This document shows, piece after piece, positions 1 to 64,000 of a DNA stretch of 64,000 nt. This DNA is from Mariprofundus ferrinatatus. GTDB lineage: Bacteria > Pseudomonadota > Zetaproteobacteria > Mariprofundales > Mariprofundaceae. How positions within the stretch are numbered: the stretch's first letter is position 1; each line of letters opens with the position of its first letter. The notes under the pieces were generated by a model. That model was not told the DNA's origin. It saw only the letters and a program-made list of their open reading frames with translations, and made no database searches. The position numbers and the translations under genes are program-made. The DNA lies in contig NZ_CP018800.1 in NCBI RefSeq assembly GCF_002795825.1, positions 868,001-932,000 on the forward strand. The letters run 5' to 3'.

Positions 1-2175
1 GTAAAAAAAATCTGTTCCCAAAAAAGATACTTGCGCTTTATTGGTACAATAATCACCCTGGAAGAGCCAAATCCATTAGTCCACGTTCATTACGATAGCA
101 ACGGGCTAATTACAAAAATCAATAACATAATTGATGGGCAGCAACGGATATCTACGCTTACAGTATTGTCGATTATCATTCATAAGCGGCTTAAAGATAT
201 TTCTAAAGAAATTCAAAAAAATGGTTGGGAAACTCTTCCAGGCATTGATGATTTGTTAACTACCATTGAAAATAAAAGCTATGATCTTGAGCAATTCTAT
301 AGCATTGATATTCGAAAAGCTCGCGTTAACCCATCAAAGAAGCCAATAGTTATCAGAGCTCATAATACACATACATCACCAAAGACTGACCAATGGACAT
401 TACATGGAGCATCTAAAGATTATTACCGATCTGATATAGGGCAGTTTCTTGCTCATTATATAGAGCATGGTGATATAATTAGCCCAATTTCTAATGTGAA
501 ATTGAAAGGCAATGTAAAGGTAATCAATGAGTGGATTATCAAAACCGAGCAATCATCCAACCTTCCAACCCCAAAAATTCTTTTGGAACAAAACTCCAAA
601 AATCTTCCAGGATTTATAGATGGGAACATTGACCTGGATGTATTACAACATGCAGATGCTGATTGCTATCAGTTGACTTGTGGAGCTATGAAGCTGTTGG
701 CTTTAATTTATTTTATGTCTCATAGAACCTTTTTAACTGTAATTGAATGTCCTGGAGAATCCTTGGCTTTTGATATGTTTCAAGCGCTGAATGCAACGGG
801 AACACCATTAACAGCAATTGAGGTATTTAAACCATTAGTTGTAAATACAGTAGGAGCAGCTTTTGGGACGTCAAAAACTAAGGAGTATTTTGATATTTCT
901 GACCGTTTCTTTGACCAACAAAAAAGTGCTGCCTCAAAAGAAAAAATGACCGATGAAGTCTTAATTCGCATGGCATTAGTTCATGATTCATATGAATTAG
1001 GAAAGAGATTTAGTGACCAGCGGGATTGGCTTACTAGAGCATACACAGAGAGTAATACTCAGGAACAAGAAAACTTAATCCATTGGATGAGTGATCTCAC
1101 TTTATATTGGGAAAATATTTTTCTTCCGAATAGGCCAAGCCGTAATTCGGTCTCGTTTACTATTTCTAATCACCTCACAACATTGGGTTTGAATAATGAT
1201 GATGCAGACTTTTCAGCCTTGTGTATTTATTACTTGAAAGATGCCAAGCATGCAATGGCTCATTACTTGTTGAGTCTTTTCTATAGCAAACTATTGAGAG
1301 CTATAGGGACGCCAAACCATCAGTTTGAGATTCAAAACTTTATCGAAGTAAGTAAGGCCTGTGCCAGCTTTTTTACATTATGGAGTGCCGCTCTTTCTGG
1401 GTTCCCAGATGATGTATATCGTCGACTTTTTGATCAGTCAGGCGCGAATATTTCTTGGAAAACTGGAGCTGGAAACCAAAATGCCAATTTTGTAAAAGAG
1501 CATTTCAAGAAGGCACTAGAAGATAATGGTGTTTTTGATGTATCTAATTTAGGAAATGCTAAGAATTTGTGGAAATCCAAAGCAATAACACGCCTTGGAT
1601 ATACAAAGAAAGCAGTTTGCAGGTTCTCTCTTTTTGTGGCTTCTCACGACAAGGCCCCAGATATGGCTCCCGGATTCGAGGGGCTTGTAGAAAAAGGCTC
1701 CGTGAGGAGTGCCACTTACTTAAACTGTGAGAGCTGGTTCTCGGAAAGGTATGGCATTATGGAACACATAGGCAACCGAGAAAAGCCTGCATCAAATAAA
1801 TATGGTGGCCCTGATCCTTTGTTGTACCCTGGAGATAATTCTGTGGTAGATAAAATTGGGAACCTTACATTGTGGTCGCCATCAGCAAATTCATCGACCT
1901 ATCCTGAATGGCAGGAGAAAGTTTTGTATTACGCTACTCTAACTCGCTTTAACCCTGTTACTACGTTTGTAATTAGTGATATGGCAAAAGCATTAGGGGT
2001 AACAACGATACCTCCATCTATAGCGACTGTAGCGGCAGCAAGCGGATATATTGCGAACCTTGCTCCAATCGCTTATAGGGGTTCTAAAGGATTACCATGG
2101 AATAAAGACTTCGTGGACTTGCGAACCAATCGCACATGTGAGTTGGTTTTTGACGATTTGGTTGCATGGCTTTAG
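1..2175 (+). CDS. DUF262/DUF1524 (GmrSD/SspE-like) nuclease, 5' end cut off by window
   Basis: The reading frame is open from base 1 (no stop before the TTG at 31), so the true start lies upstream of the window. About 45 residues in is the motif IDGQQRIST, the hallmark of the DUF262 NTP-binding domain. The C-terminal part carries a His-Asn type nuclease signature of DUF1524: EHI at about residue 590, followed by GNLTLW and a downstream Asn. DUF262-DUF1524 proteins include the type IV enzyme GmrSD, BrxU and SspE, which cleave or nick modified DNA or sense DNA phosphorothioation. The next gene, 21 bp downstream, is a cysteine desulfurase, so an SspE-like role tied to sulfur modification is plausible but inferred. 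Base composition is clearly AT-rich compared with the chromosome after 9.8 kb. Family assignment is firm; the target and modification dependence are not known. Confidence 0.85.
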   Translation, partial: VKKICSQKRYLRFIGTIITLEEPNPLVHVHYDSNGLITKINNIIDGQQRISTLTVLSIIIHKRLKDISKEIQKNGWETLPGIDDLLTTIENKSYDLEQFYSIDIRKARVNPSKKPIVIRAHNTHTSPKTDQWTLHGASKDYYRSDIGQFLAHYIEHGDIISPISNVKLKGNVKVINEWIIKTEQSSNLPTPKILLEQNSKNLPGFIDGNIDLDVLQHADADCYQLTCGAMKLLALIYFMSHRTFLTVIECPGESLAFDMFQALNATGTPLTAIEVFKPLVVNTVGAAFGTSKTKEYFDISDRFFDQQKSAASKEKMTDEVLIRMALVHDSYELGKRFSDQRDWLTRAYTESNTQEQENLIHWMSDLTLYWENIFLPNRPSRNSVSFTISNHLTTLGLNNDDADFSALCIYYLKDAKHAMAHYLLSLFYSKLLRAIGTPNHQFEIQNFIEVSKACASFFTLWSAALSGFPDDVYRRLFDQSGANISWKTGAGNQNANFVKEHFKKALEDNGVFDVSNLGNAKNLWKSKAITRLGYTKKAVCRFSLFVASHDKAPDMAPGFEGLVEKGSVRSATYLNCESWFSERYGIMEHIGNREKPASNKYGGPDPLLYPGDNSVVDKIGNLTLWSPSANSSTYPEWQEKVLYYATLTRFNPVTTFVISDMAKALGVTTIPPSIATVAAASGYIANLAPIAYRGSKGLPWNKDFVDLRTNRTCELVFDDLVAWL

Positions 2176-2196
2176 TTAGGTAATCTATATCTTAGA

Positions 2197-3333
2197 ATGA
2201 TTTATTTGGATTATGCTGCAACCACCCCTGTGGGCTCTAATGTGCTTGAAAAGATGCGCGAGTGCCTTTCTGTTGATGGTACATATGGGAACCCATCATC
2301 TCCACATTCATTTGGAGAGAAAGCATCAATTGCTATTGAGAATGCAAGAGAACAAGTTGCAAGCTTAATTGGTGCTTCTCCAAAAGAAATTGTATTCACA
2401 TCAGGCGCTACAGAATCAAATAATCTTACTCTTAAAGGTGTTTTTTTTGGCCCTATAGCTGGCAAGCACATCATTACTACTGAAATTGAGCACAAGTCAA
2501 TTTTAGATACGTGTTCTTATTTAGAGAAGATGGGGGCTGAGGTAACAAGGCTTAAGCCAGATTCTTCCGGCTTAATTGACCTTGATGAGCTAGAAAACAG
2601 TATCAGAGAAGACACCTCGCTCGTTTCTATCATTCATGTAAATAATGAAACTGGTGTTATTCAAGATGTTGAGAAAATAGCATCTATAGTGAAGAAGAAA
2701 GGTTGTTTGTTACATGTTGATGCAGCTCAAAGTATTGGCAAGCTTTCGATTGATTTATCAAAAATCCCTATCGACCTTATGTCTATTTCTGCGCATAAAA
2801 TATATGGCCCCAAAGGCATAGGTTGTTTATTCGTCAGGAAGGGCTTGGAGCGCAATCTTCAGCCTCAGATGCACGGTGGAGGGCAAGAGGGCGGATTGCG
2901 CTCTGGAACTATGCCTACCCACCAAATTGTCGGTATGGGTAAAGCCTTATCTTTAGCGCAAGAAAGAATGGCTGAAGATCATGAAATGATGAGTAAACTA
3001 AAAGAGCAACTACTTGCTGGCCTTAGCGGAATTCAGGGCATGTATGAAAACGGATCTATAGAGCGCTCGGTTCCAAACATTCTTAACGTTAGCTTTGACG
3101 GAATAGATGCAGAGCTATTGCTCCATCGACTAAGAAACAAGATTGCCATCTCAAATGGATCCGCATGTAACTCTGGAGCAATTGAACCATCATATGTTCT
3201 ACGTTCCATGGGGCTTTCAGAAGACCGAGTATATGGTGCAATCCGAATTAGTATGGGGAGATATACTTCTAACGAAGATATTGATTTAGCTGTTCATGCA
3301 ATTTGCGATATTGTGGCAAACTTAAGGTCATAA
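2197..3333 (+). CDS. Cysteine desulfurase (IscS/NifS/DndA-like)
   Basis: This 378-residue PLP enzyme of aminotransferase class V takes sulfur from cysteine and holds it as a persulfide. It begins LDYAATTPV, has the PLP lysine in SAHK (K201), the GATESNN substrate loop near residue 70 and the catalytic Cys in the loop GSACNSG (C324). The length is close to that of DndA and IscS. There is no iscU, iscR or other Fe-S assembly gene beside it. Instead it sits between a DUF262/DUF1524 nuclease and a PD-(D/E)XK-like protein, so I infer a DndA/SspA-type sulfur donor for DNA phosphorothioation or for tRNA-like thiolation in a defence locus. The stop codon lies 2 bp before the likely start of the next gene, so the two are probably cotranslated. 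No dndCDE or sspBCD gene is in the window; these could lie upstream of base 1. Confidence 0.93.
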   Translation: MIYLDYAATTPVGSNVLEKMRECLSVDGTYGNPSSPHSFGEKASIAIENAREQVASLIGASPKEIVFTSGATESNNLTLKGVFFGPIAGKHIITTEIEHKSILDTCSYLEKMGAEVTRLKPDSSGLIDLDELENSIREDTSLVSIIHVNNETGVIQDVEKIASIVKKKGCLLHVDAAQSIGKLSIDLSKIPIDLMSISAHKIYGPKGIGCLFVRKGLERNLQPQMHGGGQEGGLRSGTMPTHQIVGMGKALSLAQERMAEDHEMMSKLKEQLLAGLSGIQGMYENGSIERSVPNILNVSFDGIDAELLLHRLRNKIAISNGSACNSGAIEPSYVLRSMGLSEDRVYGAIRISMGRYTSNEDIDLAVHAICDIVANLRS

Positions 3334-3335
3334 GA

Positions 3336-4184
3336 TTGCCTGACTTCTCCTTCAACCCTGCGCTTTCTCAGATGGACGAAGAGGACCTTGAGTTTTGGGG
3401 GCCAAAAGATTTTCAGACATATAGTTCAGAAAATGGATTCAGTAGAATAAATGCTCCAACAGTTATTTCTATTGATTCTTTGGAAGCGCTACGACCTGAA
3501 CTAAAAGATACAAATACGATGGTGCTTAGGCTTGGACGCTCATCAAGCAGTGGGACGCAGTTTGGCCTAGTAAAATCGCGGGATGTGCGAGACTTTTTTC
3601 TTGTCGATTCAGTTATATTTGAGGGTCTAACGCCTCAAACATTTTTGCCTCCAATGAAGTATTCTGAGCTTTATCCTTTCCAGTTGATAGGTGCACAATC
3701 AGAAACATCGCTTGTGAATTTTGGTTGTTCGTCAGGATTGTTGGCCAAGGCTCTAGGCCTTAATTTTATTTCAATTAGCGCGCCAGCGACTGGGGCATCC
3801 ACATATACCTTTAATGTCAAAGTAGGTAAGCAAATACCACCAATAAGGCACACAAGTGGTCAGGTTCAGTTTGATGCAGTCTTTGTTGGGGAAAGAGGTG
3901 GTAAACAGTGCCTTTTTGTTCTTGAAGCCAAGAATAGAGGGAGACATCGGTCCTTAGCTAAACATAAGCTTGTGTATCCAATTTTAGCTCTTGCACCAAA
4001 TGTCCCATCAGATATGGAAATTATTCCTGTCTATTTGAAGACCATAGAACATGCTGAAGGAGTATGCTTTCAGGTGGCCGAATGTTCATATCCTGATCCA
4101 AGAAATGAGCTTAGTGATCTCCGAGAGGTCTCGGTTGTGAATGCATCATCCTATGTGGTCCCTAGTCTGTCGATGGGGGGGTGA
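3336..4184 (+). CDS. Putative PD-(D/E)XK-type nuclease, unrecognised family
   Basis: I do not recognise the family. The protein is 282 residues from a TTG at 3336, which follows the desulfurase stop by 2 bp and has AAGG about 8 bases upstream; a TTG at 3303 or an ATG at 3372 are alternatives. Residues 179-199 read QFDAVFVG...LFVLEAK, giving Asp180, Glu197 and Lys199 in the spacing of a PD-(D/E)XK active site, with a possible helix-A Glu in SETSLVNF upstream. This pattern is typical of restriction endonucleases and Holliday-junction-type nucleases. Its coupling to a cysteine desulfurase and to a DUF262/DUF1524 nuclease supports a DNA-processing role in defence. No membrane segment or signal peptide is visible. 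The nuclease call rests on one motif and needs a profile search. Confidence 0.6.
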   Translation: MPDFSFNPALSQMDEEDLEFWGPKDFQTYSSENGFSRINAPTVISIDSLEALRPELKDTNTMVLRLGRSSSSGTQFGLVKSRDVRDFFLVDSVIFEGLTPQTFLPPMKYSELYPFQLIGAQSETSLVNFGCSSGLLAKALGLNFISISAPATGASTYTFNVKVGKQIPPIRHTSGQVQFDAVFVGERGGKQCLFVLEAKNRGRHRSLAKHKLVYPILALAPNVPSDMEIIPVYLKTIEHAEGVCFQVAECSYPDPRNELSDLREVSVVNASSYVVPSLSMGG

Positions 4185-4208
4185 AGCATTTCAAGTCAGA
4201 AGAGCGCT

Positions 4209-4637
4209 TTATTTCCACTGTTTGACAGTTTCTAAATCAGATGTGATCAGCCACTTATGATCAGCAACTTTTTGAATCAATGGCCACTTAAGTCCAGCTA
4301 GCCCAATGCGGCACTCATTTTTTCCATCTAAGTATGGACGTAGTTTCTCCGGGTCAATGTCAAAAACATTTAGCGCTCCATCAGACTCTCTCAACTGGAC
4401 CATCAATACGTTTGTTCCACAAATATAAATGCCGCTTTTTATGTCGCCATCAGAGTCAAGTACCATCGCCCCTACGGTGCTGGTGTAACATGATACATGA
4501 CGCTTTCCAAGGCCAGGCATGATCACAGTGTCTTTGTCTGTTATCTCAGCGTCTAAACATTTTTCGAGTACCATTATCGCTTCAGTTCTGTTGGCGAGTT
4601 GTAGGCCTTGCCCAGCTATAATATTGTGTTTTCTCAT
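4209..4637 (-). CDS. Hypothetical 142-residue protein, opposite strand within the island
   Basis: An intact reverse-strand gene with AAGGGG 5 bases before its ATG, which supports real translation. The protein is soluble, lacks a signal peptide or membrane helix, and resembles no family I can name. It has a central run of short beta-like stretches (VGAMVLDSDGD, SGIYICGTNVLMVQL) and ends in KQWK. It faces the upstream nuclease gene tail to tail (24 bp apart) and is divergent from the helicase gene, with about 170 bp between the two starts. A single reverse gene splitting a same-strand defence cluster could be a regulator, an immunity factor or a cargo gene; none of these can be told from sequence alone. 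Confidence 0.7.
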   Translation of the reverse strand: MRKHNIIAGQGLQLANRTEAIMVLEKCLDAEITDKDTVIMPGLGKRHVSCYTSTVGAMVLDSDGDIKSGIYICGTNVLMVQLRESDGALNVFDIDPEKLRPYLDGKNECRIGLAGLKWPLIQKVADHKWLITSDLETVKQWK

Positions 4638-4811
4638 ATCGGCCCCTTGGTTACTACTTTTCCGACATCTCTATAATGTACTTAAATATACTACTTATAT
4701 TAAAGGCCGCACACTTTTTGTTTAGTAAGGAGATGAGCTGGTGGCATTCGTGGAGAGGGGACAGTGCAAGTTCTCAAAAGCAGTCTATAATGGGACTGGG
4801 CGGGGGGATAT
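4638..4811. promoter_or_regulatory. Divergent promoter region between the reverse-strand gene and the helicase
   Basis: This 174-bp gap separates two divergent starts and is very AT-rich near 4675-4710, where TATAAT and TATATT-like runs could serve as -10 elements in either direction. I see no clean operator dyad. The helicase start has a G-rich run (GGGGGG) just upstream as a probable ribosome site. The gap implies that the helicase-ATPase-PLD trio has its own promoter and is not simply the tail of the desulfurase operon. Confidence 0.4.
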
Positions 4812-6452
4812 GTGAAGAATCTAGAGCTTAAGCCAACATTGAGAAAGCTTGGTACAGCTAGGTTAGCAAACCTAGTAGGGCACCAAAGATTGGAAATGAT
4901 CTATGACGTTCTGAATGCCAGTGTCACTGAGAGTAAACTAGTAGACTTACTAGTACTTCGCTACGGCTCACAAGTGTTAGCCCAAAAAGAAATAAGAAAC
5001 GCAATATTTCTTGCCCTCGAGCCTGAATATCAAGGTTACATTTATGATGGAAACTTCCTTGATGGAAGGGTTTTGAGCCAAAATGAGCGTAAAAATCTGG
5101 ACTCACAAAGCTGGGGGCGAAGTAGGTCGTCAACTAAAAGGCTATTGAATCTGTTTGATTTAGGTGATGAATGTTTTCCACCAAAAGAAGAGATACCACC
5201 CTCTGTAGAAAACATACAACCTGATACTATCCTTTTTCCATATCAAAGAAGGGTTAAAGATAGGTATGTAAGAACCCTGCTTGGCGGTGCAGATCGTTTG
5301 ATGCTCCATATGCCCACGGGCGCAGGCAAAACAAGAACATGCATAGAAGGCCTCGTAGATTGCTTGAGGGCCTTTTCAGATCGATCTGGATATGTTGTAT
5401 GGCTTGCTCATTCAGAAGAGCTATGCGAGCAAGCTGTGGAAACCTTTAAAAAGATTTGGAGTGTAAGAGGCGATGAAAGCATTGATGTAATCCGCCTCTG
5501 GGGTAAGCACCCTTCACCTGATTTCTCAAATGGCTCAGGTTTTGTCGTTGCGAGTCTTCAACGAATTCATGCAATGCGTCTAAGCAGGAAAGATCAGACA
5601 TTCATCCAAGCCGGGCAATTAAAATCAAAGTGTAGAATGGTTGTTATTGATGAGGCTCACAAAGCTATTGCCCCTACATATCTAGCAAGTATTGAATTCA
5701 TATCAAATCTTGATTCTACTAAAATTTTGGGGTTAACCGCTACTCCGGGGCGAGGCTTTGAAGAAGATGAAACGAAAGAGTTAGTTGAATTCTTTCATGG
5801 AAATAAAATCACCATTACAGATCAAAATGGATGTGATGTAGAAGATCCGATTGGTTACCTCCAAGAAGAACAGTATTTGGCAAAAATAATCCGCAGGGCT
5901 GTAGCAACGCAAGTGACTGTAGACCTCACTGAACAAGAAAAGAACTATGTTGCAAACCTTCTTGATCTCCCTCAAAGCGTGCTTAATAGATTGGCAGATG
6001 ATGCTGAGCGTAATGCTTTGATTGTTGCTGAGATTGCGGCATTAGTAATGGAGGGGAGAGATTCTATCGTGTTCGCACTGTCCGTTGAACATGCTCATTT
6101 GGTAGCTGAACTTCTGATGTTGCGTGGTATTGAAGCTAGGTGTGTTGATGGTTCAACTAGCTCATATGATAGGAATAAACATATTAATGACTATAAACAT
6201 GGTGCTGTTCGAGTGCTGGTTAATTATGGTGTTTTAACAACTGGCTTTGATGCACCAAATACTAATGCGGTACTTATAGCTAGACCAACAGGGTCACTTG
6301 TTCTTTATTCCCAGATGATAGGACGTGGAATTAGAGGTAAACGAATGGGGGGGAATCTTGACTGTAAATTGGTTGACCTTAAAGACAACCTGATCGGGTT
6401 TCCAAATGAAAGCATGGCTTTTTCATATTTTGATGAAGCATGGGGTGAATAA
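4812..6452 (+). CDS. SF2 DEAH-box helicase of a defence module
   Basis: A 546-residue superfamily 2 helicase starting at GTG behind a G-rich ribosome site. Residues 1-130 are an unassigned N-terminal domain. The Q-like element FPYQRR (about 142) precedes Walker A MPTGAGKT (167-174), motif II DEAH (280-283), motif III TATPG (310), and a C-terminal helicase domain with TTGFDAPN and the arginine-finger motif QMIGRGIRG. The protein ends shortly after motif VI, so no fused nuclease is visible. Similar Res-subunit helicases occur in type III restriction, DISARM and Dnd-linked restriction loci. It is followed after 17 bp by a GHKL ATPase and then a PLD nuclease, which suggests that it translocates on DNA to deliver or activate those partners. 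Family call firm; biological role inferred. Confidence 0.92.
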   Translation: MKNLELKPTLRKLGTARLANLVGHQRLEMIYDVLNASVTESKLVDLLVLRYGSQVLAQKEIRNAIFLALEPEYQGYIYDGNFLDGRVLSQNERKNLDSQSWGRSRSSTKRLLNLFDLGDECFPPKEEIPPSVENIQPDTILFPYQRRVKDRYVRTLLGGADRLMLHMPTGAGKTRTCIEGLVDCLRAFSDRSGYVVWLAHSEELCEQAVETFKKIWSVRGDESIDVIRLWGKHPSPDFSNGSGFVVASLQRIHAMRLSRKDQTFIQAGQLKSKCRMVVIDEAHKAIAPTYLASIEFISNLDSTKILGLTATPGRGFEEDETKELVEFFHGNKITITDQNGCDVEDPIGYLQEEQYLAKIIRRAVATQVTVDLTEQEKNYVANLLDLPQSVLNRLADDAERNALIVAEIAALVMEGRDSIVFALSVEHAHLVAELLMLRGIEARCVDGSTSSYDRNKHINDYKHGAVRVLVNYGVLTTGFDAPNTNAVLIARPTGSLVLYSQMIGRGIRGKRMGGNLDCKLVDLKDNLIGFPNESMAFSYFDEAWGE

Positions 6453-6469
6453 ATGAGGGAGTACAGATA

Positions 6470-8230
6470 ATGGCAAATGCACTGATACCAGCAAAAACAG
6501 CGATTCAAACTTTCAGAGATGCTGGCTATAAAAATACAGCATCGGCCGTGGCTGAGTTAATTGACAACTCGATTGAGGCCAAAGCTAAAGACATCCAGAT
6601 TATTACTTTTGAGGAAGCTGTCTTTCAGGGGGCTAGAACTACATACAGAATCAATGAGTTAGCTGTATATGATGACGGTGGTGGGATGCCTCCTTCTGTT
6701 TTGGAGATATGTTTGCAATTTGGCAATGGTACTCGTTTATCATCTAGGAGTGGTATTGGTCGTTTTGGTATTGGTTTGCCGAATGCCTCAGTAAGTCAGG
6801 CCAAGAGAATTGATGTCTATTCGTGGCAAAACAATGAGTGCTATCACACCTACCTCGATGTTGATGAGGTTAGTAATGGTGATCTTGATGAGGTGAATCC
6901 AGTAACGAGGAAAGAGTTGCCCCAAGAGTGGAAGCAGACTATTGAGGGGGGTGTTCAGGAGTCAGGAACGCTAATTGTGTGGTCAAAGTGTGATCGGCTT
7001 GATATGGCGAGGTCACGAACTCTCTTTACAACCTTGAGTAAAGATTTATGCAGAATTTATAGGCATTTCTTGGATGATGATAATTCTTATGGAAAGAAAG
7101 TGAAGATAAGGCTTGTAGAGGCAAGCAAAGAAATGCTTCTTGGGAATATGGAGAAGAAAATCACTCCCCTGCAGGCGAATGACCCCTTGTATCTGATGAC
7201 CCCAAATAATATCCCTGAATTTGAAACCAAAAAAACTAACATGCTGCATGGGAATATAGTTTCTTTCCCTGTAAGATATAATGAAGATGGTGATACAGCG
7301 AATGTTGAGATTAGGTTTTCTATTGCTTTGCCAGAAACCCAGACCCTAGGCGGCGGATCACTGTTAGGGCAACATTATAGACGGAACACAGGGATATCTT
7401 TTATGAGGGCAGCCAGAGAGATCGATTTTGGTACCTTCGGCTACTTTAACAGTCAGGATGAACGAGAGAGATGGTGGGGGTGTGAGATTCGCTTTGAGCC
7501 AAAATTGGATGAGCTGTTTGGAGTGACGAATAACAAACAGGCCGTGAGAGGGGTTCATTATATAGACGAAAAAGAGTTCAAAAAAGAGCACGCTGATGAC
7601 TGGGAAGACATGTTAAAAGATGATCTTAAGTTGCTTCTTAGAATGCAGCTAAGTAAATATTTCTACCAGAACCATAAAGAGATGTGGAATATAATTAAGG
7701 GGCGAGGTGCAGGTAAGCGGGGAGACAGCGCAAAAGAAAGGGCGGCATCAGACAAAAGTACCCGAATTGCAAACCAGGAACTTGAGGGATTAAAGACGCC
7801 TACACGGTCTGCAGAAATTGGTCAGAAAAAATCAGGAGATGAGAAGGTTGTTGAGTGGAGAGATCGCCTACTTGAATCTGACTCATCTCTTCTTACTGAT
7901 GAGGCTGCTGCAGTCGCGAAAGAGAAGGTTGACTTAATTATAGAGAAAGACTTTAGCGCTTGGCCCGGCTCCCAGTTCTTTAGCATCGAAATTATCGGTG
8001 GAACATGTGTGCTGGTGATCAATAGGAAACACCCATTCTTTAGTGATTTGTATGAACCAATTATGGATGCCGATGATGATAAATATATCGAGGCACTTGA
8101 TCTTGTTTTAATGGCCTATGCGAGAATGGAAGATGAATTATATAGTCGAAATGATGAGTTGGACGAAATTAGGGATATATGGGGGCGCCACCTGAAGACA
8201 TTTTTGTTGAAATTAAAGGATGAAGCATGA
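6470..8230 (+). CDS. GHKL (MORC/MutL/Hsp90-like) ATPase
   Basis: This 586-residue protein opens with an HSP90-like ATPase fold: N-box AELIDNSIEAKA (Glu29, Asn33), G1 DDGGGM (68-73) and G2 GRFGIGLPNAS (97-107). These are the Bergerat-fold elements that bind ATP and close a lid on dimerisation. The remainder includes a transducer-like region and a Lys/Glu-rich linker around 400-470, then a C-terminal domain with GTCVLVINRKHPF. Iyer, Abhiman and Aravind described prokaryotic MORC-like ATPases in predicted restriction-type operons with SF2 helicases and nucleases, and this gene fits that picture. It lies 17 bp after the helicase and 16 bp before the PLD gene, all on one strand. I infer an ATP-gated DNA clamp that couples helicase to nuclease. 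Confidence 0.9.
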   Translation: MANALIPAKTAIQTFRDAGYKNTASAVAELIDNSIEAKAKDIQIITFEEAVFQGARTTYRINELAVYDDGGGMPPSVLEICLQFGNGTRLSSRSGIGRFGIGLPNASVSQAKRIDVYSWQNNECYHTYLDVDEVSNGDLDEVNPVTRKELPQEWKQTIEGGVQESGTLIVWSKCDRLDMARSRTLFTTLSKDLCRIYRHFLDDDNSYGKKVKIRLVEASKEMLLGNMEKKITPLQANDPLYLMTPNNIPEFETKKTNMLHGNIVSFPVRYNEDGDTANVEIRFSIALPETQTLGGGSLLGQHYRRNTGISFMRAAREIDFGTFGYFNSQDERERWWGCEIRFEPKLDELFGVTNNKQAVRGVHYIDEKEFKKEHADDWEDMLKDDLKLLLRMQLSKYFYQNHKEMWNIIKGRGAGKRGDSAKERAASDKSTRIANQELEGLKTPTRSAEIGQKKSGDEKVVEWRDRLLESDSSLLTDEAAAVAKEKVDLIIEKDFSAWPGSQFFSIEIIGGTCVLVINRKHPFFSDLYEPIMDADDDKYIEALDLVLMAYARMEDELYSRNDELDEIRDIWGRHLKTFLLKLKDEA

Positions 8231-8246
8231 GTTCATATAAACCTAT

Positions 8247-9209
8247 ATGAACCTGCTCGGAACAGAGGCTTATCGGAACTCTCTAGCTGCAGCGATTACT
8301 AATGCAAAACAGTCTATTGTTGTTGTTTCAGCATTTGTTACAAAAGGTGGCTGTGAGTGGATAAATCATCACATAAGTCACCCAAGTGTTGCGGTTCAAT
8401 TTATAGTTCGTTGGAAACTCCAGGATTTAATATCTGGAGCATCTGATCTAGATTCTTATGAATATGCTAGGTCTCTTGGTTGGGACTTTTATGTGCAGCC
8501 GGACCTGCATGCCAAAGTAGCACTGGTAGATGATCACCAAATTTATCTCGGTAGTGCAAATGTTACAAATAAGGGTCTTGCTCTTGCACCCGGAGGAAAC
8601 AGAGAATTTGGAGTCTCTTTTTTGGCCTCCCAAAGGGACTTGGATGTGATAAAAACAGTGCAGGATGAAAGCGTATACATTACTCCTGAATTGTATTTAG
8701 AAATAAGAAAATATCTTGATGAATTGCCTCCAGATGAAAAAACAAAGGCATCAGATGGGGAATGGCCAAATGAGTTGAAAGAGAAGTTTCTTCAACCTCC
8801 ACAAAAGCTATGGGTTGCGGATTTATTATGGTCTTCTCCCTCATCAGAGAGTTTAGTAATGGAGATTTCTCCGGATTTTGCTCGTGAGATTGAGCATGAT
8901 ACTAAACTGTTAGGATTGCCCGTGTTGTACCATCACATTGAAGCAAGCAGCCTGTTGCCAGCATTCATATCTAGTCGAGCATATCATTGGCTAATATGCC
9001 AATTAAAGAAGAATGGTGGTCAATTACATTATGGGGAGTTAACTGTAAGGCTGCACGATGCGCTCCTGGATGATCCATTACCGTATAGGAAAGATATAAA
9101 ATGCTTAGTTTCTAACTTGCTATCATGGGTTGAATTTTTAAAGGTTCCTGGTTTGGCAGTAGATATTCCGGGGCGGCATTCGCAAAGGCTTAGGGTTCTT
9201 TCTGAATAG
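8247..9209 (+). CDS. Phospholipase D-like nuclease (single HxK motif)
   Basis: A 320-residue protein whose first 130 residues form one PLD domain: the catalytic LHAKVAL (His88, Lys90), LGSANVT (103-107) and the closing GNREF (Glu120). One HxK motif per chain means that catalysis requires a dimer, as in bacterial PLD endonucleases such as Nuc and BfiI. The C-terminal 180 residues are unassigned and may bind DNA or the partner ATPase. DISARM DrmC and DpdK are defence-associated PLD proteins, so the domain is common in such loci. It is the last gene of the helicase-ATPase-PLD trio and the probable effector. There is no signal peptide, so it should act on cytoplasmic DNA. Confidence 0.88.
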   Translation: MNLLGTEAYRNSLAAAITNAKQSIVVVSAFVTKGGCEWINHHISHPSVAVQFIVRWKLQDLISGASDLDSYEYARSLGWDFYVQPDLHAKVALVDDHQIYLGSANVTNKGLALAPGGNREFGVSFLASQRDLDVIKTVQDESVYITPELYLEIRKYLDELPPDEKTKASDGEWPNELKEKFLQPPQKLWVADLLWSSPSSESLVMEISPDFAREIEHDTKLLGLPVLYHHIEASSLLPAFISSRAYHWLICQLKKNGGQLHYGELTVRLHDALLDDPLPYRKDIKCLVSNLLSWVEFLKVPGLAVDIPGRHSQRLRVLSE

Positions 9210-9870
9210 AAAACAGCTAAAAGGAAGTACTAATTCATGACTATGGTCATGCAATTGTTACGACCATAGGGCAATTGCTGCTTGCTGAATCATTAGTTGG
9301 CTATGAGAAAGGTTTTTTGTAAGATAACAAACGTCTACTGAAATGCGGGCAGTCCACCTAGGCCTTCTGATTACTAATCATTGTAAGGTATGAAGGTGCA
9401 GCAAGGCCATGCATATTGAAGAAAATTTAGGTGGTAGAATTAAATCTGTTGGTATTTATGTTGGCACAAAGATGTTCCGAATAATGAATGCCATTTATAA
9501 ACAGTATGATAGAAAAGGTATTAGGATCCAGTCTTCGAGGTCACATTCGAATTATGGTGATGTGATCTGCTCCCCCTTAAATAGTGCCAGAGTGTAGTTA
9601 GTATTTCTGCCGAGGAGAGGCGGGCCATAAATATACCAGTACTTTCGTCGGTATGTTTTGACATGCGAGAGTGTAAAACCAAGCAATACGAATAAAATTG
9701 CAGAGTAATGGGAGTCCTTGAAACGCCACCAAATCCAAAGACCTCTGCGAAAGCAGGGGGCTTTGTTCATCTTCAGGTCATGTTCTGACATTATTATCTG
9801 GCTGCAGTGTTGGAATCGATAGTCAGTGTTGTTAGCCTTTTATGCATGGACAATTTAACGGGTCACTGCG
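9210..9870. other. Gene-poor junction between defence island and hyp operon
   Basis: About 660 bases without a convincing gene. Soon after the PLD stop there is an inverted repeat CTATGGTC-N13-GACCATAG (9241-9269). A 62-codon open frame at 9409-9597 resembles nothing I know and may be decayed coding sequence. At 9736-9765 there is a strong GAAA-loop hairpin (separate entry). The sequence GAAACGCCACCA just before this hairpin looks like the 3' end of a tRNA-like gene, but no T-arm precedes it, so an attachment-site remnant can only be suggested. AT content falls towards hypA. I see no transposase or integrase. Confidence 0.5.
9736..9765 (+). terminator. GAAA-tetraloop hairpin, probable terminator upstream of hypA
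   Basis: The stem pairs CAAAG with CTTTG and CCTCTGC with GCAGGGG (one G-U pair, one internal A-G mismatch) around a GAAA loop. It is followed by TTGTTCATCTT, a weak T-rich tail. It would insulate hypA from transcription entering from the island. The reverse strand lacks a T run, so a forward orientation is preferred. Confidence 0.5.
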
Positions 9871-10212
9871 ATGCATGAAGTGTCGCTTTGCCAGGGTATC
9901 GTGGAGCTGTTGCAGGAGAAGGCGGAGGTGGAATCCTTCAGTTGCATCCAAAGCATCCGGCTTGAGATAGGCTTGCTCTCCTGTGTGGAAGCAGAAGCGA
10001 TGCGCTTCGCCTTTGATGCGGTGGCTGCTGGCACTGTGGCCCAGGGTGCCAAGCTTGAAATCGACGAGGTTCCGGGGCTTGGCTGGTGCAGTCGATGTGC
10101 CTCGGAAGTCCGGATCGATCACAGGTATGATGCCTGTCCGAATTGCGAATCCTACCCTCTGGAGATAAGGCAGGGGGACGAAATGCGAATTAAATATGTG
10201 GAGGTAGTCTGA
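9871..10212 (+). CDS. hypA: HypA, nickel insertion chaperone
   Basis: HypA delivers nickel to the large subunit of NiFe hydrogenases together with HypB. The 113-residue protein starts MHEVSL, so the N-terminal nickel-ligand His2 is present. The zinc domain has two CxxC pairs (WCSRC about residue 72 and ACPNC about 90). The length is normal. Its stop codon overlaps the hypB start by one base, and five further hyp genes follow with overlaps or gaps of only a few bases, so this is the first gene of the hyp operon. No ribosome site stronger than ACGGG is seen. Confidence 0.96.
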
Positions 10213-11009
10213 TGTGTACGGTGTGCGGTTGTGGAGAACCGAATGAGCATAAACATGAGCACAGCCATGGTCACCACTATGGCCATGGAGAGGCCGGTGC
10301 ACATGTGGCCGGGATGGAGCAGTCCCGGCTTGTCAGCATCGAACAGGATATCCTCAGCAAAAACAACCGCTATGCAGATGCCAACCGCCGCTATTTCAAT
10401 CATAACGGCGTGTTATGCCTGAACCTTGTCTCAAGCCCCGGGGCAGGAAAAACGACTCTTCTCAGTAAAACCATCGCGGCCATTAAGAATGAAGTTCCTG
10501 TTTCCGTGATTGAGGGTGATCAGCAGACAGATCTGGATGCTGCGCGTATTCGCGAGGCGGGCAGCAAGGCGGTTCAGATTAACACAGGCAAGGGGTGTCA
10601 TCTGGATGCACACATGATCGGTCACGCCATCGACGATCTGAAACCTGCCAGCGGAAGTGCCCTGTTTATCGAAAATGTAGGCAATCTGGTATGCCCTGCC
10701 GCTTTTGATCTCGGAGAAGCCGCCAAGGTTGTGATTCTGTCAGTCACTGAGGGCAGCGATAAGCCGTTGAAGTATCCTGACATGTTCCACGCTGCAAACC
10801 TGATGATCATCAACAAAACCGATCTTCTGCCGTATGTCGATTTTGATCTGGATGCCTGTTGCGATTTTGCCCGCCGCATTAATCCCGGCATAAAAATCCT
10901 CAAGCTCTCCGCCACCACGGGTGAAGGTATGGATGGCTGGCTGAACTGGATCAAGGCAAATTGCGAAATCGCACGAACCGGTGGATACAGCCAGGAACAA
11001 AGCAGCTAA
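10212..11009 (+). CDS. hypB: HypB, hydrogenase nickel-incorporation GTPase
   Basis: A 265-residue SIMIBI-class GTPase that transfers nickel to HypA. The N-terminus has the high-affinity nickel motif CxxCGC ([10 protein letters not shown]) followed by a His-rich stretch (residues 13-25, seven His), which can store nickel. The P-loop is SSPGAGKTT (Lys80), and later come ENVGNLVCP (containing metal-site Cys) and the specificity motif NKTD. The gene starts on the last base of hypA and its TAA overlaps the hypC ATG (TAATG), which indicates translational coupling. Confidence 0.97.
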
Positions 11010-11236
11010 TGTGCCTTGCTGTTCCGGCCAGGGTTGAATCACTGGATCGCGCTGCCTCCACGGCCGTTGTGAATCTTGATGGCATCTCCAAAGAGGTCTC
11101 TACGCTGCTGCTCGATGATGTGGCAGTCGGAGATTATGTACTTATTCATGTCGGTTACGCGCTTGAGCGTATCGACCCTGAAGAGGCGGAAAAGACCCTG
11201 ACCATGTTCGATGAACTCAAGGGTGTGGAGCCATGA
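11009..11236 (+). CDS. hypC: HypC, hydrogenase assembly chaperone
   Basis: A 75-residue HypC/HypG/HupF family protein. The correct start is the ATG at 11009, which overlaps the hypB stop and yields the invariant N-terminus MCLAVP with Cys2. That Cys binds the Fe(CN)2CO moiety with HypD and later docks on the hydrogenase large subunit. An in-frame upstream start at 10961 would destroy this N-terminus and is rejected. It ends in an ATGA overlap with hypD. Confidence 0.96.
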   Translation: MCLAVPARVESLDRAASTAVVNLDGISKEVSTLLLDDVAVGDYVLIHVGYALERIDPEEAEKTLTMFDELKGVEP

Positions 11237-12354
11237 AATACGTCGATGAGTTTCGCGACGGCGATAAGGCGCGCAGGCTTGCTGAACTGATCCGCACAGA
11301 GGTGAACCCGGAGCGGGAGTACCGGTTGATGGAGTTCTGTGGCGGCCATACCCATGCCATCTTCCGTTTCGGTATTCATGATCTGATGCCGGAGAACCTT
11401 AAATATGTGCACGGCCCCGGCTGCCCGGTCTGCGTATTGCCGGCCGGGCGCATTGAGGCGGCGATCGAACTGGCCGAGGCTGAGGATATCATTCTCTGTA
11501 CATACGCCGATTTGATGCGTGTTCCGGCAGGCAGAGGCGACAGCCTGAACAGGGCCAGGGCGCGCGGTTCGGATATCCGCATGATCTATTCAAGCACGGA
11601 TGCGCTGGCAATTGCTCGTGCCAATCCTGAACGGCAGGTGGTCTTTTTTGCCATCGGTTTTGAAACGACTACGCCGCCGACGGCTGCGGCTATTCAGATT
11701 GCAGAGAAGGAGGGGCTAAGCAATTTCTCTGTTTACTGCAATCATGTGCTGACGCCACCGGCCATGAGGCACCTGCTCTCCAGCGGCGAGGCCCATATTC
11801 ATGGCATTCTCGGCCCTTCACATGTCAGCACCATTATCGGCAGCCAGGCCTATGCCGGGTGCTGCAACGACTATCAGGTGCCGCTGGTAATTGCCGGCTT
11901 TGAACCGCTGGATGTGATCCAGTCGACGCTGATGTTGGTTCGCCAGATCAATGAGGGGCGATTCGAGGTTGAGAACCAGTACAGCAGAGCCGTCAGTCAG
12001 ACAGGCAACAGGAAAGCACAGGCTCTGATGCAGGCTATTTTTGAGCCCCGAGCCATGTTTGAGTGGCGCGGCCTGGGCGGGCTGCCTGACAGTGCGGTTC
12101 AGATAAAGGCAGCGTTTCATGCATTTGATGCCGAGAAGCGCTTTGGCATGCAGGCGATTGATGTGGCGGATATCAGGGGCTGCATCTGTCCGGCTGTGTT
12201 AAGGGGGGTAAGCGATCCCGTTGACTGCAAGTTGTTTGGCTCGATTTGTACCCCTGAACAGCCGAAAGGGGCCTGTATGGTTTCATCCGAAGGGGCGTGT
12301 GCAGCCCAGTACAGTTATGGAAGATATCGTCTTGGCGGGAAGTCCGAAATATGA
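11233..12354 (+). CDS. hypD: HypD, Fe(CN)2CO assembly scaffold
   Basis: A 373-residue iron-sulfur protein that, with HypC and HypE, builds the Fe(CN)2CO group of NiFe hydrogenase. Family signatures are present: CGGHTH (about residue 36), HGPGCPVC (56-63) and GFETTTP, and a C-terminal cluster-binding set of cysteines (CICP, GSICTPEQPKGACMVSSEG). The length is normal. It overlaps hypC by an ATGA and hypE by four bases, so the operon is tightly coupled. Confidence 0.97.
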   Translation: MKYVDEFRDGDKARRLAELIRTEVNPEREYRLMEFCGGHTHAIFRFGIHDLMPENLKYVHGPGCPVCVLPAGRIEAAIELAEAEDIILCTYADLMRVPAGRGDSLNRARARGSDIRMIYSSTDALAIARANPERQVVFFAIGFETTTPPTAAAIQIAEKEGLSNFSVYCNHVLTPPAMRHLLSSGEAHIHGILGPSHVSTIIGSQAYAGCCNDYQVPLVIAGFEPLDVIQSTLMLVRQINEGRFEVENQYSRAVSQTGNRKAQALMQAIFEPRAMFEWRGLGGLPDSAVQIKAAFHAFDAEKRFGMQAIDVADIRGCICPAVLRGVSDPVDCKLFGSICTPEQPKGACMVSSEGACAAQYSYGRYRLGGKSEI

Positions 12355-13376
12355 GCAGGCTTGATATTGAGCGCGGCGTGGTTGAAATGGCGCATGGAAG
12401 CGGCGGCAGGGCATCGGCACAGCTGATCGAATCGCTGTTTATCCGCCATCTGGATAATGCATGGTTGAGGCAGGGCGATGATGCCAGCCTCTTTGATGTC
12501 GGTGCAGGACGCATGGTGATGAGTACTGATGCACATGTGGTATCGCCGCTGTTTTTCCCCGGCGGTGATATCGGTTCGCTATCGGTTCATGGCACGATTA
12601 ATGACGTTGCCATGAGTGGCGCCAGGCCGCTCTATCTTTCCGCCGGTTTTGTTCTGGAAGAGGGGTTTCCGCTGGCAGGTCTGGATCGCATTGTGGCCAG
12701 TATGGCCAGGGCCAGCAGAGAGGCCGATGTACCTGTCATAGCCGGCGACACCAAGGTGGTCGAGCGTGGAAAAGGCGATGGTGTGTTCATCACTACGACT
12801 GGTATCGGCGTGGTTCCGGAAGGCGTCCATATTTCCGGCGACCGGGCGGAAGCGGGCGATATGATTCTGATCAGTGGTCATATCGGTGATCATGGCACTG
12901 CAATTCTCTCCAGCCGGGAGGGGTTGGAGTTTGCTACCGCTATCAGATCCGATTCGGCGGCACTGCATGAACTGGTGGCAGAGATGGTGAACGTGGCTCC
13001 CGAGATTCATTGCCTGAGAGATCCTACCCGCGGAGGCCTGGCCACCACGCTTAATGAGCTGGTACGCCAATCCGGGGTCGGCATGCAGATCGAGGAGGGT
13101 GCCATTCCGGTTCGCGCCGAGGTCAGGGGGGCCTGCGAACTGCTGGGGCTTGATCCGCTCTATATTGCCAATGAAGGCAAACTGATATGCATCTGTCCTG
13201 CCGGCGTGGCTGAAAAGGTGCTCTCAGTTATGCAGGCACATCCATTGGGCAGGGATGCAGCGATCATCGGTAAAGTTGTGGAGGACGAACGGCAGCTTGT
13301 CACCATGAAAACGGTGTTCGGAGGTCTGCGTGTCGTTGACTGGCTGGCCGGTGAGCAGTTGCCGCGTATCTGCTGA
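12351..13376 (+). CDS. hypE: HypE, thiocarbamate dehydratase
   Basis: A 341-residue PurM/AIR-synthase-like enzyme that dehydrates the S-carbamoyl group placed on its C-terminal Cys by HypF, producing the cyanide ligand. The chain ends LPRIC, the conserved PRIC tail with the acceptor cysteine, so the enzyme appears functional. The N-terminal GSGGRAS and D-rich ATP loops (QGDDASL, STDAHVVSPLFFPGGDIG) are present. I use the ATG at 12351 that overlaps the hypD stop, because the in-frame start at 12297 would lie inside hypD. Confidence 0.96.
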   Translation: MSRLDIERGVVEMAHGSGGRASAQLIESLFIRHLDNAWLRQGDDASLFDVGAGRMVMSTDAHVVSPLFFPGGDIGSLSVHGTINDVAMSGARPLYLSAGFVLEEGFPLAGLDRIVASMARASREADVPVIAGDTKVVERGKGDGVFITTTGIGVVPEGVHISGDRAEAGDMILISGHIGDHGTAILSSREGLEFATAIRSDSAALHELVAEMVNVAPEIHCLRDPTRGGLATTLNELVRQSGVGMQIEEGAIPVRAEVRGACELLGLDPLYIANEGKLICICPAGVAEKVLSVMQAHPLGRDAAIIGKVVEDERQLVTMKTVFGGLRVVDWLAGEQLPRIC

Positions 13377-13379
13377 ACA

Positions 13380-14531
13380 ATGCCTGAGCAGTTTCCCATC
13401 CAGATCGATCTGCCACCGGGATTTGACAAGGCGCCCGCAATTTTAGCGCTGGGGGGCGAGTTAAAAAGCAGCATTTGCCTGATCGACGCCGGCAGGGCCT
13501 GGATCACCGAGACGATGGGTGATCTTGAACAGGAGTTTGTGTACCGGAATTTTATCGACCAGATTGATGAACTGTTTGAGACAACGCCACCTGCACATCT
13601 GGTTATCGATAAACATCCTGACTACCTCTCCTCGCAATGGGGGGAGCGGCTGGCGGTTAAGTACGGATTAACACTTCACTCTGTGCAGCACCACTATGCC
13701 CATATCGCAGCAGTAATGGCTGACAATGCGCTGCCGGTTGATACGAAACCGCTGCTCGGTTTTGCGTTGGATGGACTGGGTTTCGGCGATGATGGAACCA
13801 TCTGGGGCGGTGAAATATTGCTGGCGGATTATCGCCGCTTTCAGAGGCTGGCCTGCTTTCAACCTGTTGCCATGATCGGTGGGGCAGCAGCAGCTGTAGT
13901 ACCCTGGCGGAATACCCTGGCGCATCTCCTGCCCATCTGGGAGCAGGTGCATACTCAATTTGCAGATGTCGATATTGTTCAGTTTCTGAAAAGTAAACCT
14001 GTCGAGACGTTTCAAACCATGGTGAATAAGGGGATGAATGCGCCGCCTGCCTCCTCCTGCGGACGCCTGTTTGATGCCGTGGCAGGAGGTCTCGGCATAA
14101 ACCGAGAAGGGGTGGCGTTTGAGGCAGAGGCGGCCATCAACCTTGAGAGGCTTGCTGCAACCTGCTTTGAACAAGTGTGTGAGCCCTATGCATACCGCAT
14201 TGATCGTGACGATTGTATGCATATCAACTGGCAGCCGATGTGGCTGGAGCTGCTGGCTGATATCAGGAGCGGTGTTGAACCGGAGGCTATTGCATCACGT
14301 TTTCATCACACGCTTATTGATGCCCTGACTAAAGTGGCCCAGGCAATAAATGAGAATCATGATTTTAACCGTATCGCACTTTCAGGGGGTGTGTTTCAGA
14401 ATCGTTTGCTTTCCACATATCTTCCACGATCGCTTGAATCCTGTGGCTTTGAGGTGCTGCAGCACCGTCAGGTTCCGGTACACGATGGCGGTCTTTCACT
14501 GGGTCAGGCCATCATAGCCGCTGCCCGATAG
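13380..14531 (+). CDS. hypF: HypF C-terminal (Kae1-like) carbamoyltransferase domain only
   Basis: Full-length HypF is about 750 residues: acylphosphatase, two zinc fingers, YrdC-like and Kae1-like domains. This gene encodes only 383 residues matching the Kae1-like part, beginning LPPGFDKAPAILALGGELK where that domain normally starts. It has the metal-binding HHYAH (104-108), LDGLGFGDDGTIWGGE, SSCGRLFDAVAGGLG and the closing VHDGGLSLGQA. The ATG lies 3 bp after hypE, so the start appears genuine rather than a deletion scar. It should transfer carbamoyl to HypE, but carbamoyl-AMP made by the YrdC domain must come from another protein. Whether the N-terminal half is encoded elsewhere or was lost cannot be seen here. 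Confidence 0.88.
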   Translation: MPEQFPIQIDLPPGFDKAPAILALGGELKSSICLIDAGRAWITETMGDLEQEFVYRNFIDQIDELFETTPPAHLVIDKHPDYLSSQWGERLAVKYGLTLHSVQHHYAHIAAVMADNALPVDTKPLLGFALDGLGFGDDGTIWGGEILLADYRRFQRLACFQPVAMIGGAAAAVVPWRNTLAHLLPIWEQVHTQFADVDIVQFLKSKPVETFQTMVNKGMNAPPASSCGRLFDAVAGGLGINREGVAFEAEAAINLERLAATCFEQVCEPYAYRIDRDDCMHINWQPMWLELLADIRSGVEPEAIASRFHHTLIDALTKVAQAINENHDFNRIALSGGVFQNRLLSTYLPRSLESCGFEVLQHRQVPVHDGGLSLGQAIIAAAR

Positions 14532-14567
14532 GAGTGGGTCTCAATCGAGATGCTCAGATGGGGTAGT

Positions 14568-14594
14568 AAAAAGCCCCGGCATGCCGGGGCTTTG
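14568..14594 (+). terminator. Terminator of the hyp operon
   Basis: A perfect GC-rich hairpin, AAAGCCCCGGCATGCCGGGGCTTT, starts 36 bp after the hypF stop. The symmetrical A/T flanks mean that it may also end the small reverse-strand gene at 14621-14725. Confidence 0.85.
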
Positions 14595-14620
14595 TCAATT
14601 TGAACCGATACTTGTTTTTC

Positions 14621-14725
14621 TTACAGCAGTACCACTGCTGCCCAGAATGCCAGTGCTGTACCGCCGCACATGGTTGCCAATCCAAGTCCTTCTACGCCGT
14701 CATGTGTTTCGTTGCTATTGCTCAT
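14621..14725 (-). CDS. 34-residue membrane peptide
   Basis: A short reverse-strand gene with an excellent ribosome site (AGGAGG, 7 bases before ATG). The peptide has a polar N-terminus (MSNSNETHDGVEG) and one hydrophobic helix from about residue 13 to 34, ending AVVLL. It has a Cys in MCGG. The good Shine-Dalgarno, clean hydrophobic profile and convergent terminator argue for a real small protein. I do not recognise it; single-helix peptides of this size often serve as small subunits of membrane complexes or as regulators. No homologue can be named from sequence. Confidence 0.6.
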   Translation of the reverse strand: MSNSNETHDGVEGLGLATMCGGTALAFWAAVVLL

Positions 14726-14860
14726 ATCAGACCTCCTGAAGACCTTTTGAGTCATATTGGTAGGTACACCATATAGAAACCTAGTAAATAAGTCAAGTAT
14801 TATTTTGGTGTAGGTTGCAGTTCCCCAGTTATTGTCTATAAAAGTCATACAGGAGTACGC

Positions 14861-15244
14861 ATGTTTGATTTGGGAATTGATGGGAAACCGAGATGTCTGG
14901 TCATCCTGGCAGTATACACTGGTTTTGGTGGCCTGCTCTGCCTCGTTTATGGCGTGCCATCGATTATTTTTGACCTGTTTGCACTGGATTTGGCCTTGAT
15001 TAATCTGATTGTAGTAGCCATTGGAGTTTCTACGCTGCTCGGGTCGTACGGTTTGTGGCGGTTGAAGAGATGGGGGTACTATCTGGCAATCGCAATTTAC
15101 GTTGTCTCCATTCAGCTGAGTGTAGTGGCAATTAGTCTGGATGACTCGCCTGCCAATATAACGTTGCAACTGGTGGGGATTGGTATTGCGGTATTTTTTC
15201 TGTTTTATCTGTTCGGGAAAGAAACCCGAAAACTTTTCCACTAA
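14861..15244 (+). CDS. Small integral membrane protein, unknown function
   Basis: A 127-residue protein with about four hydrophobic helices (near residues 12-40, 42-65, 72-92 and 100-118). It has a ribosome site AGGAG 6 bases before ATG. A basic stretch (RLKRW) falls between the second and third helices. No catalytic motif is visible. It is divergent from the 34-residue peptide gene, with about 135 bp between them that probably hold promoters for both, and convergent with the EF-G-like gene. The layout resembles small DUF2127-type membrane proteins, but I would not assign it. Confidence 0.75.
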   Translation: MFDLGIDGKPRCLVILAVYTGFGGLLCLVYGVPSIIFDLFALDLALINLIVVAIGVSTLLGSYGLWRLKRWGYYLAIAIYVVSIQLSVVAISLDDSPANITLQLVGIGIAVFFLFYLFGKETRKLFH

Positions 15245-15315
15245 TTCAGGGCATTTATTCCATTAGCGCATGGAAAACCCGACCGGTATCGCTACCGGCC
15301 GGGACAAGTTTCCAT

Positions 15316-17322
15316 TCAACTGCTTGCGGACTCTTCCAGAATGCGTTTCTGGATAGCAGCAGGAACTACATCGTAATGATCGAATTCGATCGTGTAACTT
15401 CCCTCGCCACCGGTCATCGCTTTCAACTGTGCCTGATAGGACTGAATTTCAGCCATCGGGGCACGCGCCTGTATGATCGTCGAGTTACCCTTCATATCGG
15501 TCGCGAGAATCTGGGCGCGCCGTGAATTAAGATCGCCCATGATGTCGCCAATGTGATCCTGTGGCACCGATATCTCCATCGTTACGATCGGCTCAAGAAG
15601 CACTGGCTTGCACTCCTTGAATGCTTTGTTGAATGCCTTCTGCCCGGCGATCTGGAAGGCGATATCCTTGGAATCAACCGTGTGGGTTTTTCCATCGACC
15701 AGCGTGACCCGTACATCGGTAACAGGATAGCCGGCCATTACACCTTCTTCCATTGCGGCTTGAACGCCTTTGTCGACTGAGGTGCGGAATACGGCATCAA
15801 TGACGCCGCCATGAATCTTGTCGACAAACTCGTAACCTGCACCGCGAGGCAGGGGTTCGACATTGATCACCACGCGACCGAACTGGCCGGCGCCGCCTGA
15901 CTGCTTCTTGTGGGTATATTCGACATCTTTGACGCTGCTGGTAATGGTTTCCATATAGGCAACCCGCGGCGTTGAGGTGCTCACGTTGACCTTATAGCGG
16001 CGCTTGAGCTTGCCAAGGATCAGACGCAAATGCAGATCAGACATGCCGCTGATGATCAGGTCGTGTGTCTGCGGATCGGAATGGACGTGGAAAGTACGGT
16101 CATCATTCTCGAACTCGTGCAGGGCGGTTCCGAGTTTCTGGTCATCTTTGTTGGTTTTCGGACGCACAGCCAGAGAAACCATCGGGGTAGGGAGTTTTAA
16201 ATCATCCATTGTGATGACGGTGTTTGCATCGGTGATAATGTCGTTGGCATGCATGTCTGCAACGCGCGGGATGGCGACCAGATCGCCGGCGACTGCGGTT
16301 TTGATGTCCTGTTGTTCCTTTCCGACCACACGGAAGATGTGGCCCGCTTTCTCCTCCTTGCCGGAACGGCGGTTGATAAAACTGCCATGGGCGGCGAGGG
16401 AGCCGGAGAGAACGCGAAGATAGGAGATGCGGCCGACAAACTCGTCCGACTCTGTGTGGTAAACGTAAGCTGAGAAGCCTTTGACATCGTTAATCGAAAC
16501 CGGTTCATCGTTCTGGTAGACGATATGTTCGATCTCATGCGGTGCCGGGGCCAGTTCGCTTAACAGCTCCAGGAGTTGCGCAGTGCCTACTTCCTTCTCT
16601 CCGGCTGTTGGGATGACCGGATAGAGGCTGCCGTCGATCACAGCGCCTTTAAGGGCTGCTACAAACTCTTTTTCGCTAATCGTATCGCCTTCAAGATAGC
16701 GCTCCATCAGAGCGTCATCGGTTTCGACAATCGCCTCAACGATCTCTTCATAGACAGCGGCCGTCTCTATGCTGGCATCCCTGTTGTGCAGTACGGAGTG
16801 AACCTCGGTAAAGGAGGCGGATGAGCCGTTAGGCATATAGAGCGGAATGCAGCGATCGCCGAAATCCGCCTTGAGTGCGGCAAGAGCTTCAGAGAAGTTG
16901 GTATTATCCGCATCAAGCTTTGTCATGGCGATAATGCGAGGCAGGCCACGTTTGCCGGCCAGACGCCACACTTTACGGGTATTAACCTTGACGCCGTCAG
17001 TTGCATCGACACAAATCAGTGCACACTCAGCTGCATGCAGGGCAGTCATAACATCTGCGATGGAATCGGGAGAACCGGGTACATCGAGACAGTTAAAATG
17101 AAGATCATTGTAATTGAATGATATAGTGGAGCAGTAGAGTGACTTCTCATACTGCTTCTCATCGGGGTCGAAATCACTGATGGTATTATGGGTATCGATA
17201 TGGCCCATGCGGTTTGTGGTTCCTGCAACATGAAGCATCGACTCAAGAAGCGTGGTTTCACCCGCTCCTTCATGGTCGAGCATTGCAATGTTTCTGATTT
17301 GTGAGCTGTTGAGCTTACTCAA
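15316..17322 (-). CDS. EF-G-like protein with degenerate GTPase site
   Basis: A 668-residue translation-factor GTPase of the EF-G-like (FusA2) group, with the usual order of G domain, domain II, and domains III-V. The start is TTG at 17322, with AGGAGGG immediately upstream. The P-loop reads HEGAGETT: the invariant Lys is Glu22. G3 reads DVPGSPDS instead of DTPGHVDF, so the catalytic His is Ser, and G4 is TKLD. The switch region keeps SDFDPDEKQ. The P-loop codons are GGA GCG GGT GAA ACC ACG, so the Glu is not a reading error of frame. The protein may bind ribosomes without normal GTP hydrolysis. It is convergent with a small membrane protein gene and divergent from an RsbU-type phosphatase gene. 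Confidence 0.9.
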   Translation of the reverse strand: MSKLNSSQIRNIAMLDHEGAGETTLLESMLHVAGTTNRMGHIDTHNTISDFDPDEKQYEKSLYCSTISFNYNDLHFNCLDVPGSPDSIADVMTALHAAECALICVDATDGVKVNTRKVWRLAGKRGLPRIIAMTKLDADNTNFSEALAALKADFGDRCIPLYMPNGSSASFTEVHSVLHNRDASIETAAVYEEIVEAIVETDDALMERYLEGDTISEKEFVAALKGAVIDGSLYPVIPTAGEKEVGTAQLLELLSELAPAPHEIEHIVYQNDEPVSINDVKGFSAYVYHTESDEFVGRISYLRVLSGSLAAHGSFINRRSGKEEKAGHIFRVVGKEQQDIKTAVAGDLVAIPRVADMHANDIITDANTVITMDDLKLPTPMVSLAVRPKTNKDDQKLGTALHEFENDDRTFHVHSDPQTHDLIISGMSDLHLRLILGKLKRRYKVNVSTSTPRVAYMETITSSVKDVEYTHKKQSGGAGQFGRVVINVEPLPRGAGYEFVDKIHGGVIDAVFRTSVDKGVQAAMEEGVMAGYPVTDVRVTLVDGKTHTVDSKDIAFQIAGQKAFNKAFKECKPVLLEPIVTMEISVPQDHIGDIMGDLNSRRAQILATDMKGNSTIIQARAPMAEIQSYQAQLKAMTGGEGSYTIEFDHYDVVPAAIQKRILEESASS

Positions 17323-17566
17323 GACACCCTCCTGCCTGATGAATTAACAAAATGAATAACCGAATCCTGCACGAATTGTGAGGTAATCCATCTGAGTGGT
17401 TTTGACCCGAAAGTGGCTGGTTTCGATTTCTCTAAAGCATACAAAAACAGCGAACATTCGTCTATCCATTTTCATCGCTACCAGGTTTCTGATTTGCTCT
17501 GATTCGAGATGGCAAAGCGTGAAAACGAAAGGTGAACTCGCCGATAAAACGGGATAGGGTCACGGG

Positions 17567-19183
17567 ATGGGGATATTGAACAGACAGTTCCATAAATACC
17601 TGCTCTACCTGTGGCCGCTGCCGACCGTCTTTATGGTGGGGCAGATCGTGATGTGGGCCAACGGCAATGCCGCTAACCTGGGTATTTCGGTCTCGGTTTC
17701 GCTGCTTGATATGGTCGTGTTTGTCTTGCTCTTTGCAGGTGCGGCCTGGTGGGCCTTCCGCCCGATCATGACCTACCTGGTCTCCCGCGAGCATCCCGAA
17801 AAACATCGCCGTGTCATCGAATCAGTCGTGGCCAATTTTCCGTGGCGAACACTCAAAGCCTACTCCATAGCCGGCTGGCTATACGCCCTCTATCTGATCG
17901 TCGTGATCAGTTCGGTGGCACTGATGGGTGACTATCTGTTTACCTGGCGCATGTTTGTTGCTTTGACTCTGAACTTCAGCTTCGGAGCGGCTGTGCTGGC
18001 ACCGGCACTGGCAGTCTCCAGCTCCATTGTTTTCACGACAAGATTAAGGGCGAAGCTGGCGCTGCAGGGGCTCTTTGTCTCAGAACTCGGAACCATGAAA
18101 ATGGAGCGTTACCTGATCTCATCGCAGTACCGGCCGTGGCTGGTGTTTATGGTGACGGGATTCCTGCCTACGATGATTCTGGGCCTGTTTGTATTCCTCT
18201 CACAGGCCGGTGAGGTGGCTGAGGAGCATTTTATCCTCGCACAGGCGATGGTGCTGCTCTCGATGAGTATCTCTGCAGGCAGTATTCTGGTCTGGTTTCT
18301 CAGTCATACCCTCAAACATGTTACGCTGTCGCTGCAGGCCGGTCTGCACCATCTTGCCGAGGGTCATTTTACGGGCCGGGTGCCGGTACTGCTTGATGAT
18401 GAGTTCGGGGAGTTGGCGAGAGGCCTGAATACCGCCATGCACGGATTGCAGGAGCGGGAGGATCTGAAGGATTCGCTGGCTATTGCTGCCGAGATCCAGC
18501 AGGGATTATTGCCCAAGCAGGCACCGGTGATTCCCCGGTATAAGCTGGAGGGGTTTCAGCAGACCTGCTTCTCGGTGGGTGGTGACTATTTCGATTATAT
18601 TGAGCTTGAGGACGGGCGCATCTGGCTGATGGTTGCCGATGTCTCCGGCAAGGGTTATCCGGCTGCATTGACGATGGCCAATCTGCAGGCCATGTTGCGG
18701 GGTCTGGCTACGGTTGACTGGCCGATCGAAGTGGCGGGTAATTACCTCAATGACGCACTCTGTGAATCGCTCTCTGCCGGCCGGTTTGTGACCCTGTTTA
18801 TGGGTAAGCTGCAGCCTGAAACCCACTCGCTGGTGTGGATGAATGCCGGACACGTACCGCCACTGCTTGCCAGTGGAGATGAAATCAGACCGCTTGAGGC
18901 ATCCGGGCCCCCGCTCGGATTGATGAAGGGGATGAAATACGAGGTGGTTCGCACTGAACTCAATCCCGGTGACACCCTGCTCGCCTATACAGACGGGGTG
19001 ACCGAAACATCCGGCCGTTTCGGCAACGAGCGGTTTGGTGAGAAGCGGTTGCGGAAGTGGCTGGAAGCGCATCGAGGCGATCCGATCGATCGCTATCCAG
19101 CTCTGCTACTGGATGAGCTGAACAGGTATGGCCGCGACGAGCAGGATGATGATTTGACGCTGTTGTGCGTAAGACGGGAGTAA
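17567..19183 (+). CDS. Membrane-bound RsbU/SpoIIE-type protein phosphatase with HAMP domain
   Basis: This 538-residue protein has several N-terminal membrane helices (residues 12-230), a HAMP-like segment around 250-300 (LAEGHFTGRVPVLLDDEFGELARGLN) and a C-terminal PPM/SpoIIE phosphatase domain. Metal-binding signatures are GGDYFD, VADVSGKG, NAGHVPP, YTDGVTE and DDDLTLLCV. The family dephosphorylates anti-anti-sigma factors in partner-switching pathways. No STAS or anti-sigma gene is adjacent, so its target is unknown. It is followed after 2 bp by fumC, which suggests cotranscription without an obvious functional tie. Confidence 0.9.
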   Translation: MGILNRQFHKYLLYLWPLPTVFMVGQIVMWANGNAANLGISVSVSLLDMVVFVLLFAGAAWWAFRPIMTYLVSREHPEKHRRVIESVVANFPWRTLKAYSIAGWLYALYLIVVISSVALMGDYLFTWRMFVALTLNFSFGAAVLAPALAVSSSIVFTTRLRAKLALQGLFVSELGTMKMERYLISSQYRPWLVFMVTGFLPTMILGLFVFLSQAGEVAEEHFILAQAMVLLSMSISAGSILVWFLSHTLKHVTLSLQAGLHHLAEGHFTGRVPVLLDDEFGELARGLNTAMHGLQEREDLKDSLAIAAEIQQGLLPKQAPVIPRYKLEGFQQTCFSVGGDYFDYIELEDGRIWLMVADVSGKGYPAALTMANLQAMLRGLATVDWPIEVAGNYLNDALCESLSAGRFVTLFMGKLQPETHSLVWMNAGHVPPLLASGDEIRPLEASGPPLGLMKGMKYEVVRTELNPGDTLLAYTDGVTETSGRFGNERFGEKRLRKWLEAHRGDPIDRYPALLLDELNRYGRDEQDDDLTLLCVRRE

Positions 19184-19185
19184 AC

Positions 19186-20565
19186 ATGTCGAACATGAGA
19201 ACTGAAAAGGATTCGATGGGGGAGATGCAGGTGCCTGCGGATGCGATGTACGGCGCATCAACCGCCCGTGCAGTTGAGAACTTTCCGGTATCAGAACTAC
19301 GTTTTTCACGTGAGTTTATCCGTGCGCTGGGACGCATCAAACAGGCGGCGGCGACAGTCAACTGTTCACTGGGAAAGCTGGGGGCGGATCAGGCTGAACT
19401 GATTGTGCAGGCAGCCAAAGAGGTGTCTGAGGGCAAGTGGGACAGCGAATTCGTTGTCGATATTTTTCAGACCGGGTCGGGTACCTCGACCAACATGAAT
19501 GCCAATGAGGTTATAGCCTGCCGTTGTAATCAGATTGACGAGAAGGTTTCTGTTCACCCCAATGATCATGTCAACATGGGGCAATCCTCCAATGACGTGA
19601 TTCCGACCGCCATTCATCTGGCGGCCACCGACCTGCTTGTGTATGAATTGCTGCCCGCTCTGCGACATCTGTTGCAGGCCATCGAGGCGAAAGCGGGTGA
19701 GACGATGGATGCAGTGAAGATCGGCCGCACGCACCTTATGGATGCCACGCCGATCACCCTTGGACAGGAGATCTCCGGCTGGGCGCGACAGATCGATCTC
19801 GGCATCAGGCGACTGGAATCGACACTTCCGAGAATCACAGAGCTGGCTCAGGGTGGAACCGCGGTTGGCACCGGCCTCAATACCCACCCCGATTTCGGTC
19901 GCATGATTGCCGCTGAGCTCTCAAACAGTTACGGCATAACATTCAGTGAATCACGCAATCACTTCGAGGCTCAGGCAGCCCAGGACGCTGCTGTCGAGCT
20001 CTCTGGTCAGCTGAGAACGGTTGCGGTATCGCTGGTGAAAATTGCCAACGATGTGCGACTGCTTAATGCGGGGCCGCGTTGTGGCATCGGCGAGATCACT
20101 GTGCCCGCCGTACAGCCGGGCTCTTCAATCATGCCGGGCAAGGTGAATCCGGTGATTGCCGAGTCGCTGGCTCAGGTCTCTGCGCAGGTGATTGGCAATG
20201 ACGCAGCAATCGCTTTTGGTGGTGCTTCCGGACTACTGGATCTGAATGTGATGCTGCCTGTGATGGCGCATAACCTGCTCGAATCCGAGCGCCTGATGGC
20301 AAGTGCATCACGGATGTTTGCCGACAAGTGTATCTCTGGGCTGGTTGCCAATCGTGATCGTTGTGCCGACCAGATCGAGTGGAGCATGAGCATGGTCACC
20401 TCGCTGGCTCCCGTGATCGGATATGATCGAGCCTCACAGATTGCCAAACAGGCAGTCAGTGAGGGTAAAACGGTTCGCCAGATATGTCTGGAAGAGGGGG
20501 TGCTGCCCGAGGATGAGCTGGACAGACTGCTCGATCCAGCTTCCATGCTGGCACCGCAGGCCTGA
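19186..20565 (+). CDS. fumC: Class II fumarate hydratase FumC
   Basis: A 459-residue fumarase that interconverts fumarate and malate. It has the lyase signatures TGSGTSTNMNANEV (about residue 93), MGQSSNDVIPTA, TALGxHP-like GTGLNTHPDF, and the flexible loop GSSIMPGKVNPV with the catalytic Ser. I use the ATG at 19186, 2 bp after the phosphatase stop; the earlier in-frame ATG at 19165 would overlap that gene. It is oxygen-stable and needs no Fe-S cluster. Confidence 0.96.
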   Translation: MSNMRTEKDSMGEMQVPADAMYGASTARAVENFPVSELRFSREFIRALGRIKQAAATVNCSLGKLGADQAELIVQAAKEVSEGKWDSEFVVDIFQTGSGTSTNMNANEVIACRCNQIDEKVSVHPNDHVNMGQSSNDVIPTAIHLAATDLLVYELLPALRHLLQAIEAKAGETMDAVKIGRTHLMDATPITLGQEISGWARQIDLGIRRLESTLPRITELAQGGTAVGTGLNTHPDFGRMIAAELSNSYGITFSESRNHFEAQAAQDAAVELSGQLRTVAVSLVKIANDVRLLNAGPRCGIGEITVPAVQPGSSIMPGKVNPVIAESLAQVSAQVIGNDAAIAFGGASGLLDLNVMLPVMAHNLLESERLMASASRMFADKCISGLVANRDRCADQIEWSMSMVTSLAPVIGYDRASQIAKQAVSEGKTVRQICLEEGVLPEDELDRLLDPASMLAPQA

Positions 20566-20579
20566 AGCCCCAAAGCACC

Positions 20580-21548
20580 ATGCTTGATATCCGTAACCTC
20601 TCCCTCTCCGTATCCGTTCAGGGCAAACGGGTGGATGCTGTATCGGGAGTGTCGCTGCAGCTTGAGGCGGGGCGCGTACTGGGTCTGGTCGGCGAGTCCG
20701 GTTGTGGCAAGTCGCTGACTGCGCAGGCCATTCTCAGGCTTGGCGAATATCAGGGTGTGAACAAGAGCAGCGGTGATATTCTGATCAATGGCGAGAGCCT
20801 GTTCTCCATGAGCGATGAACGGCTCAGGCGTATACGCGGTGGTCGCATCGCGATGGTATTTCAGGAGCCGATGACTGCTCTCAACCCTGTTTTTTCGATC
20901 GAAAGCCAGATAACAGAGGTGATTCGTCTGCATCTGGATATGAGTAAAGATCAGGCGCGGCAAAGGGCAGTCGATCTGCTTCGGGATGTCGGAATGCAGG
21001 ATGCTGAAACCATTCTCAAGCAGTATCCCGATGCCCTCTCCGGCGGTATGCGCCAGCGCGTGTTGATCGCCATGGCGATGGCCGCCGATCCCGACTACAT
21101 CATTGCCGATGAACCGACTACTGCGCTCGATGTGTCAGTGCAAAAGCGTATTATCGCGCTACTGCTCAATCTGCAGAAGAAGCGCGGCCTTGGGCTGCTG
21201 CTGGTAACCCATGATTTCGGCCTGGTGGCTGAGATGTGTGACGATGTCGCCGTCATGTATGCCGGTCAGATTGTCGAGGCTGGGCCGGTGAAGGAGATAT
21301 TTGACCGTCCGGCTCACCCCTATACGAGAGCACTGATGGGGTGCAGGCCGGAGGTTTCAGGCTCGGGTGGTGCGCTGGCTGTTATTCCCGGGCAGGTGCC
21401 GCAACCGGGCCGGTGGCCGGTGGGGTGTCATTTTGCTCCTCGCTGTGCGCTAGCCGATGCGGCGTGCAAAGCCACACCCGTCAACGCTGATGCATGGAGC
21501 GGCAACAGCCACGTGGCGCGCTGCATTCATGTGGAGAATCCGGCATGA
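20580..21548 (+). CDS. ABC transporter ATPase, DppD/OppD type
   Basis: A 322-residue ATPase with Walker A GESGCGKSLT (about residue 39), the Q-loop FQEPMTALNP, signature ALSGGMRQR and Walker B YIIADEPTTALD. The C-terminal oligopeptide-transporter extension (VPQPGRWPVGCHFAPRC...C) has the Cys cluster typical of Dpp/Opp/Nik ATPases. It starts 14 bp after fumC and overlaps the next ATPase gene by an ATGA. No permease or solute-binding gene is adjacent in this window, so the substrate (dipeptide, nickel or other) is unknown. Confidence 0.93.
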   Translation: MLDIRNLSLSVSVQGKRVDAVSGVSLQLEAGRVLGLVGESGCGKSLTAQAILRLGEYQGVNKSSGDILINGESLFSMSDERLRRIRGGRIAMVFQEPMTALNPVFSIESQITEVIRLHLDMSKDQARQRAVDLLRDVGMQDAETILKQYPDALSGGMRQRVLIAMAMAADPDYIIADEPTTALDVSVQKRIIALLLNLQKKRGLGLLLVTHDFGLVAEMCDDVAVMYAGQIVEAGPVKEIFDRPAHPYTRALMGCRPEVSGSGGALAVIPGQVPQPGRWPVGCHFAPRCALADAACKATPVNADAWSGNSHVARCIHVENPA

Positions 21549-22510
21549 GTTGCGTACTGAGGGTTTCCGGGCTCAGTAAGACATTTGCTTCCGGTGGCAT
21601 GTTCCGTGCCACAGGTGATGCCAAGAAAGCGGTGGTTGATCTCTCATTCGATCTGAAGGCGGGAGAGACACTTGCGATTGTGGGCGAGTCAGGTAGTGGT
21701 AAATCGACTGCGGCGCGGATGGCGATGCAGCTGTTGCCTGCTGATTCAGGACAGATATTCTGGGGTGAGAACGAGGTGACGCACCTCTCCGGCAGGGCGA
21801 TAAGAGGGCTTCGACGCCATATCCAGATGGTTTTTCAGGATCCATTTGCCAGCCTTAATCCGCGCATGCGGATTTGGGAGAGTGTTGCCGAGGGATTGCG
21901 GGTGCATCAGCCGGAGTTAAATCGCAGCCAGCGGCGTGAGCGGGTTGCGGATGTGCTCAGCCAGTGCGGCCTCGATGAGAGCGGTATGGATCGCTATCCG
22001 CACCAGTTTTCGGGAGGACAGCGCCAGCGAATCGGCATAGCCAGGGCACTGATTGTTGAGCCGAAGGTGCTGGTGCTTGATGAGCCGGTATCAGCACTCG
22101 ATGTGTCGGTGCAGGCGCAGATTCTTAATCTGCTAAACGATATCCAGAAGGATCGCGGTCTTGCCTATCTCTTTATCTCCCATGATCTCTCGGTGGTGCG
22201 CCATATCGCCGATCGGGTGGCGGTGATGTTTGCCGGCCATGTGGTGGAGGAGGGGGGTGTTGCTGATGTGTTTGAGGCGTGCAGGCACCCCTATACCGAA
22301 GCGCTGCTTAAGGCGCGTCCGATTGCCCATCCCGATGAGAGGAGTGGTGGTGAGGTTGTGGCCGCAAGCGACGAAGGGGTGGCACTGAACGGTTGCCCGT
22401 TCAGGCATCGCTGTCTCTATGCGCAGGAGGCTTGCTCAACATTCAACTGCAGGCTGAACAGTGATGGTTTTGCCTGTCTCTATCCCCTGAATAGTTCTCA
22501 CCATGAATAA
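21545..22510 (+). CDS. ABC transporter ATPase, DppF/OppF type
   Basis: The partner of the preceding ATPase, 321 residues from the overlapping ATG (the in-frame start at 21494 would lie within the upstream gene). Walker A is GESGSGKST, the Q-loop FQDPFASLNPR, the signature FSGGQRQR, Walker B VLVLDEPVSALD. The C-terminal NGCPFRHRC...C block is present. DppD and DppF normally form a heterodimer that powers DppBC; here those are missing nearby. It overlaps the DinG-like gene by 8 bp. Confidence 0.93.
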   Translation: MSCVLRVSGLSKTFASGGMFRATGDAKKAVVDLSFDLKAGETLAIVGESGSGKSTAARMAMQLLPADSGQIFWGENEVTHLSGRAIRGLRRHIQMVFQDPFASLNPRMRIWESVAEGLRVHQPELNRSQRRERVADVLSQCGLDESGMDRYPHQFSGGQRQRIGIARALIVEPKVLVLDEPVSALDVSVQAQILNLLNDIQKDRGLAYLFISHDLSVVRHIADRVAVMFAGHVVEEGGVADVFEACRHPYTEALLKARPIAHPDERSGGEVVAASDEGVALNGCPFRHRCLYAQEACSTFNCRLNSDGFACLYPLNSSHHE

Positions 22511-24362
22511 GCTGGCCGGCCTGGTCCGGCGCGATTTTGAGGATGAGTCGGTACTTGTCAGCGGGCTGCCCGGTTATGCACGGCGCGATGAGCAGATACT
22601 TCTGGCCGATGAGATTGCCGAAGCGTTCGAGAAGCGCGGCCTGCTGCTGGCTGAAGCGGAAACGGGAACCGGTAAAACCCTGGCCTACCTGATCCCTGCG
22701 CTTCGATCTTCGGATAAAGTCCTGATCTCTACCCATACGCGGTCTCTGCAGGATCAGCTGGTTCACCGAGACCTGCCCGCCGTCCAGAAAGCGCTTGGCG
22801 CCAGCCGCAGGGTGGCGCTGTTAAAGGGGCGCAGCAACTACCTCTGCCCACAGCGATTGAAGCGATCCCTGACCTCCGCGCAGCCTGAGATCTGGCAGCA
22901 GAAATCTCTGCTCAAGGTGCAGAAGTGGTCCGATAGCAGTCGAGATGGTGATCTTTCGGGACTGGATTTCGACGTCTTTGCCAAGGGGATCGGTGCGATG
23001 GTGACGGCCACGGCGGACCAGTGTCTGGGTTCCCGTTGCGGAGATTTTGAAAACTGCCCGCTGATGAAAGCACGTCAAAAGGCGCAGTCAGCCGACATTG
23101 TGGTAACCAACCACAGCCTGTTGCTGGCGGATGCGGCGCTGAAATCCGGAGAGTACGGTGAAATCCTGCCTGGCTTTGATGCCTATGTGCTCGATGAGGC
23201 GCATGCGCTGCCTGAACTTGCCTGTCAGCATTTCGGGGTGCAGTTGACCCGCCTCACGCTTATTACGTGGCTCAATGATGTTCAGTCACTGCTTGATGAG
23301 ATGGGAGATGAGCCGGTTCTGAAAAAGGAGCTGGTGGAAATTGGCCGGGAACTGCTTGATGCGTGGCAGAAAGGGGCGATGGAGGAGGTTGAAAACCACT
23401 GGGGAGATATGCTGAAGCGAGTTGATGCCCGCCGTGAACGCAGCGAGGAGTTGGCCAGAGTGGCTGACCGGGCCGAGCAGATCGCCGCCGATATCGCCAT
23501 GGTACGTGAACCCGGAGAGGGCTATGTCGGCTGGAGCGATGGCGAGCCGGATAACAGGCGCTATGTCGTGGCACCTGTCGAAACCGGACCGGTACTGAAG
23601 CAGCACTTATGGGACCGGCCTGCTGCATTTGTTCTGCTGTCAGCCACGCTGCGCGTATCCGGAAGTTTTGACTACAGCAAACAGAGGCTTGGTTTTGAGG
23701 ATGCGGTTGAGAGCTTTCATCCATCTCCGTTCGATTATGGCAGGCAGGCGATGATCTATCTGCCGAGAACGCTTCCCGATCCCCGTTCCGAACAGGGAAT
23801 CAGTGCAATGACCGATGAGATGGAGACACTGATCCGTGCATCACACGGGCGTGCTTTTGTACTCTTTACTTCATGGCAGGCACTGACCCAGATTGGTCCT
23901 GAGCTTGCCAGAAGGCTACCGTGGAATGTTCTGATTCAAGGGGAGTCGGGTAGCCGCGATGCGATCCTTGAGACCTTTCGCTCCGATACCCACTCCGTGC
24001 TATGCGGCACGCGCAGCTTCTGGGAGGGGGTGGATGTTCCGGGCGAAGCATTGAGTCTGGTGATAATTGATAAAATGCCATTTGCCCCGCCCAATGATCC
24101 ACTGCTTAAGGCGCGCATTAAGCGGTGCGAAGAGCTGGGTGGAAGCGGGTTTCGCGATATCCAGTTGCCTGAGGCTATTGCCACCCTCAGGCAGGGAGCA
24201 GGAAGGCTGATCCGCTCGGTTCATGATCGTGGCGTGATGGCACTGCTCGACTCCCGCCTCTACGTGAAGGGGTATGGCAGAGAGGTGGCGAGAAACCTGC
24301 CTCCTGCACCGATCAGGGACGATCTCTCCGAAGTGCGCTGGTTCTTCGAGGCGGCTGAATAG
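22503..24362 (+). CDS. DinG/YoaA-family Fe-S DNA helicase
   Basis: A 619-residue XPD-like superfamily 2 helicase. Walker A is AETGTGKTLAY (about residue 54), motif II is DEAH (around 229), and between them are four cysteines (YLCPQ, CLGSRC, ENC) spaced for a 4Fe-4S cluster. Late motifs include GTRSFWEGVDVPG and QGAGRLIRS. The family unwinds 5' to 3' and resolves R-loops and replication conflicts. It starts inside the last codons of the ATPase gene, so it is translationally coupled to it. DinG and YoaA cannot be told apart here. Confidence 0.93.
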   Translation: MNKLAGLVRRDFEDESVLVSGLPGYARRDEQILLADEIAEAFEKRGLLLAEAETGTGKTLAYLIPALRSSDKVLISTHTRSLQDQLVHRDLPAVQKALGASRRVALLKGRSNYLCPQRLKRSLTSAQPEIWQQKSLLKVQKWSDSSRDGDLSGLDFDVFAKGIGAMVTATADQCLGSRCGDFENCPLMKARQKAQSADIVVTNHSLLLADAALKSGEYGEILPGFDAYVLDEAHALPELACQHFGVQLTRLTLITWLNDVQSLLDEMGDEPVLKKELVEIGRELLDAWQKGAMEEVENHWGDMLKRVDARRERSEELARVADRAEQIAADIAMVREPGEGYVGWSDGEPDNRRYVVAPVETGPVLKQHLWDRPAAFVLLSATLRVSGSFDYSKQRLGFEDAVESFHPSPFDYGRQAMIYLPRTLPDPRSEQGISAMTDEMETLIRASHGRAFVLFTSWQALTQIGPELARRLPWNVLIQGESGSRDAILETFRSDTHSVLCGTRSFWEGVDVPGEALSLVIIDKMPFAPPNDPLLKARIKRCEELGGSGFRDIQLPEAIATLRQGAGRLIRSVHDRGVMALLDSRLYVKGYGREVARNLPPAPIRDDLSEVRWFFEAAE

Positions 24363-24432
24363 GTCTGGCCGGGTGGCTGCCGGGTTTTCATTACCATGCT
24401 GTTTCGGCAGAGTTTCTGGTTCTGGGGGAGTC

Positions 24433-25956
24433 ATGGGACAGTTTTATCTGAAAATCATACTGTTTATGTCGCTGCTGCTGCCTGCGGGTGTGGCGCATGC
24501 CGAGGCTGAATCGGCTGGTGTGGATGCCTTTTTCGGCACCCTCAACGGTTATCTTGCATCGGTGCTCTTCTTTGACGTCATGCCCGGTGAGGGGTCGATG
24601 CCATTTATCGTAGCCTGGCTGATTGTCGGTGCGGTCTACCTCACGTTCCGGTTCGGGTTTATCAACCTGCGCATGATGGGCCATGCCATGCAGATTCTGC
24701 GTGGCAAATACCGTTCATCCGATGATCAGGGTGAAGTCTCCCCGTTTCAGGCTCTGACCACGGCGCTTTCTGCAACCGTGGGTCTTGGCAATATCGCAGG
24801 TGTCGCCATAGCTGTCAGTATTGGTGGTCCGGGGGCCACCCTCTGGATGATTATTGCCGGCTTTTTCGGCATGACCTCTAAATTCACCGAGGTGACACTG
24901 GCACAGATGTATCGCGAGTTTCGCCCTGACGGCCATGTCATGGGTGGTGCGATGGAGTATCTTTCCAAGGGCTTTGCAGAGAAGGGGATGGCGGGTATGG
25001 GCCGCAAGCTGGCGGTTCTTTTTGCGATCCTGTGTGTCGGCGCATCGTTCGGCGGCGGAAATGCGTTCCAGGTGTCGCAAGCGATGGGTGCTGTGCAGAA
25101 TGAACTCTCCTTCTTCAAGGATTATCCGTGGGTGTTCGGTGTGTTCATGGCGACCGCAGTGGGTATCGTGATTATCGGGGGCATCAAGCGGATCGCTCAT
25201 GCAGCCGAGGCACTGGTCCCGACCATGGTCTTTATCTACCTCACCGCATGCCTCTGGATTATTCTTAGCCACTTAACCGATGTTCCCGCAGCGATCAGCC
25301 TGATTGTTACCGAGGCATTTTCCCCGACTGCCGTTGCCGGCGGCATGATCGGTGTGATTGTGCAGGGCTTTAAACGCGCTGCATTTTCGAGTGAGGCGGG
25401 TATCGGATCGGCTGCTATTGCTCACTCGGCTGCTTCAGTGAAATACCCGGTTCGCCAGGGTTTTGTTGCACTCTATGAACCGTTTATTGATACGGTGGTA
25501 ATCTGCACCATGACCGCGCTGGTGATCATACTGACCGGCGTTTACAACGCGCCAGAACATGCCGCACTGGTTGAAGCGAGCAAAGGGGCTGCACTTACCG
25601 CCGTGGCGTTCGGTTCAGTGATCTCATGGTTTCCTGTGATCCTCTCCATCTCGGTGGTGCTCTTTGCCTACTCGACGATGATCTCATGGTCATATTATGG
25701 CGAACGTTGCTGGACCTATGTGTTCGGCGAGCAGTTTTCAATGGTGTATCGTTTGATCTTCCTGATGTTTATCGTGCTGGCCTCGCTGGTCAGTGCCGGC
25801 AATATTCTCGACTTCTCTGACCTGCTGTTGCTCGCCATGGCCTTCCCGAACTTCCTCGCCCTCTACCTGCTGCAGGGCAAGGTGGCCGATGCCTTGAAGG
25901 ATTACATGATACGCCTGCGCAACGGAGAACTCGACAAAGAGGTTGGCAGACATTAA
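24433..25956 (+). CDS. AGCS-family sodium:alanine (amino acid) symporter
   Basis: A 507-residue multi-spanning transporter. A hydrophobic signal-like N-terminus (MGQFYLKIILFMSLLLPAG) precedes the core, which has the family motif TALSATVGLGNIAGVAIA and the later FKRAAFSSEAGIGSAAIAH. It imports alanine or glycine with Na+ or H+. I take the ATG at 24433 behind GGGGGAG because an upstream in-frame start at 24274 would run through the helicase gene. Together with Oad and the Na/Pi cotransporter it suggests use of a sodium gradient. Confidence 0.93.
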   Translation: MGQFYLKIILFMSLLLPAGVAHAEAESAGVDAFFGTLNGYLASVLFFDVMPGEGSMPFIVAWLIVGAVYLTFRFGFINLRMMGHAMQILRGKYRSSDDQGEVSPFQALTTALSATVGLGNIAGVAIAVSIGGPGATLWMIIAGFFGMTSKFTEVTLAQMYREFRPDGHVMGGAMEYLSKGFAEKGMAGMGRKLAVLFAILCVGASFGGGNAFQVSQAMGAVQNELSFFKDYPWVFGVFMATAVGIVIIGGIKRIAHAAEALVPTMVFIYLTACLWIILSHLTDVPAAISLIVTEAFSPTAVAGGMIGVIVQGFKRAAFSSEAGIGSAAIAHSAASVKYPVRQGFVALYEPFIDTVVICTMTALVIILTGVYNAPEHAALVEASKGAALTAVAFGSVISWFPVILSISVVLFAYSTMISWSYYGERCWTYVFGEQFSMVYRLIFLMFIVLASLVSAGNILDFSDLLLLAMAFPNFLALYLLQGKVADALKDYMIRLRNGELDKEVGRH

Positions 25957-26046
25957 TCCGTTCTGATGTTCCATGTTTTTTGAGTCATCAGGCAGTTTAG
26001 GTAAATAAACAGGAGATTTTATCTGCGGCCATCATATGATCGCAGC

Positions 26047-26652
26047 ATGCGACTGTTTGCCGGCATTGAGTTGCCATCAAATATTACAGATCAGTTAACG
26101 CTCTGGTGGGAATCGGAGCGGGGATACCTTGATCCTGATCACTGGCGCCCGGTGGCGCCGCACCTGTGGCATTTAACACTCGCTTTCTACGGCGAGGTTT
26201 CCGGCGGTGATGTCGACGATCTTGCAGAAGAGCTGGCTGAATGCTCCCGAAATGCTAAGGCTTTGACATTAAAAACAGGTAATTTCGGTTTTTTCCCAAG
26301 GGCATCAAAACCACGCGTTTTCTGGGTTGGGGTTGATGAAGCAGGCGATGGTGATGGTCTGAAACATCTTGCCCGTTGTTGCAGGCGGGCCGGGCATGCT
26401 ACCGTTCGCAAACGCACCGCCACGGAGGCGCCGTTTCGGGGCCACATCACCGTAGCCAGAGTCAGGGGCCATGCTGCTTTACCGGATATGGAACAGTTGC
26501 AGATGATGGCAGATGTGCCCGTGCTTGACTGGGGAGTGCAGAGGATAAACCTTTACCAGTCCATTTTAAGGCCGGAAGGGCCGCAATACAGGCGGCTGGA
26601 AACATTTGAATTGAACGGTTCGAGCAATCGAACGAGGGGAAAATATGTCTGA
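26047..26652 (+). CDS. thpR: RNA 2',3'-cyclic phosphodiesterase ThpR
   Basis: A 201-residue member of the 2H phosphoesterase (LigT) family. It starts [10 protein letters not shown], with the two catalytic motifs HLTL (about residue 42) and HITV (about 137). The N-terminal half contains [14 protein letters not shown], typical of this family. Length and order suit ThpR, which is often found beside recA. It overlaps recA by 8 bp, so recA may be partly cotranscribed with it. The biological substrate is not settled. Confidence 0.92.
26618..26633. promoter_or_regulatory. Inverted repeat before recA, possible LexA-type operator
   Basis: GTTCGA-N4-TCGAAC, a 6-bp perfect dyad, ends 11 bases before the recA ATG and inside the end of thpR. 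The position and symmetry suit an SOS operator or a leader hairpin. No lexA gene or second copy was found here to compare. It could also simply encode SSNRT in thpR. Confidence 0.35.
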
Positions 26653-27652
26653 GAAATCCAAAGCTCTGGAAACCGCACTTAGCCAGATCGAACGCCAGTT
26701 CGGCAAGGGAACGGTCATGCGTCTCGGCGACCAGGCAAAGGTGGTTGTGGATGTGATCCCGAGCGGCTCACTGGCTCTGGACGCAGCACTTGGCGTGGGT
26801 GGTTATCCGCGCGGTCGCGTGATCGAAATTTACGGTCCGGAATCCTCCGGTAAGACAACTATGGCACTGCATGCGGTGGCTGAAGCACAGAAACTCGGAG
26901 GGCAGGCCGCATTTGTAGATGCCGAGCATGCGCTTGATCCGTCATATGCCGAAAAGCTCGGTGTCGATGTTGATAACCTGCTGGTATCGCAGCCGGATTC
27001 CGGTGAGCAGGCGCTTGAGGTGGTGGATATGCTGACCCGTTCTGGCGGCGTGGATATCATCGTTGTCGATTCGGTTGCGGCGCTAACGCCGAAGTCCGAG
27101 CTGGAAGGTGATATGGGAGACTCTCATATGGGTCTGCATGCCCGCCTGATGAGCCAGGCGCTGCGCAAGCTGACCGGCTCCATCTCGCGCACCAAAACCA
27201 CGATTATCTTCATTAACCAGATCCGTATGAAGATCGGTGTGATGTTCGGCAATCCCGAAACTACCACTGGCGGTAATGCCCTGAAGTTTTACACCTCGGT
27301 TCGTCTTGATGTGCGACGTACCGGCGCGATCAAGAAAGGTGATGAGGTGCTTGGTAACGATACCCGCGTGAAGGTGGTCAAGAACAAGGTGGCTCCGCCA
27401 TTCCGTCAGGCTGAATTCTCGATCATGTATGGAGAGGGTGTCTCGCATGCAGGCGAAGTGCTTGATATGGGTGTGAAGTACGGATTGGTGAACAAGAGCG
27501 GAGCCTGGTACGCCAAAGGTAATGACCGCATCGGCCAGGGACGGGACAATGCCATCAACTTCCTCAAGGAGAATCCTGAGATTCTCAATGAGATTGAAGC
27601 CGGTGTCCGGGTTGAGCTGGGCCTGAGCAAAGAGGCAGTAGTCGCTGAATAA
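26645..27652 (+). CDS. recA: RecA recombinase
   Basis: A 335-residue strand-exchange ATPase and SOS coprotease. Walker A is GPESSGKTT (64-72), Walker B is [10 protein letters not shown], and the L1/L2 region has [19 protein letters not shown] and [20 protein letters not shown]. The C-terminus is shorter than in E. coli (353 aa) and lacks a long acidic tail. It starts 8 bp before the thpR stop with AGGGGAAAAT as ribosome site, and recX follows at once. Confidence 0.98.
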
Positions 27653-27689
27653 AGAGGAACTGGCAGCCTTCAGTTACGCTGCAAGGCTA

Positions 27690-28100
27690 TTGGCACGCAG
27701 GGAGTACTGTACGGCAGAGATGCGCAGCAGGCTTTCGCAGCGCGGCTTTGAGCAGGAGCTGGTTGCATTTGTACTTGAGCAGCTCAAACAGGAGGGCTAC
27801 CTGAGTGAAAAGCGCTATGCCGAGAGCTATCTGCGTTCGCGTTTAAACAGGGGCGAGGCACCATGGCTGGCGGCGCAGAAGGCGAAGCAGAAGGGTGTGG
27901 ATCACACTGTACTGGAAGCGGTGCTGGCGGATATGAACGAGGATTTCGATGCCCAGGAGGCATGCAGAACCCTGCTTGAGCATCGCGATCCAGGCGGACT
28001 GAGGTTTGAAGATGAACGGGTGTGGCAGCGTCAGGCCCGTTTTTTGCGGAATAAGGGTTACAACAGTGCTACGATTCTGCGCGTATTAAAACAGCGGTAA
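27690..28100 (+). CDS. recX: RecX, regulator of RecA
   Basis: RecX proteins bind and modulate RecA filaments. The protein has the usual three-repeat composition (LLARREYCTAEMRSRL, LKQEGYLSEKRYAESY, VWQRQARFLRNKGYNSATI). The TTG at 27690 gives 136 residues, but the RecX-like reading continues upstream (AAFSYAARLLARRE) to the recA stop, where only CTG codons at 27645 and 27660 are available before an in-frame stop at 27639. The true start is therefore uncertain, and a CTG start or coupling to recA is possible. AGAGGAA lies at 27653-27659. Confidence 0.85.
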   Translation: MARREYCTAEMRSRLSQRGFEQELVAFVLEQLKQEGYLSEKRYAESYLRSRLNRGEAPWLAAQKAKQKGVDHTVLEAVLADMNEDFDAQEACRTLLEHRDPGGLRFEDERVWQRQARFLRNKGYNSATILRVLKQR

Positions 28101-28141
28101 CTCATGAAGGGTTATCATTTGATGAAGGTGGAGGATTCCCG

Positions 28142-30757
28142 GTGAAAACATCCGAGATTCGACAGAAATTTCTCGATTACTTTGCAGGTCACGGCCATGA
28201 GGTGGTGGCTTCAAGCTCGCTGGTACCGCATGGCGATCCGACGCTGATGTTTACCAATGCTGGCATGGTGCAGTTCAAACATGTTTTCCTCGGCAACGAA
28301 CAGCGCCCCTACGTAACTGCAGTATCAAGTCAGAAGTGTGTGCGCGCAGGTGGTAAACATAACGATCTGGAGAATGTGGGGCATACCGCCCGACACCACA
28401 CCTTTTTCGAGATGCTCGGCAACTTCTCATTTGGCGATTACTTCAAGCATGAGGCGATCCGATATGCTTGGGAGTTCCTTACAAATGATCTGAAGCTTGA
28501 TGCCAACCGCCTGTTTGTCACCGTGTTTGAAGAGGATGACGAGGCGTACGATATCTGGACCAAAGAGATCGGTATCCCGACAGATAAAATCGCCCGCATC
28601 GGCGCCAAGGATAATTTCTGGTCGATGGGTGATACCGGACCGTGCGGTCCCTGCTCGGAGATCTTTTTCGATCACGGCGAGGATGTTTGGGGAGGCCCTC
28701 CGGGAACTCCAGAAGAGGATGGCGACCGCTTTATCGAAATATGGAACCTCGTGTTTATGCAGTACGATCGCGACGAGGATGGTAATCTGACACCGCTTCC
28801 GAAGCCTTCCGTTGATACCGGCATGGGACTGGAGCGTATTGCTGCGGTGATGCAGGGTGTACATAACAATTACGATATCGACCTGTTTAAAAACCTGATA
28901 GCTGCAGCATGCCGGGAAACCGGTATTCAGTTTGGTGACAGTGCCGAGCAGGATGTCTCCCTGCGCGTGCTGGCCGATCACCTGCGTTCCGTTGCGTTTC
29001 TGATGGCTGATGGCGTATTACCTAGTAATGAGGGACGAGGTTTCGTACTGCGCCGTATTCTGCGCCGTGCCTGTCGCCATGGTCGCTTGCTGGGCAAGCA
29101 GGAGGCATTCATCTACAAACTGGTGGATACCCTGGTGAAGGAGATGGGTAACCATTTTGCAGAGTTGCGTGAAGGGCAGGCCAATATCGAGCAGGTGATC
29201 CGAATCGAGGAAGAGCGCTTTATCAAGACGCTTGATAAGGGGCTTAAGCTTGTCGAGCAGGCCGTGAACGAAGCGGGTGAGGGCGGTGTAATTCCCGGCA
29301 GTACCCTGTTTACCCTCTACGATACTTATGGTTTTCCGACCGATCTGACCGCAGATATTCTCAAAGGCAGCAATGTCGGGCTGGATATGGATGGATTCGA
29401 GAGCTGCATGGAAGAGCAGCGCCAGCGTGCACGCGCCGCATGGGGTGGTTCTGGTGAAGCGAGCCTGCCGAAGGCACTGTTTGAGCTGCGCGAAAAGCAT
29501 GGTCCAACCGAGTTTCTGGGTTATACGACGCTGGCGGCTGAGGGCGTTATTACCGGCTTGATCAAAGATGGTGAAGCGACCGCTGGGCTTAATGAAGGAG
29601 ACGAGGCGTGGCTGGTTACCAACCAGACCCCATTCTATGGCGAGTCGGGTGGTCAGGTTGGTGATACCGGCCTGATTACCACCGGTGATGGTGAGTTTGT
29701 TGTTTCCGATACCAAGAAGCTGCTCTCCGATCTTTTCGTGCATGTCGGCAAGGTGCGCCGCGGTAGCATCAAGGCTCAGGGCATTGCGCAGTTATCGGTG
29801 GGGGGTGAACGCCGTGATGCCATTCGTCGTAATCACACGGCCACACATCTCATGCACGCTGTGTTACGGGATGTTCTGGGCGAGCATGTCAAACAGGCTG
29901 GCTCACTGGTGAACCCTGAACGTCTGCGTTTCGATTTCAGCCATTTTCAGCCGATTGCCAGAGAGGAACTGAAAGATATTGAGGCGAAGGTAAACGCGGC
30001 GATATGGGCCAATGATCCGGTTGAGACCAACCTGATGACGCAGGATGAGGCCATTGCATCCGGTGCTATGGCACTATTTGGCGAGAAGTACGGTGATGAG
30101 GTGCGTGTGGTCTCTGCCGGTTTCTCGACCGAGTTGTGTGGCGGCACGCATGTCAAACGAACCGGGGATATCGGCCCTTTCCGCATAGTGTCTGAAACAG
30201 GTATTGCAGCTGGTGTGCGTCGCATCGAGGCGGTTACTGGCCCTTCTGCCTACCAGAGCTTTGTCACTGATATCGATACACTCAATGAAACAGCCGGTGC
30301 TTTGAAGGTGAGGCCATTCGAGGCGAATGATGCAGTCACAGCACTGCAGGCGAAGTTGAAAGAGGCGGAAAAAGAACTGAATAGCCTGCGCGCCAAACAG
30401 GCCACGGGGCTGCTTGATGATCTGGTGAAAACCGCAGTCGAAGTGAATGGCGTCAAACTGCTCGCTGCTGAAGTTTCTGGTGTGAAGGACATGCGCGACT
30501 TCATGGATAAGGCCAAGGGCAAGCTGAAATCGGGCGTACTCGTATTCGGTATGAAAAACGGCCCCAAAGTGCAGTTGGTCGCTGGCGTTACTGCTGACCT
30601 CGTCGGCCAGTTCCATGCCGGAAATATTGTCCGTGAAGTTGCTACGATATGTGGTGGCAAGGGCGGTGGTAAGCCCGACATGGCGATGGCAGGCGGAACT
30701 GAGCCTGACAAGCTGAAACAGGCACTGGAGTCTGTCGCTTCTCTGATACAAGGCTGA
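28142..30757 (+). CDS. alaS: Alanine-tRNA ligase
   Basis: An 871-residue class II synthetase. Motif 1 to 3 region is at the N-terminus (FTNAGMVQFK, then the aminoacylation site with RHHTFFEMLGNFSFGDYF), and the editing domain has HTATHLMHAVL and CGGTHV. A C-Ala domain ends with GGKGGGKPDMAMAGG. The GTG start at 28142 follows GGAGG by about 8 bases. It lies at the end of thpR-recA-recX and 3' to it is rmuC, with only bases between. Confidence 0.97.
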   Translation: MKTSEIRQKFLDYFAGHGHEVVASSSLVPHGDPTLMFTNAGMVQFKHVFLGNEQRPYVTAVSSQKCVRAGGKHNDLENVGHTARHHTFFEMLGNFSFGDYFKHEAIRYAWEFLTNDLKLDANRLFVTVFEEDDEAYDIWTKEIGIPTDKIARIGAKDNFWSMGDTGPCGPCSEIFFDHGEDVWGGPPGTPEEDGDRFIEIWNLVFMQYDRDEDGNLTPLPKPSVDTGMGLERIAAVMQGVHNNYDIDLFKNLIAAACRETGIQFGDSAEQDVSLRVLADHLRSVAFLMADGVLPSNEGRGFVLRRILRRACRHGRLLGKQEAFIYKLVDTLVKEMGNHFAELREGQANIEQVIRIEEERFIKTLDKGLKLVEQAVNEAGEGGVIPGSTLFTLYDTYGFPTDLTADILKGSNVGLDMDGFESCMEEQRQRARAAWGGSGEASLPKALFELREKHGPTEFLGYTTLAAEGVITGLIKDGEATAGLNEGDEAWLVTNQTPFYGESGGQVGDTGLITTGDGEFVVSDTKKLLSDLFVHVGKVRRGSIKAQGIAQLSVGGERRDAIRRNHTATHLMHAVLRDVLGEHVKQAGSLVNPERLRFDFSHFQPIAREELKDIEAKVNAAIWANDPVETNLMTQDEAIASGAMALFGEKYGDEVRVVSAGFSTELCGGTHVKRTGDIGPFRIVSETGIAAGVRRIEAVTGPSAYQSFVTDIDTLNETAGALKVRPFEANDAVTALQAKLKEAEKELNSLRAKQATGLLDDLVKTAVEVNGVKLLAAEVSGVKDMRDFMDKAKGKLKSGVLVFGMKNGPKVQLVAGVTADLVGQFHAGNIVREVATICGGKGGGKPDMAMAGGTEPDKLKQALESVASLIQG

Positions 30758-32200
30758 GTGGTGGATGTAGCCCAGCTGACCCAACCTGCAGCCATCATCA
30801 TGATGGCGCTTGCAGCAGTTCTGCTGATCATCTGGCTGGTCACTTTTCGCAATCAGAGCGAAAAGATTGAAACGCTGGATTCCGAAAACCGTGAATTGAA
30901 AGCCGCATTTCATGAGTTGGAAGTCGAGCTCACCGAGCGAAAAATCGAGGTGGCAACACTCTCCGAACGAATTGAGCAGGTAAGCCGGAAATTGACCGAT
31001 TGTCAGGGCCAGTTGGCAGAAAGGGAACATGAAGTTTCACAATCTAACAATGATAAGCTGAAGCATCTTTCGCTGATCTCTGAGCTTGAAACCACGCTTG
31101 ATAAAGAACGACAGGGGGCGCAGGAGAAGCTGGCGCTGCTTGAGGATGCTAAGCAGAAGCTTGCAGGTGAATTCAAGCTGCTAGCCAATGAGATCTTCGA
31201 GGAAAAGGGGAAAAGCTTCTCTGAACAAAACCGTGCCAGCCTCGATGAGGTGCTTAAGCCGATGCGAGAGCAACTGGGTGACTTCCGCAAACGTGTCGAT
31301 GAAGTGCATCTGAATGATTCCAAGGATCGTGCCGGCCTTCGTGAGCACCTCTCCCAGCTTGAAAAACTTAATCGCCAGATGAGCGAGGATGCATTGTCGT
31401 TGACGCATGCATTGAAGGGGGACAGCAAGGCACAGGGAAACTGGGGCGAGATGATTCTGGAACGGATTCTCGAGACCTCGGGGTTGCGTAAAGATCACGA
31501 GTATCTGCGCGAGGATTCAACCGATATCGGGGGCGGAAAACGTCTGAGACCGGACGTGATCGTACGTATGCCTGGCGATAAACATATCATTATCGACTCC
31601 AAGGTCTCCCTGACCGATTATGAGCGTGCCGTTGCAGCTACTGAAGGTGATGCGCGGAAAAAGTTCATCAAAGCGCACGCTAACAGTCTTCGCAATCATG
31701 TACGTGGACTTGCCGATAAACATTACGCGCACTTACCAGGCGTGAACTCTCCCGATTATGTGTTGATGTTTATGCCGATCGAGGCTGCCTACATGATGGC
31801 GATCGAAGAGGATCAGGGTATCTTTGAAACGGCGTTTGAAAAAGGGGTGGCCGTGGTAACACCTTCGACACTCTATGCTACCCTGAAATTAATCGAACAG
31901 TTGTGGCGCTATGAGAGGCAGAGTGACGATGTTCTAAAGCTGATCGACAGGGCCGGAAAACTGCATGATAAAATGGCCAGTTTCGTTGAATCATTTGAGG
32001 AGATCGGGGTTCGATTGGGGCAGGCGCAGAAAGCATATGATATTTCGTTGAACCGCATCAGTACCGGACCGGGCAATGTGATCAGCCAGATAGATGTTCT
32101 GGGTAAACTGGCTGGTAAAACCAAGAAAGAGTTGCCGCACCATCTGGTTGAATCCGCTGCACTATCTGATGATTCAGACGGAGTCCGTGAAGCGGATTAG
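30758..32200 (+). CDS. rmuC: DNA recombination protein RmuC
   Basis: A 480-residue protein with one N-terminal membrane helix (about residues 10-30), a long coiled coil (residues 35-180) and a C-terminal nuclease-like domain (NWGEMILERILETSGL, then VIVRMPGDKHIIIDSKVSLTDYERA, with the PD-(D/E)XK-like SK pattern). RmuC limits inverted-repeat recombination. The start is GTG directly after the alaS stop. Its 3' end overlaps the convergent FKBP gene by 4 bp. Confidence 0.93.
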   Translation: MVDVAQLTQPAAIIMMALAAVLLIIWLVTFRNQSEKIETLDSENRELKAAFHELEVELTERKIEVATLSERIEQVSRKLTDCQGQLAEREHEVSQSNNDKLKHLSLISELETTLDKERQGAQEKLALLEDAKQKLAGEFKLLANEIFEEKGKSFSEQNRASLDEVLKPMREQLGDFRKRVDEVHLNDSKDRAGLREHLSQLEKLNRQMSEDALSLTHALKGDSKAQGNWGEMILERILETSGLRKDHEYLREDSTDIGGGKRLRPDVIVRMPGDKHIIIDSKVSLTDYERAVAATEGDARKKFIKAHANSLRNHVRGLADKHYAHLPGVNSPDYVLMFMPIEAAYMMAIEEDQGIFETAFEKGVAVVTPSTLYATLKLIEQLWRYERQSDDVLKLIDRAGKLHDKMASFVESFEEIGVRLGQAQKAYDISLNRISTGPGNVISQIDVLGKLAGKTKKELPHHLVESAALSDDSDGVREAD

Positions 32201-32634
32201 CTTTCTGAAGGTTTCCCGACCTCTACGATATCAACAACGAAGTTAAGGGTTTCACCGGCCATAGGGTGGTTGCCATCTACCGTGATATTCTCTTCATCCA
32301 CGCTTATGACAGTTACCAGTTCAATGCCGCTTCCAGTATCAGCCTGAAAACGCATACCGTTCTCGATTTTACCATCAAACTGGAAAATATTGCGTGGAAT
32401 AGTCTGGATCAGGTCATCCCTGCGTTCGCCATACCCATCTTCTGGATTCACGCTAATTGCAATGCGATCGCCTGCCGACTTGCCTTCCAGCGCTCTCTCA
32501 AGGCCTGCAACAAGCGCATCGGTTCCGTGGATATAGGAGAGCGGATCACCGCCACAAGAAGATTCGACGATGTCGCCGTTCGGAAGTGTCAGCGTATAGT
32601 GAATGGTGACCGGGCTGTTTGCTGAGATCTGCAT
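32197..32634 (-). CDS. FKBP-type peptidyl-prolyl isomerase, SlyD-like
   Basis: A 145-residue isomerase and chaperone with an FKBP domain: VTIHYTLTLPNG, the insert-in-flap boundary PEDGYGE, and NHPMAGETLNF, a SlyD/FkpB signature. It lacks the His/Cys-rich nickel-binding tail of E. coli SlyD, so a direct role in hydrogenase nickel supply is not supported by sequence. It is reverse strand, convergent with rmuC and 19 bp before oadB. It could be the last gene of the oad transcript. Confidence 0.9.
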   Translation of the reverse strand: MQISANSPVTIHYTLTLPNGDIVESSCGGDPLSYIHGTDALVAGLERALEGKSAGDRIAISVNPEDGYGERRDDLIQTIPRNIFQFDGKIENGMRFQADTGSGIELVTVISVDEENITVDGNHPMAGETLNFVVDIVEVGKPSES

Positions 32635-32652
32635 GAATCTGTCGGGGGCGGT

Positions 32653-33792
32653 TTAAGCGCCGACAATGGCGAGCAGAATACCAGCTGCAACAGCAGAACC
32701 GATTACACCTGCCACATTCGGGCCCATGGCGTGCATGAGCAGAAAGTTGTGGTGGTCTGACTCAAGCCCGACTTTATTCACGACACGTGCAGCCATCGGT
32801 ACGGCCGAAACACCTGCGGCGCCGATCAGTGGATTGATTTTTCCGTCGCTCAGGCGACACATCAGTTTACCCATCAGGACGCCTGCAGCCGTTCCGACTG
32901 CAAACGCCAGCATACCAAGCACTAGGATGCCTAACGTTTCAACATTGAGGAACTTCTCGGCAGAAAGTTTGGAGCCGACAGCAAGACCGAGGAAAATGGT
33001 TACCGTATTGATGATCTCATTCTGCGACGCGTTGGAGAGACGCTCTACGACGCCGCATTCGCGTAGCAGGTTTCCGAAGGTGAGCATGCCTATCAGGGGC
33101 GCTGCAGTCGGCAGGAATATAACGCAGAGCAACAGGACGGTGAGCGGAAAGACAATCTTTTCAGCACGGCTTACAGGACGAAGCTGCTGCATTTTGATCT
33201 TGCGCTCTTTTTCAGTGGTCAGCAGTTTCATGATCGGTGGCTGAATAAGCGGCACCAGCGCCATGTAGGAGTAGGCGGCAACCGCAATGGCGCCCAGCAG
33301 GTCAGGAGCCAGGCGTGAGGCCAGGAAGATGGCTGTGGGGCCGTCTGCGCCGCCGATAATGCCGATAGCGGCAGCATCTGCGAGGCTGAACTCAAAGCCC
33401 GGAATTATATTCAGTGCCAGTGCGCCAAGCAGTGTAGTAAATATTCCGAACTGAGCAGCGGCACCTAGCATCAGGGTTCTCGGCATGGCGATCAGGGCAC
33501 CGAAATCGGTGAGTGCACCAACGCCCATAAAGATCAGCAGCGGGAAGATGCCGGTTTCAATGCCGACGTGGTAGATCAGCCCTAACATGCCTTCGGGACC
33601 GGAAATTTCGGCGACTGGAATATTGCTCAGGATGGCGCCAAAGCCGATTGGAACGAGAAGCAGCGGCTCGAACTTCTTTACGATGGCCAGATAGAGCAGC
33701 AGCAGGCCGACGCCGATCATCAGCACCTGTCCCCATTCAAAATTGGCAATACCTGTGGTGATCCAGAGTTTGTCTATCAGTTCATTCTGCAT
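32653..33792 (-). CDS. oadB: Na+-translocating oxaloacetate decarboxylase, beta subunit
   Basis: A 379-residue multi-helix membrane protein with the family motif [20 protein letters not shown]. The beta subunit decarboxylates carboxybiotin and couples it to Na+ export. It is the last subunit gene of the reverse-strand operon oadG-oadA-oadB (30 bp after oadA). The pump would use the CO2 released from oxaloacetate to make a Na+ gradient. Confidence 0.95.
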
Positions 33793-33824
33793 AGTGGTTT
33801 CTTATCTCGCTTTTCGGGAACGTA

Positions 33825-35615
33825 TCAGGCAATGGTGACCAGAGCCTGGCCCACATCCACACTGTCACCTTCTCTGACTTCAACACTGACAATCGTGCCG
33901 CTATGTGTTGAGCGAACTTCAGTTTCCATCTTCATTGCTTCCATGATCAGGATGACATCGCCATCTTTGACATGCTGATTCGGTGTGACATTGATCTTAT
34001 AAATATTGCCTGCCATAGGGGCGCCGACTGAAACGGCTGGCGTGTTAACCGCCGGTGTGGCGGCCGGGGCAAGATGCGCAGCCGGGGCAGCAGAAGCTGT
34101 AGCAGGTTCCAGAGAGGTTACTACACCCTCAGGTGATACCACTACATCGTACTCCTTATCGTTGACAGTAATATAATAGCGTTCGGATACTGCTGGCTTC
34201 GCGGCCGCCTTGGGCTCATCTTTTTCCAGCCAAGGTGCCGGTTCAAAGGCATCAGGATTATCTCGGTTGCGCAGGAACTTCAGTCCGACCTGCGGGAAGA
34301 GGGCGTAGATCAGTACATCTTCAATCAGCTTGTCGGAGAGTTCGAAATCTTTCTCATTGGCAATGCCGCACAGCTCAACAGTCAGCTGATCCATCTCATC
34401 TTCAATCAGATCCGCAGGGCGGCAGGTGATCGGTTTGCCGCCGTCGAGCACCTTGATCTGCAACTCTTTGTTTACCTCAGCTGGCGTCTTGCCATATTCG
34501 CCTTTCAGTACGCCGGCAGTCTCCTTGGTAATGGTCTGATAGCGCGCACCGGTCAGTACATTGAATACCGCCTGCGTGCCGACAATCTGCGAGGTAGGTG
34601 TGACCAGTGGCAAATAGCCCAAATCTTCACGTACTTTCGGAATCTCTTTAAGCACTTCATCAAAGCGGTCAGATGCATTCTGCTGCTGCAACTGGCTCTC
34701 TAGGTTGGTGAGCATTCCTCCCGGCACCTGGGCGACCAGAATGCGGGAGTCGATGCCGCGCAGTGAGCCTTCGAACTTCTCGTATTTTTTGCGTACATCT
34801 CTGAAGTATGCGGCAATCTCTTCCAGCAGCTTAAGGTCGAGTCCTGTGGCGCGTTTCTCATCTTCAAGAATTGCGACTACGGATTCCGTAGCAGAGTGAC
34901 CATAGGTATGGCTCATCGATGAGATACTTGTGTCTGCAATATCAAGCCCGGACTCGGCAGCTTTAACAATTGCTGCAGTACTCATGCCGGTGGTGGCGTG
35001 ACACTGCATAGCAATCGGAATGGAGACCGACTGCTTGAGACGTGTGACCAGTTCTTTGGCTACGTAAGGTTTAAGAAGCCCGGCCATGTCCTTAATGCAG
35101 ATGGAGTGGCAGCCCATATCCTCGAGCTCTTTACCCATGTCTACCCACATGTCGAGCGTGTGAACCGGACTGACGGTATAGGAGATCGTTCCCTGTGCAT
35201 GTTTGCCCACGTTCAGGGTGGCTTTGACGGCAGTTTCCAGATTACGCATGTCATTCATGGCATCAAAGATACGGAACACGTCCATGCCATTTTTGGCAGC
35301 GCGTTCGATAAATGCGGTTACTACATCATCAGCATAGTGTCGGTAACCGAGGATGTTCTGGCCCCGTAGCAGCATCTGTTTGCGTGTGTTGGGCATGGCT
35401 TCAGAGAGCAGTCGAAGGCGATCCCAGGGATCCTCTCCAAGAAAGCGGATGCAGGCATCGAAAGTGGCGCCCCCCCACATTTCCAGTGACCAGAAGCCAA
35501 CCTTGTCCAGCTTTTCGGCAATCGGCAGCATATCTTCTATGCGCATGCGTGTTGCCAGCAGCGACTGATGGCCGTCACGCAGGACCAGTTCTGTAATTCC
35601 CAGCGGTTGATTCAT
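33825..35615 (-). CDS. oadA: Oxaloacetate decarboxylase alpha subunit (biotin carboxyltransferase)
   Basis: A 596-residue biotin enzyme. The N-terminal DRE-TIM-barrel carboxyltransferase domain has [18 protein letters not shown] (catalytic Asp/His/Lys set), the middle holds a hinge domain, then a Pro/Ala-rich linker near 500-530 and a C-terminal biotinyl domain with the biotinylated Lys562 in EAMKMET. Related pyruvate carboxylase B subunits share this layout; the adjacent oadG and oadB favour oxaloacetate decarboxylase. The start ATG is at 35615. Confidence 0.95.
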
Positions 35616-35645
35616 CTGAAAGCTTCTCCTATTGCCCTTTTATGC

Positions 35646-35873
35646 CTATCCGTGATGGTCTGCGCGATAGCGTTTTACGGCTTCCGTAACCACTTCGATC
35701 AGATCTTCATCATTTCCTGTGACTGAACCGGCAGAACCGGCTGCTTTGGTTTCAAGAGATTGAATAACACGGGAAACAAGAGAGATAACGGCAACGAGAA
35801 GTCCGAGGAACAGGAATACAACACCCATTCCTACTCCCATCAACTGTAAGCCTTCTGCCAATAGTTCGTTCAT
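35646..35873 (-). CDS. oadG: Oxaloacetate decarboxylase gamma subunit
   Basis: A 75-residue single-helix protein with a hydrophobic stretch (GVGMGVVFLFLGLLVAVISLV) followed by an Ala/Gly/Glu-rich tail. OadG links the alpha and beta subunits and its C-terminus usually binds Zn. I use ATG at 35873, about 11 bases after AGGAG; a TTG at 35882 is possible. It is the first gene of the operon, whose promoter should lie between 35880 and 36090. Confidence 0.85.
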   Translation of the reverse strand: MNELLAEGLQLMGVGMGVVFLFLGLLVAVISLVSRVIQSLETKAAGSAGSVTGNDEDLIEVVTEAVKRYRADHHG

Positions 35874-36092
35874 TGCAAACAATACTCCTCACTTTTCAGG
35901 GCAAAACATCTCTTAAAATAAAAACAGGCGACTCTATGTGAAGAGAGGCCAAAACTCCACTTTTGATATGGGTAGGCTGGAATGCGAGGGGTGTTAGAGA
36001 CCCTGCCTGCCAAGCGCATCCTAATACTAATAGTCTGTGCAATAAACATGGAAATAATTAAGGTTCAGTAATCAGCAGTATAAGGGGGGAGT

Positions 36093-36569
36093 ATGTTTAA
36101 AACCACAGATCTGTACGATAAATACCTTGAGGGGTTGCAGGTTGCTGCACCGCTGTTCAGAGACTTTGGCGGCAAAGTGTGCTTTTCCGGACAGATTGTA
36201 ACGCTGAAGGCGCTTGAAGATAACACTTACCTGAAAGCATCGTTTGAAACTAACGGTGCTGGCAAGGTTCTGGTTGTAGATGGCGCTGCCTCGATGCGCT
36301 GTGCGATGATGGGTGATGTGATGGCAGCGCTCGGTGCATCCAATGGCTGGGAGGGCGTGGTTATCAATGGCTGCATCAGGGATTCGGCTGATGTGGCTAA
36401 GGTGAATATCGGCGTAAAAGCGCTGGGAACGATTCCCCGAAAGACCGTAAAGCGCGATCAGGGTGTGATGGATATTCCGCTACGCTTTGCTGATGTGGTG
36501 TTTAAGCCGGGTGAATATCTCTATGCTGATGAGGATGGAATCGTACTTTCCAAGGAAAAGATCGCTTAA
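36093..36569 (+). CDS. RraA-like protein (HMG/oxaloacetate decarboxylase-type)
   Basis: A 158-residue RraA/MenG-fold protein. It has the substrate-site motif NGCIRDS with Arg and Asp, and MRCAMMGDVMA upstream. The same family contains RraA, which inhibits RNase E, and enzymes that split 4-hydroxy-4-methyl-2-oxoglutarate and decarboxylate oxaloacetate. Placement beside oadGAB (divergent) makes the oxaloacetate side activity interesting, but both roles remain possible. A ribosome site GGGGGAG precedes the ATG. Confidence 0.88.
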   Translation: MFKTTDLYDKYLEGLQVAAPLFRDFGGKVCFSGQIVTLKALEDNTYLKASFETNGAGKVLVVDGAASMRCAMMGDVMAALGASNGWEGVVINGCIRDSADVAKVNIGVKALGTIPRKTVKRDQGVMDIPLRFADVVFKPGEYLYADEDGIVLSKEKIA

Positions 36570-36679
36570 TCTTCTCGTCAAGGCGGAGAGCCTGTGTTTT
36601 GGCTTTAGCAGTGAATATTTAATCTTCCGGTGCTAAACTAAGGGTAGAAGTTTCGTTTCTGTTATATTGGGAGTCTCTA

Positions 36680-38434
36680 TTGGGCTGGCAGGTGATTACA
36701 GGATTGGCTGGTGGTGTCGGACTTTTCCTTCTCGGCATGGAGTTGATGACCGAAGGCCTGAAGCTCTCTGCCGGAAAGTCTCTGCAGCGGATACTTAAAA
36801 GCTCGACCAAAACCCCTTTGCGCGGTGTCCTCTCAGGAGCTCTGATTACTTCGCTGGTTCAAGCTTCGGGTGCTGTTACCGTAGCCACCATTGGTTTTGT
36901 CAACGCAGGATTGATGAAGCTTAAAGGTGCAATTCGTGTGGTTTATGGGAGTAACCTTGGCACAACAATGACCGGTTGGCTGGTTGCCATTGTCGGGTTT
37001 AATATCAACCTGAAGGCTTTTGCCCTGCCTGCAATAGGGATCGGCATGCTGATGGCACTACTGATTAAACATGGGCGCTATCCTGCTGTCGGCAAGGTGA
37101 TTGCCGGTTTCGGCCTCTTTTTCCTCGGTATCGACATGATGAAGACCGGTTTTGAAGGCCTTCAAGGATCCTTTTCTCTGGATGCAATCGAGGAGGGGGG
37201 CTGGATAAGCCTAGTAGTATTTTCAGGGGTAGGGTTTGTGATGACGGTTCTCATGCAATCCTCAAGTGCTGCAATAGCAATGACCCTGACAGCAGCAGCT
37301 GGCGGAATTATTGCTCTTCCTTCAGCCGCCTGTATGGTAATAGGTGCTAATATCGGAACCACCTCTACAGCAGTGCTTGCTGCTATCGGAGCAACACCTA
37401 ATGCCCGCAGAATGGCTGCTGCTCACGTTGTGTTTAATGTCGTCACAGGTGTGGCAGCAATTATTTTGCTACCTCTACTGTTGTTTGCCATTGAGACATT
37501 CCAGCATATCAGTGGCATGGAGGGCGGGCCTGCTACATTTCTGGCCCTGTTCCATACCGTATTTAATGTGCTCGGTATCGCCTTGTTGTGGCCCTTTACA
37601 GATCGACTTGTGCGGTATCTCAAGACCTGGTTTGTTGCTGCTGAAGAGAATGAGGCACTGCCGAAATATCTTGATGATACAGTAATCGGTACACCGGAGC
37701 TTGCTCACAAGGCTTTGGTGATGGAGATAGAGCGCATCCAGTCGATTTCTATACGTATGGCGGAAGATGCCATCAGTACCGAGGCGAGTGTTAGTCCAAG
37801 GCTGAAAGTTGATCTTGATATCCTCTACAGGCTTAACGATGCGGTAGGTGATTTCAGTGCCAAACTGAGAAAGAGCAACCTGCCAGAGAGTGTGGCCAAT
37901 GCTCTGCCCATGGCGCTGGCTTCAACCCGCTACTTTATCGATGTGGCTGAGATGGCTGAGGAGATTGATAAGCTGCAGAGTAAGGAAGTTATTGGGATTG
38001 ATGAGGCTCTGGAGCTGTCACTGAGTGATATGCGGCGTCAGGCGGTTGCCATCCTTGAAGATGTGAAGCTGCAGAAGCCCGGGAGCGATGAGGTGCTTGA
38101 AAGGGAATCCGGGGCGATCGATTCTCTGACAAAAAATTACAATGCCATCAAATCCCAGCTTCTCAGGGCCGGGACAACCGGTAAGCTCTCTGCCAGACAT
38201 ATGGTGGCGCTGATAGAGCTAATGAAAAGCATCGAGCGGCTGGTAACCAACTGTGTGAAAGGACAATCAAGCCTGCAGGTGTTTTCCCATCAACTTACTG
38301 CAGAGAAGCCCAATACGGATGAGAAGGAACTTTCACTGCAAGAAGAAGCGCCAGAAGTGGCCAAAGAGAAAGAGGATGGTGATCTGGCGGGTAGTGAAAG
38401 TGAATATGAGGAGACAAATAAGTCCAACTCATAG
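36680..38434 (+). CDS. Na/Pi cotransporter family protein with PhoU-like tail
   Basis: A 584-residue protein with two inverted NaPi repeats in the membrane part (SLVQASGAVTVATIGFVNAG about residue 60; MQSSSAAIAMTLTAAAGG about 190) and a C-terminal cytosolic helical PhoU-like region from about 350. It should take up phosphate with Na+. TTG is the likely start, with GGGAG 7 bases upstream; the acidic tail ends SESEYEETNKSNS. It is convergent with an unknown gene and overlaps it by 6 bp. Confidence 0.9.
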   Translation: MGWQVITGLAGGVGLFLLGMELMTEGLKLSAGKSLQRILKSSTKTPLRGVLSGALITSLVQASGAVTVATIGFVNAGLMKLKGAIRVVYGSNLGTTMTGWLVAIVGFNINLKAFALPAIGIGMLMALLIKHGRYPAVGKVIAGFGLFFLGIDMMKTGFEGLQGSFSLDAIEEGGWISLVVFSGVGFVMTVLMQSSSAAIAMTLTAAAGGIIALPSAACMVIGANIGTTSTAVLAAIGATPNARRMAAAHVVFNVVTGVAAIILLPLLLFAIETFQHISGMEGGPATFLALFHTVFNVLGIALLWPFTDRLVRYLKTWFVAAEENEALPKYLDDTVIGTPELAHKALVMEIERIQSISIRMAEDAISTEASVSPRLKVDLDILYRLNDAVGDFSAKLRKSNLPESVANALPMALASTRYFIDVAEMAEEIDKLQSKEVIGIDEALELSLSDMRRQAVAILEDVKLQKPGSDEVLERESGAIDSLTKNYNAIKSQLLRAGTTGKLSARHMVALIELMKSIERLVTNCVKGQSSLQVFSHQLTAEKPNTDEKELSLQEEAPEVAKEKEDGDLAGSESEYEETNKSNS

Positions 38435-38863
38435 AAAGCGATCATCTTCCACCTTGGATTCCGGATTGAGCTGTCCAGCACGGTAACTCTCGATCAATGC
38501 ATGTTTCAGTTCGATATGTTCATTCAGGTTATCTATTTTCAGATACTTCTTTGCAATAGGCCGCACGGCGTCCGTGATGTTCTCTTCAAGCCATACATCT
38601 CTGAAACCATCGATGTCCAGCTTGCCGTTGTGAACGAATGCTGAAACGGGCCCTTCAGGGTCACTGAATACAATTTCCTCCATGGTCAGGACATCATATT
38701 GGTAGGAGTAGGAGTCAAGCCCGATAGATGCGGCAATCTTGTCGTAGATTACTTCCAGATGGTTGTGGTTTCTCATGACCGGATCGAGATCGACTCTGGT
38801 TGATGGGGTAACTGTCTCACCCTTAAAGCTGAATTCGATGGTGGCTATGACAGTGCTCTTCAT
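38429..38863 (-). CDS. Hypothetical conserved-looking protein, 144 aa
   Basis: A soluble reverse-strand protein I do not recognise. It has AAAGGAT 5 bases before its ATG, good codon use and an orderly start (MKSTVIATIEFSFKGETV), so it is probably real. The central region has many Asp and aromatic residues (YSYQYDVLTMEEIVF) and there is no signal peptide or membrane helix. It lies between a phosphate transporter and cbbR; cotranscription with cbbR is possible because cbbR ends 23 bp upstream. Confidence 0.75.
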   Translation of the reverse strand: MKSTVIATIEFSFKGETVTPSTRVDLDPVMRNHNHLEVIYDKIAASIGLDSYSYQYDVLTMEEIVFSDPEGPVSAFVHNGKLDIDGFRDVWLEENITDAVRPIAKKYLKIDNLNEHIELKHALIESYRAGQLNPESKVEDDRFL

Positions 38864-38885
38864 GTTTATCCTTTATGACAGACTT

Positions 38886-39800
38886 TCATTTGATCGGTGC
38901 AATGTTAATCAATTTCTCGGCATGATCTAACACATAGTTTTTAAATGCCTTGGGGATGGCGGCAAAACGTTTTCCTTTTCGGTATACAATATGCCAGTGG
39001 CGCATGATGGGGAAATCCTCCACGTTGAGGATAACAAGTCGTTTCAGGGCCAACTCCATTTCAATGGTGTGCAGGGATACGATTCCCAGTCCCAGTTCAG
39101 CCATCACCGCCTGTTTGATTGCCTCCGAACGATTCATCTCCATGCCGGTAGTCAGCTGCAGATCATGTGCCGCGAAAAACTTTTCCGCAGCCATGCGTGT
39201 GCCTGAGTCTCTTTCACGTACAATAAACGGTTCATCTGCCAGCTCCTTCAGCGGGATATGTTTTCGTTTGGCAAGCGGGTGAGTGGGTGCGGCAATGACT
39301 ACAAGCGGATTGTCTGTAAATGGGATACCGACAAGCCTGTGGCCGCCGGGGGGCCTTCCCATAATTGCCATGTCGGTGCTGTTATTGTCCAGTGCATTGA
39401 GAAGGCCGGCCCGGTTGGTCACATCAAGTGTCACCTGAGCACCCGGGTACTGATGGTGGAAGGCAGCGATAAGCTGGGGTGCAAAGTAGTTGGCTGTTGA
39501 TGCCATGGTTAGATGCAGTTTTCCTCGTTTGAGCCCTTTCAGTTCATCCAGCATCAATGCAGCTTCCTCAAGCTGCTGGCGGATGTTGCGAGCGTAGTGG
39601 AGCAGTTCGCTGCCTGCCTCTGCCAGGCGGATCTGCTTACCTTCCCTTTCAAACAGAGGTAATCCGATCTGCTCCTCCATCTGTTTTATCTGCATCGAAA
39701 CCGCAGGCTGCGTCATGAACAGGGCTTTGGCCGCCTCGGTATAACTATTCTGTTCAACGACTGCTTCAAGTATTTTCAGTTGCTTCAGGGTTATGTTCAT
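38886..39800 (-). CDS. cbbR: CbbR, LysR-type regulator of RuBisCO
   Basis: A 304-residue LysR protein with an N-terminal winged helix (TLKQLKILEAVVEQNSYTEAAKALFMTQPAVSMQIKQMEE) and a C-terminal substrate domain. It is divergent from cbbM, with 169 bp between starts, the classic placement for CbbR. I take the ATG at 39800 (MNITLK), because an upstream in-frame start at 39911 would add a 37-residue low-quality extension through the intergenic region. Effector metabolites usually include RuBP or NADPH; this cannot be seen here. Confidence 0.92.
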   Translation of the reverse strand: MNITLKQLKILEAVVEQNSYTEAAKALFMTQPAVSMQIKQMEEQIGLPLFEREGKQIRLAEAGSELLHYARNIRQQLEEAALMLDELKGLKRGKLHLTMASTANYFAPQLIAAFHHQYPGAQVTLDVTNRAGLLNALDNNSTDMAIMGRPPGGHRLVGIPFTDNPLVVIAAPTHPLAKRKHIPLKELADEPFIVRERDSGTRMAAEKFFAAHDLQLTTGMEMNRSEAIKQAVMAELGLGIVSLHTIEMELALKRLVILNVEDFPIMRHWHIVYRKGKRFAAIPKAFKNYVLDHAEKLINIAPIK

Positions 39801-39812
39801 AAACTCACACCT

Positions 39813-39827
39813 ATAAGTAATATTTAT
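39813..39827. promoter_or_regulatory. Probable CbbR operator dyad
   Basis: ATAA-N7-TTAT, a LysR-type T-N11-A arrangement, lies 13 bp from the cbbR start. A second dyad CATAA-N14-TTATG spans 39837-39860. Two closely spaced dyads in the divergent cbbR/cbbM gap match the usual CbbR recognition and activation sites. The cbbM -35/-10 region would lie downstream, near TTTACA at 39850. Confidence 0.5.
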
Positions 39828-39969
39828 GGCTCGTATCATAACCTTTGATTTTACATTATGAAAGCCAGGTTTAGACTTCCCATTATCGCCGAAGAGGTTT
39901 ATGATGCTCAACCGCGAAGGAGAGGGGGCGCAAGCTTTCTGTTCAAAATAAATTTGGAGGGATTCACTA

Positions 39970-41382
39970 ATGGATCAATCGAATCGTTACGCCAATCTGA
40001 GTCTGAATGAAGCAGACCTGATCGCAGGCGGCAAGCATCTGCTTGTTGCATATAAATTAAAACCAGCACCTGGTTATGGCTTCCTGGAAGTGGCGGCACA
40101 CGTTGCGGCTGAGTCTTCAACCGGTACCAACGTTGAAGTTTCCACGACTGACGACTTCACCCGTGGTGTTGACGCACTGGTATATGAAGTAGACGAAACT
40201 GCATTCGGTGATGATCGCGTTACCGGCGGCGGTTTGATGAAGATCGCTTACCCTGTAGAGCTGTTCGACATCAACATTACTGATGGTCAGTACATGATCT
40301 CTCAGATGTACTCACTGATTCTGGGTAACAACCAGGGTATGGGCGACCACGCTGGTCTGCGTATGCTCGACTTCATGGTTCCAGAATGCATGATCAAGAA
40401 GTTCGATGGCCCTGCGACTAACATTTCCGATTTGTGGAAACTGCTGGGCCGTCCTGAAGTGGATGGCGGCTATATTGCCGGTACCATCATCAAGCCTAAG
40501 CTGGGCCTGCGTCCTGAACCGTTTGCGCGTGCATGCTATGAATTCTGGCTCGGTGGCGACTTCATCAAGAACGATGAGCCTCAGGGCAACCAGACTTTCT
40601 GCCCAATGAAGACCGTTCTGCCTCTCGTTGCTGAGACTATGGACCGTGTTCAGCAGGAGACTGGCGAAGTCAAGATCTTCTCTGCTAACGTTACAGCTGA
40701 CTGCTACAAAGAGTTGATCGCTCGTGGTGATTACATCCTCGAAACCTTCGGTAAGTATGGTAATGAGAAGCATGTTGCATTCCTGGTTGACGGTGTTGTA
40801 ACTGGTGTTCATGGCGTAACCACTTGCCGTCGTGAATTCCCTGACACCTTCCTGCACTATCATCGTGCCGGCCACGGCGCCTTCACTTCTTACAAGTCGC
40901 CAATGGGCATGGACCCACTGTGCCACATGAAGTTTGCACGTCTGATGGGCGCTTCAGGTATCCACACCGGCACCATGGGTTACGGCAAGATGGAAGGTCA
41001 CGGTAACGAGACTGTTCTGGCATACATGCTTGAGCGCGATGAGTGCCAGGGCAATTACTTCTATCAGAAGTGGTACGGCATGAAGGCTACTACGCCGATC
41101 ATCTCCGGCGGCATGAACGCACTGCGTCTGCCAGGCTTCTTCGAGAACCTGGGCCACGGCAACGTGATCAATACCTGTGGTGGTGGTTCATTCGGTCACA
41201 TCGACAGCCCGGCTGCTGGTGCTACCTCCCTGAGCCAGGCATACGAGTGCTGGAAGAGCGGTCAGGATCCGATCGAGTACGCTAAGACTCATAACGAGTT
41301 CGCACGCGCATTCGACTCTTTCCCGAAAGATGCGGACAAGATCTTCCCGGACTGGCGCGAAAAACTGGGCTCACACAAGTAA
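39970..41382 (+). CDS. cbbM: Form II RuBisCO large subunit
   Basis: A 470-residue form II enzyme that fixes CO2 on RuBP; it is homomeric and needs no small subunit. The active site reads [14 protein letters not shown] with the carbamylated Lys200 (Lys191 in R. rubrum numbering), Asp202 and Glu203. KPKLGLRP (catalytic Lys175) and the loop [11 protein letters not shown] are present. A strong ribosome site GGAGGGATTCACTA precedes ATG. No cbbQ, cbbO or Calvin-cycle gene follows; the gene has its own terminator. High codon regularity fits high expression. Confidence 0.98.
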
Positions 41383-41407
41383 GTCCAGACTTTCGAGTCA
41401 ACAAAAT

Positions 41408-41441
41408 AAAAAGGCCCCCACGCAAGTGGGGGCCTTTTTTT
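41408..41441 (+). terminator. Bidirectional terminator after cbbM
   Basis: A GC-rich stem AAAAAGGCCCCCAC with GTGGGGGCCTTTTT around a GCAA loop, followed by T runs. It sits between convergent cbbM and the APC permease gene, and the A-rich left arm gives a T tract for the reverse strand too. Confidence 0.9.
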
Positions 41442-42654
41442 ATAACTGTAACAGCTGGGCTAGAACGAAACTCAGGCAGAGTAGAAATCCAATCAGTGGT
41501 AACCACGCTGAAAGATTGATGGTTTCATTTTTCACTGTCTCTTCCCGGAGTTTCAGGCACCAGAGGGAAAAATTTATTACGGCGAATACGATCAGTGTTA
41601 TCAGACTGGTAAACTGGGCCAGTGTCAGTAGCGGGAAAATGAGAGCGAACAGAAGGATTGCGGCTGCGACAGTGCAAGTTGCGATTAAAGGTGTTCTTGT
41701 CGTGGGATGAATACTAGCAAAGAGTGGTGGAATCAGTTTCTGGGAACTCATGCCGTAGAGTATGCGCGCCGTTTTAATAATCTGGATCAGTATGCCATCG
41801 GCAATAGCAAGGATACTGACTAGGGTGATCGTTGTTTTTACAGCTTGCCGATCATCTCCAATCAGTGCAGTCAGTGGCGCTTTGCTCTCTGCCAGTACCT
41901 GAGCTGGAAGTGAAAGCACAGCAGTAAGCGATACCAGAAGGTAGAGAATTGTAGTGATGACAAGGGCAAGGATGATTGCCCGGGGCATGTTGCGCTGCGG
42001 TTGCTTAACCTCTTCTGCTATGTTGATCATATCCTCAAAGCCGATAAAGGCGTAAAAAGCGACAAAGGCACCGAATATGATCATGCTCCATATTTCAGGA
42101 CTCTGAGGGATTAGCTCAGGCAGACGTTCTGGCAGTGAAGTCAGGTTTCTGGCATTGAGCCCCACAACCACAAGCAAGCCGATAATAGTTATGGCGGTTG
42201 TAAATCCTGCGGCTGCGACCGATTCGAGAATTCCCCAGCTTGCGAGCAGCGTAAGTGTAGTGACCAGCAGGAGAATGATCAGCCATTCAGGAAGGTCGAC
42301 AAAAACCTGAATGTAGCCAACTGCGCCGTTGGTGATTGTTGCTGCTGAAATAACGCCGATTATGATCACTGCAATGCCGGTGCCATTGGAGAGCCAGCGG
42401 TGATGAAATATCTCCTCCAGATAGATGGCCTCACCGGCGCTTCTGGGAAAGCGGGATGAGAGTTCCGCATAGGAGAGAGCTGTGAAGCCTGCAACTATTG
42501 AAGCAGTAAGAAATGCAACAGGCGCATAGATACCGGTAATTCCTGTGACTTTTCCAATAAGAACAAATATGCCAGCCCCGATAATAGTGCCGAGCCCATA
42601 TAGGGTAACCATCGGAAGGGAAACAATACGTTTCAATTTAATCGCTTCATTCAT
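41440..42654 (-). CDS. APC-family amino acid permease
   Basis: A membrane protein of about 404 residues (432 if the first possible Met at 42738 is used) with roughly 12 helices. The family N-terminus GLGTIIGAGIFVLIGKVTG is present, along with EIFHHRW and FIGFEDMINIAEEVKQPQRNMPRAI, a typical APC cytoplasmic loop. I prefer ATG at 42654 (MNEAIKLKR) or 42666, since the longer version adds a polar leader without a ribosome site. It could import amino acids or polyamines; the substrate cannot be told. It is reverse strand and shares a terminator with cbbM. Confidence 0.88.
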   Translation of the reverse strand: MNEAIKLKRIVSLPMVTLYGLGTIIGAGIFVLIGKVTGITGIYAPVAFLTASIVAGFTALSYAELSSRFPRSAGEAIYLEEIFHHRWLSNGTGIAVIIIGVISAATITNGAVGYIQVFVDLPEWLIILLLVTTLTLLASWGILESVAAAGFTTAITIIGLLVVVGLNARNLTSLPERLPELIPQSPEIWSMIIFGAFVAFYAFIGFEDMINIAEEVKQPQRNMPRAIILALVITTILYLLVSLTAVLSLPAQVLAESKAPLTALIGDDRQAVKTTITLVSILAIADGILIQIIKTARILYGMSSQKLIPPLFASIHPTTRTPLIATCTVAAAILLFALIFPLLTLAQFTSLITLIVFAVINFSLWCLKLREETVKNETINLSAWLPLIGFLLCLSFVLAQLLQL

Positions 42655-42829
42655 GCGCTTTAACATACCTTTGAAAACCGAGCGAGTTGCATAACTATTA
42701 TAGTTCAATAGAGGGTGTGATAGCGAATTTCTGTTCAAGAATTCAGGTGGGATAGCTTGTAAAATAAGGGTTTTTAGACTATAAAAGGATATAGGGTTAA
42801 GAAACAGGAGGGTGGTTCAGGAGGCTGAT

Positions 42830-43267
42830 ATGGCTAAAACTTGGGTGGTCGTTGCCGATAGTTCCAGAGCAAGAGTCATGATGGCTGAAAAGCCTGGAAT
42901 GGCGCTTTCAGAAGTCGGGTTGCTGGAGCATCCGGAAGGAAGGTTGCACGAGCAGGAACTGACAACTGATTTGCCGGGAAAGGCTTTCGACAGCATTGGT
43001 GAAGGCAGGCATTCCATGGGTTCTTCAGTTGACCCTAAGAAACATGAAGCTATCAAGTTTGCCAAGCAGGTTGTTGATTACCTTGAAACAGGACGCAACT
43101 CAGGCAGTTTTGAAAAACTCTATCTGGTAGCTCCCCCGGCGTTTCTCGGGCTGCTGAGGGAGCAGCTTCCAGCTCCTCTGGAGCGCCTTGTGAAGGGAAG
43201 TGTTGACAAGAATCTTGTTGCACACAATGTAAAGAATATTCGGGAACATTTGCCGGAACACTTATAG
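42830..43267 (+). CDS. Host_attach (PF10116)-type protein
   Basis: A 145-residue protein that begins AKTWVVVADSSRARV and ends EHLPEHL, like the family named 'protein required for attachment to host cells' after Agrobacterium. The fold resembles archaeal release factor eRF1 domain 2 (baeRF). The function outside that report is unclear. ATG at 42830 follows AGGAGG within about 10 bases. It is single-gene and ends at a terminator. Confidence 0.8.
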   Translation: MAKTWVVVADSSRARVMMAEKPGMALSEVGLLEHPEGRLHEQELTTDLPGKAFDSIGEGRHSMGSSVDPKKHEAIKFAKQVVDYLETGRNSGSFEKLYLVAPPAFLGLLREQLPAPLERLVKGSVDKNLVAHNVKNIREHLPEHL

Positions 43268-43290
43268 GCACAGTTTGCGCAGGCCATAAA

Positions 43291-43316
43291 AAGGGGCAGC
43301 GAAACCGCTGCCCCTT
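43291..43316 (+). terminator. Bidirectional terminator between Host_attach gene and ppdK
   Basis: Eleven-base perfect arms AAGGGGCAGCG and CGCTGCCCCTT around AAAC, flanked by AAAA on the left and TTCTGGGTTT on the right. It serves the convergent ends of the two genes. Confidence 0.85.
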
Positions 43317-43337
43317 CTGGGTTTCCTCTCAGCTAAA

Positions 43338-46097
43338 TCAGGAGTCGAGCAAAGCTGCCTGAGCCGCTGCAAGTCGTGCAATCGGCACGCGAGGACCTGA
43401 ACATGAAACGTAGGTCAGTCCAATGCTGTGGCAGAAGCGGATGGAGGCTGGATGACCTCCATGTTCACCGCAGATACCGATCTTCATGCCTGGCTTAACG
43501 CCACGGCCCCATTTTACAGCCAGTTCCATCAGTTTTCCGACGCCATTCGCATCAAGTACTTCGAATGGATTGTCCTGCAGAATCCCTGCTTCGTTGTACA
43601 TCGGCAGGAATTTGTTTTCTGCATCCTCGCGGGAGAACGAGAAGGTGGCCTGAGTCAGGTCATTGGTGCCAAAGCTGAAGAACTCAGCTTCTTCGGCAAG
43701 TTGTTCAGCACGCATGCATGCACGGACAACCTCCATCATCGATCCGAACTTGAAGATCGGAGCAATGCCTTCACTTTCTTCCACCTGCTGGCGAATGGCT
43801 TCAACATGTACCTTGATATTTCTCAGTTCTTCAGAGGTACACACCTGCGGGATCATGATCTCAGGGTGGACTTCAATTCCCTTTTTCTGGCATGCACATG
43901 CTGCCTCAAGAACAGCACGAATCTGCATGGCATAGATTTCAGGGAAAGTAATGCCGAGACGAACTCCGCGATGGCCAAGCATCGGGTTGACTTCAAAGAG
44001 AGCACGAACTTTCTTTAGAATCGCCTCCTTCTTCTCGATCGCCTCATCGACCAGGGATGAGTCAGCCAACTGCTGGATCGGCTGGAGGGCACCGTTCTTG
44101 GTGGATAGAAGGCTAAGGGTCGCAGTCAGAACCTCGGATCCCCGCATGGTATCCTTCAGATGACGCAGCTGAATCAGATCATCAATCAACTGGTTCTCAG
44201 AAGGCAGGAACTCATGGATAGGCGGATCAAGCAGTCGAACTGTGACCGGACGTGGCGACATGGTCTTAAATAGCTCGATAAAGTCCTGACGCTGGATAGG
44301 AAGCAATCTGTCGAGGGCATCCTGACGCTGTTCTAGCGTGTCTGAGACAATCATCTCAAGCACGATTGGCAGCCGTTCTGCAGCATTGAACATGCGCTCG
44401 GTACGGCACAGGCCTATTCCCATGGCGCCGTATTTGAGGGCGCGCTCTGCATCTTCAGGAATGTCAGCATTGGCCATGACTTTCAGATGGGCGCGCTCAT
44501 CTGCCCATGAAAGCAGGGTTTTCAGTTCTTCCGAGAACTCCGCCTCAACAGTAGCAACTTCGCCCAGATAGACGTTGCCGCTAGTGCCGTCGATGGTGAT
44601 CATGTCACCTTCTTTAATGACAACGTCGCCGATATGGGCACGTCGTGCCATTACATCCACTTCAATGCCTTCAGCACCGGCAACACAGGGTTTGCCCATG
44701 CCACGAGCCACAACCGCTGCATGACTGGTCTTGCCGCCGCGAGAGGTAAGGATCGCCTCGGAGACGAAGAATCCGTGGATATCTTCAGGCTTGGTTTCTT
44801 CACGCAGCAGGATCAAAGGTTTTCCGCTGGTTTTTTTCTGAGCCACAGCTCGGTCAGCATCGAACACAACATGGCCGCAGGCTGCGCCCGGGCTTGCCGG
44901 AAGGCCTGTTGCCAGAGGTTTGACCTTGATGTTCGGGTCAAGGCGAGGGAAAAGCATCTGCTCCAGTGATTCTGGGGCAATGCGCAGAAGGGCCTGCTCT
45001 TTATTGATCAATCCCTCTTCAACAAGTTCTACGGAAGTACGAACCATCGCCTGCGTATTCATCTTGCCATTGCGGGTCTGCAGACAGTAAAGAATACCCT
45101 TTTCGATGGTGAACTCGAAGTCCTGGATTTCAGAGTAATGTGTTTCCAGTTTGCTGCGTAGCTCTTCAAGCTGTCGATACATTTCCGGCATCTCTGTTTC
45201 CATCTGAGCGATTGGTTTTGGAGTGCGGATACCGGCTACCACATCTTCACCCTGCGCATTGACCAGATACTCGCCGTAGAAGACGTTTTCTCCAGTGCCA
45301 GGGTTGCGAGTGAATGCTACACCTGTAGCACAGTCGTTGCCGCGGTTGCCGAATACCATGGTGCAGACATTCACGGCAGTACCATTGGCCATGTCAGGTG
45401 TGATGTGAAATTCACGACGGTAGTCAACTGCACGTTTGCCGGACCAGGATCCGAACACCGCTTTGATAGCGAGTTCCAGCTGCTCATAAGGATCTTCAGG
45501 GAACGCACGCCCAGTTTGAGCATGGACAACATCAAGGAACAAGGCGGCGATTTCTTTCAGGTTTTCGGCAGAGAGTCCGACATCCTCTTTGACACCCTCG
45601 CGCTTCTTGATCGCTTCGAACGGTTCATCGAAGTGCATATCATCAATGCCAAGGGCAATCTTCCCGAAGAGTTGGATAAAGCGTCGGTAGGCATCGTAAG
45701 CAAAGCGCTCGTCTCCGGTCTGTTCGATTTCACCCTGAAGTGTCTCTCTGTTCATGCCTAGATTGAGAATGGTGTCCATCATTCCTGGCATCGACATGGC
45801 AGAGCCGGAACGTACAGAGACAAGCAGCGGGTTATGGGCGTCACCAAATCCTTTTCCTGTCGCTTTTTCAAGCGCGCTCATCTGATCCTTTACTTCCTGT
45901 ATCAGACCATCCGGTAGCGTATTGTTCTGATCCAGATAGGTAAGACATGCCTTGGTTGTAATGGTGAAGCCGGGAGGAACATTCAGCCCGATCTGAGTCA
46001 TCTCACATAGGTTTGCGCCTTTACCGCCGAGTAGCTGTCTGGCTTTGCCGTCCCCCTCAGTAAAAGAGTAGACGTATTTGTTTTGCTGATTAGTCAT
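43338..46097 (-). CDS. ppdK: Pyruvate, phosphate dikinase
   Basis: A 919-residue enzyme that interconverts pyruvate, ATP and Pi with PEP, AMP and PPi. Domains in order: ATP-grasp nucleotide-binding (LLGGKGANLCEMT, RSGSAMSMPGMMDTILNLG), the central swivelling His domain (GGKTSHAAVVARGMGKPCVAG, catalytic His) and the C-terminal PEP-binding TIM barrel (GLCRTERMF, GICGEHGGHPASI with the catalytic Cys). The ATG at 46097 (MTNQQNKYVYSF) has AGGGAAAC upstream; the longer frame to 46163 is rejected. With OadA/B it links pyruvate, PEP and oxaloacetate. Confidence 0.97.
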   Translation of the reverse strand: MTNQQNKYVYSFTEGDGKARQLLGGKGANLCEMTQIGLNVPPGFTITTKACLTYLDQNNTLPDGLIQEVKDQMSALEKATGKGFGDAHNPLLVSVRSGSAMSMPGMMDTILNLGMNRETLQGEIEQTGDERFAYDAYRRFIQLFGKIALGIDDMHFDEPFEAIKKREGVKEDVGLSAENLKEIAALFLDVVHAQTGRAFPEDPYEQLELAIKAVFGSWSGKRAVDYRREFHITPDMANGTAVNVCTMVFGNRGNDCATGVAFTRNPGTGENVFYGEYLVNAQGEDVVAGIRTPKPIAQMETEMPEMYRQLEELRSKLETHYSEIQDFEFTIEKGILYCLQTRNGKMNTQAMVRTSVELVEEGLINKEQALLRIAPESLEQMLFPRLDPNIKVKPLATGLPASPGAACGHVVFDADRAVAQKKTSGKPLILLREETKPEDIHGFFVSEAILTSRGGKTSHAAVVARGMGKPCVAGAEGIEVDVMARRAHIGDVVIKEGDMITIDGTSGNVYLGEVATVEAEFSEELKTLLSWADERAHLKVMANADIPEDAERALKYGAMGIGLCRTERMFNAAERLPIVLEMIVSDTLEQRQDALDRLLPIQRQDFIELFKTMSPRPVTVRLLDPPIHEFLPSENQLIDDLIQLRHLKDTMRGSEVLTATLSLLSTKNGALQPIQQLADSSLVDEAIEKKEAILKKVRALFEVNPMLGHRGVRLGITFPEIYAMQIRAVLEAACACQKKGIEVHPEIMIPQVCTSEELRNIKVHVEAIRQQVEESEGIAPIFKFGSMMEVVRACMRAEQLAEEAEFFSFGTNDLTQATFSFSREDAENKFLPMYNEAGILQDNPFEVLDANGVGKLMELAVKWGRGVKPGMKIGICGEHGGHPASIRFCHSIGLTYVSCSGPRVPIARLAAAQAALLDS

Positions 46098-46537
46098 TAT
46101 ATTAGTTTCCCTGAATTCTATGAAACACATGGTGTGTTTGTTGATTTTGTAAGTATTGGGCAAGTCAGATTTGGCGAAGCCGAATACGAATGCATCATAC
46201 GCCTGATCACCCTTGCTGAAAAGAATTGATTCGTTTCTGATGCATTATGTCACGCAGAACAATCAATAAGTTGACCTTTCAGAATTAAGCGTTCGCTTCC
46301 TATGGCGGGTAGTGTATTCCGCATGATAAATCAGTAGTGTATGGTATCCTGAACTTGGCCAGCTATAGAGTTTTATCCGTAACAGATATAACCTTCAGAT
46401 GTTTTTCGCACTGGCTCAACAACTGGAAGTGGAATTAATCTTGACTGTTTCGATGAGAAGGGGGCTCTTGTCTGAATTGACGATTCTCAAGGAAGGGGAT
46501 GAACATATTATGGATAAGCAAAAGGGTGCACTGAATC
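46098..46537. other. Intergenic region between ppdK and the PilZ gene
   Basis: About 440 bases that should hold the divergent promoters of ppdK and the PilZ-cyclase pair. A 48-codon open frame (46399-46545) overlaps the PilZ start, has no clear ribosome site and resembles nothing I know; I do not call it as a gene. No repeat or RNA structure stands out. Confidence 0.4.
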
Positions 46538-46918
46538 ATGTCTGACCAAGACTTCAACAACCTTAGGGAGTTCGATCGTCAGGCGATTGATTTTGAGGCT
46601 GAAATTAAAGGATTCTCTCAGTCAGGAGAGCCTTTCTGCGACCATGGACAGTTGAAAGATATCTCCGGAGGGGGAGTCGGTCTGACAACATCCCACCCAG
46701 ATCATTACAAAGTCGACCAGCAACTCGAACTGGAAATCAAGCTTCCCGATACCGATGAGCTTGAAGCGTTTATGAAATGCCAGGTTACGGTCGAGTGGAT
46801 TCGATCGGACAACGCAGAGAGCGGTGATTCCGGACGGGTGTTGATCGGGGTGTCATTGAATGGCCAGATGAGTTTTGATAGTCGTAAACACTCCACATCA
46901 TCTCATAGCACGAAATAA
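46538..46918 (+). CDS. PilZ-domain protein
   Basis: A 126-residue single-domain PilZ protein. The c-di-GMP-binding pattern is present: RxxxR-like REFDR near residue 10 and the (D/N)xSxxG motif KDISGGGVGL about residue 40. PilZ proteins relay c-di-GMP to motility, pili and polysaccharide systems. It lies 6 bp before a nucleotide cyclase and next to a large Tad pilus operon, so a link to attachment is plausible. Confidence 0.85.
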   Translation: MSDQDFNNLREFDRQAIDFEAEIKGFSQSGEPFCDHGQLKDISGGGVGLTTSHPDHYKVDQQLELEIKLPDTDELEAFMKCQVTVEWIRSDNAESGDSGRVLIGVSLNGQMSFDSRKHSTSSHSTK

Positions 46919-46923
46919 ATCAG

Positions 46924-47991
46924 ATGAAAAAAAAGAGAATTAAATTCAAGGATATTGAACAGGCTAGCTACAGTCTGATCGGTTTCATCCCATATCTCCT
47001 CTCTTTCTATTTGATCATATATCTCGATGTTAAAATTACTGCCGAGTTGCTGGTCGTTGGTCTTGTCGCATTGATAATGCATCTGGTCGGTTATTCGGTT
47101 ATCCGCAGGTTCGGCAAACAGCTTGCCAATATATGTGATATTACTGCCAAGGCGGCTATGTCAGAACATAAATACTCGATTGAACTTAATGACGATATTC
47201 CTGATGAGCTCTCTGAAATCGTACAGCACTTCAATGCGGTTTTGGCTGAGTCTGCACGCTCCTCTCGCAACTTTCAGGAGGTGACAACGAAGCTGATGGT
47301 CTACACCCGTGATATCGAGCATTACCAGCAGAAGCTCCGAGAAGAAGGGGTGTCCCGTAACCGTTTAAGTCGTTATATCGACAAGAGCCTGGTCGAAAAG
47401 ATCATTAACTCCGAAGAGGATATTCCTTTGCAGAATGCAAGGCAGGAAGCCACGATGCTATTTGCCGACATTCGTTCGTTTACAGCGATTTCGGAGCATA
47501 TGGCTCCGGAAGAGGTGATCGGCATGCTGAATGATTATTTCGATGCCATGGTAAAGATTATTTTCAAACATCATGGAATACTGGATAAATTTGTTGGCGA
47601 TGAATTAATGGCAACCTTTGGCGTGATTGGGGATTCTAAAGAGGGTGCCCTTAATGCCGTGAAGGCTTCCATTGCAATGCAGGCCAGAGTCAAGAGTCTG
47701 ATGCCTGAATTCCGTGCCAAGGGTTATCCCGTCTTTGAGATCGGTATTGGTATAAATACCGGCGAAGTGGTGATGGGGAATGTAGGATCCAAGAACCGGA
47801 TGGACTACACGGTTATTGGGGATACTGTAAATGTTGCTTCCCGATTACAGCAGATGTCTGAAGGTCACGGCATTATTGTTGGAGAGAAGACCTATCAACA
47901 TTGTCAGGCCTATGTTCCGATGAAACCCAAGGGTGAAATCAAGGTGAAAAACAGAGCTGCAGCGGTAAAATGTTACGAGGTAGGGAAATAG
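46924..47991 (+). CDS. Class III adenylate/guanylate cyclase
   Basis: A 355-residue membrane-anchored cyclase. Two N-terminal helices lie near residues 18-60, then a coiled or HAMP-like linker (residues 70-150) and a catalytic CHD domain: MLFADIRSFTAISEHM (metal Asp), NDYFDAMVKIIFKHHGILDKFVGDELMATFG (second metal Asp) and GIGINTGEVVMGNVGSKNRMDYTVIGDTVNVASRLQ (Asn/Arg transition-state residues). Substrate-choice residues are Lys in ILDKF and Asp in MDYTVIGD, consistent with adenylate cyclase. It follows the PilZ gene by 6 bp on the same strand. Confidence 0.9.
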   Translation: MKKKRIKFKDIEQASYSLIGFIPYLLSFYLIIYLDVKITAELLVVGLVALIMHLVGYSVIRRFGKQLANICDITAKAAMSEHKYSIELNDDIPDELSEIVQHFNAVLAESARSSRNFQEVTTKLMVYTRDIEHYQQKLREEGVSRNRLSRYIDKSLVEKIINSEEDIPLQNARQEATMLFADIRSFTAISEHMAPEEVIGMLNDYFDAMVKIIFKHHGILDKFVGDELMATFGVIGDSKEGALNAVKASIAMQARVKSLMPEFRAKGYPVFEIGIGINTGEVVMGNVGSKNRMDYTVIGDTVNVASRLQQMSEGHGIIVGEKTYQHCQAYVPMKPKGEIKVKNRAAAVKCYEVGK

Positions 47992-48023
47992 CCTCTAGAG
48001 CTCGTCGTGTGGGCCCATATACA

Positions 48024-48917
48024 TTACTGTTTTGTTTTTGAGCCTTGCAACTGTTTTGCTTTTTCCAGATTGCTGGCAGCACGCTCGTAATAAGTTGGAC
48101 TTAATCTCATTGCTGTCTCAAAGTAGCCTATGGCGGTTTCATACTCCCCATTGAGAAATGCAATATACCCAATGTTGTTGTATGCAACTGATTCGTTATA
48201 TGTCGAACTTACGGTTGCTACAGCCTCCTGATAATTCCCTTGCCAAGCTAGTGCAATGCCCAGATTGTTACGCAGACGACTGTCGAAATAGGGGGTGTGA
48301 GAAAGTGCGCTTCGCAATACCTTCTCGGCTTCACTGTAGCGGTGCGCCATGATTAAAGAGTAACCAAGATTGTTAAGCAGGACAGGGTAGTTCGGGAGAA
48401 TCTGCAAGCCTGTTTGATAATATTGTACGGCTTTGGTGTAGTGATGTTCAAGATCTGCAAGCACACCAAGTCCATTCCATGCATTCCAGCGTTGATTATC
48501 AAGAGAGACTACCTTATCCAGATGCTCTTTAGCCTTAGAGAACTTTCTTAACTTTATCTGGCATATGCCAATGCTTTCAAGGGCATCAATATCGTCCGGA
48601 TTGGTTCTTAGGACCTCTTCAAAGTTGGTTTCAGCTTGCTGGTAAAGACCATTGTTCAGATAAATTTGTCCGCTACGCACCCTTGCATGCCGGTTTTCTG
48701 GTGATAGAGAGATCATCTGCTGGTAATAATAGAGTGCATCACTGCTGTTGCCCTGTTCGAAGGCCTCATCAGCCTTTTGCGCAAGTGATGCCAGAGATAC
48801 CTGCTGTTTCTGCAGAGCGTCACTGCTCTTCGGGCTTGAGGCACAACCGGACAGGAACCCAGCAATAAGCATGGGAACCAAGAGGAGAAATCTCCTCCTG
48901 ATTCTAGGCATGCCCAA
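48024..48917 (-). CDS. TPR lipoprotein, TadD-like
   Basis: A 297-residue lipoprotein: signal LVPMLIAGFLSGCASS (lipobox Cys about residue 25) followed by at least six TPR repeats (DALYYYQQMISLSPENRHA, QAETNFEEVLRTNPDDIDA, and so on). TadD is a TPR outer-membrane lipoprotein used for secretin assembly in Tad systems. It is the last gene of the reverse-strand Tad operon; its start overlaps the preceding gene's stop by 14 bp. Confidence 0.88.
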   Translation of the reverse strand: MGMPRIRRRFLLLVPMLIAGFLSGCASSPKSSDALQKQQVSLASLAQKADEAFEQGNSSDALYYYQQMISLSPENRHARVRSGQIYLNNGLYQQAETNFEEVLRTNPDDIDALESIGICQIKLRKFSKAKEHLDKVVSLDNQRWNAWNGLGVLADLEHHYTKAVQYYQTGLQILPNYPVLLNNLGYSLIMAHRYSEAEKVLRSALSHTPYFDSRLRNNLGIALAWQGNYQEAVATVSSTYNESVAYNNIGYIAFLNGEYETAIGYFETAMRLSPTYYERAASNLEKAKQLQGSKTKQ

Positions 48918-50709
48918 GTGATGAAAGGAGTGTCAGATAATCTTCTGCTTCAAGCAGGTCCTTGCCGATCACGATGCGAATATCAACTCTGCGATGTGAA
49001 ATATCCATCTCCTTCAATTCTGCCCTGACTGGGAGCATGGCTGCAACCTTTTCTGCATCCTTGCGATGATCGGGCATATAATAGATCACGGATGATGCAT
49101 AGTCGAAACTATCCGCATTGGTAATCCGGCGGATGGTTTGACCATGTCTGGCCAGAACGTTGGTTACCAGACGGGCCATTCCATTACGGCCATTACCGTT
49201 GGCAATCTCCAGGCGTGCAGGCATCAGAACATTGTTCATTTGTGCAGAGATCATAGACACTTTGTCCTGTACTTTTGCCATCATATGAATTTCATTCTCG
49301 CTCTTGTAAATGAAATCATGACCAATTACTAAGCGAAGATCGCTGTTGTTTACATTGGATGTAGTCTCCTTGAGAACAACGGGGGCGGGCACTTTGATTG
49401 CCAGTTGCTCAGCTTCAATCTGCCTTCCAGAGAGATAGTAGAGAGTAGTACGTTCCTGATTGAATGGGCGGGAGTTGGTGATCTTCCAGACCCATTCATT
49501 GCGACTCTTCAGGAAGTTGGTGAGTGCTTTGGCCATACCAGTACGGCCATTGCCATTGGAAATCTCGATTCTATTGCCTACAGAAAGTACAACTACTTTC
49601 ATCGGCTGCTGATCAGGAGTTGCTGAGGCTGTCGATTTCGCAGGGTCAGACCGTACAGGAATAATAGCTACCGGCTCTGATACTACTGGAGCTGCCGCTA
49701 CCGGCTCTGGTACTGCTGGAGCTGCCGCTACCGGCTCTGGTACTGCTGGAGCTGCCGCTACCGGCTCTGATACTGCTGGAGCTGCCGCTGCCGGCTCTGA
49801 TACTGCTGGAGCTGCCGCTACCGGCTCTGATGCTACTGGAGCTGCCGCTACCGGCTCTGATGCTACTGGAGCTGCCGCTACCGGCTCTGATACTGCAGGG
49901 GCTACCGCTACCGGCTCTGATACTGCAGGGGCTACCGCTACCGGCTCTGATACTGCAGGGGCTACCGCTACCGGCTCTGATGCTACTGGAGCTGCCGCTA
50001 CCGGCTCTGATGCTACTGGAGCTGCCGCTACCGGCTCTGATGCTACTGGAGCTGCCGCTACCGGCTCTGATGCTACTGGAGCTGCCGCTACCGGCTCTGA
50101 TACTACTGGAGCTGCCGCTACCGGCTCTGATACTACTGGAGCTGCCGCTGCCGGCTCTGATGCTTTTGCTTTGGACAATGCAATTGCTTTGACCTCTGGA
50201 ACCTGTTGCTGAGGCAATCTACTGTTTGCCAGGCTCAGGTTATGTGCTGCGCGAGCATTATCAGGCTCATGTGCAAGCGCGATCTGCAATACTTTACTGG
50301 CGTCGGTATAGCGTCCTTGCAGAATGTAAGAGTAACCAAGGTTGCTCAGTGTTTTGACCGAATCCGGCTGAATCTTCAGTGCCTTATAATAGTAACTGGT
50401 TGCAAGGTCATGCCGTTTGATCTGGTCATAACATGCAGCAATTCCATTCAATGCATTTACGGAGTTTGGATTTTCGGCATTTGCTTGTTTGAATGCCTCC
50501 AGGGCCAGACCATACTTGCCTTGTATGAACAGCTGTTTTCCTTGGTCATAACTGTTGAAGCTCTGAACCTGAGTTGCTTCACCTCCAACCCTGTAAGCCG
50601 GGCGGATGGAATCAAGCAGTGCGTAACTGGTTGTGCATCCAGCCAGCAACAACAGGCAATAGACCATCATTGTACCTTGTTTTAGTGGACGGGAATATTT
50701 CACAGACAT
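48904..50709 (-). CDS. TPR lipoprotein with Pro/Ala-repeat linker and two LytR_C domains
   Basis: A 601-residue Tad-locus protein. A lipoprotein signal (LLLLAGCTTSY) is followed by TPR repeats (residues 50-165, e.g. QGKYGLALEAFKQANAENPN), then the 17-unit Ala/Pro/Glu/Val repeat region (about 184-353), then two LytR_C-like domains, ISNGNGRTGMAKALTNFL and IANGNGRNGMARLVTNVL, each ending in a hydrophobic VVKEM/VIGKD-like segment. LytR_C domains occur in cell-envelope proteins. The repeat could form an extended linker spanning the periplasm. The TadD-type role in pilus assembly is inferred from position and domain content. Confidence 0.85.
   Translation of the reverse strand: MSVKYSRPLKQGTMMVYCLLLLAGCTTSYALLDSIRPAYRVGGEATQVQSFNSYDQGKQLFIQGKYGLALEAFKQANAENPNSVNALNGIAACYDQIKRHDLATSYYYKALKIQPDSVKTLSNLGYSYILQGRYTDASKVLQIALAHEPDNARAAHNLSLANSRLPQQQVPEVKAIALSKAKASEPAAAAPVVSEPVAAAPVVSEPVAAAPVASEPVAAAPVASEPVAAAPVASEPVAAAPVASEPVAVAPAVSEPVAVAPAVSEPVAVAPAVSEPVAAAPVASEPVAAAPVASEPVAAAPAVSEPAAAAPAVSEPVAAAPAVPEPVAAAPAVPEPVAAAPVVSEPVAIIPVRSDPAKSTASATPDQQPMKVVVLSVGNRIEISNGNGRTGMAKALTNFLKSRNEWVWKITNSRPFNQERTTLYYLSGRQIEAEQLAIKVPAPVVLKETTSNVNNSDLRLVIGHDFIYKSENEIHMMAKVQDKVSMISAQMNNVLMPARLEIANGNGRNGMARLVTNVLARHGQTIRRITNADSFDYASSVIYYMPDHRKDAEKVAAMLPVRAELKEMDISHRRVDIRIVIGKDLLEAEDYLTLLSSLGHA
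49651..50160 (-). repeat. Seventeen tandem 30-bp units inside the TPR-LytR_C gene
   Basis: The array encodes 17 decapeptides of type SEPVAAAPVA with small changes (SEPVAVAPAV x3, PEPVAAAPAV x2, final SEPVAIIPVR). The units are in one register with no break. Near-identical neighbouring units imply recent expansion or gene conversion, so the copy number may vary among strains. The opposite strand encodes a false 120-codon Leu/Pro frame. Confidence 0.95.
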
Positions 50710-50733
50710 GATGCACCTCTCAGATTCGTGCGA

Positions 50734-51720
50734 TTATCCTCCCAGGCCCTTAATGAACCCTTCGTAAATCCGGATAATCGCCGGACCAAGGATTACCAGA
50801 AAGAGTGCCGGGAAAATGAACAGGATAATCGGGAAGATCATTTTTACAGGCAATTTGGCAGCCTTTTCACGGGCTCGCTGCATACGCATTGTTCTCATTT
50901 CTTTAGCGTGGGTTCTTAATGCGTCAGCTACACTTGTACCGAAGTGGTCGGCCTGAACAAGCAGGGTTACCAACTCAGAGACTTCATCAAGCCCAGTACG
51001 TTCTGCTAGAGACCGGAGTGCTTCTTCCCGGGTTTTACCGGAACGTAGCTCAAGGCTCAGAACGGCAAACTCTCCAGCTAGTACCGGATGGCTGTGCCTG
51101 AGTTCTTCACTCACACGCTGGATGGCTGCATCAAGTCCAAGGCCCGCCTCCACGCAAACCACAAACATATCCATGGCATCTGGAAAACTTTCAGAGAAGC
51201 TCAGGCGCCGTTTGTTGATCTTGTTGATCAGAATAAAGTTTGGAATGTTGTAACCCAGAACGGCCGCCAGAACGACGAGGAAAATCACATAGAGATTGCC
51301 GGCAGCAGGGGAGTAACCGCTGAAAACCGCAATGATAATGATGGCGACTGGAACAAGAATGCCAAGGAACACCTTGTTGCCGATGAAAACACGAATAGCT
51401 CTGGGGCTATAATAACCTGCCTTAACCAGCCTCATTTTCAGGTTGGAATCGGTCCATGCCTCATCCGGGATGACCACACTTGCAGCAGATTCGGCAATGC
51501 GAACAAAGAATCTGCCATCCCTCTGTTGTAGATCCTCTTTAATAGCTTCTTCAGGATGCTCAATCGCGTTCAGGCGGCGCTGAACAGGGCTCATGCCACC
51601 CATTAACCAGATAAAGATGCCGTAGAAGAGCAGGGCGGTTGCAAGAAACACCATGCCCAGAATTGCGATCTGGTTATCTGTGCTTAGGAAAGAGCTGATG
51701 ACTGCAATGAGTTCTTTCAT
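50734..51720 (-). CDS. tadC: TadC, pilus assembly membrane protein
   Basis: A 328-residue T2SSF-domain protein with an N-terminal helix (AILGMVFLATALLFYGIFIWLMGG), further helices near 115-165 and a C-terminal helix (IFPIILFIFPALFLVILGPAI). The cytosolic segment SFPDAMDMFVVCVEAGLGLDAAI and SVADALRTHAKEMRTMRMQRAREKAAKLPVKMIFP match TadC. It works with TadB as the inner-membrane platform for the Flp pilus motor TadA. Confidence 0.95.
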   Translation of the reverse strand: MKELIAVISSFLSTDNQIAILGMVFLATALLFYGIFIWLMGGMSPVQRRLNAIEHPEEAIKEDLQQRDGRFFVRIAESAASVVIPDEAWTDSNLKMRLVKAGYYSPRAIRVFIGNKVFLGILVPVAIIIIAVFSGYSPAAGNLYVIFLVVLAAVLGYNIPNFILINKINKRRLSFSESFPDAMDMFVVCVEAGLGLDAAIQRVSEELRHSHPVLAGEFAVLSLELRSGKTREEALRSLAERTGLDEVSELVTLLVQADHFGTSVADALRTHAKEMRTMRMQRAREKAAKLPVKMIFPIILFIFPALFLVILGPAIIRIYEGFIKGLGG

Positions 51721-51732
51721 CTTACTCTCCTT

Positions 51733-52701
51733 TTATACCCGGAAGCTGATCATGCGCCTGATTACAAAGTAACCAACGGCCATCAGGAACAGCTGTAAAA
51801 TGATCAGGAATTGTCCCAACGGGTTCTGGAACAGGGGATCAAAATATGACGGTTGCGCGATTGCGATGGCACCGGCCACGAAGAACGGTAGTCCGATCAG
51901 AACATTGGCTGAAAGTTTCATCTCACTGGCCTGGATTGCGATCTCTCGATACATTCTTACCCGAGCCCGCATGACCGCAGAGATTTTATTCAGCACATCC
52001 GCGAGATTACCACCTGTGACTTTCTGGATGATTACGGCTGCAGCAAAATACTGCACCTCTTCACAATGAATACGGTCGGTGAAGTTAAGCAGTGCATCTT
52101 TTAGCTCAAGACCGTAATTTATCTCATCGAATACGATACCAAACTCAGTACCGATTGGATCGGGAACTTCATCTGCAACCATCTTGAGCGTGGCAGTAAA
52201 CGGATTGCCAGCGCGCAGACTGCGGGCCATGAAATCGAGTGCATCAGGGAGCATTTCAATGAATCGCTGGCGCCTGTTTTCAGCACGTCTGGACACATAC
52301 ATGTAAGGAATCATGAAGCCGGCAACCACGCCGAGGATCAATGCGAAAGGTGTGTACAACTCACTTGTAAGCAGCAGGGCAATGAAGAAGAAAATGCTCG
52401 TGCCAATCTGTAAGCCGATAAACTTCATAACAGAGAGGTCTAGATCAGCTTCGGTGAGGAGTCGGTCGATAGCATGAATACGGGGGATTCCCTGAAGAAG
52501 GCTGTTCAGCCCAGGATTGCTGCTTAATTGTTTTCTTTTCAGCAGTTCTGCACCGTGCCCACCTCCGGCTGAAAGGATTCTTAATCTGCGTTCAACCTTT
52601 GATGCGCCGCTTTCTCCAAGCAGATCCCATATATAATAGACTCCCGCTACCAGAGATACGATAGCAATAAATGTGATAAGCGGAACGAGAAATTCAATCA
52701 T
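51733..52701 (-). CDS. tadB: TadB, pilus assembly membrane protein
   Basis: A 322-residue T2SSF-domain protein similar to TadC, with IEMLPDALDFMARSLRAGNPFTATLKMVADEVPDPIG in its cytosolic domain and helices at both ends. It lies 12 bp before tadC and 8 bp after tadA on the reverse strand. Confidence 0.95.
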   Translation of the reverse strand: MIEFLVPLITFIAIVSLVAGVYYIWDLLGESGASKVERRLRILSAGGGHGAELLKRKQLSSNPGLNSLLQGIPRIHAIDRLLTEADLDLSVMKFIGLQIGTSIFFFIALLLTSELYTPFALILGVVAGFMIPYMYVSRRAENRRQRFIEMLPDALDFMARSLRAGNPFTATLKMVADEVPDPIGTEFGIVFDEINYGLELKDALLNFTDRIHCEEVQYFAAAVIIQKVTGGNLADVLNKISAVMRARVRMYREIAIQASEMKLSANVLIGLPFFVAGAIAIAQPSYFDPLFQNPLGQFLIILQLFLMAVGYFVIRRMISFRV

Positions 52702-52709
52702 ATTATCAC

Positions 52710-54059
<1,350 letters not shown>

Positions 54060-54084
54060 GAGCGTTCACCTCATTCTTTATTTC

Positions 54085-55275
54085 TCATTTTTTGCCAAAC
54101 AGGGAGTCCAAAAATCCTTTTTCTTCCTGTTTTCCATGATGCTTCTCAACCAGATAGAGTGCCAGCGCTTTGATATCTTTGGTCAGATCAGAGCGACTGG
54201 AAATATCTGATACAGGCATGCCATTCTCTTCTGCGTGAATGGCTGTCTTGTAGTCGTTACGCACCCTGTGTATCTGGGTTTTGTGCAGTGTCTCTTTAAG
54301 ACTGTCGATCGATGTCTCTTCCACCTTGGTCATGGCTCGATTGTTAATGATTTCCACCTTGCTGGTAGGAATCTCCATTTTCGGCAATGAGTCCATGATA
54401 AGTCTGGCATCGCGTATAGTGGTCAGATCATGATGGGTCACCAGCATAATCGGATCGGCATGTTTCAAGGCTGCAATGGTCCACGGTGTGAAGAGTCGTG
54501 GGATATCGAGAATGACAAAGTCATAAATATCGGTCACCACATCAAGCAGGCGATTCACACCCTCAACGGTGATAAGGCCGTTGATCGGCTCGATATCGCT
54601 TGGTGAAGCGAGCACATCAAGACCACTTTTGTGCTTGGTCATCAATGCCTGAATGAAGACCGGATCGATACGGTCGATGTCCACCAGTGCATCCATTACA
54701 TTGCTGCGCGGATTCAGATCAAGGTAGATCGCGGCCGTCCCAAACTGGATATCAAAATCGATCAGGGCTGTGGAAACCTTGTATTCTGAGGCAAGCATCA
54801 CAGCTGTATTGGTGGCAAGCAGCGTTGACCCACCGCCACCTTTGGCATTAATGAAAGCGGTAACACCACCGGAATCCTTATGCGCCTGAACCCTGACGCG
54901 TTTGTCGGATACGAGTTCAAGCAGGCTAAGTGCAAGTTCCTGAGCCTGCAGTGGAAGTGGCAGGAACTCTTTCACGCCGCCTTTTACAAGGCGACGCATT
55001 GTTTCGGATGAGCACTCGCGATATACGATATATACACTCATGTGATCGGGATTGTCCTTGATCACCTTCACAATGTTGTCGATATCATCAGGAGAATCAT
55101 CTGTAATTTCGATGATCAGAACATCGGGAATTTCGCTCTTGCCAATCCTGGTGATGTCGGCTTCAATCCTTGGTAACCTTACAGTCAGACTGATACCTTT
55201 GATATGGGAAATCGCCGCCTTCAGCTGTTCAGAGGCCTCTTCATTCATCAACTCAGCGATTACTTTCAGGTTCAT
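54085..55275 (-). CDS. tadZ: TadZ (CpaE), pilus localisation ParA/MinD-like protein
   Basis: A 396-residue protein with an N-terminal atypical receiver domain (SVYIVYRECSSETMRRLVKGGVKEFLPLPLQAQELA) and a C-terminal MinD-like ATPase domain. The P-loop reads KGGGGSTLL: the second Lys of the KGGxGK(T/S) motif is Ser, the atypical form reported for TadZ. The later DFDIQFGTAAIYLDL and LDIPRLFTPWTIAAL match CpaE. The ATG at 55275 follows GAGG by about 8 bases. Confidence 0.92.
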   Translation of the reverse strand: MNLKVIAELMNEEASEQLKAAISHIKGISLTVRLPRIEADITRIGKSEIPDVLIIEITDDSPDDIDNIVKVIKDNPDHMSVYIVYRECSSETMRRLVKGGVKEFLPLPLQAQELALSLLELVSDKRVRVQAHKDSGGVTAFINAKGGGGSTLLATNTAVMLASEYKVSTALIDFDIQFGTAAIYLDLNPRSNVMDALVDIDRIDPVFIQALMTKHKSGLDVLASPSDIEPINGLITVEGVNRLLDVVTDIYDFVILDIPRLFTPWTIAALKHADPIMLVTHHDLTTIRDARLIMDSLPKMEIPTSKVEIINNRAMTKVEETSIDSLKETLHKTQIHRVRNDYKTAIHAEENGMPVSDISSRSDLTKDIKALALYLVEKHHGKQEEKGFLDSLFGKK

Positions 55276-55312
55276 GGCGTACCTCACTCAATAACTTTTC
55301 TACAAACTCCAT

Positions 55313-55828
55313 TCACGGTGCAGTATAGGTGTACAAATCCTCACTTATCCGTGTTGCTGACTGGGCTGGCAGCGTCAAAGTCAGTTCATCCCCCAGACCA
55401 ATCACTCCGGGAACCGTAAAATGGTGCTCTACGCCTGTTACTGTCACAGTCACCAGCAGTATCGGAGTAGGGCGTTCACTCTGACCAGCTCCAGTAGCAC
55501 ATGCGTAGGTAATATCCACGTTGCCTGCTTCAATGACCCCGGCCTGCACTGTCTTCTGCATCTCAGCGAGAATTAAAGAAGAGTTTGCAAGACTACAGGA
55601 CACTGCAGCACCACCCGGACAGGTGATGTTGGCCACGCCTGAAGCACAACCTGCCTCTACATTATTAACTATAGCATATCTTACGCCTGCACGTGTGCTT
55701 TCAATGACTCTGGAGTAATTAAATATCAGCAGTGAAAATTCGATAATGGCAAACACAAGTGCCAGAAATATGATCAGCACAATGGCCATTTCAACTAAAG
55801 CGGCACCAGATTCACGCGCTCTATTCAT
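55313..55828 (-). CDS. TadE-like minor pilin (pseudopilin), 171 aa
   Basis: A short protein with the TadE/TadF prepilin-like start ESGAALVEMAIVLIIFLALVFAIIEFSLLIFNYSRV, in which Gly-Ala and Glu at position 5 resemble the peptidase site. The rest has paired Cys and no other motif. I use ATG at 55828, which sits 7 bp after the previous gene stop. It would be processed by a TadV peptidase that is not in the window. Confidence 0.9.
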   Translation of the reverse strand: MNRARESGAALVEMAIVLIIFLALVFAIIEFSLLIFNYSRVIESTRAGVRYAIVNNVEAGCASGVANITCPGGAAVSCSLANSSLILAEMQKTVQAGVIEAGNVDITYACATGAGQSERPTPILLVTVTVTGVEHHFTVPGVIGLGDELTLTLPAQSATRISEDLYTYTAP

Positions 55829-55835
55829 GATCCGC

Positions 55836-56375
55836 CTATTCACCGGTGTACCTCTCTTGCGTTTCGGCATTCAACGTTATGGCGCTCAAACCTCCTGTGC
55901 CGGTCGAGCCAATAAACGGAATCGGAGGGATGGAGTATTCAGGGCCGAAAATTCCGGCAAAGTCAGCTTCAGCATGAATGGAGATGATGCATGCGCTTAT
56001 CGTTACCCCGGCATCTGTACTGACAGCGCTCGTAATGGTTACATTTGCTGTCGCCAGATTCGGTAGCAGCGGCGTAGTGCCGGTTTCCACTGTCCCGTAG
56101 ACAATTATGTTCTTGGCGGCTGTTTCGGCTGCACTCCATCCCGCCTGTTGTGCACAGTTGTTATCCACATCAAGAATATCAGGTACTCTGGCCATGTAAC
56201 GGGCTCCCGTTTGAACTGCCTGAGTAAGGATGTTCTCCTGATAAAGTGCGCGGCCAAGCTCTGTGATTCCAAAAACCAGTAGAATCAGCAGTGGCGTGAT
56301 GATGGCGAATTCAACCATCACTGCACCACGGCAGCGCGTCTGCCAGCGATCATTCGTAGAGTTGAAGGTCAACAT
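55836..56375 (-). CDS. TadE-like minor pilin, 179 aa
   Basis: A second TadE-like pseudopilin with CRGAVMVEFAIITPLLILLVFGITELGRALYQENILTQAVQTGARYMAR near its N-terminus, the typical TadE signature. It overlaps the tadG-like gene at its start by 26 bp, so the genes are coupled. Two TadE-like genes in a row suit the usual TadE/TadF pair. Confidence 0.9.
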   Translation of the reverse strand: MLTFNSTNDRWQTRCRGAVMVEFAIITPLLILLVFGITELGRALYQENILTQAVQTGARYMARVPDILDVDNNCAQQAGWSAAETAAKNIIVYGTVETGTTPLLPNLATANVTITSAVSTDAGVTISACIISIHAEADFAGIFGPEYSIPPIPFIGSTGTGGLSAITLNAETQERYTGE

Positions 56376-57888
56376 GCTGTGTCGACTCCGTAGTGTCAGA
56401 CCATCCCTGATATTCGCCGTCTAAGTCTGCATAGGACGGGCCAAGGCTGTGTTTGATGAGAAAGATTTTTGCAAATCCATCCGGGGAATTAACTGGGATA
56501 TTTGTTGTCTTTCCATTCATGCCTAGCGCATCACAACTGAGAGTAGCAATATAGAGAACGCGACGATTTAGAAGATCATCGTCTTTATTGCTGGGGATGC
56601 CCTCTACGATAGGCCCGTGGCCTGGAGAGGTGAAATATTCAGTTACCCAGCTTCCTTTGTTCAGTACTTCAGTAGCAACGTAATCTTTTTTGTCGAAACT
56701 CGCTGAAGGGTTTCCCGAGCAAGATAATGTGTCCCCGCTCAGGTTTCCTTTCTGATCCTTGAAGAAAGCGTACCCTTCACTGCAGGGCAGTTCGTCATTT
56801 AAAACTTCCCACCTGTAGAAGTCATACCGGGTTGCATCATTGAATGGAATTCCATCCTCATCATCGAAGTCCAAGGTTGTTGGTGGTGTGCCTCCATGAA
56901 ATTCATTCCAGTAGTCGAGTCTACTCCAATCATTGTTGCCAATACGGCATTTACTATCATCTTTACAGTTATCATAGCTGACCCAGGTTTGATCATTCGG
57001 ATAATCAATGACGTTGGGAGCAGGTGGATATTCATTCTTTTTGCCGCCTTCATCAAAACGGCTATTAAATGGGTCTGTTGTGGAAACTACTTCACCTGGG
57101 TTTGTTGTAACAATTCGAGGAGTACATCCCTGTATTCCTTCATCAGCAATTGCTTCTTTTAGGTTGTCTGCTCCGGGTCCAGCTGTTGGTTGCAGGAAGC
57201 CAAAATCACCAGGAGCCCATGAGGTATTGGGGCCTTGAGCCTTTAAACGAATCTGTTGCCCACGTGTGAGGTTGTTTTTCAATCCACCCTCACCCTCAAA
57301 TGGATCGCAGATCATCAGGGGTGGGTAGTTGCAGATCAGATTATTGCGGCCTGCGGTCGCCTCAGCATGGGCCGATGCCAATATTGTATCATCATTGGTA
57401 ATCAGGTTAATAACAGGAAAGAATAAAAGGTCTATGACATAGTAGTCATCTGTACCACCATCATCTGCCAGTGTAACCTTAACATAATGGGCCTCAGCAT
57501 CGGTGGCTGCGTCATAGTAGGGGTGGTCTTCATTGCTATCAGAGCAGGCAGCTGACGAATCCAGGTCGAACTCACTGCCGATAGCGCAGTAGAATGTGAA
57601 TGCACTGTCCGGAAGAGCTGCATTATTAAGCAGGTCCTGTTTTTTCGCGAAGCGGCCAGTGTGGGATAAAAGTTCTCTGGCTGCGGTTCGAGCTCTCGCT
57701 CGTGCATCGTCTTTACCATCCAATTCAGCAGCTGCAGCAAGTGCAGCTGCGTCAGCGGCATTTGACATTTCGCTATGAAGGAGAAGCAGACGACCTACAT
57801 CAAGTGCCAGTGCTGCAATTCCAATAAGAACGACACTGTAGACCAAGGTCATTATCAGGATTGCGCCACGCTCTTTTCGGGATTGCAT
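56350..57888 (-). CDS. TadG-like pilus protein
   Basis: About 512 residues with an N-terminal pseudopilin helix (ERGAILIMTLVYSVVLIGIAALALDVGRLLLLHSEMSNAADAAALAAAAEL). This is the TadG-like signature with an Ala-rich DAAALAAA stretch. The large C-terminal part is extracytoplasmic, Cys- and Asp-rich, and lacks a clear vWA MIDAS. ATG at 57888 (MQSRKERG) is preferred over 57894. The protein could be a large minor pilin or adhesin for the Flp pilus. Confidence 0.88.
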   Translation of the reverse strand: MQSRKERGAILIMTLVYSVVLIGIAALALDVGRLLLLHSEMSNAADAAALAAAAELDGKDDARARARTAARELLSHTGRFAKKQDLLNNAALPDSAFTFYCAIGSEFDLDSSAACSDSNEDHPYYDAATDAEAHYVKVTLADDGGTDDYYVIDLLFFPVINLITNDDTILASAHAEATAGRNNLICNYPPLMICDPFEGEGGLKNNLTRGQQIRLKAQGPNTSWAPGDFGFLQPTAGPGADNLKEAIADEGIQGCTPRIVTTNPGEVVSTTDPFNSRFDEGGKKNEYPPAPNVIDYPNDQTWVSYDNCKDDSKCRIGNNDWSRLDYWNEFHGGTPPTTLDFDDEDGIPFNDATRYDFYRWEVLNDELPCSEGYAFFKDQKGNLSGDTLSCSGNPSASFDKKDYVATEVLNKGSWVTEYFTSPGHGPIVEGIPSNKDDDLLNRRVLYIATLSCDALGMNGKTTNIPVNSPDGFAKIFLIKHSLGPSYADLDGEYQGWSDTTESTQHVDLQLYE

Positions 57889-57921
57889 ACACATATTGGC
57901 ACCCTTTATAGGCTAGATTCT

Positions 57922-58194
57922 CTAGTTAGCCATATCCTGCACAAGGCGGTCAGTGGAGGCTTTGCCATCACCCTCTCTGTACGTCTTCATGGCTTTCTCA
58001 GCTTTCTGTCCATCCAGAGTGGCTGGTGCCATCTGCTCAGCACCCGCATCTGGATTGATCGTTTGTCTGGCAATGTTGGTTTTCACCGAGTTGCCAAAAT
58101 CACTCTGCATGGGCTCTGGCCCGACGTGTGAAGAACAGCCAGCAATCATCAGAGCCATTGCGGCGGGAATTACAAGTAATTGTTTGATTGCCAT
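57922..58194 (-). CDS. Small Tad-locus lipoprotein
   Basis: A 90-residue protein with a lipoprotein signal (LLVIPAAMALMIAGCSS) and a polar mature part containing DFGNSVKTNIARQTINPDAG and TLDGQKAEKAMKTYREG. Small lipoproteins with this pattern occur in many proteobacterial Tad loci between rcpA and the pseudopilin genes; I recall the pattern but no firm name. ATG at 58194 has AAGGAG 8 bases upstream. It probably assists secretin assembly. Confidence 0.8.
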   Translation of the reverse strand: MAIKQLLVIPAAMALMIAGCSSHVGPEPMQSDFGNSVKTNIARQTINPDAGAEQMAPATLDGQKAEKAMKTYREGDGKASTDRLVQDMAN

Positions 58195-58207
58195 AATAAG
58201 ACTCCTT

Positions 58208-59605
58208 TTATAACTGGTGGCCGAATGCACCGTCTACACCACCCGGGTCAGTTCCGGTTGCCGGTCCTGACGGAGCGGTTGTGGCAGGTGCATCTTTAGG
58301 TGAACCCTGCAGGCGACCCATCAGGTACTGATCGACATCGCTTGGCGGAACAAAGTTATCTGTCGGCAGTGCGACAGGCCCTGCAGCCATTGGTTTAACC
58401 AGACGCGGTGTGATCATGATAACAAGCTCGGTTTCATTGCGCTGGAAGTCAGTGCTTCTGAACAGTGCACCCAGTACAGGCACATCACCAAGACCTGGAA
58501 CCTTATCGATGTTGTTGTTTACATCGTTCTGGATCAGTCCGGCAATGGCGAAGCTCTGTCCGTCAGCCACTTCAACCGTAGTGCTTGCACGGCGTGTCCT
58601 CAGCGTTGGGGCATTGGAGAGCGTTGCTGCTGCCGCGATGGAGGAGACCTCAGCCTGCAACTGCAGGTTGATCTTGGTACTGTCCAGAACAGTCGGTGTG
58701 AATTTCAGTCCTACACCGAACTCCTTGTATTCGACCGTAATGGCTCCGGCGACTGCCCCGGATTGGGCAACGTCAATCGGAAACTCACCACCGACAAGGA
58801 AACTTCCTTCCTGCCCGGAGAGGGCAACAAGGTTGGGCTCAGCCAGAACCTTTGCAAGCCCTTGTGTTTCCAGTGCAGAAAGCGTCAGGTTCAGACCCCG
58901 GTAAACAACGCCAAGGGTTCCGAATGCATTGGCTACTGCGCCATTAAGTGCACTTGATAGGTTGGTTCTGCCGATATTTCCGGCAAGTGTACCGTTTACA
59001 CCCAGCTGTTTGAGAGAGGTCCTCTCAATTTCAGCGATGCGCACTTCCAGCATCACCTGCTGGCCATTGCCATCGACACGCATGAGGTTGGTTACCCCAT
59101 TAGGCGCAAAGCTTCTGGCAACAACCAAGGCAGTGTCCATGGCAAGGGCACTGCTGACGTTGCCGGACAGGATCACCATTTCATTCGAACTGCGAACCTG
59201 GAGATCCTTTTCTCCCGGCATCATCTGATGCAGTTTGAATTTAATGGCTTCCACATCATAACCGACAGATACATCCAGCAGCGCAATCAGGTTCTTATTA
59301 CTGTCACGGAATGCCACGTTGGTATAACCAGCGGCTTTACCGAGAACCAGAAGCTTGCGGGAGTTCAGCAGTTTCACATCAACAACTTCAGGTTTGCCGA
59401 TGACGATCTCCTTGATATGTACAGGTGAATTGATGATCTTGGACTTTCCAACTGCCAGGTTCAATTCACCGGATTTCGCCGCATCACCAAGATCGAGAGT
59501 AAATGAATCCGTGGCATATGCCGGCATTGCGATCAAGGCAATAATCAGCAGCAAACAACTGGTTATTTTATTAGTTCCAAATTTTTCAGTCGTTAGTGTC
59601 ATCAT
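58208..59605 (-). CDS. rcpA: RcpA (CpaC), outer-membrane secretin of the Tad system
   Basis: A 465-residue secretin. A signal peptide precedes the BON/pilus-like N domain (NLAVGKSKIINSPVHIKEIVIGKPEVVDVKLLN), and the secretin domain contains VMLEVRIAEIERTSLKQLGVN, EPNLVALSGQEGSFLVGGEFPI and VPGLGDVPVLGALFRSTDF. It forms the outer-membrane channel for the pilus. Its ATG overlaps the rcpC stop (TAATG), so these genes are coupled. Confidence 0.95.
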   Translation of the reverse strand: MMTLTTEKFGTNKITSCLLLIIALIAMPAYATDSFTLDLGDAAKSGELNLAVGKSKIINSPVHIKEIVIGKPEVVDVKLLNSRKLLVLGKAAGYTNVAFRDSNKNLIALLDVSVGYDVEAIKFKLHQMMPGEKDLQVRSSNEMVILSGNVSSALAMDTALVVARSFAPNGVTNLMRVDGNGQQVMLEVRIAEIERTSLKQLGVNGTLAGNIGRTNLSSALNGAVANAFGTLGVVYRGLNLTLSALETQGLAKVLAEPNLVALSGQEGSFLVGGEFPIDVAQSGAVAGAITVEYKEFGVGLKFTPTVLDSTKINLQLQAEVSSIAAAATLSNAPTLRTRRASTTVEVADGQSFAIAGLIQNDVNNNIDKVPGLGDVPVLGALFRSTDFQRNETELVIMITPRLVKPMAAGPVALPTDNFVPPSDVDQYLMGRLQGSPKDAPATTAPSGPATGTDPGGVDGAFGHQL

Positions 59606-60480
59606 TATTTACCCCTTTCCTGTGTTACGGTTCCAGGATTTTCACTCGTTGGAGTAGTGGCCGTTGGTGCCAGTTTTACCGTATAGTTTCTGGTGTTAAG
59701 GCCACGAATCACCTGAATGTTGGTGTAGTTTCCACTTCCTTTCGATGAGCCTAATGCGGCTTTCTTGCCTATCCTGTCGATGTCGGAGGTGCTCAGGCTG
59801 CCATCGGAGGAAACAGAGACATCAGCCTCATTGCGAAGTAACAGGGTTAGTTCGCCGGCTTTCTGGGCCAGAGTAAGCATCTTACCCTCCTGAGGTGTTA
59901 CCAGCAGGGTGACAGCATTCACAATCTGAGGTTTGTCTTCTTTTTCTGAGGTTTGTTGGTCTACACCGAGTACCAGCATGTTCTGAAGAAGTGATTTTGT
60001 TACATACTTTCTGTCAGCAGATTTGGTGTAGAGAACGTCCACTCGGTCTCCCGGAAGTACAAAACCGGCAACACCGCGAACCTCGTTAACCGATATCGTC
60101 ATTGCCCTCATTTCGTTTGAGATTCTGGGAGTAAGGCCACCACGTGCACCCTGTCCGGAAAGTTTGTAGGGGAGGAGCGCCTCGCCTTTACGCATTTCCT
60201 TGATGACTACAGGTGGTTCTTTTCCAAGTGCCTCTTCGATGGTTGCGTATGTGCCTTCAGGAGCAGCCTCTTTCGGCCAATCCACGACCTTCAGCATAAC
60301 TTCGTTCAATCGCGTACCGATTTCGAGGTTGGCAGAGGCAACAACAACTGGCGTTACGCTTAATGCCGCAACACCAACTTCCTGCTCCGTTTTCTGCTCG
60401 ATTGCAGTGTTCACCAGCGACACGGCAATGCCGCCCATGATTAATGCAACCAGTAGCATTATTATCGCTCGTTTTTGCAT
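59605..60480 (-). CDS. rcpC: RcpC (CpaB), Tad pilus assembly protein
   Basis: A 291-residue periplasmic protein with an N-terminal helix and an SAF/AFP-like domain (PVVVASANLEIGTRLNEVMLKVVDWPKEAAPEG, EMRAMTISVNEVRGVAGFVLPGDRVDVLYT). It is thought to work with RcpA. The ribosome site is GAGGTC just upstream of ATG. It lies 240 bp after flp. Confidence 0.95.
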   Translation of the reverse strand: MQKRAIIMLLVALIMGGIAVSLVNTAIEQKTEQEVGVAALSVTPVVVASANLEIGTRLNEVMLKVVDWPKEAAPEGTYATIEEALGKEPPVVIKEMRKGEALLPYKLSGQGARGGLTPRISNEMRAMTISVNEVRGVAGFVLPGDRVDVLYTKSADRKYVTKSLLQNMLVLGVDQQTSEKEDKPQIVNAVTLLVTPQEGKMLTLAQKAGELTLLLRNEADVSVSSDGSLSTSDIDRIGKKAALGSSKGSGNYTNIQVIRGLNTRNYTVKLAPTATTPTSENPGTVTQERGK

Positions 60481-60592
60481 AATTCAGACCTCCTCGATAC
60501 TCGATAAACGGTGATCAATATCGCATTCAAGATCCGGTATGTTTCAAAACGAAGATTCGATTCCTAACTCATGAAGACGTGCGATGCTCTTC

Positions 60593-60613
60593 GCCCTGCG
60601 CAGAGCGCAGGGC
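60593..60613 (-). promoter_or_regulatory. Strong stem-loop between flp and rcpC
   Basis: Nine-base perfect arms GCCCTGCGC and GCGCAGGGC with an AGA loop. It is not followed by a T run on the reverse strand, so it would be an attenuator or an mRNA-stabilising structure rather than a full terminator. Confidence 0.55.
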
Positions 60614-60675
60614 ATCAGCAGGAATCGCCATTTAATCTGACGTGATCCATCACTCGTTCATCTGTTGCCGGATTC

Positions 60676-60704
60676 TTAACCTGTCGATTTACCTGACAGG
60701 TTAA
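60676..60704 (-). promoter_or_regulatory. Stem-loop just downstream of flp
   Basis: Ten-base perfect arms TTAACCTGTC and GACAGGTTAA around a 9-base loop, 17 bp after the flp stop. With the second hairpin at 60593-60613 it would protect or partly terminate the abundant flp message ahead of rcpC. Confidence 0.6.
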
Positions 60705-60721
60705 TTTCCCAACTCATATAA

Positions 60722-60931
60722 CTAGCAAGCGGTTGGATCAGCAATACAGTCTTTCACGCCTTGGAATGCGTTGTTAATTTCTTGACCCAAAGCTGCGATG
60801 ATGACGATCGCTGCGATTGCGATAAGAGCAACCATGATGGCGTATTCAACCATCGTTGCACCGCGTTCTCTCTTTTCTACACTAAATATATTTGGGATAT
60901 AGCTAGCAATCATGTATATGGCTTTACGCAT
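60722..60931 (-). CDS. flp: Flp major pilin
   Basis: A 69-residue prepilin. The signal region ends KRERG, with cleavage before ATMVEYAIMVALIAIAAIVIIAALG: Glu5 and Tyr6 of the mature pilin are in place, as for Flp/Fap pilins. The short tail ends with two cysteines (KDCIADPTAC), which could form a disulfide. I use ATG at 60931, behind AGGAGG; the frame continues upstream to 60991 without support. It is the first gene of the Tad operon. Confidence 0.93.
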   Translation of the reverse strand: MRKAIYMIASYIPNIFSVEKRERGATMVEYAIMVALIAIAAIVIIAALGQEINNAFQGVKDCIADPTAC

Positions 60932-61142
60932 CTCTGCCTCCTGATCATCCTTTAGGGCTCTACCTCGCCCTTTACTTTTATTATAATCCATGCTCGGTGA
61001 ATGTGCAAAGATGGTAAGGGTATTTTTTTTGACTGTAAGAGATCAGTACACCAGTTGAATATGGTGCTCAATCGGAACGGAAGTCTATATCGTGGAGGAT
61101 TGAAGGGTTGATAAGTCAGAAGAACACAGCAGGTCGCTCAGT

Positions 61143-62858
61143 TTATTGCCTGCTCGCCACCAAACAGTAACCATGAGTTTGAACGTTGGCATTGAACACT
61201 TCCAGTTGGGAACTGTATTCATCATCTGCAATCAGCCACTGAGTTCTAAGCTCTCTTAGTGAAGAAATAACCTCCAGAGGAGAGGTTTCTGCATCTTTTG
61301 ATAGCACTAGCCAAGGATCATTCCAGAGTTGTACTCCGAACTCTTTATTGGACAACAGGCACTCAATGGATGCTAGGTACTCTGTCCGATCCAGTTGAAG
61401 GTGGCCATCAAGCCAGGTCTGGTAGCCTTTTCTGGAACCTTGGGTTGAATGATTCTGGAATTTACCAATGTTGGTCGTAGGGCTCTCCAGCCGGAGAATA
61501 ATGGCATCCACTTCATCCACTTTATTAGGATAGATATAAATCTGCTGGCGTTGGGTGAAATGGGCGCCGATATTGGCCTGAACAGAGAGGATGGTACTGT
61601 CACCAGCTGCAGAGCGCACACGCTGCAGGTCAGAATCTGGCAAATTCAGAACGTGATTGGGTGACCAGATATTCTTGGCGCCAATCAGCGGTAGTGGCAG
61701 GTAGATGTAACCGGTCACAACGCTGGTGATAAGTACAAGACCCGCCAGCTCCTGAATAGAAAATCGATCCTGCCATCTTGCCAATCGTTTGACCCCGTAC
61801 ATGGCAGCTACAGCAAGAGGTGGAATTAAAGTTGCCGAGTGGTAAGACCACATGCCTCTGGGCATGGGGTTTGCAGCCAGAGTGTTTGCAATCAGGTCGG
61901 CAACTCCCGGAAGCAGGAATGGAAGGCCCAGTGTCGGGAATAGAATAAAGGGAAGCAGTAGTAGTCCCCAGTAGGAGAGTCCTCCCATTTGACTTATCTG
62001 ACCCCAAACGAAAGCGGGTTGCGTCAGCAAGGTGCGAAGAACTTCTGTCAATGAACTGCCCAGCCAGCTGTATCTGCTCATTTGTCCCAGTTCATCACCC
62101 AGCATGGCATGAGCTCCAAGCGGTGAGAAATGGGGCATAATCACTGCCAGAACAATTACCAGATGAATTGCACCAAGTGCGAACAGTGTTGTGGGTACTC
62201 TCCAGCTTCGATGCAGCCACCACCAGAGTACAGCAAAACCGATTACGGCCAGCCCCATGTGCTCCTTGCATGCCAGAAGTATCAGACATGACAGGGTGAG
62301 AGTAACAGGGCGGTTTTTCACAGTGGCCAATAGCGCAAGCGCCATAAAAGGAACGGCAAGTGTTATCGGGTGAAAATCCCAGGCACCGGCACTTATTAGA
62401 AAGGGGTTCACAAGATAGATGACAGCCCAGATGAATCCTGATTTCTCAGATTGAAAGATGTGGGTTCCCAGCAGGAAAAGCGGATATGCTGTCAGGGCTA
62501 AGGCGGCGGCCTGTGCGATTGCAAACCACTCAACAGAGGGGGTAATCGCATAGAGTGGAACAAACAGAAACAGGATCGGATCAAAGTGAATGCCGAGCCT
62601 GACCATTGAGGTTGCAAAGGGGTTGATGGTCGTATGGAGAAGGTTGCCATTGAGGGTGTTCCATACCACCTGATCAAAGGTGCCCAGATCGTTGATGCTT
62701 GTCATGAAGCCCCAGTGGCGGCTCAGTCCGATTATGATAAAGAGTGAGAAATGAAAAGAGATGGCCGCCCATAGCGAAGTACGCCAGACGTTGCGATTGT
62801 CTGCGACAGCTACTGCCGGCTTCTGATCACGTATGCCTTGATCCTTGGATAGCTTCAA
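61143..62858 (-). CDS. DUF2079 membrane protein
   Basis: A 571-residue integral membrane protein with about nine helices. The family's FDxGxFDQVVW-type sequence NDLGTFDQVVWNTLNGN lies near residue 60, then NPFATSMVRLGIHFDPILFLFVPLY. DUF2079 proteins resemble GT-C glycosyltransferases, and a role in glycan transfer from a lipid carrier is suspected. It lies divergent to a DPM1/ArnC-type glycosyltransferase gene, a common pairing for making and using lipid-linked sugars. Confidence 0.88.
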   Translation of the reverse strand: MKLSKDQGIRDQKPAVAVADNRNVWRTSLWAAISFHFSLFIIIGLSRHWGFMTSINDLGTFDQVVWNTLNGNLLHTTINPFATSMVRLGIHFDPILFLFVPLYAITPSVEWFAIAQAAALALTAYPLFLLGTHIFQSEKSGFIWAVIYLVNPFLISAGAWDFHPITLAVPFMALALLATVKNRPVTLTLSCLILLACKEHMGLAVIGFAVLWWWLHRSWRVPTTLFALGAIHLVIVLAVIMPHFSPLGAHAMLGDELGQMSRYSWLGSSLTEVLRTLLTQPAFVWGQISQMGGLSYWGLLLLPFILFPTLGLPFLLPGVADLIANTLAANPMPRGMWSYHSATLIPPLAVAAMYGVKRLARWQDRFSIQELAGLVLITSVVTGYIYLPLPLIGAKNIWSPNHVLNLPDSDLQRVRSAAGDSTILSVQANIGAHFTQRQQIYIYPNKVDEVDAIILRLESPTTNIGKFQNHSTQGSRKGYQTWLDGHLQLDRTEYLASIECLLSNKEFGVQLWNDPWLVLSKDAETSPLEVISSLRELRTQWLIADDEYSSQLEVFNANVQTHGYCLVASRQ

Positions 62859-63081
62859 TCACCCACCTCGAAGAATTTCATTTATCTGTATCGCCTCTTA
62901 TAAAGTTACGTCTGCTTAACATTATCCCAGCCTGTCACAAATTACAGTGTGGATGAAGGGGGGTGTATAAGATGTTTCATGCCCAGGCTGAGTTGCAGAA
63001 GAGTATCACTATGATATTTAAGGACTTTCGACTATACTAACAGTAGCTGCTGGAGCTCGTTATTACTATTGTGAGGTGGGC

Positions 63082-64000
63082 ATGGACGCTGAACTGAAGC
63101 GTACAAATAGAGAGATGCAAAATGCTGCCCCAAAGCTGCTTACCGTAGTTGCCCCTGTATTTAATGAGGGTGATGTACTGAGGGAGTTTTATGAGCGCTT
63201 GCTAAAGGTTCTATGTCAGATTGAGATGCGTTATGAAATCCTGTTTGTAAATGATGGCAGTGAAGACGAAACGTTATCGATTATCGATAAACTTCGGGAC
63301 CATGATCCAAACGTTGGTGTGATTGATCTTACCCGTAACTTCGGAAAAGAGATCGCCCTGACCGCCGGGCTCGACCACGCCAGAGGTGATGCGGTCATCA
63401 ATATCGATGCCGACCTTCAGGATCCGCCAGAACTCATTCCTCGGCTGATCGAAAAGTGGCAAGAGGGGTATGATGTTGTATATGCCACCCGTACAGACCG
63501 CCGGGGTGAAAGCTCCCTGCGCAAGTTTTCGGCATCCATTTTTTACCGGCTGATTCACTGGAGCGCGTCCATACGAATTCCAAGAGATACCGGCGATTAC
63601 CGTCTGCTCAGTCGCCGTGCTGTCAATGCACTGATCAAGCTTCGGGAACAACACCGTTTTATGAAAGGTCTGTTCTCCTGGATCGGCTATTCTCAGGTAG
63701 GCATTCCTTTTGAGCGCGAGCCTCGCGAGGCAGGCTCTAGCAAATGGAGTTTCTGGCAGCTCTGGAATTTTGCTCTTGAAGGGTTGACCTCTTTTACAAC
63801 AGTACCTTTGAAGGTGGCGAGTTATGTCGGTGCTTTGACGGCTACTTGTGCGTTTCTGTATGGTATGAAGATTATTATTGCAACACTGCTGTTCGGAGAT
63901 CCGGTTGCCGGTTATCCGACCATCATGGTGACTATGCTGTTTCTGGGTGGCGTGCAGCTGTTATCCATCGGTGTGCTTGGTGAATATATGGCGCGCATCT
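63082..64000 (+). CDS. DPM1/ArnC-type family 2 glycosyltransferase, 3' end cut off by window
   Basis: The frame opens at ATG 63082 and is still open at 64000 (over 300 codons). GT-A signatures are present: VVAPVFNEG (about residue 25), VNDGSEDET, the DxD-like NIDADLQDPPELI and GDYRLLSRRAV. Two C-terminal membrane helices begin near residue 235 (TTVPLKVASYVGALTATCAFLYG). Such enzymes transfer a sugar from a nucleotide donor to undecaprenyl phosphate. The neighbour DUF2079 protein could use the product. Confidence 0.92.
   Translation, partial: MDAELKRTNREMQNAAPKLLTVVAPVFNEGDVLREFYERLLKVLCQIEMRYEILFVNDGSEDETLSIIDKLRDHDPNVGVIDLTRNFGKEIALTAGLDHARGDAVINIDADLQDPPELIPRLIEKWQEGYDVVYATRTDRRGESSLRKFSASIFYRLIHWSASIRIPRDTGDYRLLSRRAVNALIKLREQHRFMKGLFSWIGYSQVGIPFEREPREAGSSKWSFWQLWNFALEGLTSFTTVPLKVASYVGALTATCAFLYGMKIIIATLLFGDPVAGYPTIMVTMLFLGGVQLLSIGVLGEYMARI

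Follow-up and report, generated by a model that had tools for sequence, protein, structure and literature searches.

The window analysed here is a 64-kb stretch of Mariprofundus ferrinatatus DNA (bases 868001-932000 of one 2.3-Mb contig), and its left edge cuts into an operon of six genes in the order sspB-sspC-sspD-sspE-sspA-X, all on the same strand (Table 1). The 5' end of the operon lies outside the window and was found by reading 18 kb further upstream. The genes are packed tightly: the junctions B/C, C/D, D/E, E/A and A/X measure −4, −8, 16, 21 and 2 nt, respectively. Profile searches place SspB, SspC and SspD next to each other, so that the sspBCD modification core is contiguous. SspE is a phosphorothioate-sensing effector of the DUF262/GmrSD type (PADLOC SspE 1096 bits, E=0; Pfam GmrSD_N; DGQQR at residue 93). 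Downstream of X, a short divergent reading frame separates the operon from a second one, which encodes an SF2 helicase, a GHKL ATPase and a protein of the PLD family.

Table 1. Features of the ssp locus, with coordinates in the 64-kb window and on the contig (G000:C1)
Feature	Window position	Contig position	Strand	Remarks
sspB	upstream of window	862546-863571		profile SspB 7e-92
sspC	upstream of window	863568-867068		profile SspC E=0; GPYGSGKS motif intact
sspD	upstream of window	867061-867840		profile SspD 2e-112; SGGKDS motif intact
sspE, 3' part	1..2175	867857-870175 (whole gene)	+	772 aa; start ~143 bp before window
sspA	2197..3333	870197-871333	+	378 aa; ATG start, stop TAA 3331-3333
AAGG, likely ribosome-binding site of X	3324..3327		+	in sspA 3' end, 8 nt before TTG
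X	3336..4184	871336-872184	+	282 aa; TTG start 3336; last operon gene
X nuclease domain, residues 123-251	3702..4088		+	from AlphaFold model
D180 codon	3873..3875		+	putative metal ligand; invariant, 26/26 homologues
E197-A198-K199 (ExK) codons	3924..3932		+	E197 26/26, K199 24/26 homologues
ORF, 142 aa	4209..4637		-	between two operons, divergent; no Pfam, PADLOC or NCBIfam match
SF2 helicase	4812..6452		+	first gene of set; ResIII/Helicase_C; GAGKT, DEAH
GHKL (MORC/MutL-like) ATPase	6470..8230		+	second gene of set; HATPase_c_3 E=1.9e-19; DDGGGM, GRFGIGL motifs
PLD-family (HKD) nuclease-like protein	8247..9209		+	third gene of set; PLDc_2; HAKVALVDD motif

The cysteine desulfurase encoded directly before X is the sulfur donor of the system. 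Inspection of its motifs locates the PLP lysine K201 in HKIYGP and the catalytic C324 in SAC. The enzyme could be taken for DndA, and this assignment was rejected, since the PADLOC profile of SspA (E=2.1e-157) outscores that of DndA (7e-152) and the neighbouring genes encode SspB-E. Judged by the profile matches of its five ssp genes, the locus is a defence system of the single-strand DNA phosphorothioation (Ssp) kind. SspABCD-SspE defence was described in Nature Microbiology in 2020 (via PMC9646914, PMC8092258): SspABCD modifies CCA with a phosphorothioate (PT) on a single strand, and this PT mark stimulates the NTPase of the nickase SspE (PMC8092258, PMC9646914). All five genes, SspA, SspB, SspC, SspD and SspE, are present here by profile. 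The differences from the described system are the order B-C-D-E-A, the sixth, undescribed nuclease-fold gene X, and the downstream helicase-GHKL ATPase-PLD set.

The G+C content of the island is 37-48%, compared to 50-57% for most of the chromosome that follows, with the shift near base 9,800-10,000 of the window; this difference is what horizontal acquisition of the island would predict. On the left side of this low-GC region there is an open reading frame with the appearance of a tyrosine recombinase/integrase (L002:6442-7356). A DUF2779/Cas4-like gene lies upstream of sspB on the minus strand (L002:10805-12277), and a homologue (2e-80) on a Planktothrix ssp plasmid (L087) has the GHKL ATPase gene on one side and the PLD gene on the other.

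The initial annotation had regarded the coupling of a cysteine desulfurase to an apparent nuclease as unusual. The spacing itself, 2 bp between the stop of one frame and the start of the other, is confirmed. The pair represents the fifth and sixth genes of a six-gene Ssp operon rather than a unit of its own, and therefore its tight spacing is ordinary. The suggestion of modification-linked immunity was right for the desulfurase, which is SspA in the company of SspB-E, and did not hold for the pair as a self-standing unit. Homologues of X start at most one or two residues from the position of TTG 3336. This agreement and the AAGG 8 nt upstream are the reasons why we prefer TTG 3336 over the mechanical reading-frame start at 3303.

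Relatives of X were collected from a haloarchaeal plasmid record, 14 genome contigs and then further genomes; identity between X and 14 relatives is 35-45% across the full length. The single sequence of X has no family match in Pfam, PADLOC or NCBIfam. Specifically, Pfam DUF6997 (PF22518) is matched by 14 of the 15 aligned X-family members (best 2.9e-22) over the C-terminal nuclease-fold region, with scores above the gathering score when members are scanned singly, while the sequence of X itself does not reach the gathering cut-off. X is therefore best described as a divergent relative of DUF6997 and was not assigned to it. DUF6997 is catalogued as a family of unknown function, and the accessible literature yielded no mention of it.

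The AlphaFold model of X, built with 14 sequences, has a pLDDT of 92.1 and a pTM of 0.90. In this model a helix (123-133) is followed by strands 151-162, 170-187 and 190-200, a second helix (210-222) and strands 228-239 and 242-251. The resulting order, helix-strand-strand-strand-helix-strand-strand, corresponds to the PD-(D/E)XK core. Through the two-residue turn 188-189, D180 comes to lie opposite E197 on the 170-187/190-200 hairpin, with K199 on the same side (register deduced from DSSP). Thus D180, E197 and K199, to which the initial annotation had pointed as residues in nuclease spacing, are found at these positions and are clustered in a confidently predicted fold of the expected type. 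It is not by chance that they are there, given their conservation over 26 homologues (Table 1); lysine 199 is replaced by M and R in the other two. Both of these replacements occur in haloarchaeal relatives (L004 and L045). Further invariant residues among the 26 homologues are E123, H172, G175, Q176, H210, Y214, P215 and E249.

In a viral predicted-structure library the best hit, an unnamed protein that X matches along its full length, is A0A3Q8I661 (E=1e-11). A protein named as PD-(D/E)XK ranks third (E=2.6e-4), and the top 50 contain many further matches named PD-(D/E)XK, UL24, alk-exo or YqaJ. With the nuclease domain alone, PD-(D/E)XK enzymes make up most of the top of the PDB list (CidB, SSO0001, AddB, MGME1, RecB, HincII, McrBC, BsaXI). 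The best E-value against the PDB is about 0.004 with low TM-scores, and neither the whole chain nor the nuclease domain retrieves a solved structure at E≤0.001; a sequence search for solved relatives found none. X shares with the PD-(D/E)XK superfamily the core element order and the clustered D180, E197 and K199. It differs by having no significant match to a solved structure and by an extra, unassigned N-terminal domain of ~115 residues. We hold with high confidence that the predicted fold is PD-(D/E)XK, and nuclease activity of X is likely.

Two other identities of X were rejected. A PT-specific type IV enzyme like ScoMcrA would have the SBD-SRA-HNH architecture, and Pfam finds no SBD, SRA or HNH domain in X. 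A phage origin was discarded because two scans of IMG/VR gave no relative and the plasmid search gave one record only; a PHROGs search with X returned nothing convincing.

A co-occurrence check, as proposed in the initial annotation, found X at 11 bacterial loci; at 6 of them, the present one included, it is situated within or next to ssp genes. In Gottfriedia (L005) the order is sspB-C-D-F-G-H-X, with X directly after sspFGH. In Pseudoneobacillus (L006) X is on the opposite strand, facing sspD-C-B, and in Halobacteriovoraceae (L015) it also lies on the opposite strand, facing sspA, which is followed by sspD-C-B. The Schlesneria locus (L013) reads sspA-B-C-D, two more genes, a helicase, a GHKL ATPase, a gene for a protein termed p328, and X, and in a further genome (G568) a broken remnant of X is situated between sspD and sspF. 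Note that the ssp locus of Pseudoneobacillus contains two adjacent SspD-like genes (L006:11385-13907). Three other bacterial X loci (L012, L018, L053) adjoin DUF262/GmrSD genes. In two Bacilli, X is directly followed by a gene with DUF262 and GmrSD_C (PADLOC Orf5/HEC-06; L018:9986-12360, L053:7255-9837), perhaps as a unit of two genes; the L018 copy of X is broken.

Among 350 genomes of Bacilli, SspB is present in 14, X in 3 and both in 2 (Fisher p=0.004). The association of X with ssp genes is non-random, though the counts are small (11 bacterial loci). Defence islands cluster in any case. Among 78 genomes of Chlorobia SspB occurs in two and X in one; the only other genome with SspB is without X, which indicates that X is optional. 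Of 244 haloarchaeal genomes, 16 carry X. No ssp genes lie beside the haloarchaeal copies examined, SspD and DndC have no match in the six X-carrying haloarchaeal genomes searched, and no recurrent neighbour of haloarchaeal X was seen beyond scattered pairs. The ssp-linked copies are not monophyletic: a tree with a single clade is rejected (AU p=0.002, a test that long branches weaken), and this fits repeated recruitment of X.

How is X related to the PT mark? One explanation makes X a restriction effector of the present Ssp system that is gated by PT, blocked or triggered by the mark like SspFGH or SspE. Immediate coupling to sspA, the linkage to ssp genes in more than half of the bacterial loci, the position directly after sspFGH in Gottfriedia and the remnant between sspD and sspF would all agree with such gating. 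We nevertheless consider it unlikely. Full-length haloarchaeal relatives have the same catalytic residues in genomes without a SspD or DndC match, where a PT-blocked nuclease would cut its own host and a PT-triggered one would stay idle. Moreover, the ssp-linked copies form no separate clade, and X shows no known sulfur-binding or SRA domain. The existence of relatives alone in genomes where no PT machinery was found argues that X in general neither needs the mark nor is restrained only by it. The same solitary relatives argue against the modification-dependent restriction by X that the initial annotation had envisaged.

The solitary haloarchaeal copies, the pairing with DUF262/GmrSD genes in Bacilli and the opposite-strand copies in Pseudoneobacillus and Halobacteriovoraceae could also mean that X is an independent single-gene defence nuclease hitch-hiking in defence islands, and that its position after sspA is functionally meaningless. 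This is quite improbable given the 2-bp operonic coupling to sspA and given the co-occurrence with SspB in Bacilli and the linkage at close range, which go beyond the usual loose clustering of islands. It is very hard to believe that X has no catalytic activity and serves the Ssp modification complex as a DNA-binding or scaffolding subunit with a PD-(D/E)XK fold: the M and R at position 199 in two relatives and the lack of a significant match to an active solved nuclease would suit it, but D180, E197 and K199 are all present in X and the invariance of D and E in 26 homologues is hard to explain without catalysis.

On balance, X is rather likely to be a recruited accessory PD-(D/E)XK DNase of the Ssp island, with no requirement for phosphorothioate. 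According to published Ssp work, SspA would draw sulfur from cysteine, SspD-SspC-SspB would insert it into one DNA strand, and SspE would detect the mark and nick invader DNA. X would be translated right after SspA and thus be produced along with the Ssp system. It may cleave invader DNA or serve as a backup when the main effector fails, and its target recognition would be its own, independent of phosphorothioate, with the N-terminal 115 residues as the likely recognition part. Cleavage of DNA by X, the choice of target and the backup role are what we infer. A comparable role as backup effectors has been proposed for stand-alone REases that border Dnd loci (PMC10853773). In both cases a single gene with an REase fold lies at one margin of a PT modification operon. 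The Dnd-border enzymes belong to Dnd loci and other REase families, whereas X belongs to an Ssp operon and is related to DUF6997.

The helicase-GHKL-PLD set downstream is linked to ssp genes more strongly. The set adjoins ssp genes in every strong relative examined, i.e. in 13 plasmids and 6 chromosomal loci, this locus included, and these relatives span several phyla. A plasmid search with the GHKL ATPase gave 20 records; in each of the 13 records at E≤5e-39, ssp genes lie no more than roughly 13 kb away. The hosts are Pannonibacter, Agrobacterium, Trichormus (two plasmids), Aminobacter, Roseobacter, Planktothrix, Mesorhizobium, Hymenobacter, Geminocystis, Pleomorphomonas, Cyanobacterium and Treponema. 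Twelve of these 13 loci were read directly, and the second Trichormus plasmid (NC_007410) is presumed to be a further case, as its ATPase and SspD coordinates match. Of the 20 ATPase records, 12 also belong to the 69 records with SspD in a total of 72,556 (hypergeometric p about 2e-32, a value that assumes independence although near-identical records are present). In the host phylum (399 genomes) a strong GHKL relative occurs in five genomes (the host, G076, G105, G250 and G345), and sspBCD is adjacent in all five. A weaker relative, found in G203 (E=2.5e-34), lacks ssp genes in its vicinity and was regarded as lying outside the family. The Schlesneria locus is a further ssp-linked case; its third gene, p328, has neither a PLD motif nor a Pfam match. 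The homologue of the PLD protein in L080 also matches RE_NgoFVII. In several ssp loci (L013:1960-3930, L083, L086, L089, L091) sspD and the helicase have a DndB/DGQHR-like gene between them or next to them, frequently accompanied by a small partner.

PADLOC profiles of SspF, SspG, SspH and PbeC do not match the set, and the helicase matches PbeA only as a generic SF2 helicase. Identification of the set as PbeABCD was rejected, since PbeC is an ATPase of the ABC/SMC-like type and not GHKL (PMC6459918, PMC10853773). SspFGH, PbeABCD and the set are alike in being multi-gene NTPase/nuclease modules beside a PT modification operon (PMC8092258, PMC6459918). The set differs in consisting of an SF2 helicase, a GHKL ATPase and a separate PLD protein, whereas the last protein of SspFGH is of the FtsK/HerA type and PbeC belongs to the ABC-type ATPases (PMC10853773). 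No description of the set was found in the accessible part of the Ssp literature. The balance tips slightly towards the set being a dedicated restriction module of SspBCD systems that is so far undescribed and would add a third branch to SspE and SspFGH; the island would then stack three effector layers, SspE, X and the set, on one modification core. We hypothesize that the three proteins could form a PT-gated helicase-clamp-nuclease complex.

A survey of 2,678 sspBCD loci counted 2,211 (83.9% as printed) without either SspE or SspFGH and suggested that further restriction partners might exist (PMC8092258), while a 2025 review lists DndFGH/SspFGH, SspE and PbeABCD as the only PT restriction branches (PMC12707154). 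The present locus offers two candidate Ssp restriction partners, X and the helicase-GHKL-PLD set. X also supplies DUF6997 with a predicted fold and catalytic residues. The sspA-X pair is a known Ssp system plus a new, probably accessory nuclease, and what surrounds it suggests a further candidate, a new effector module for Ssp systems.
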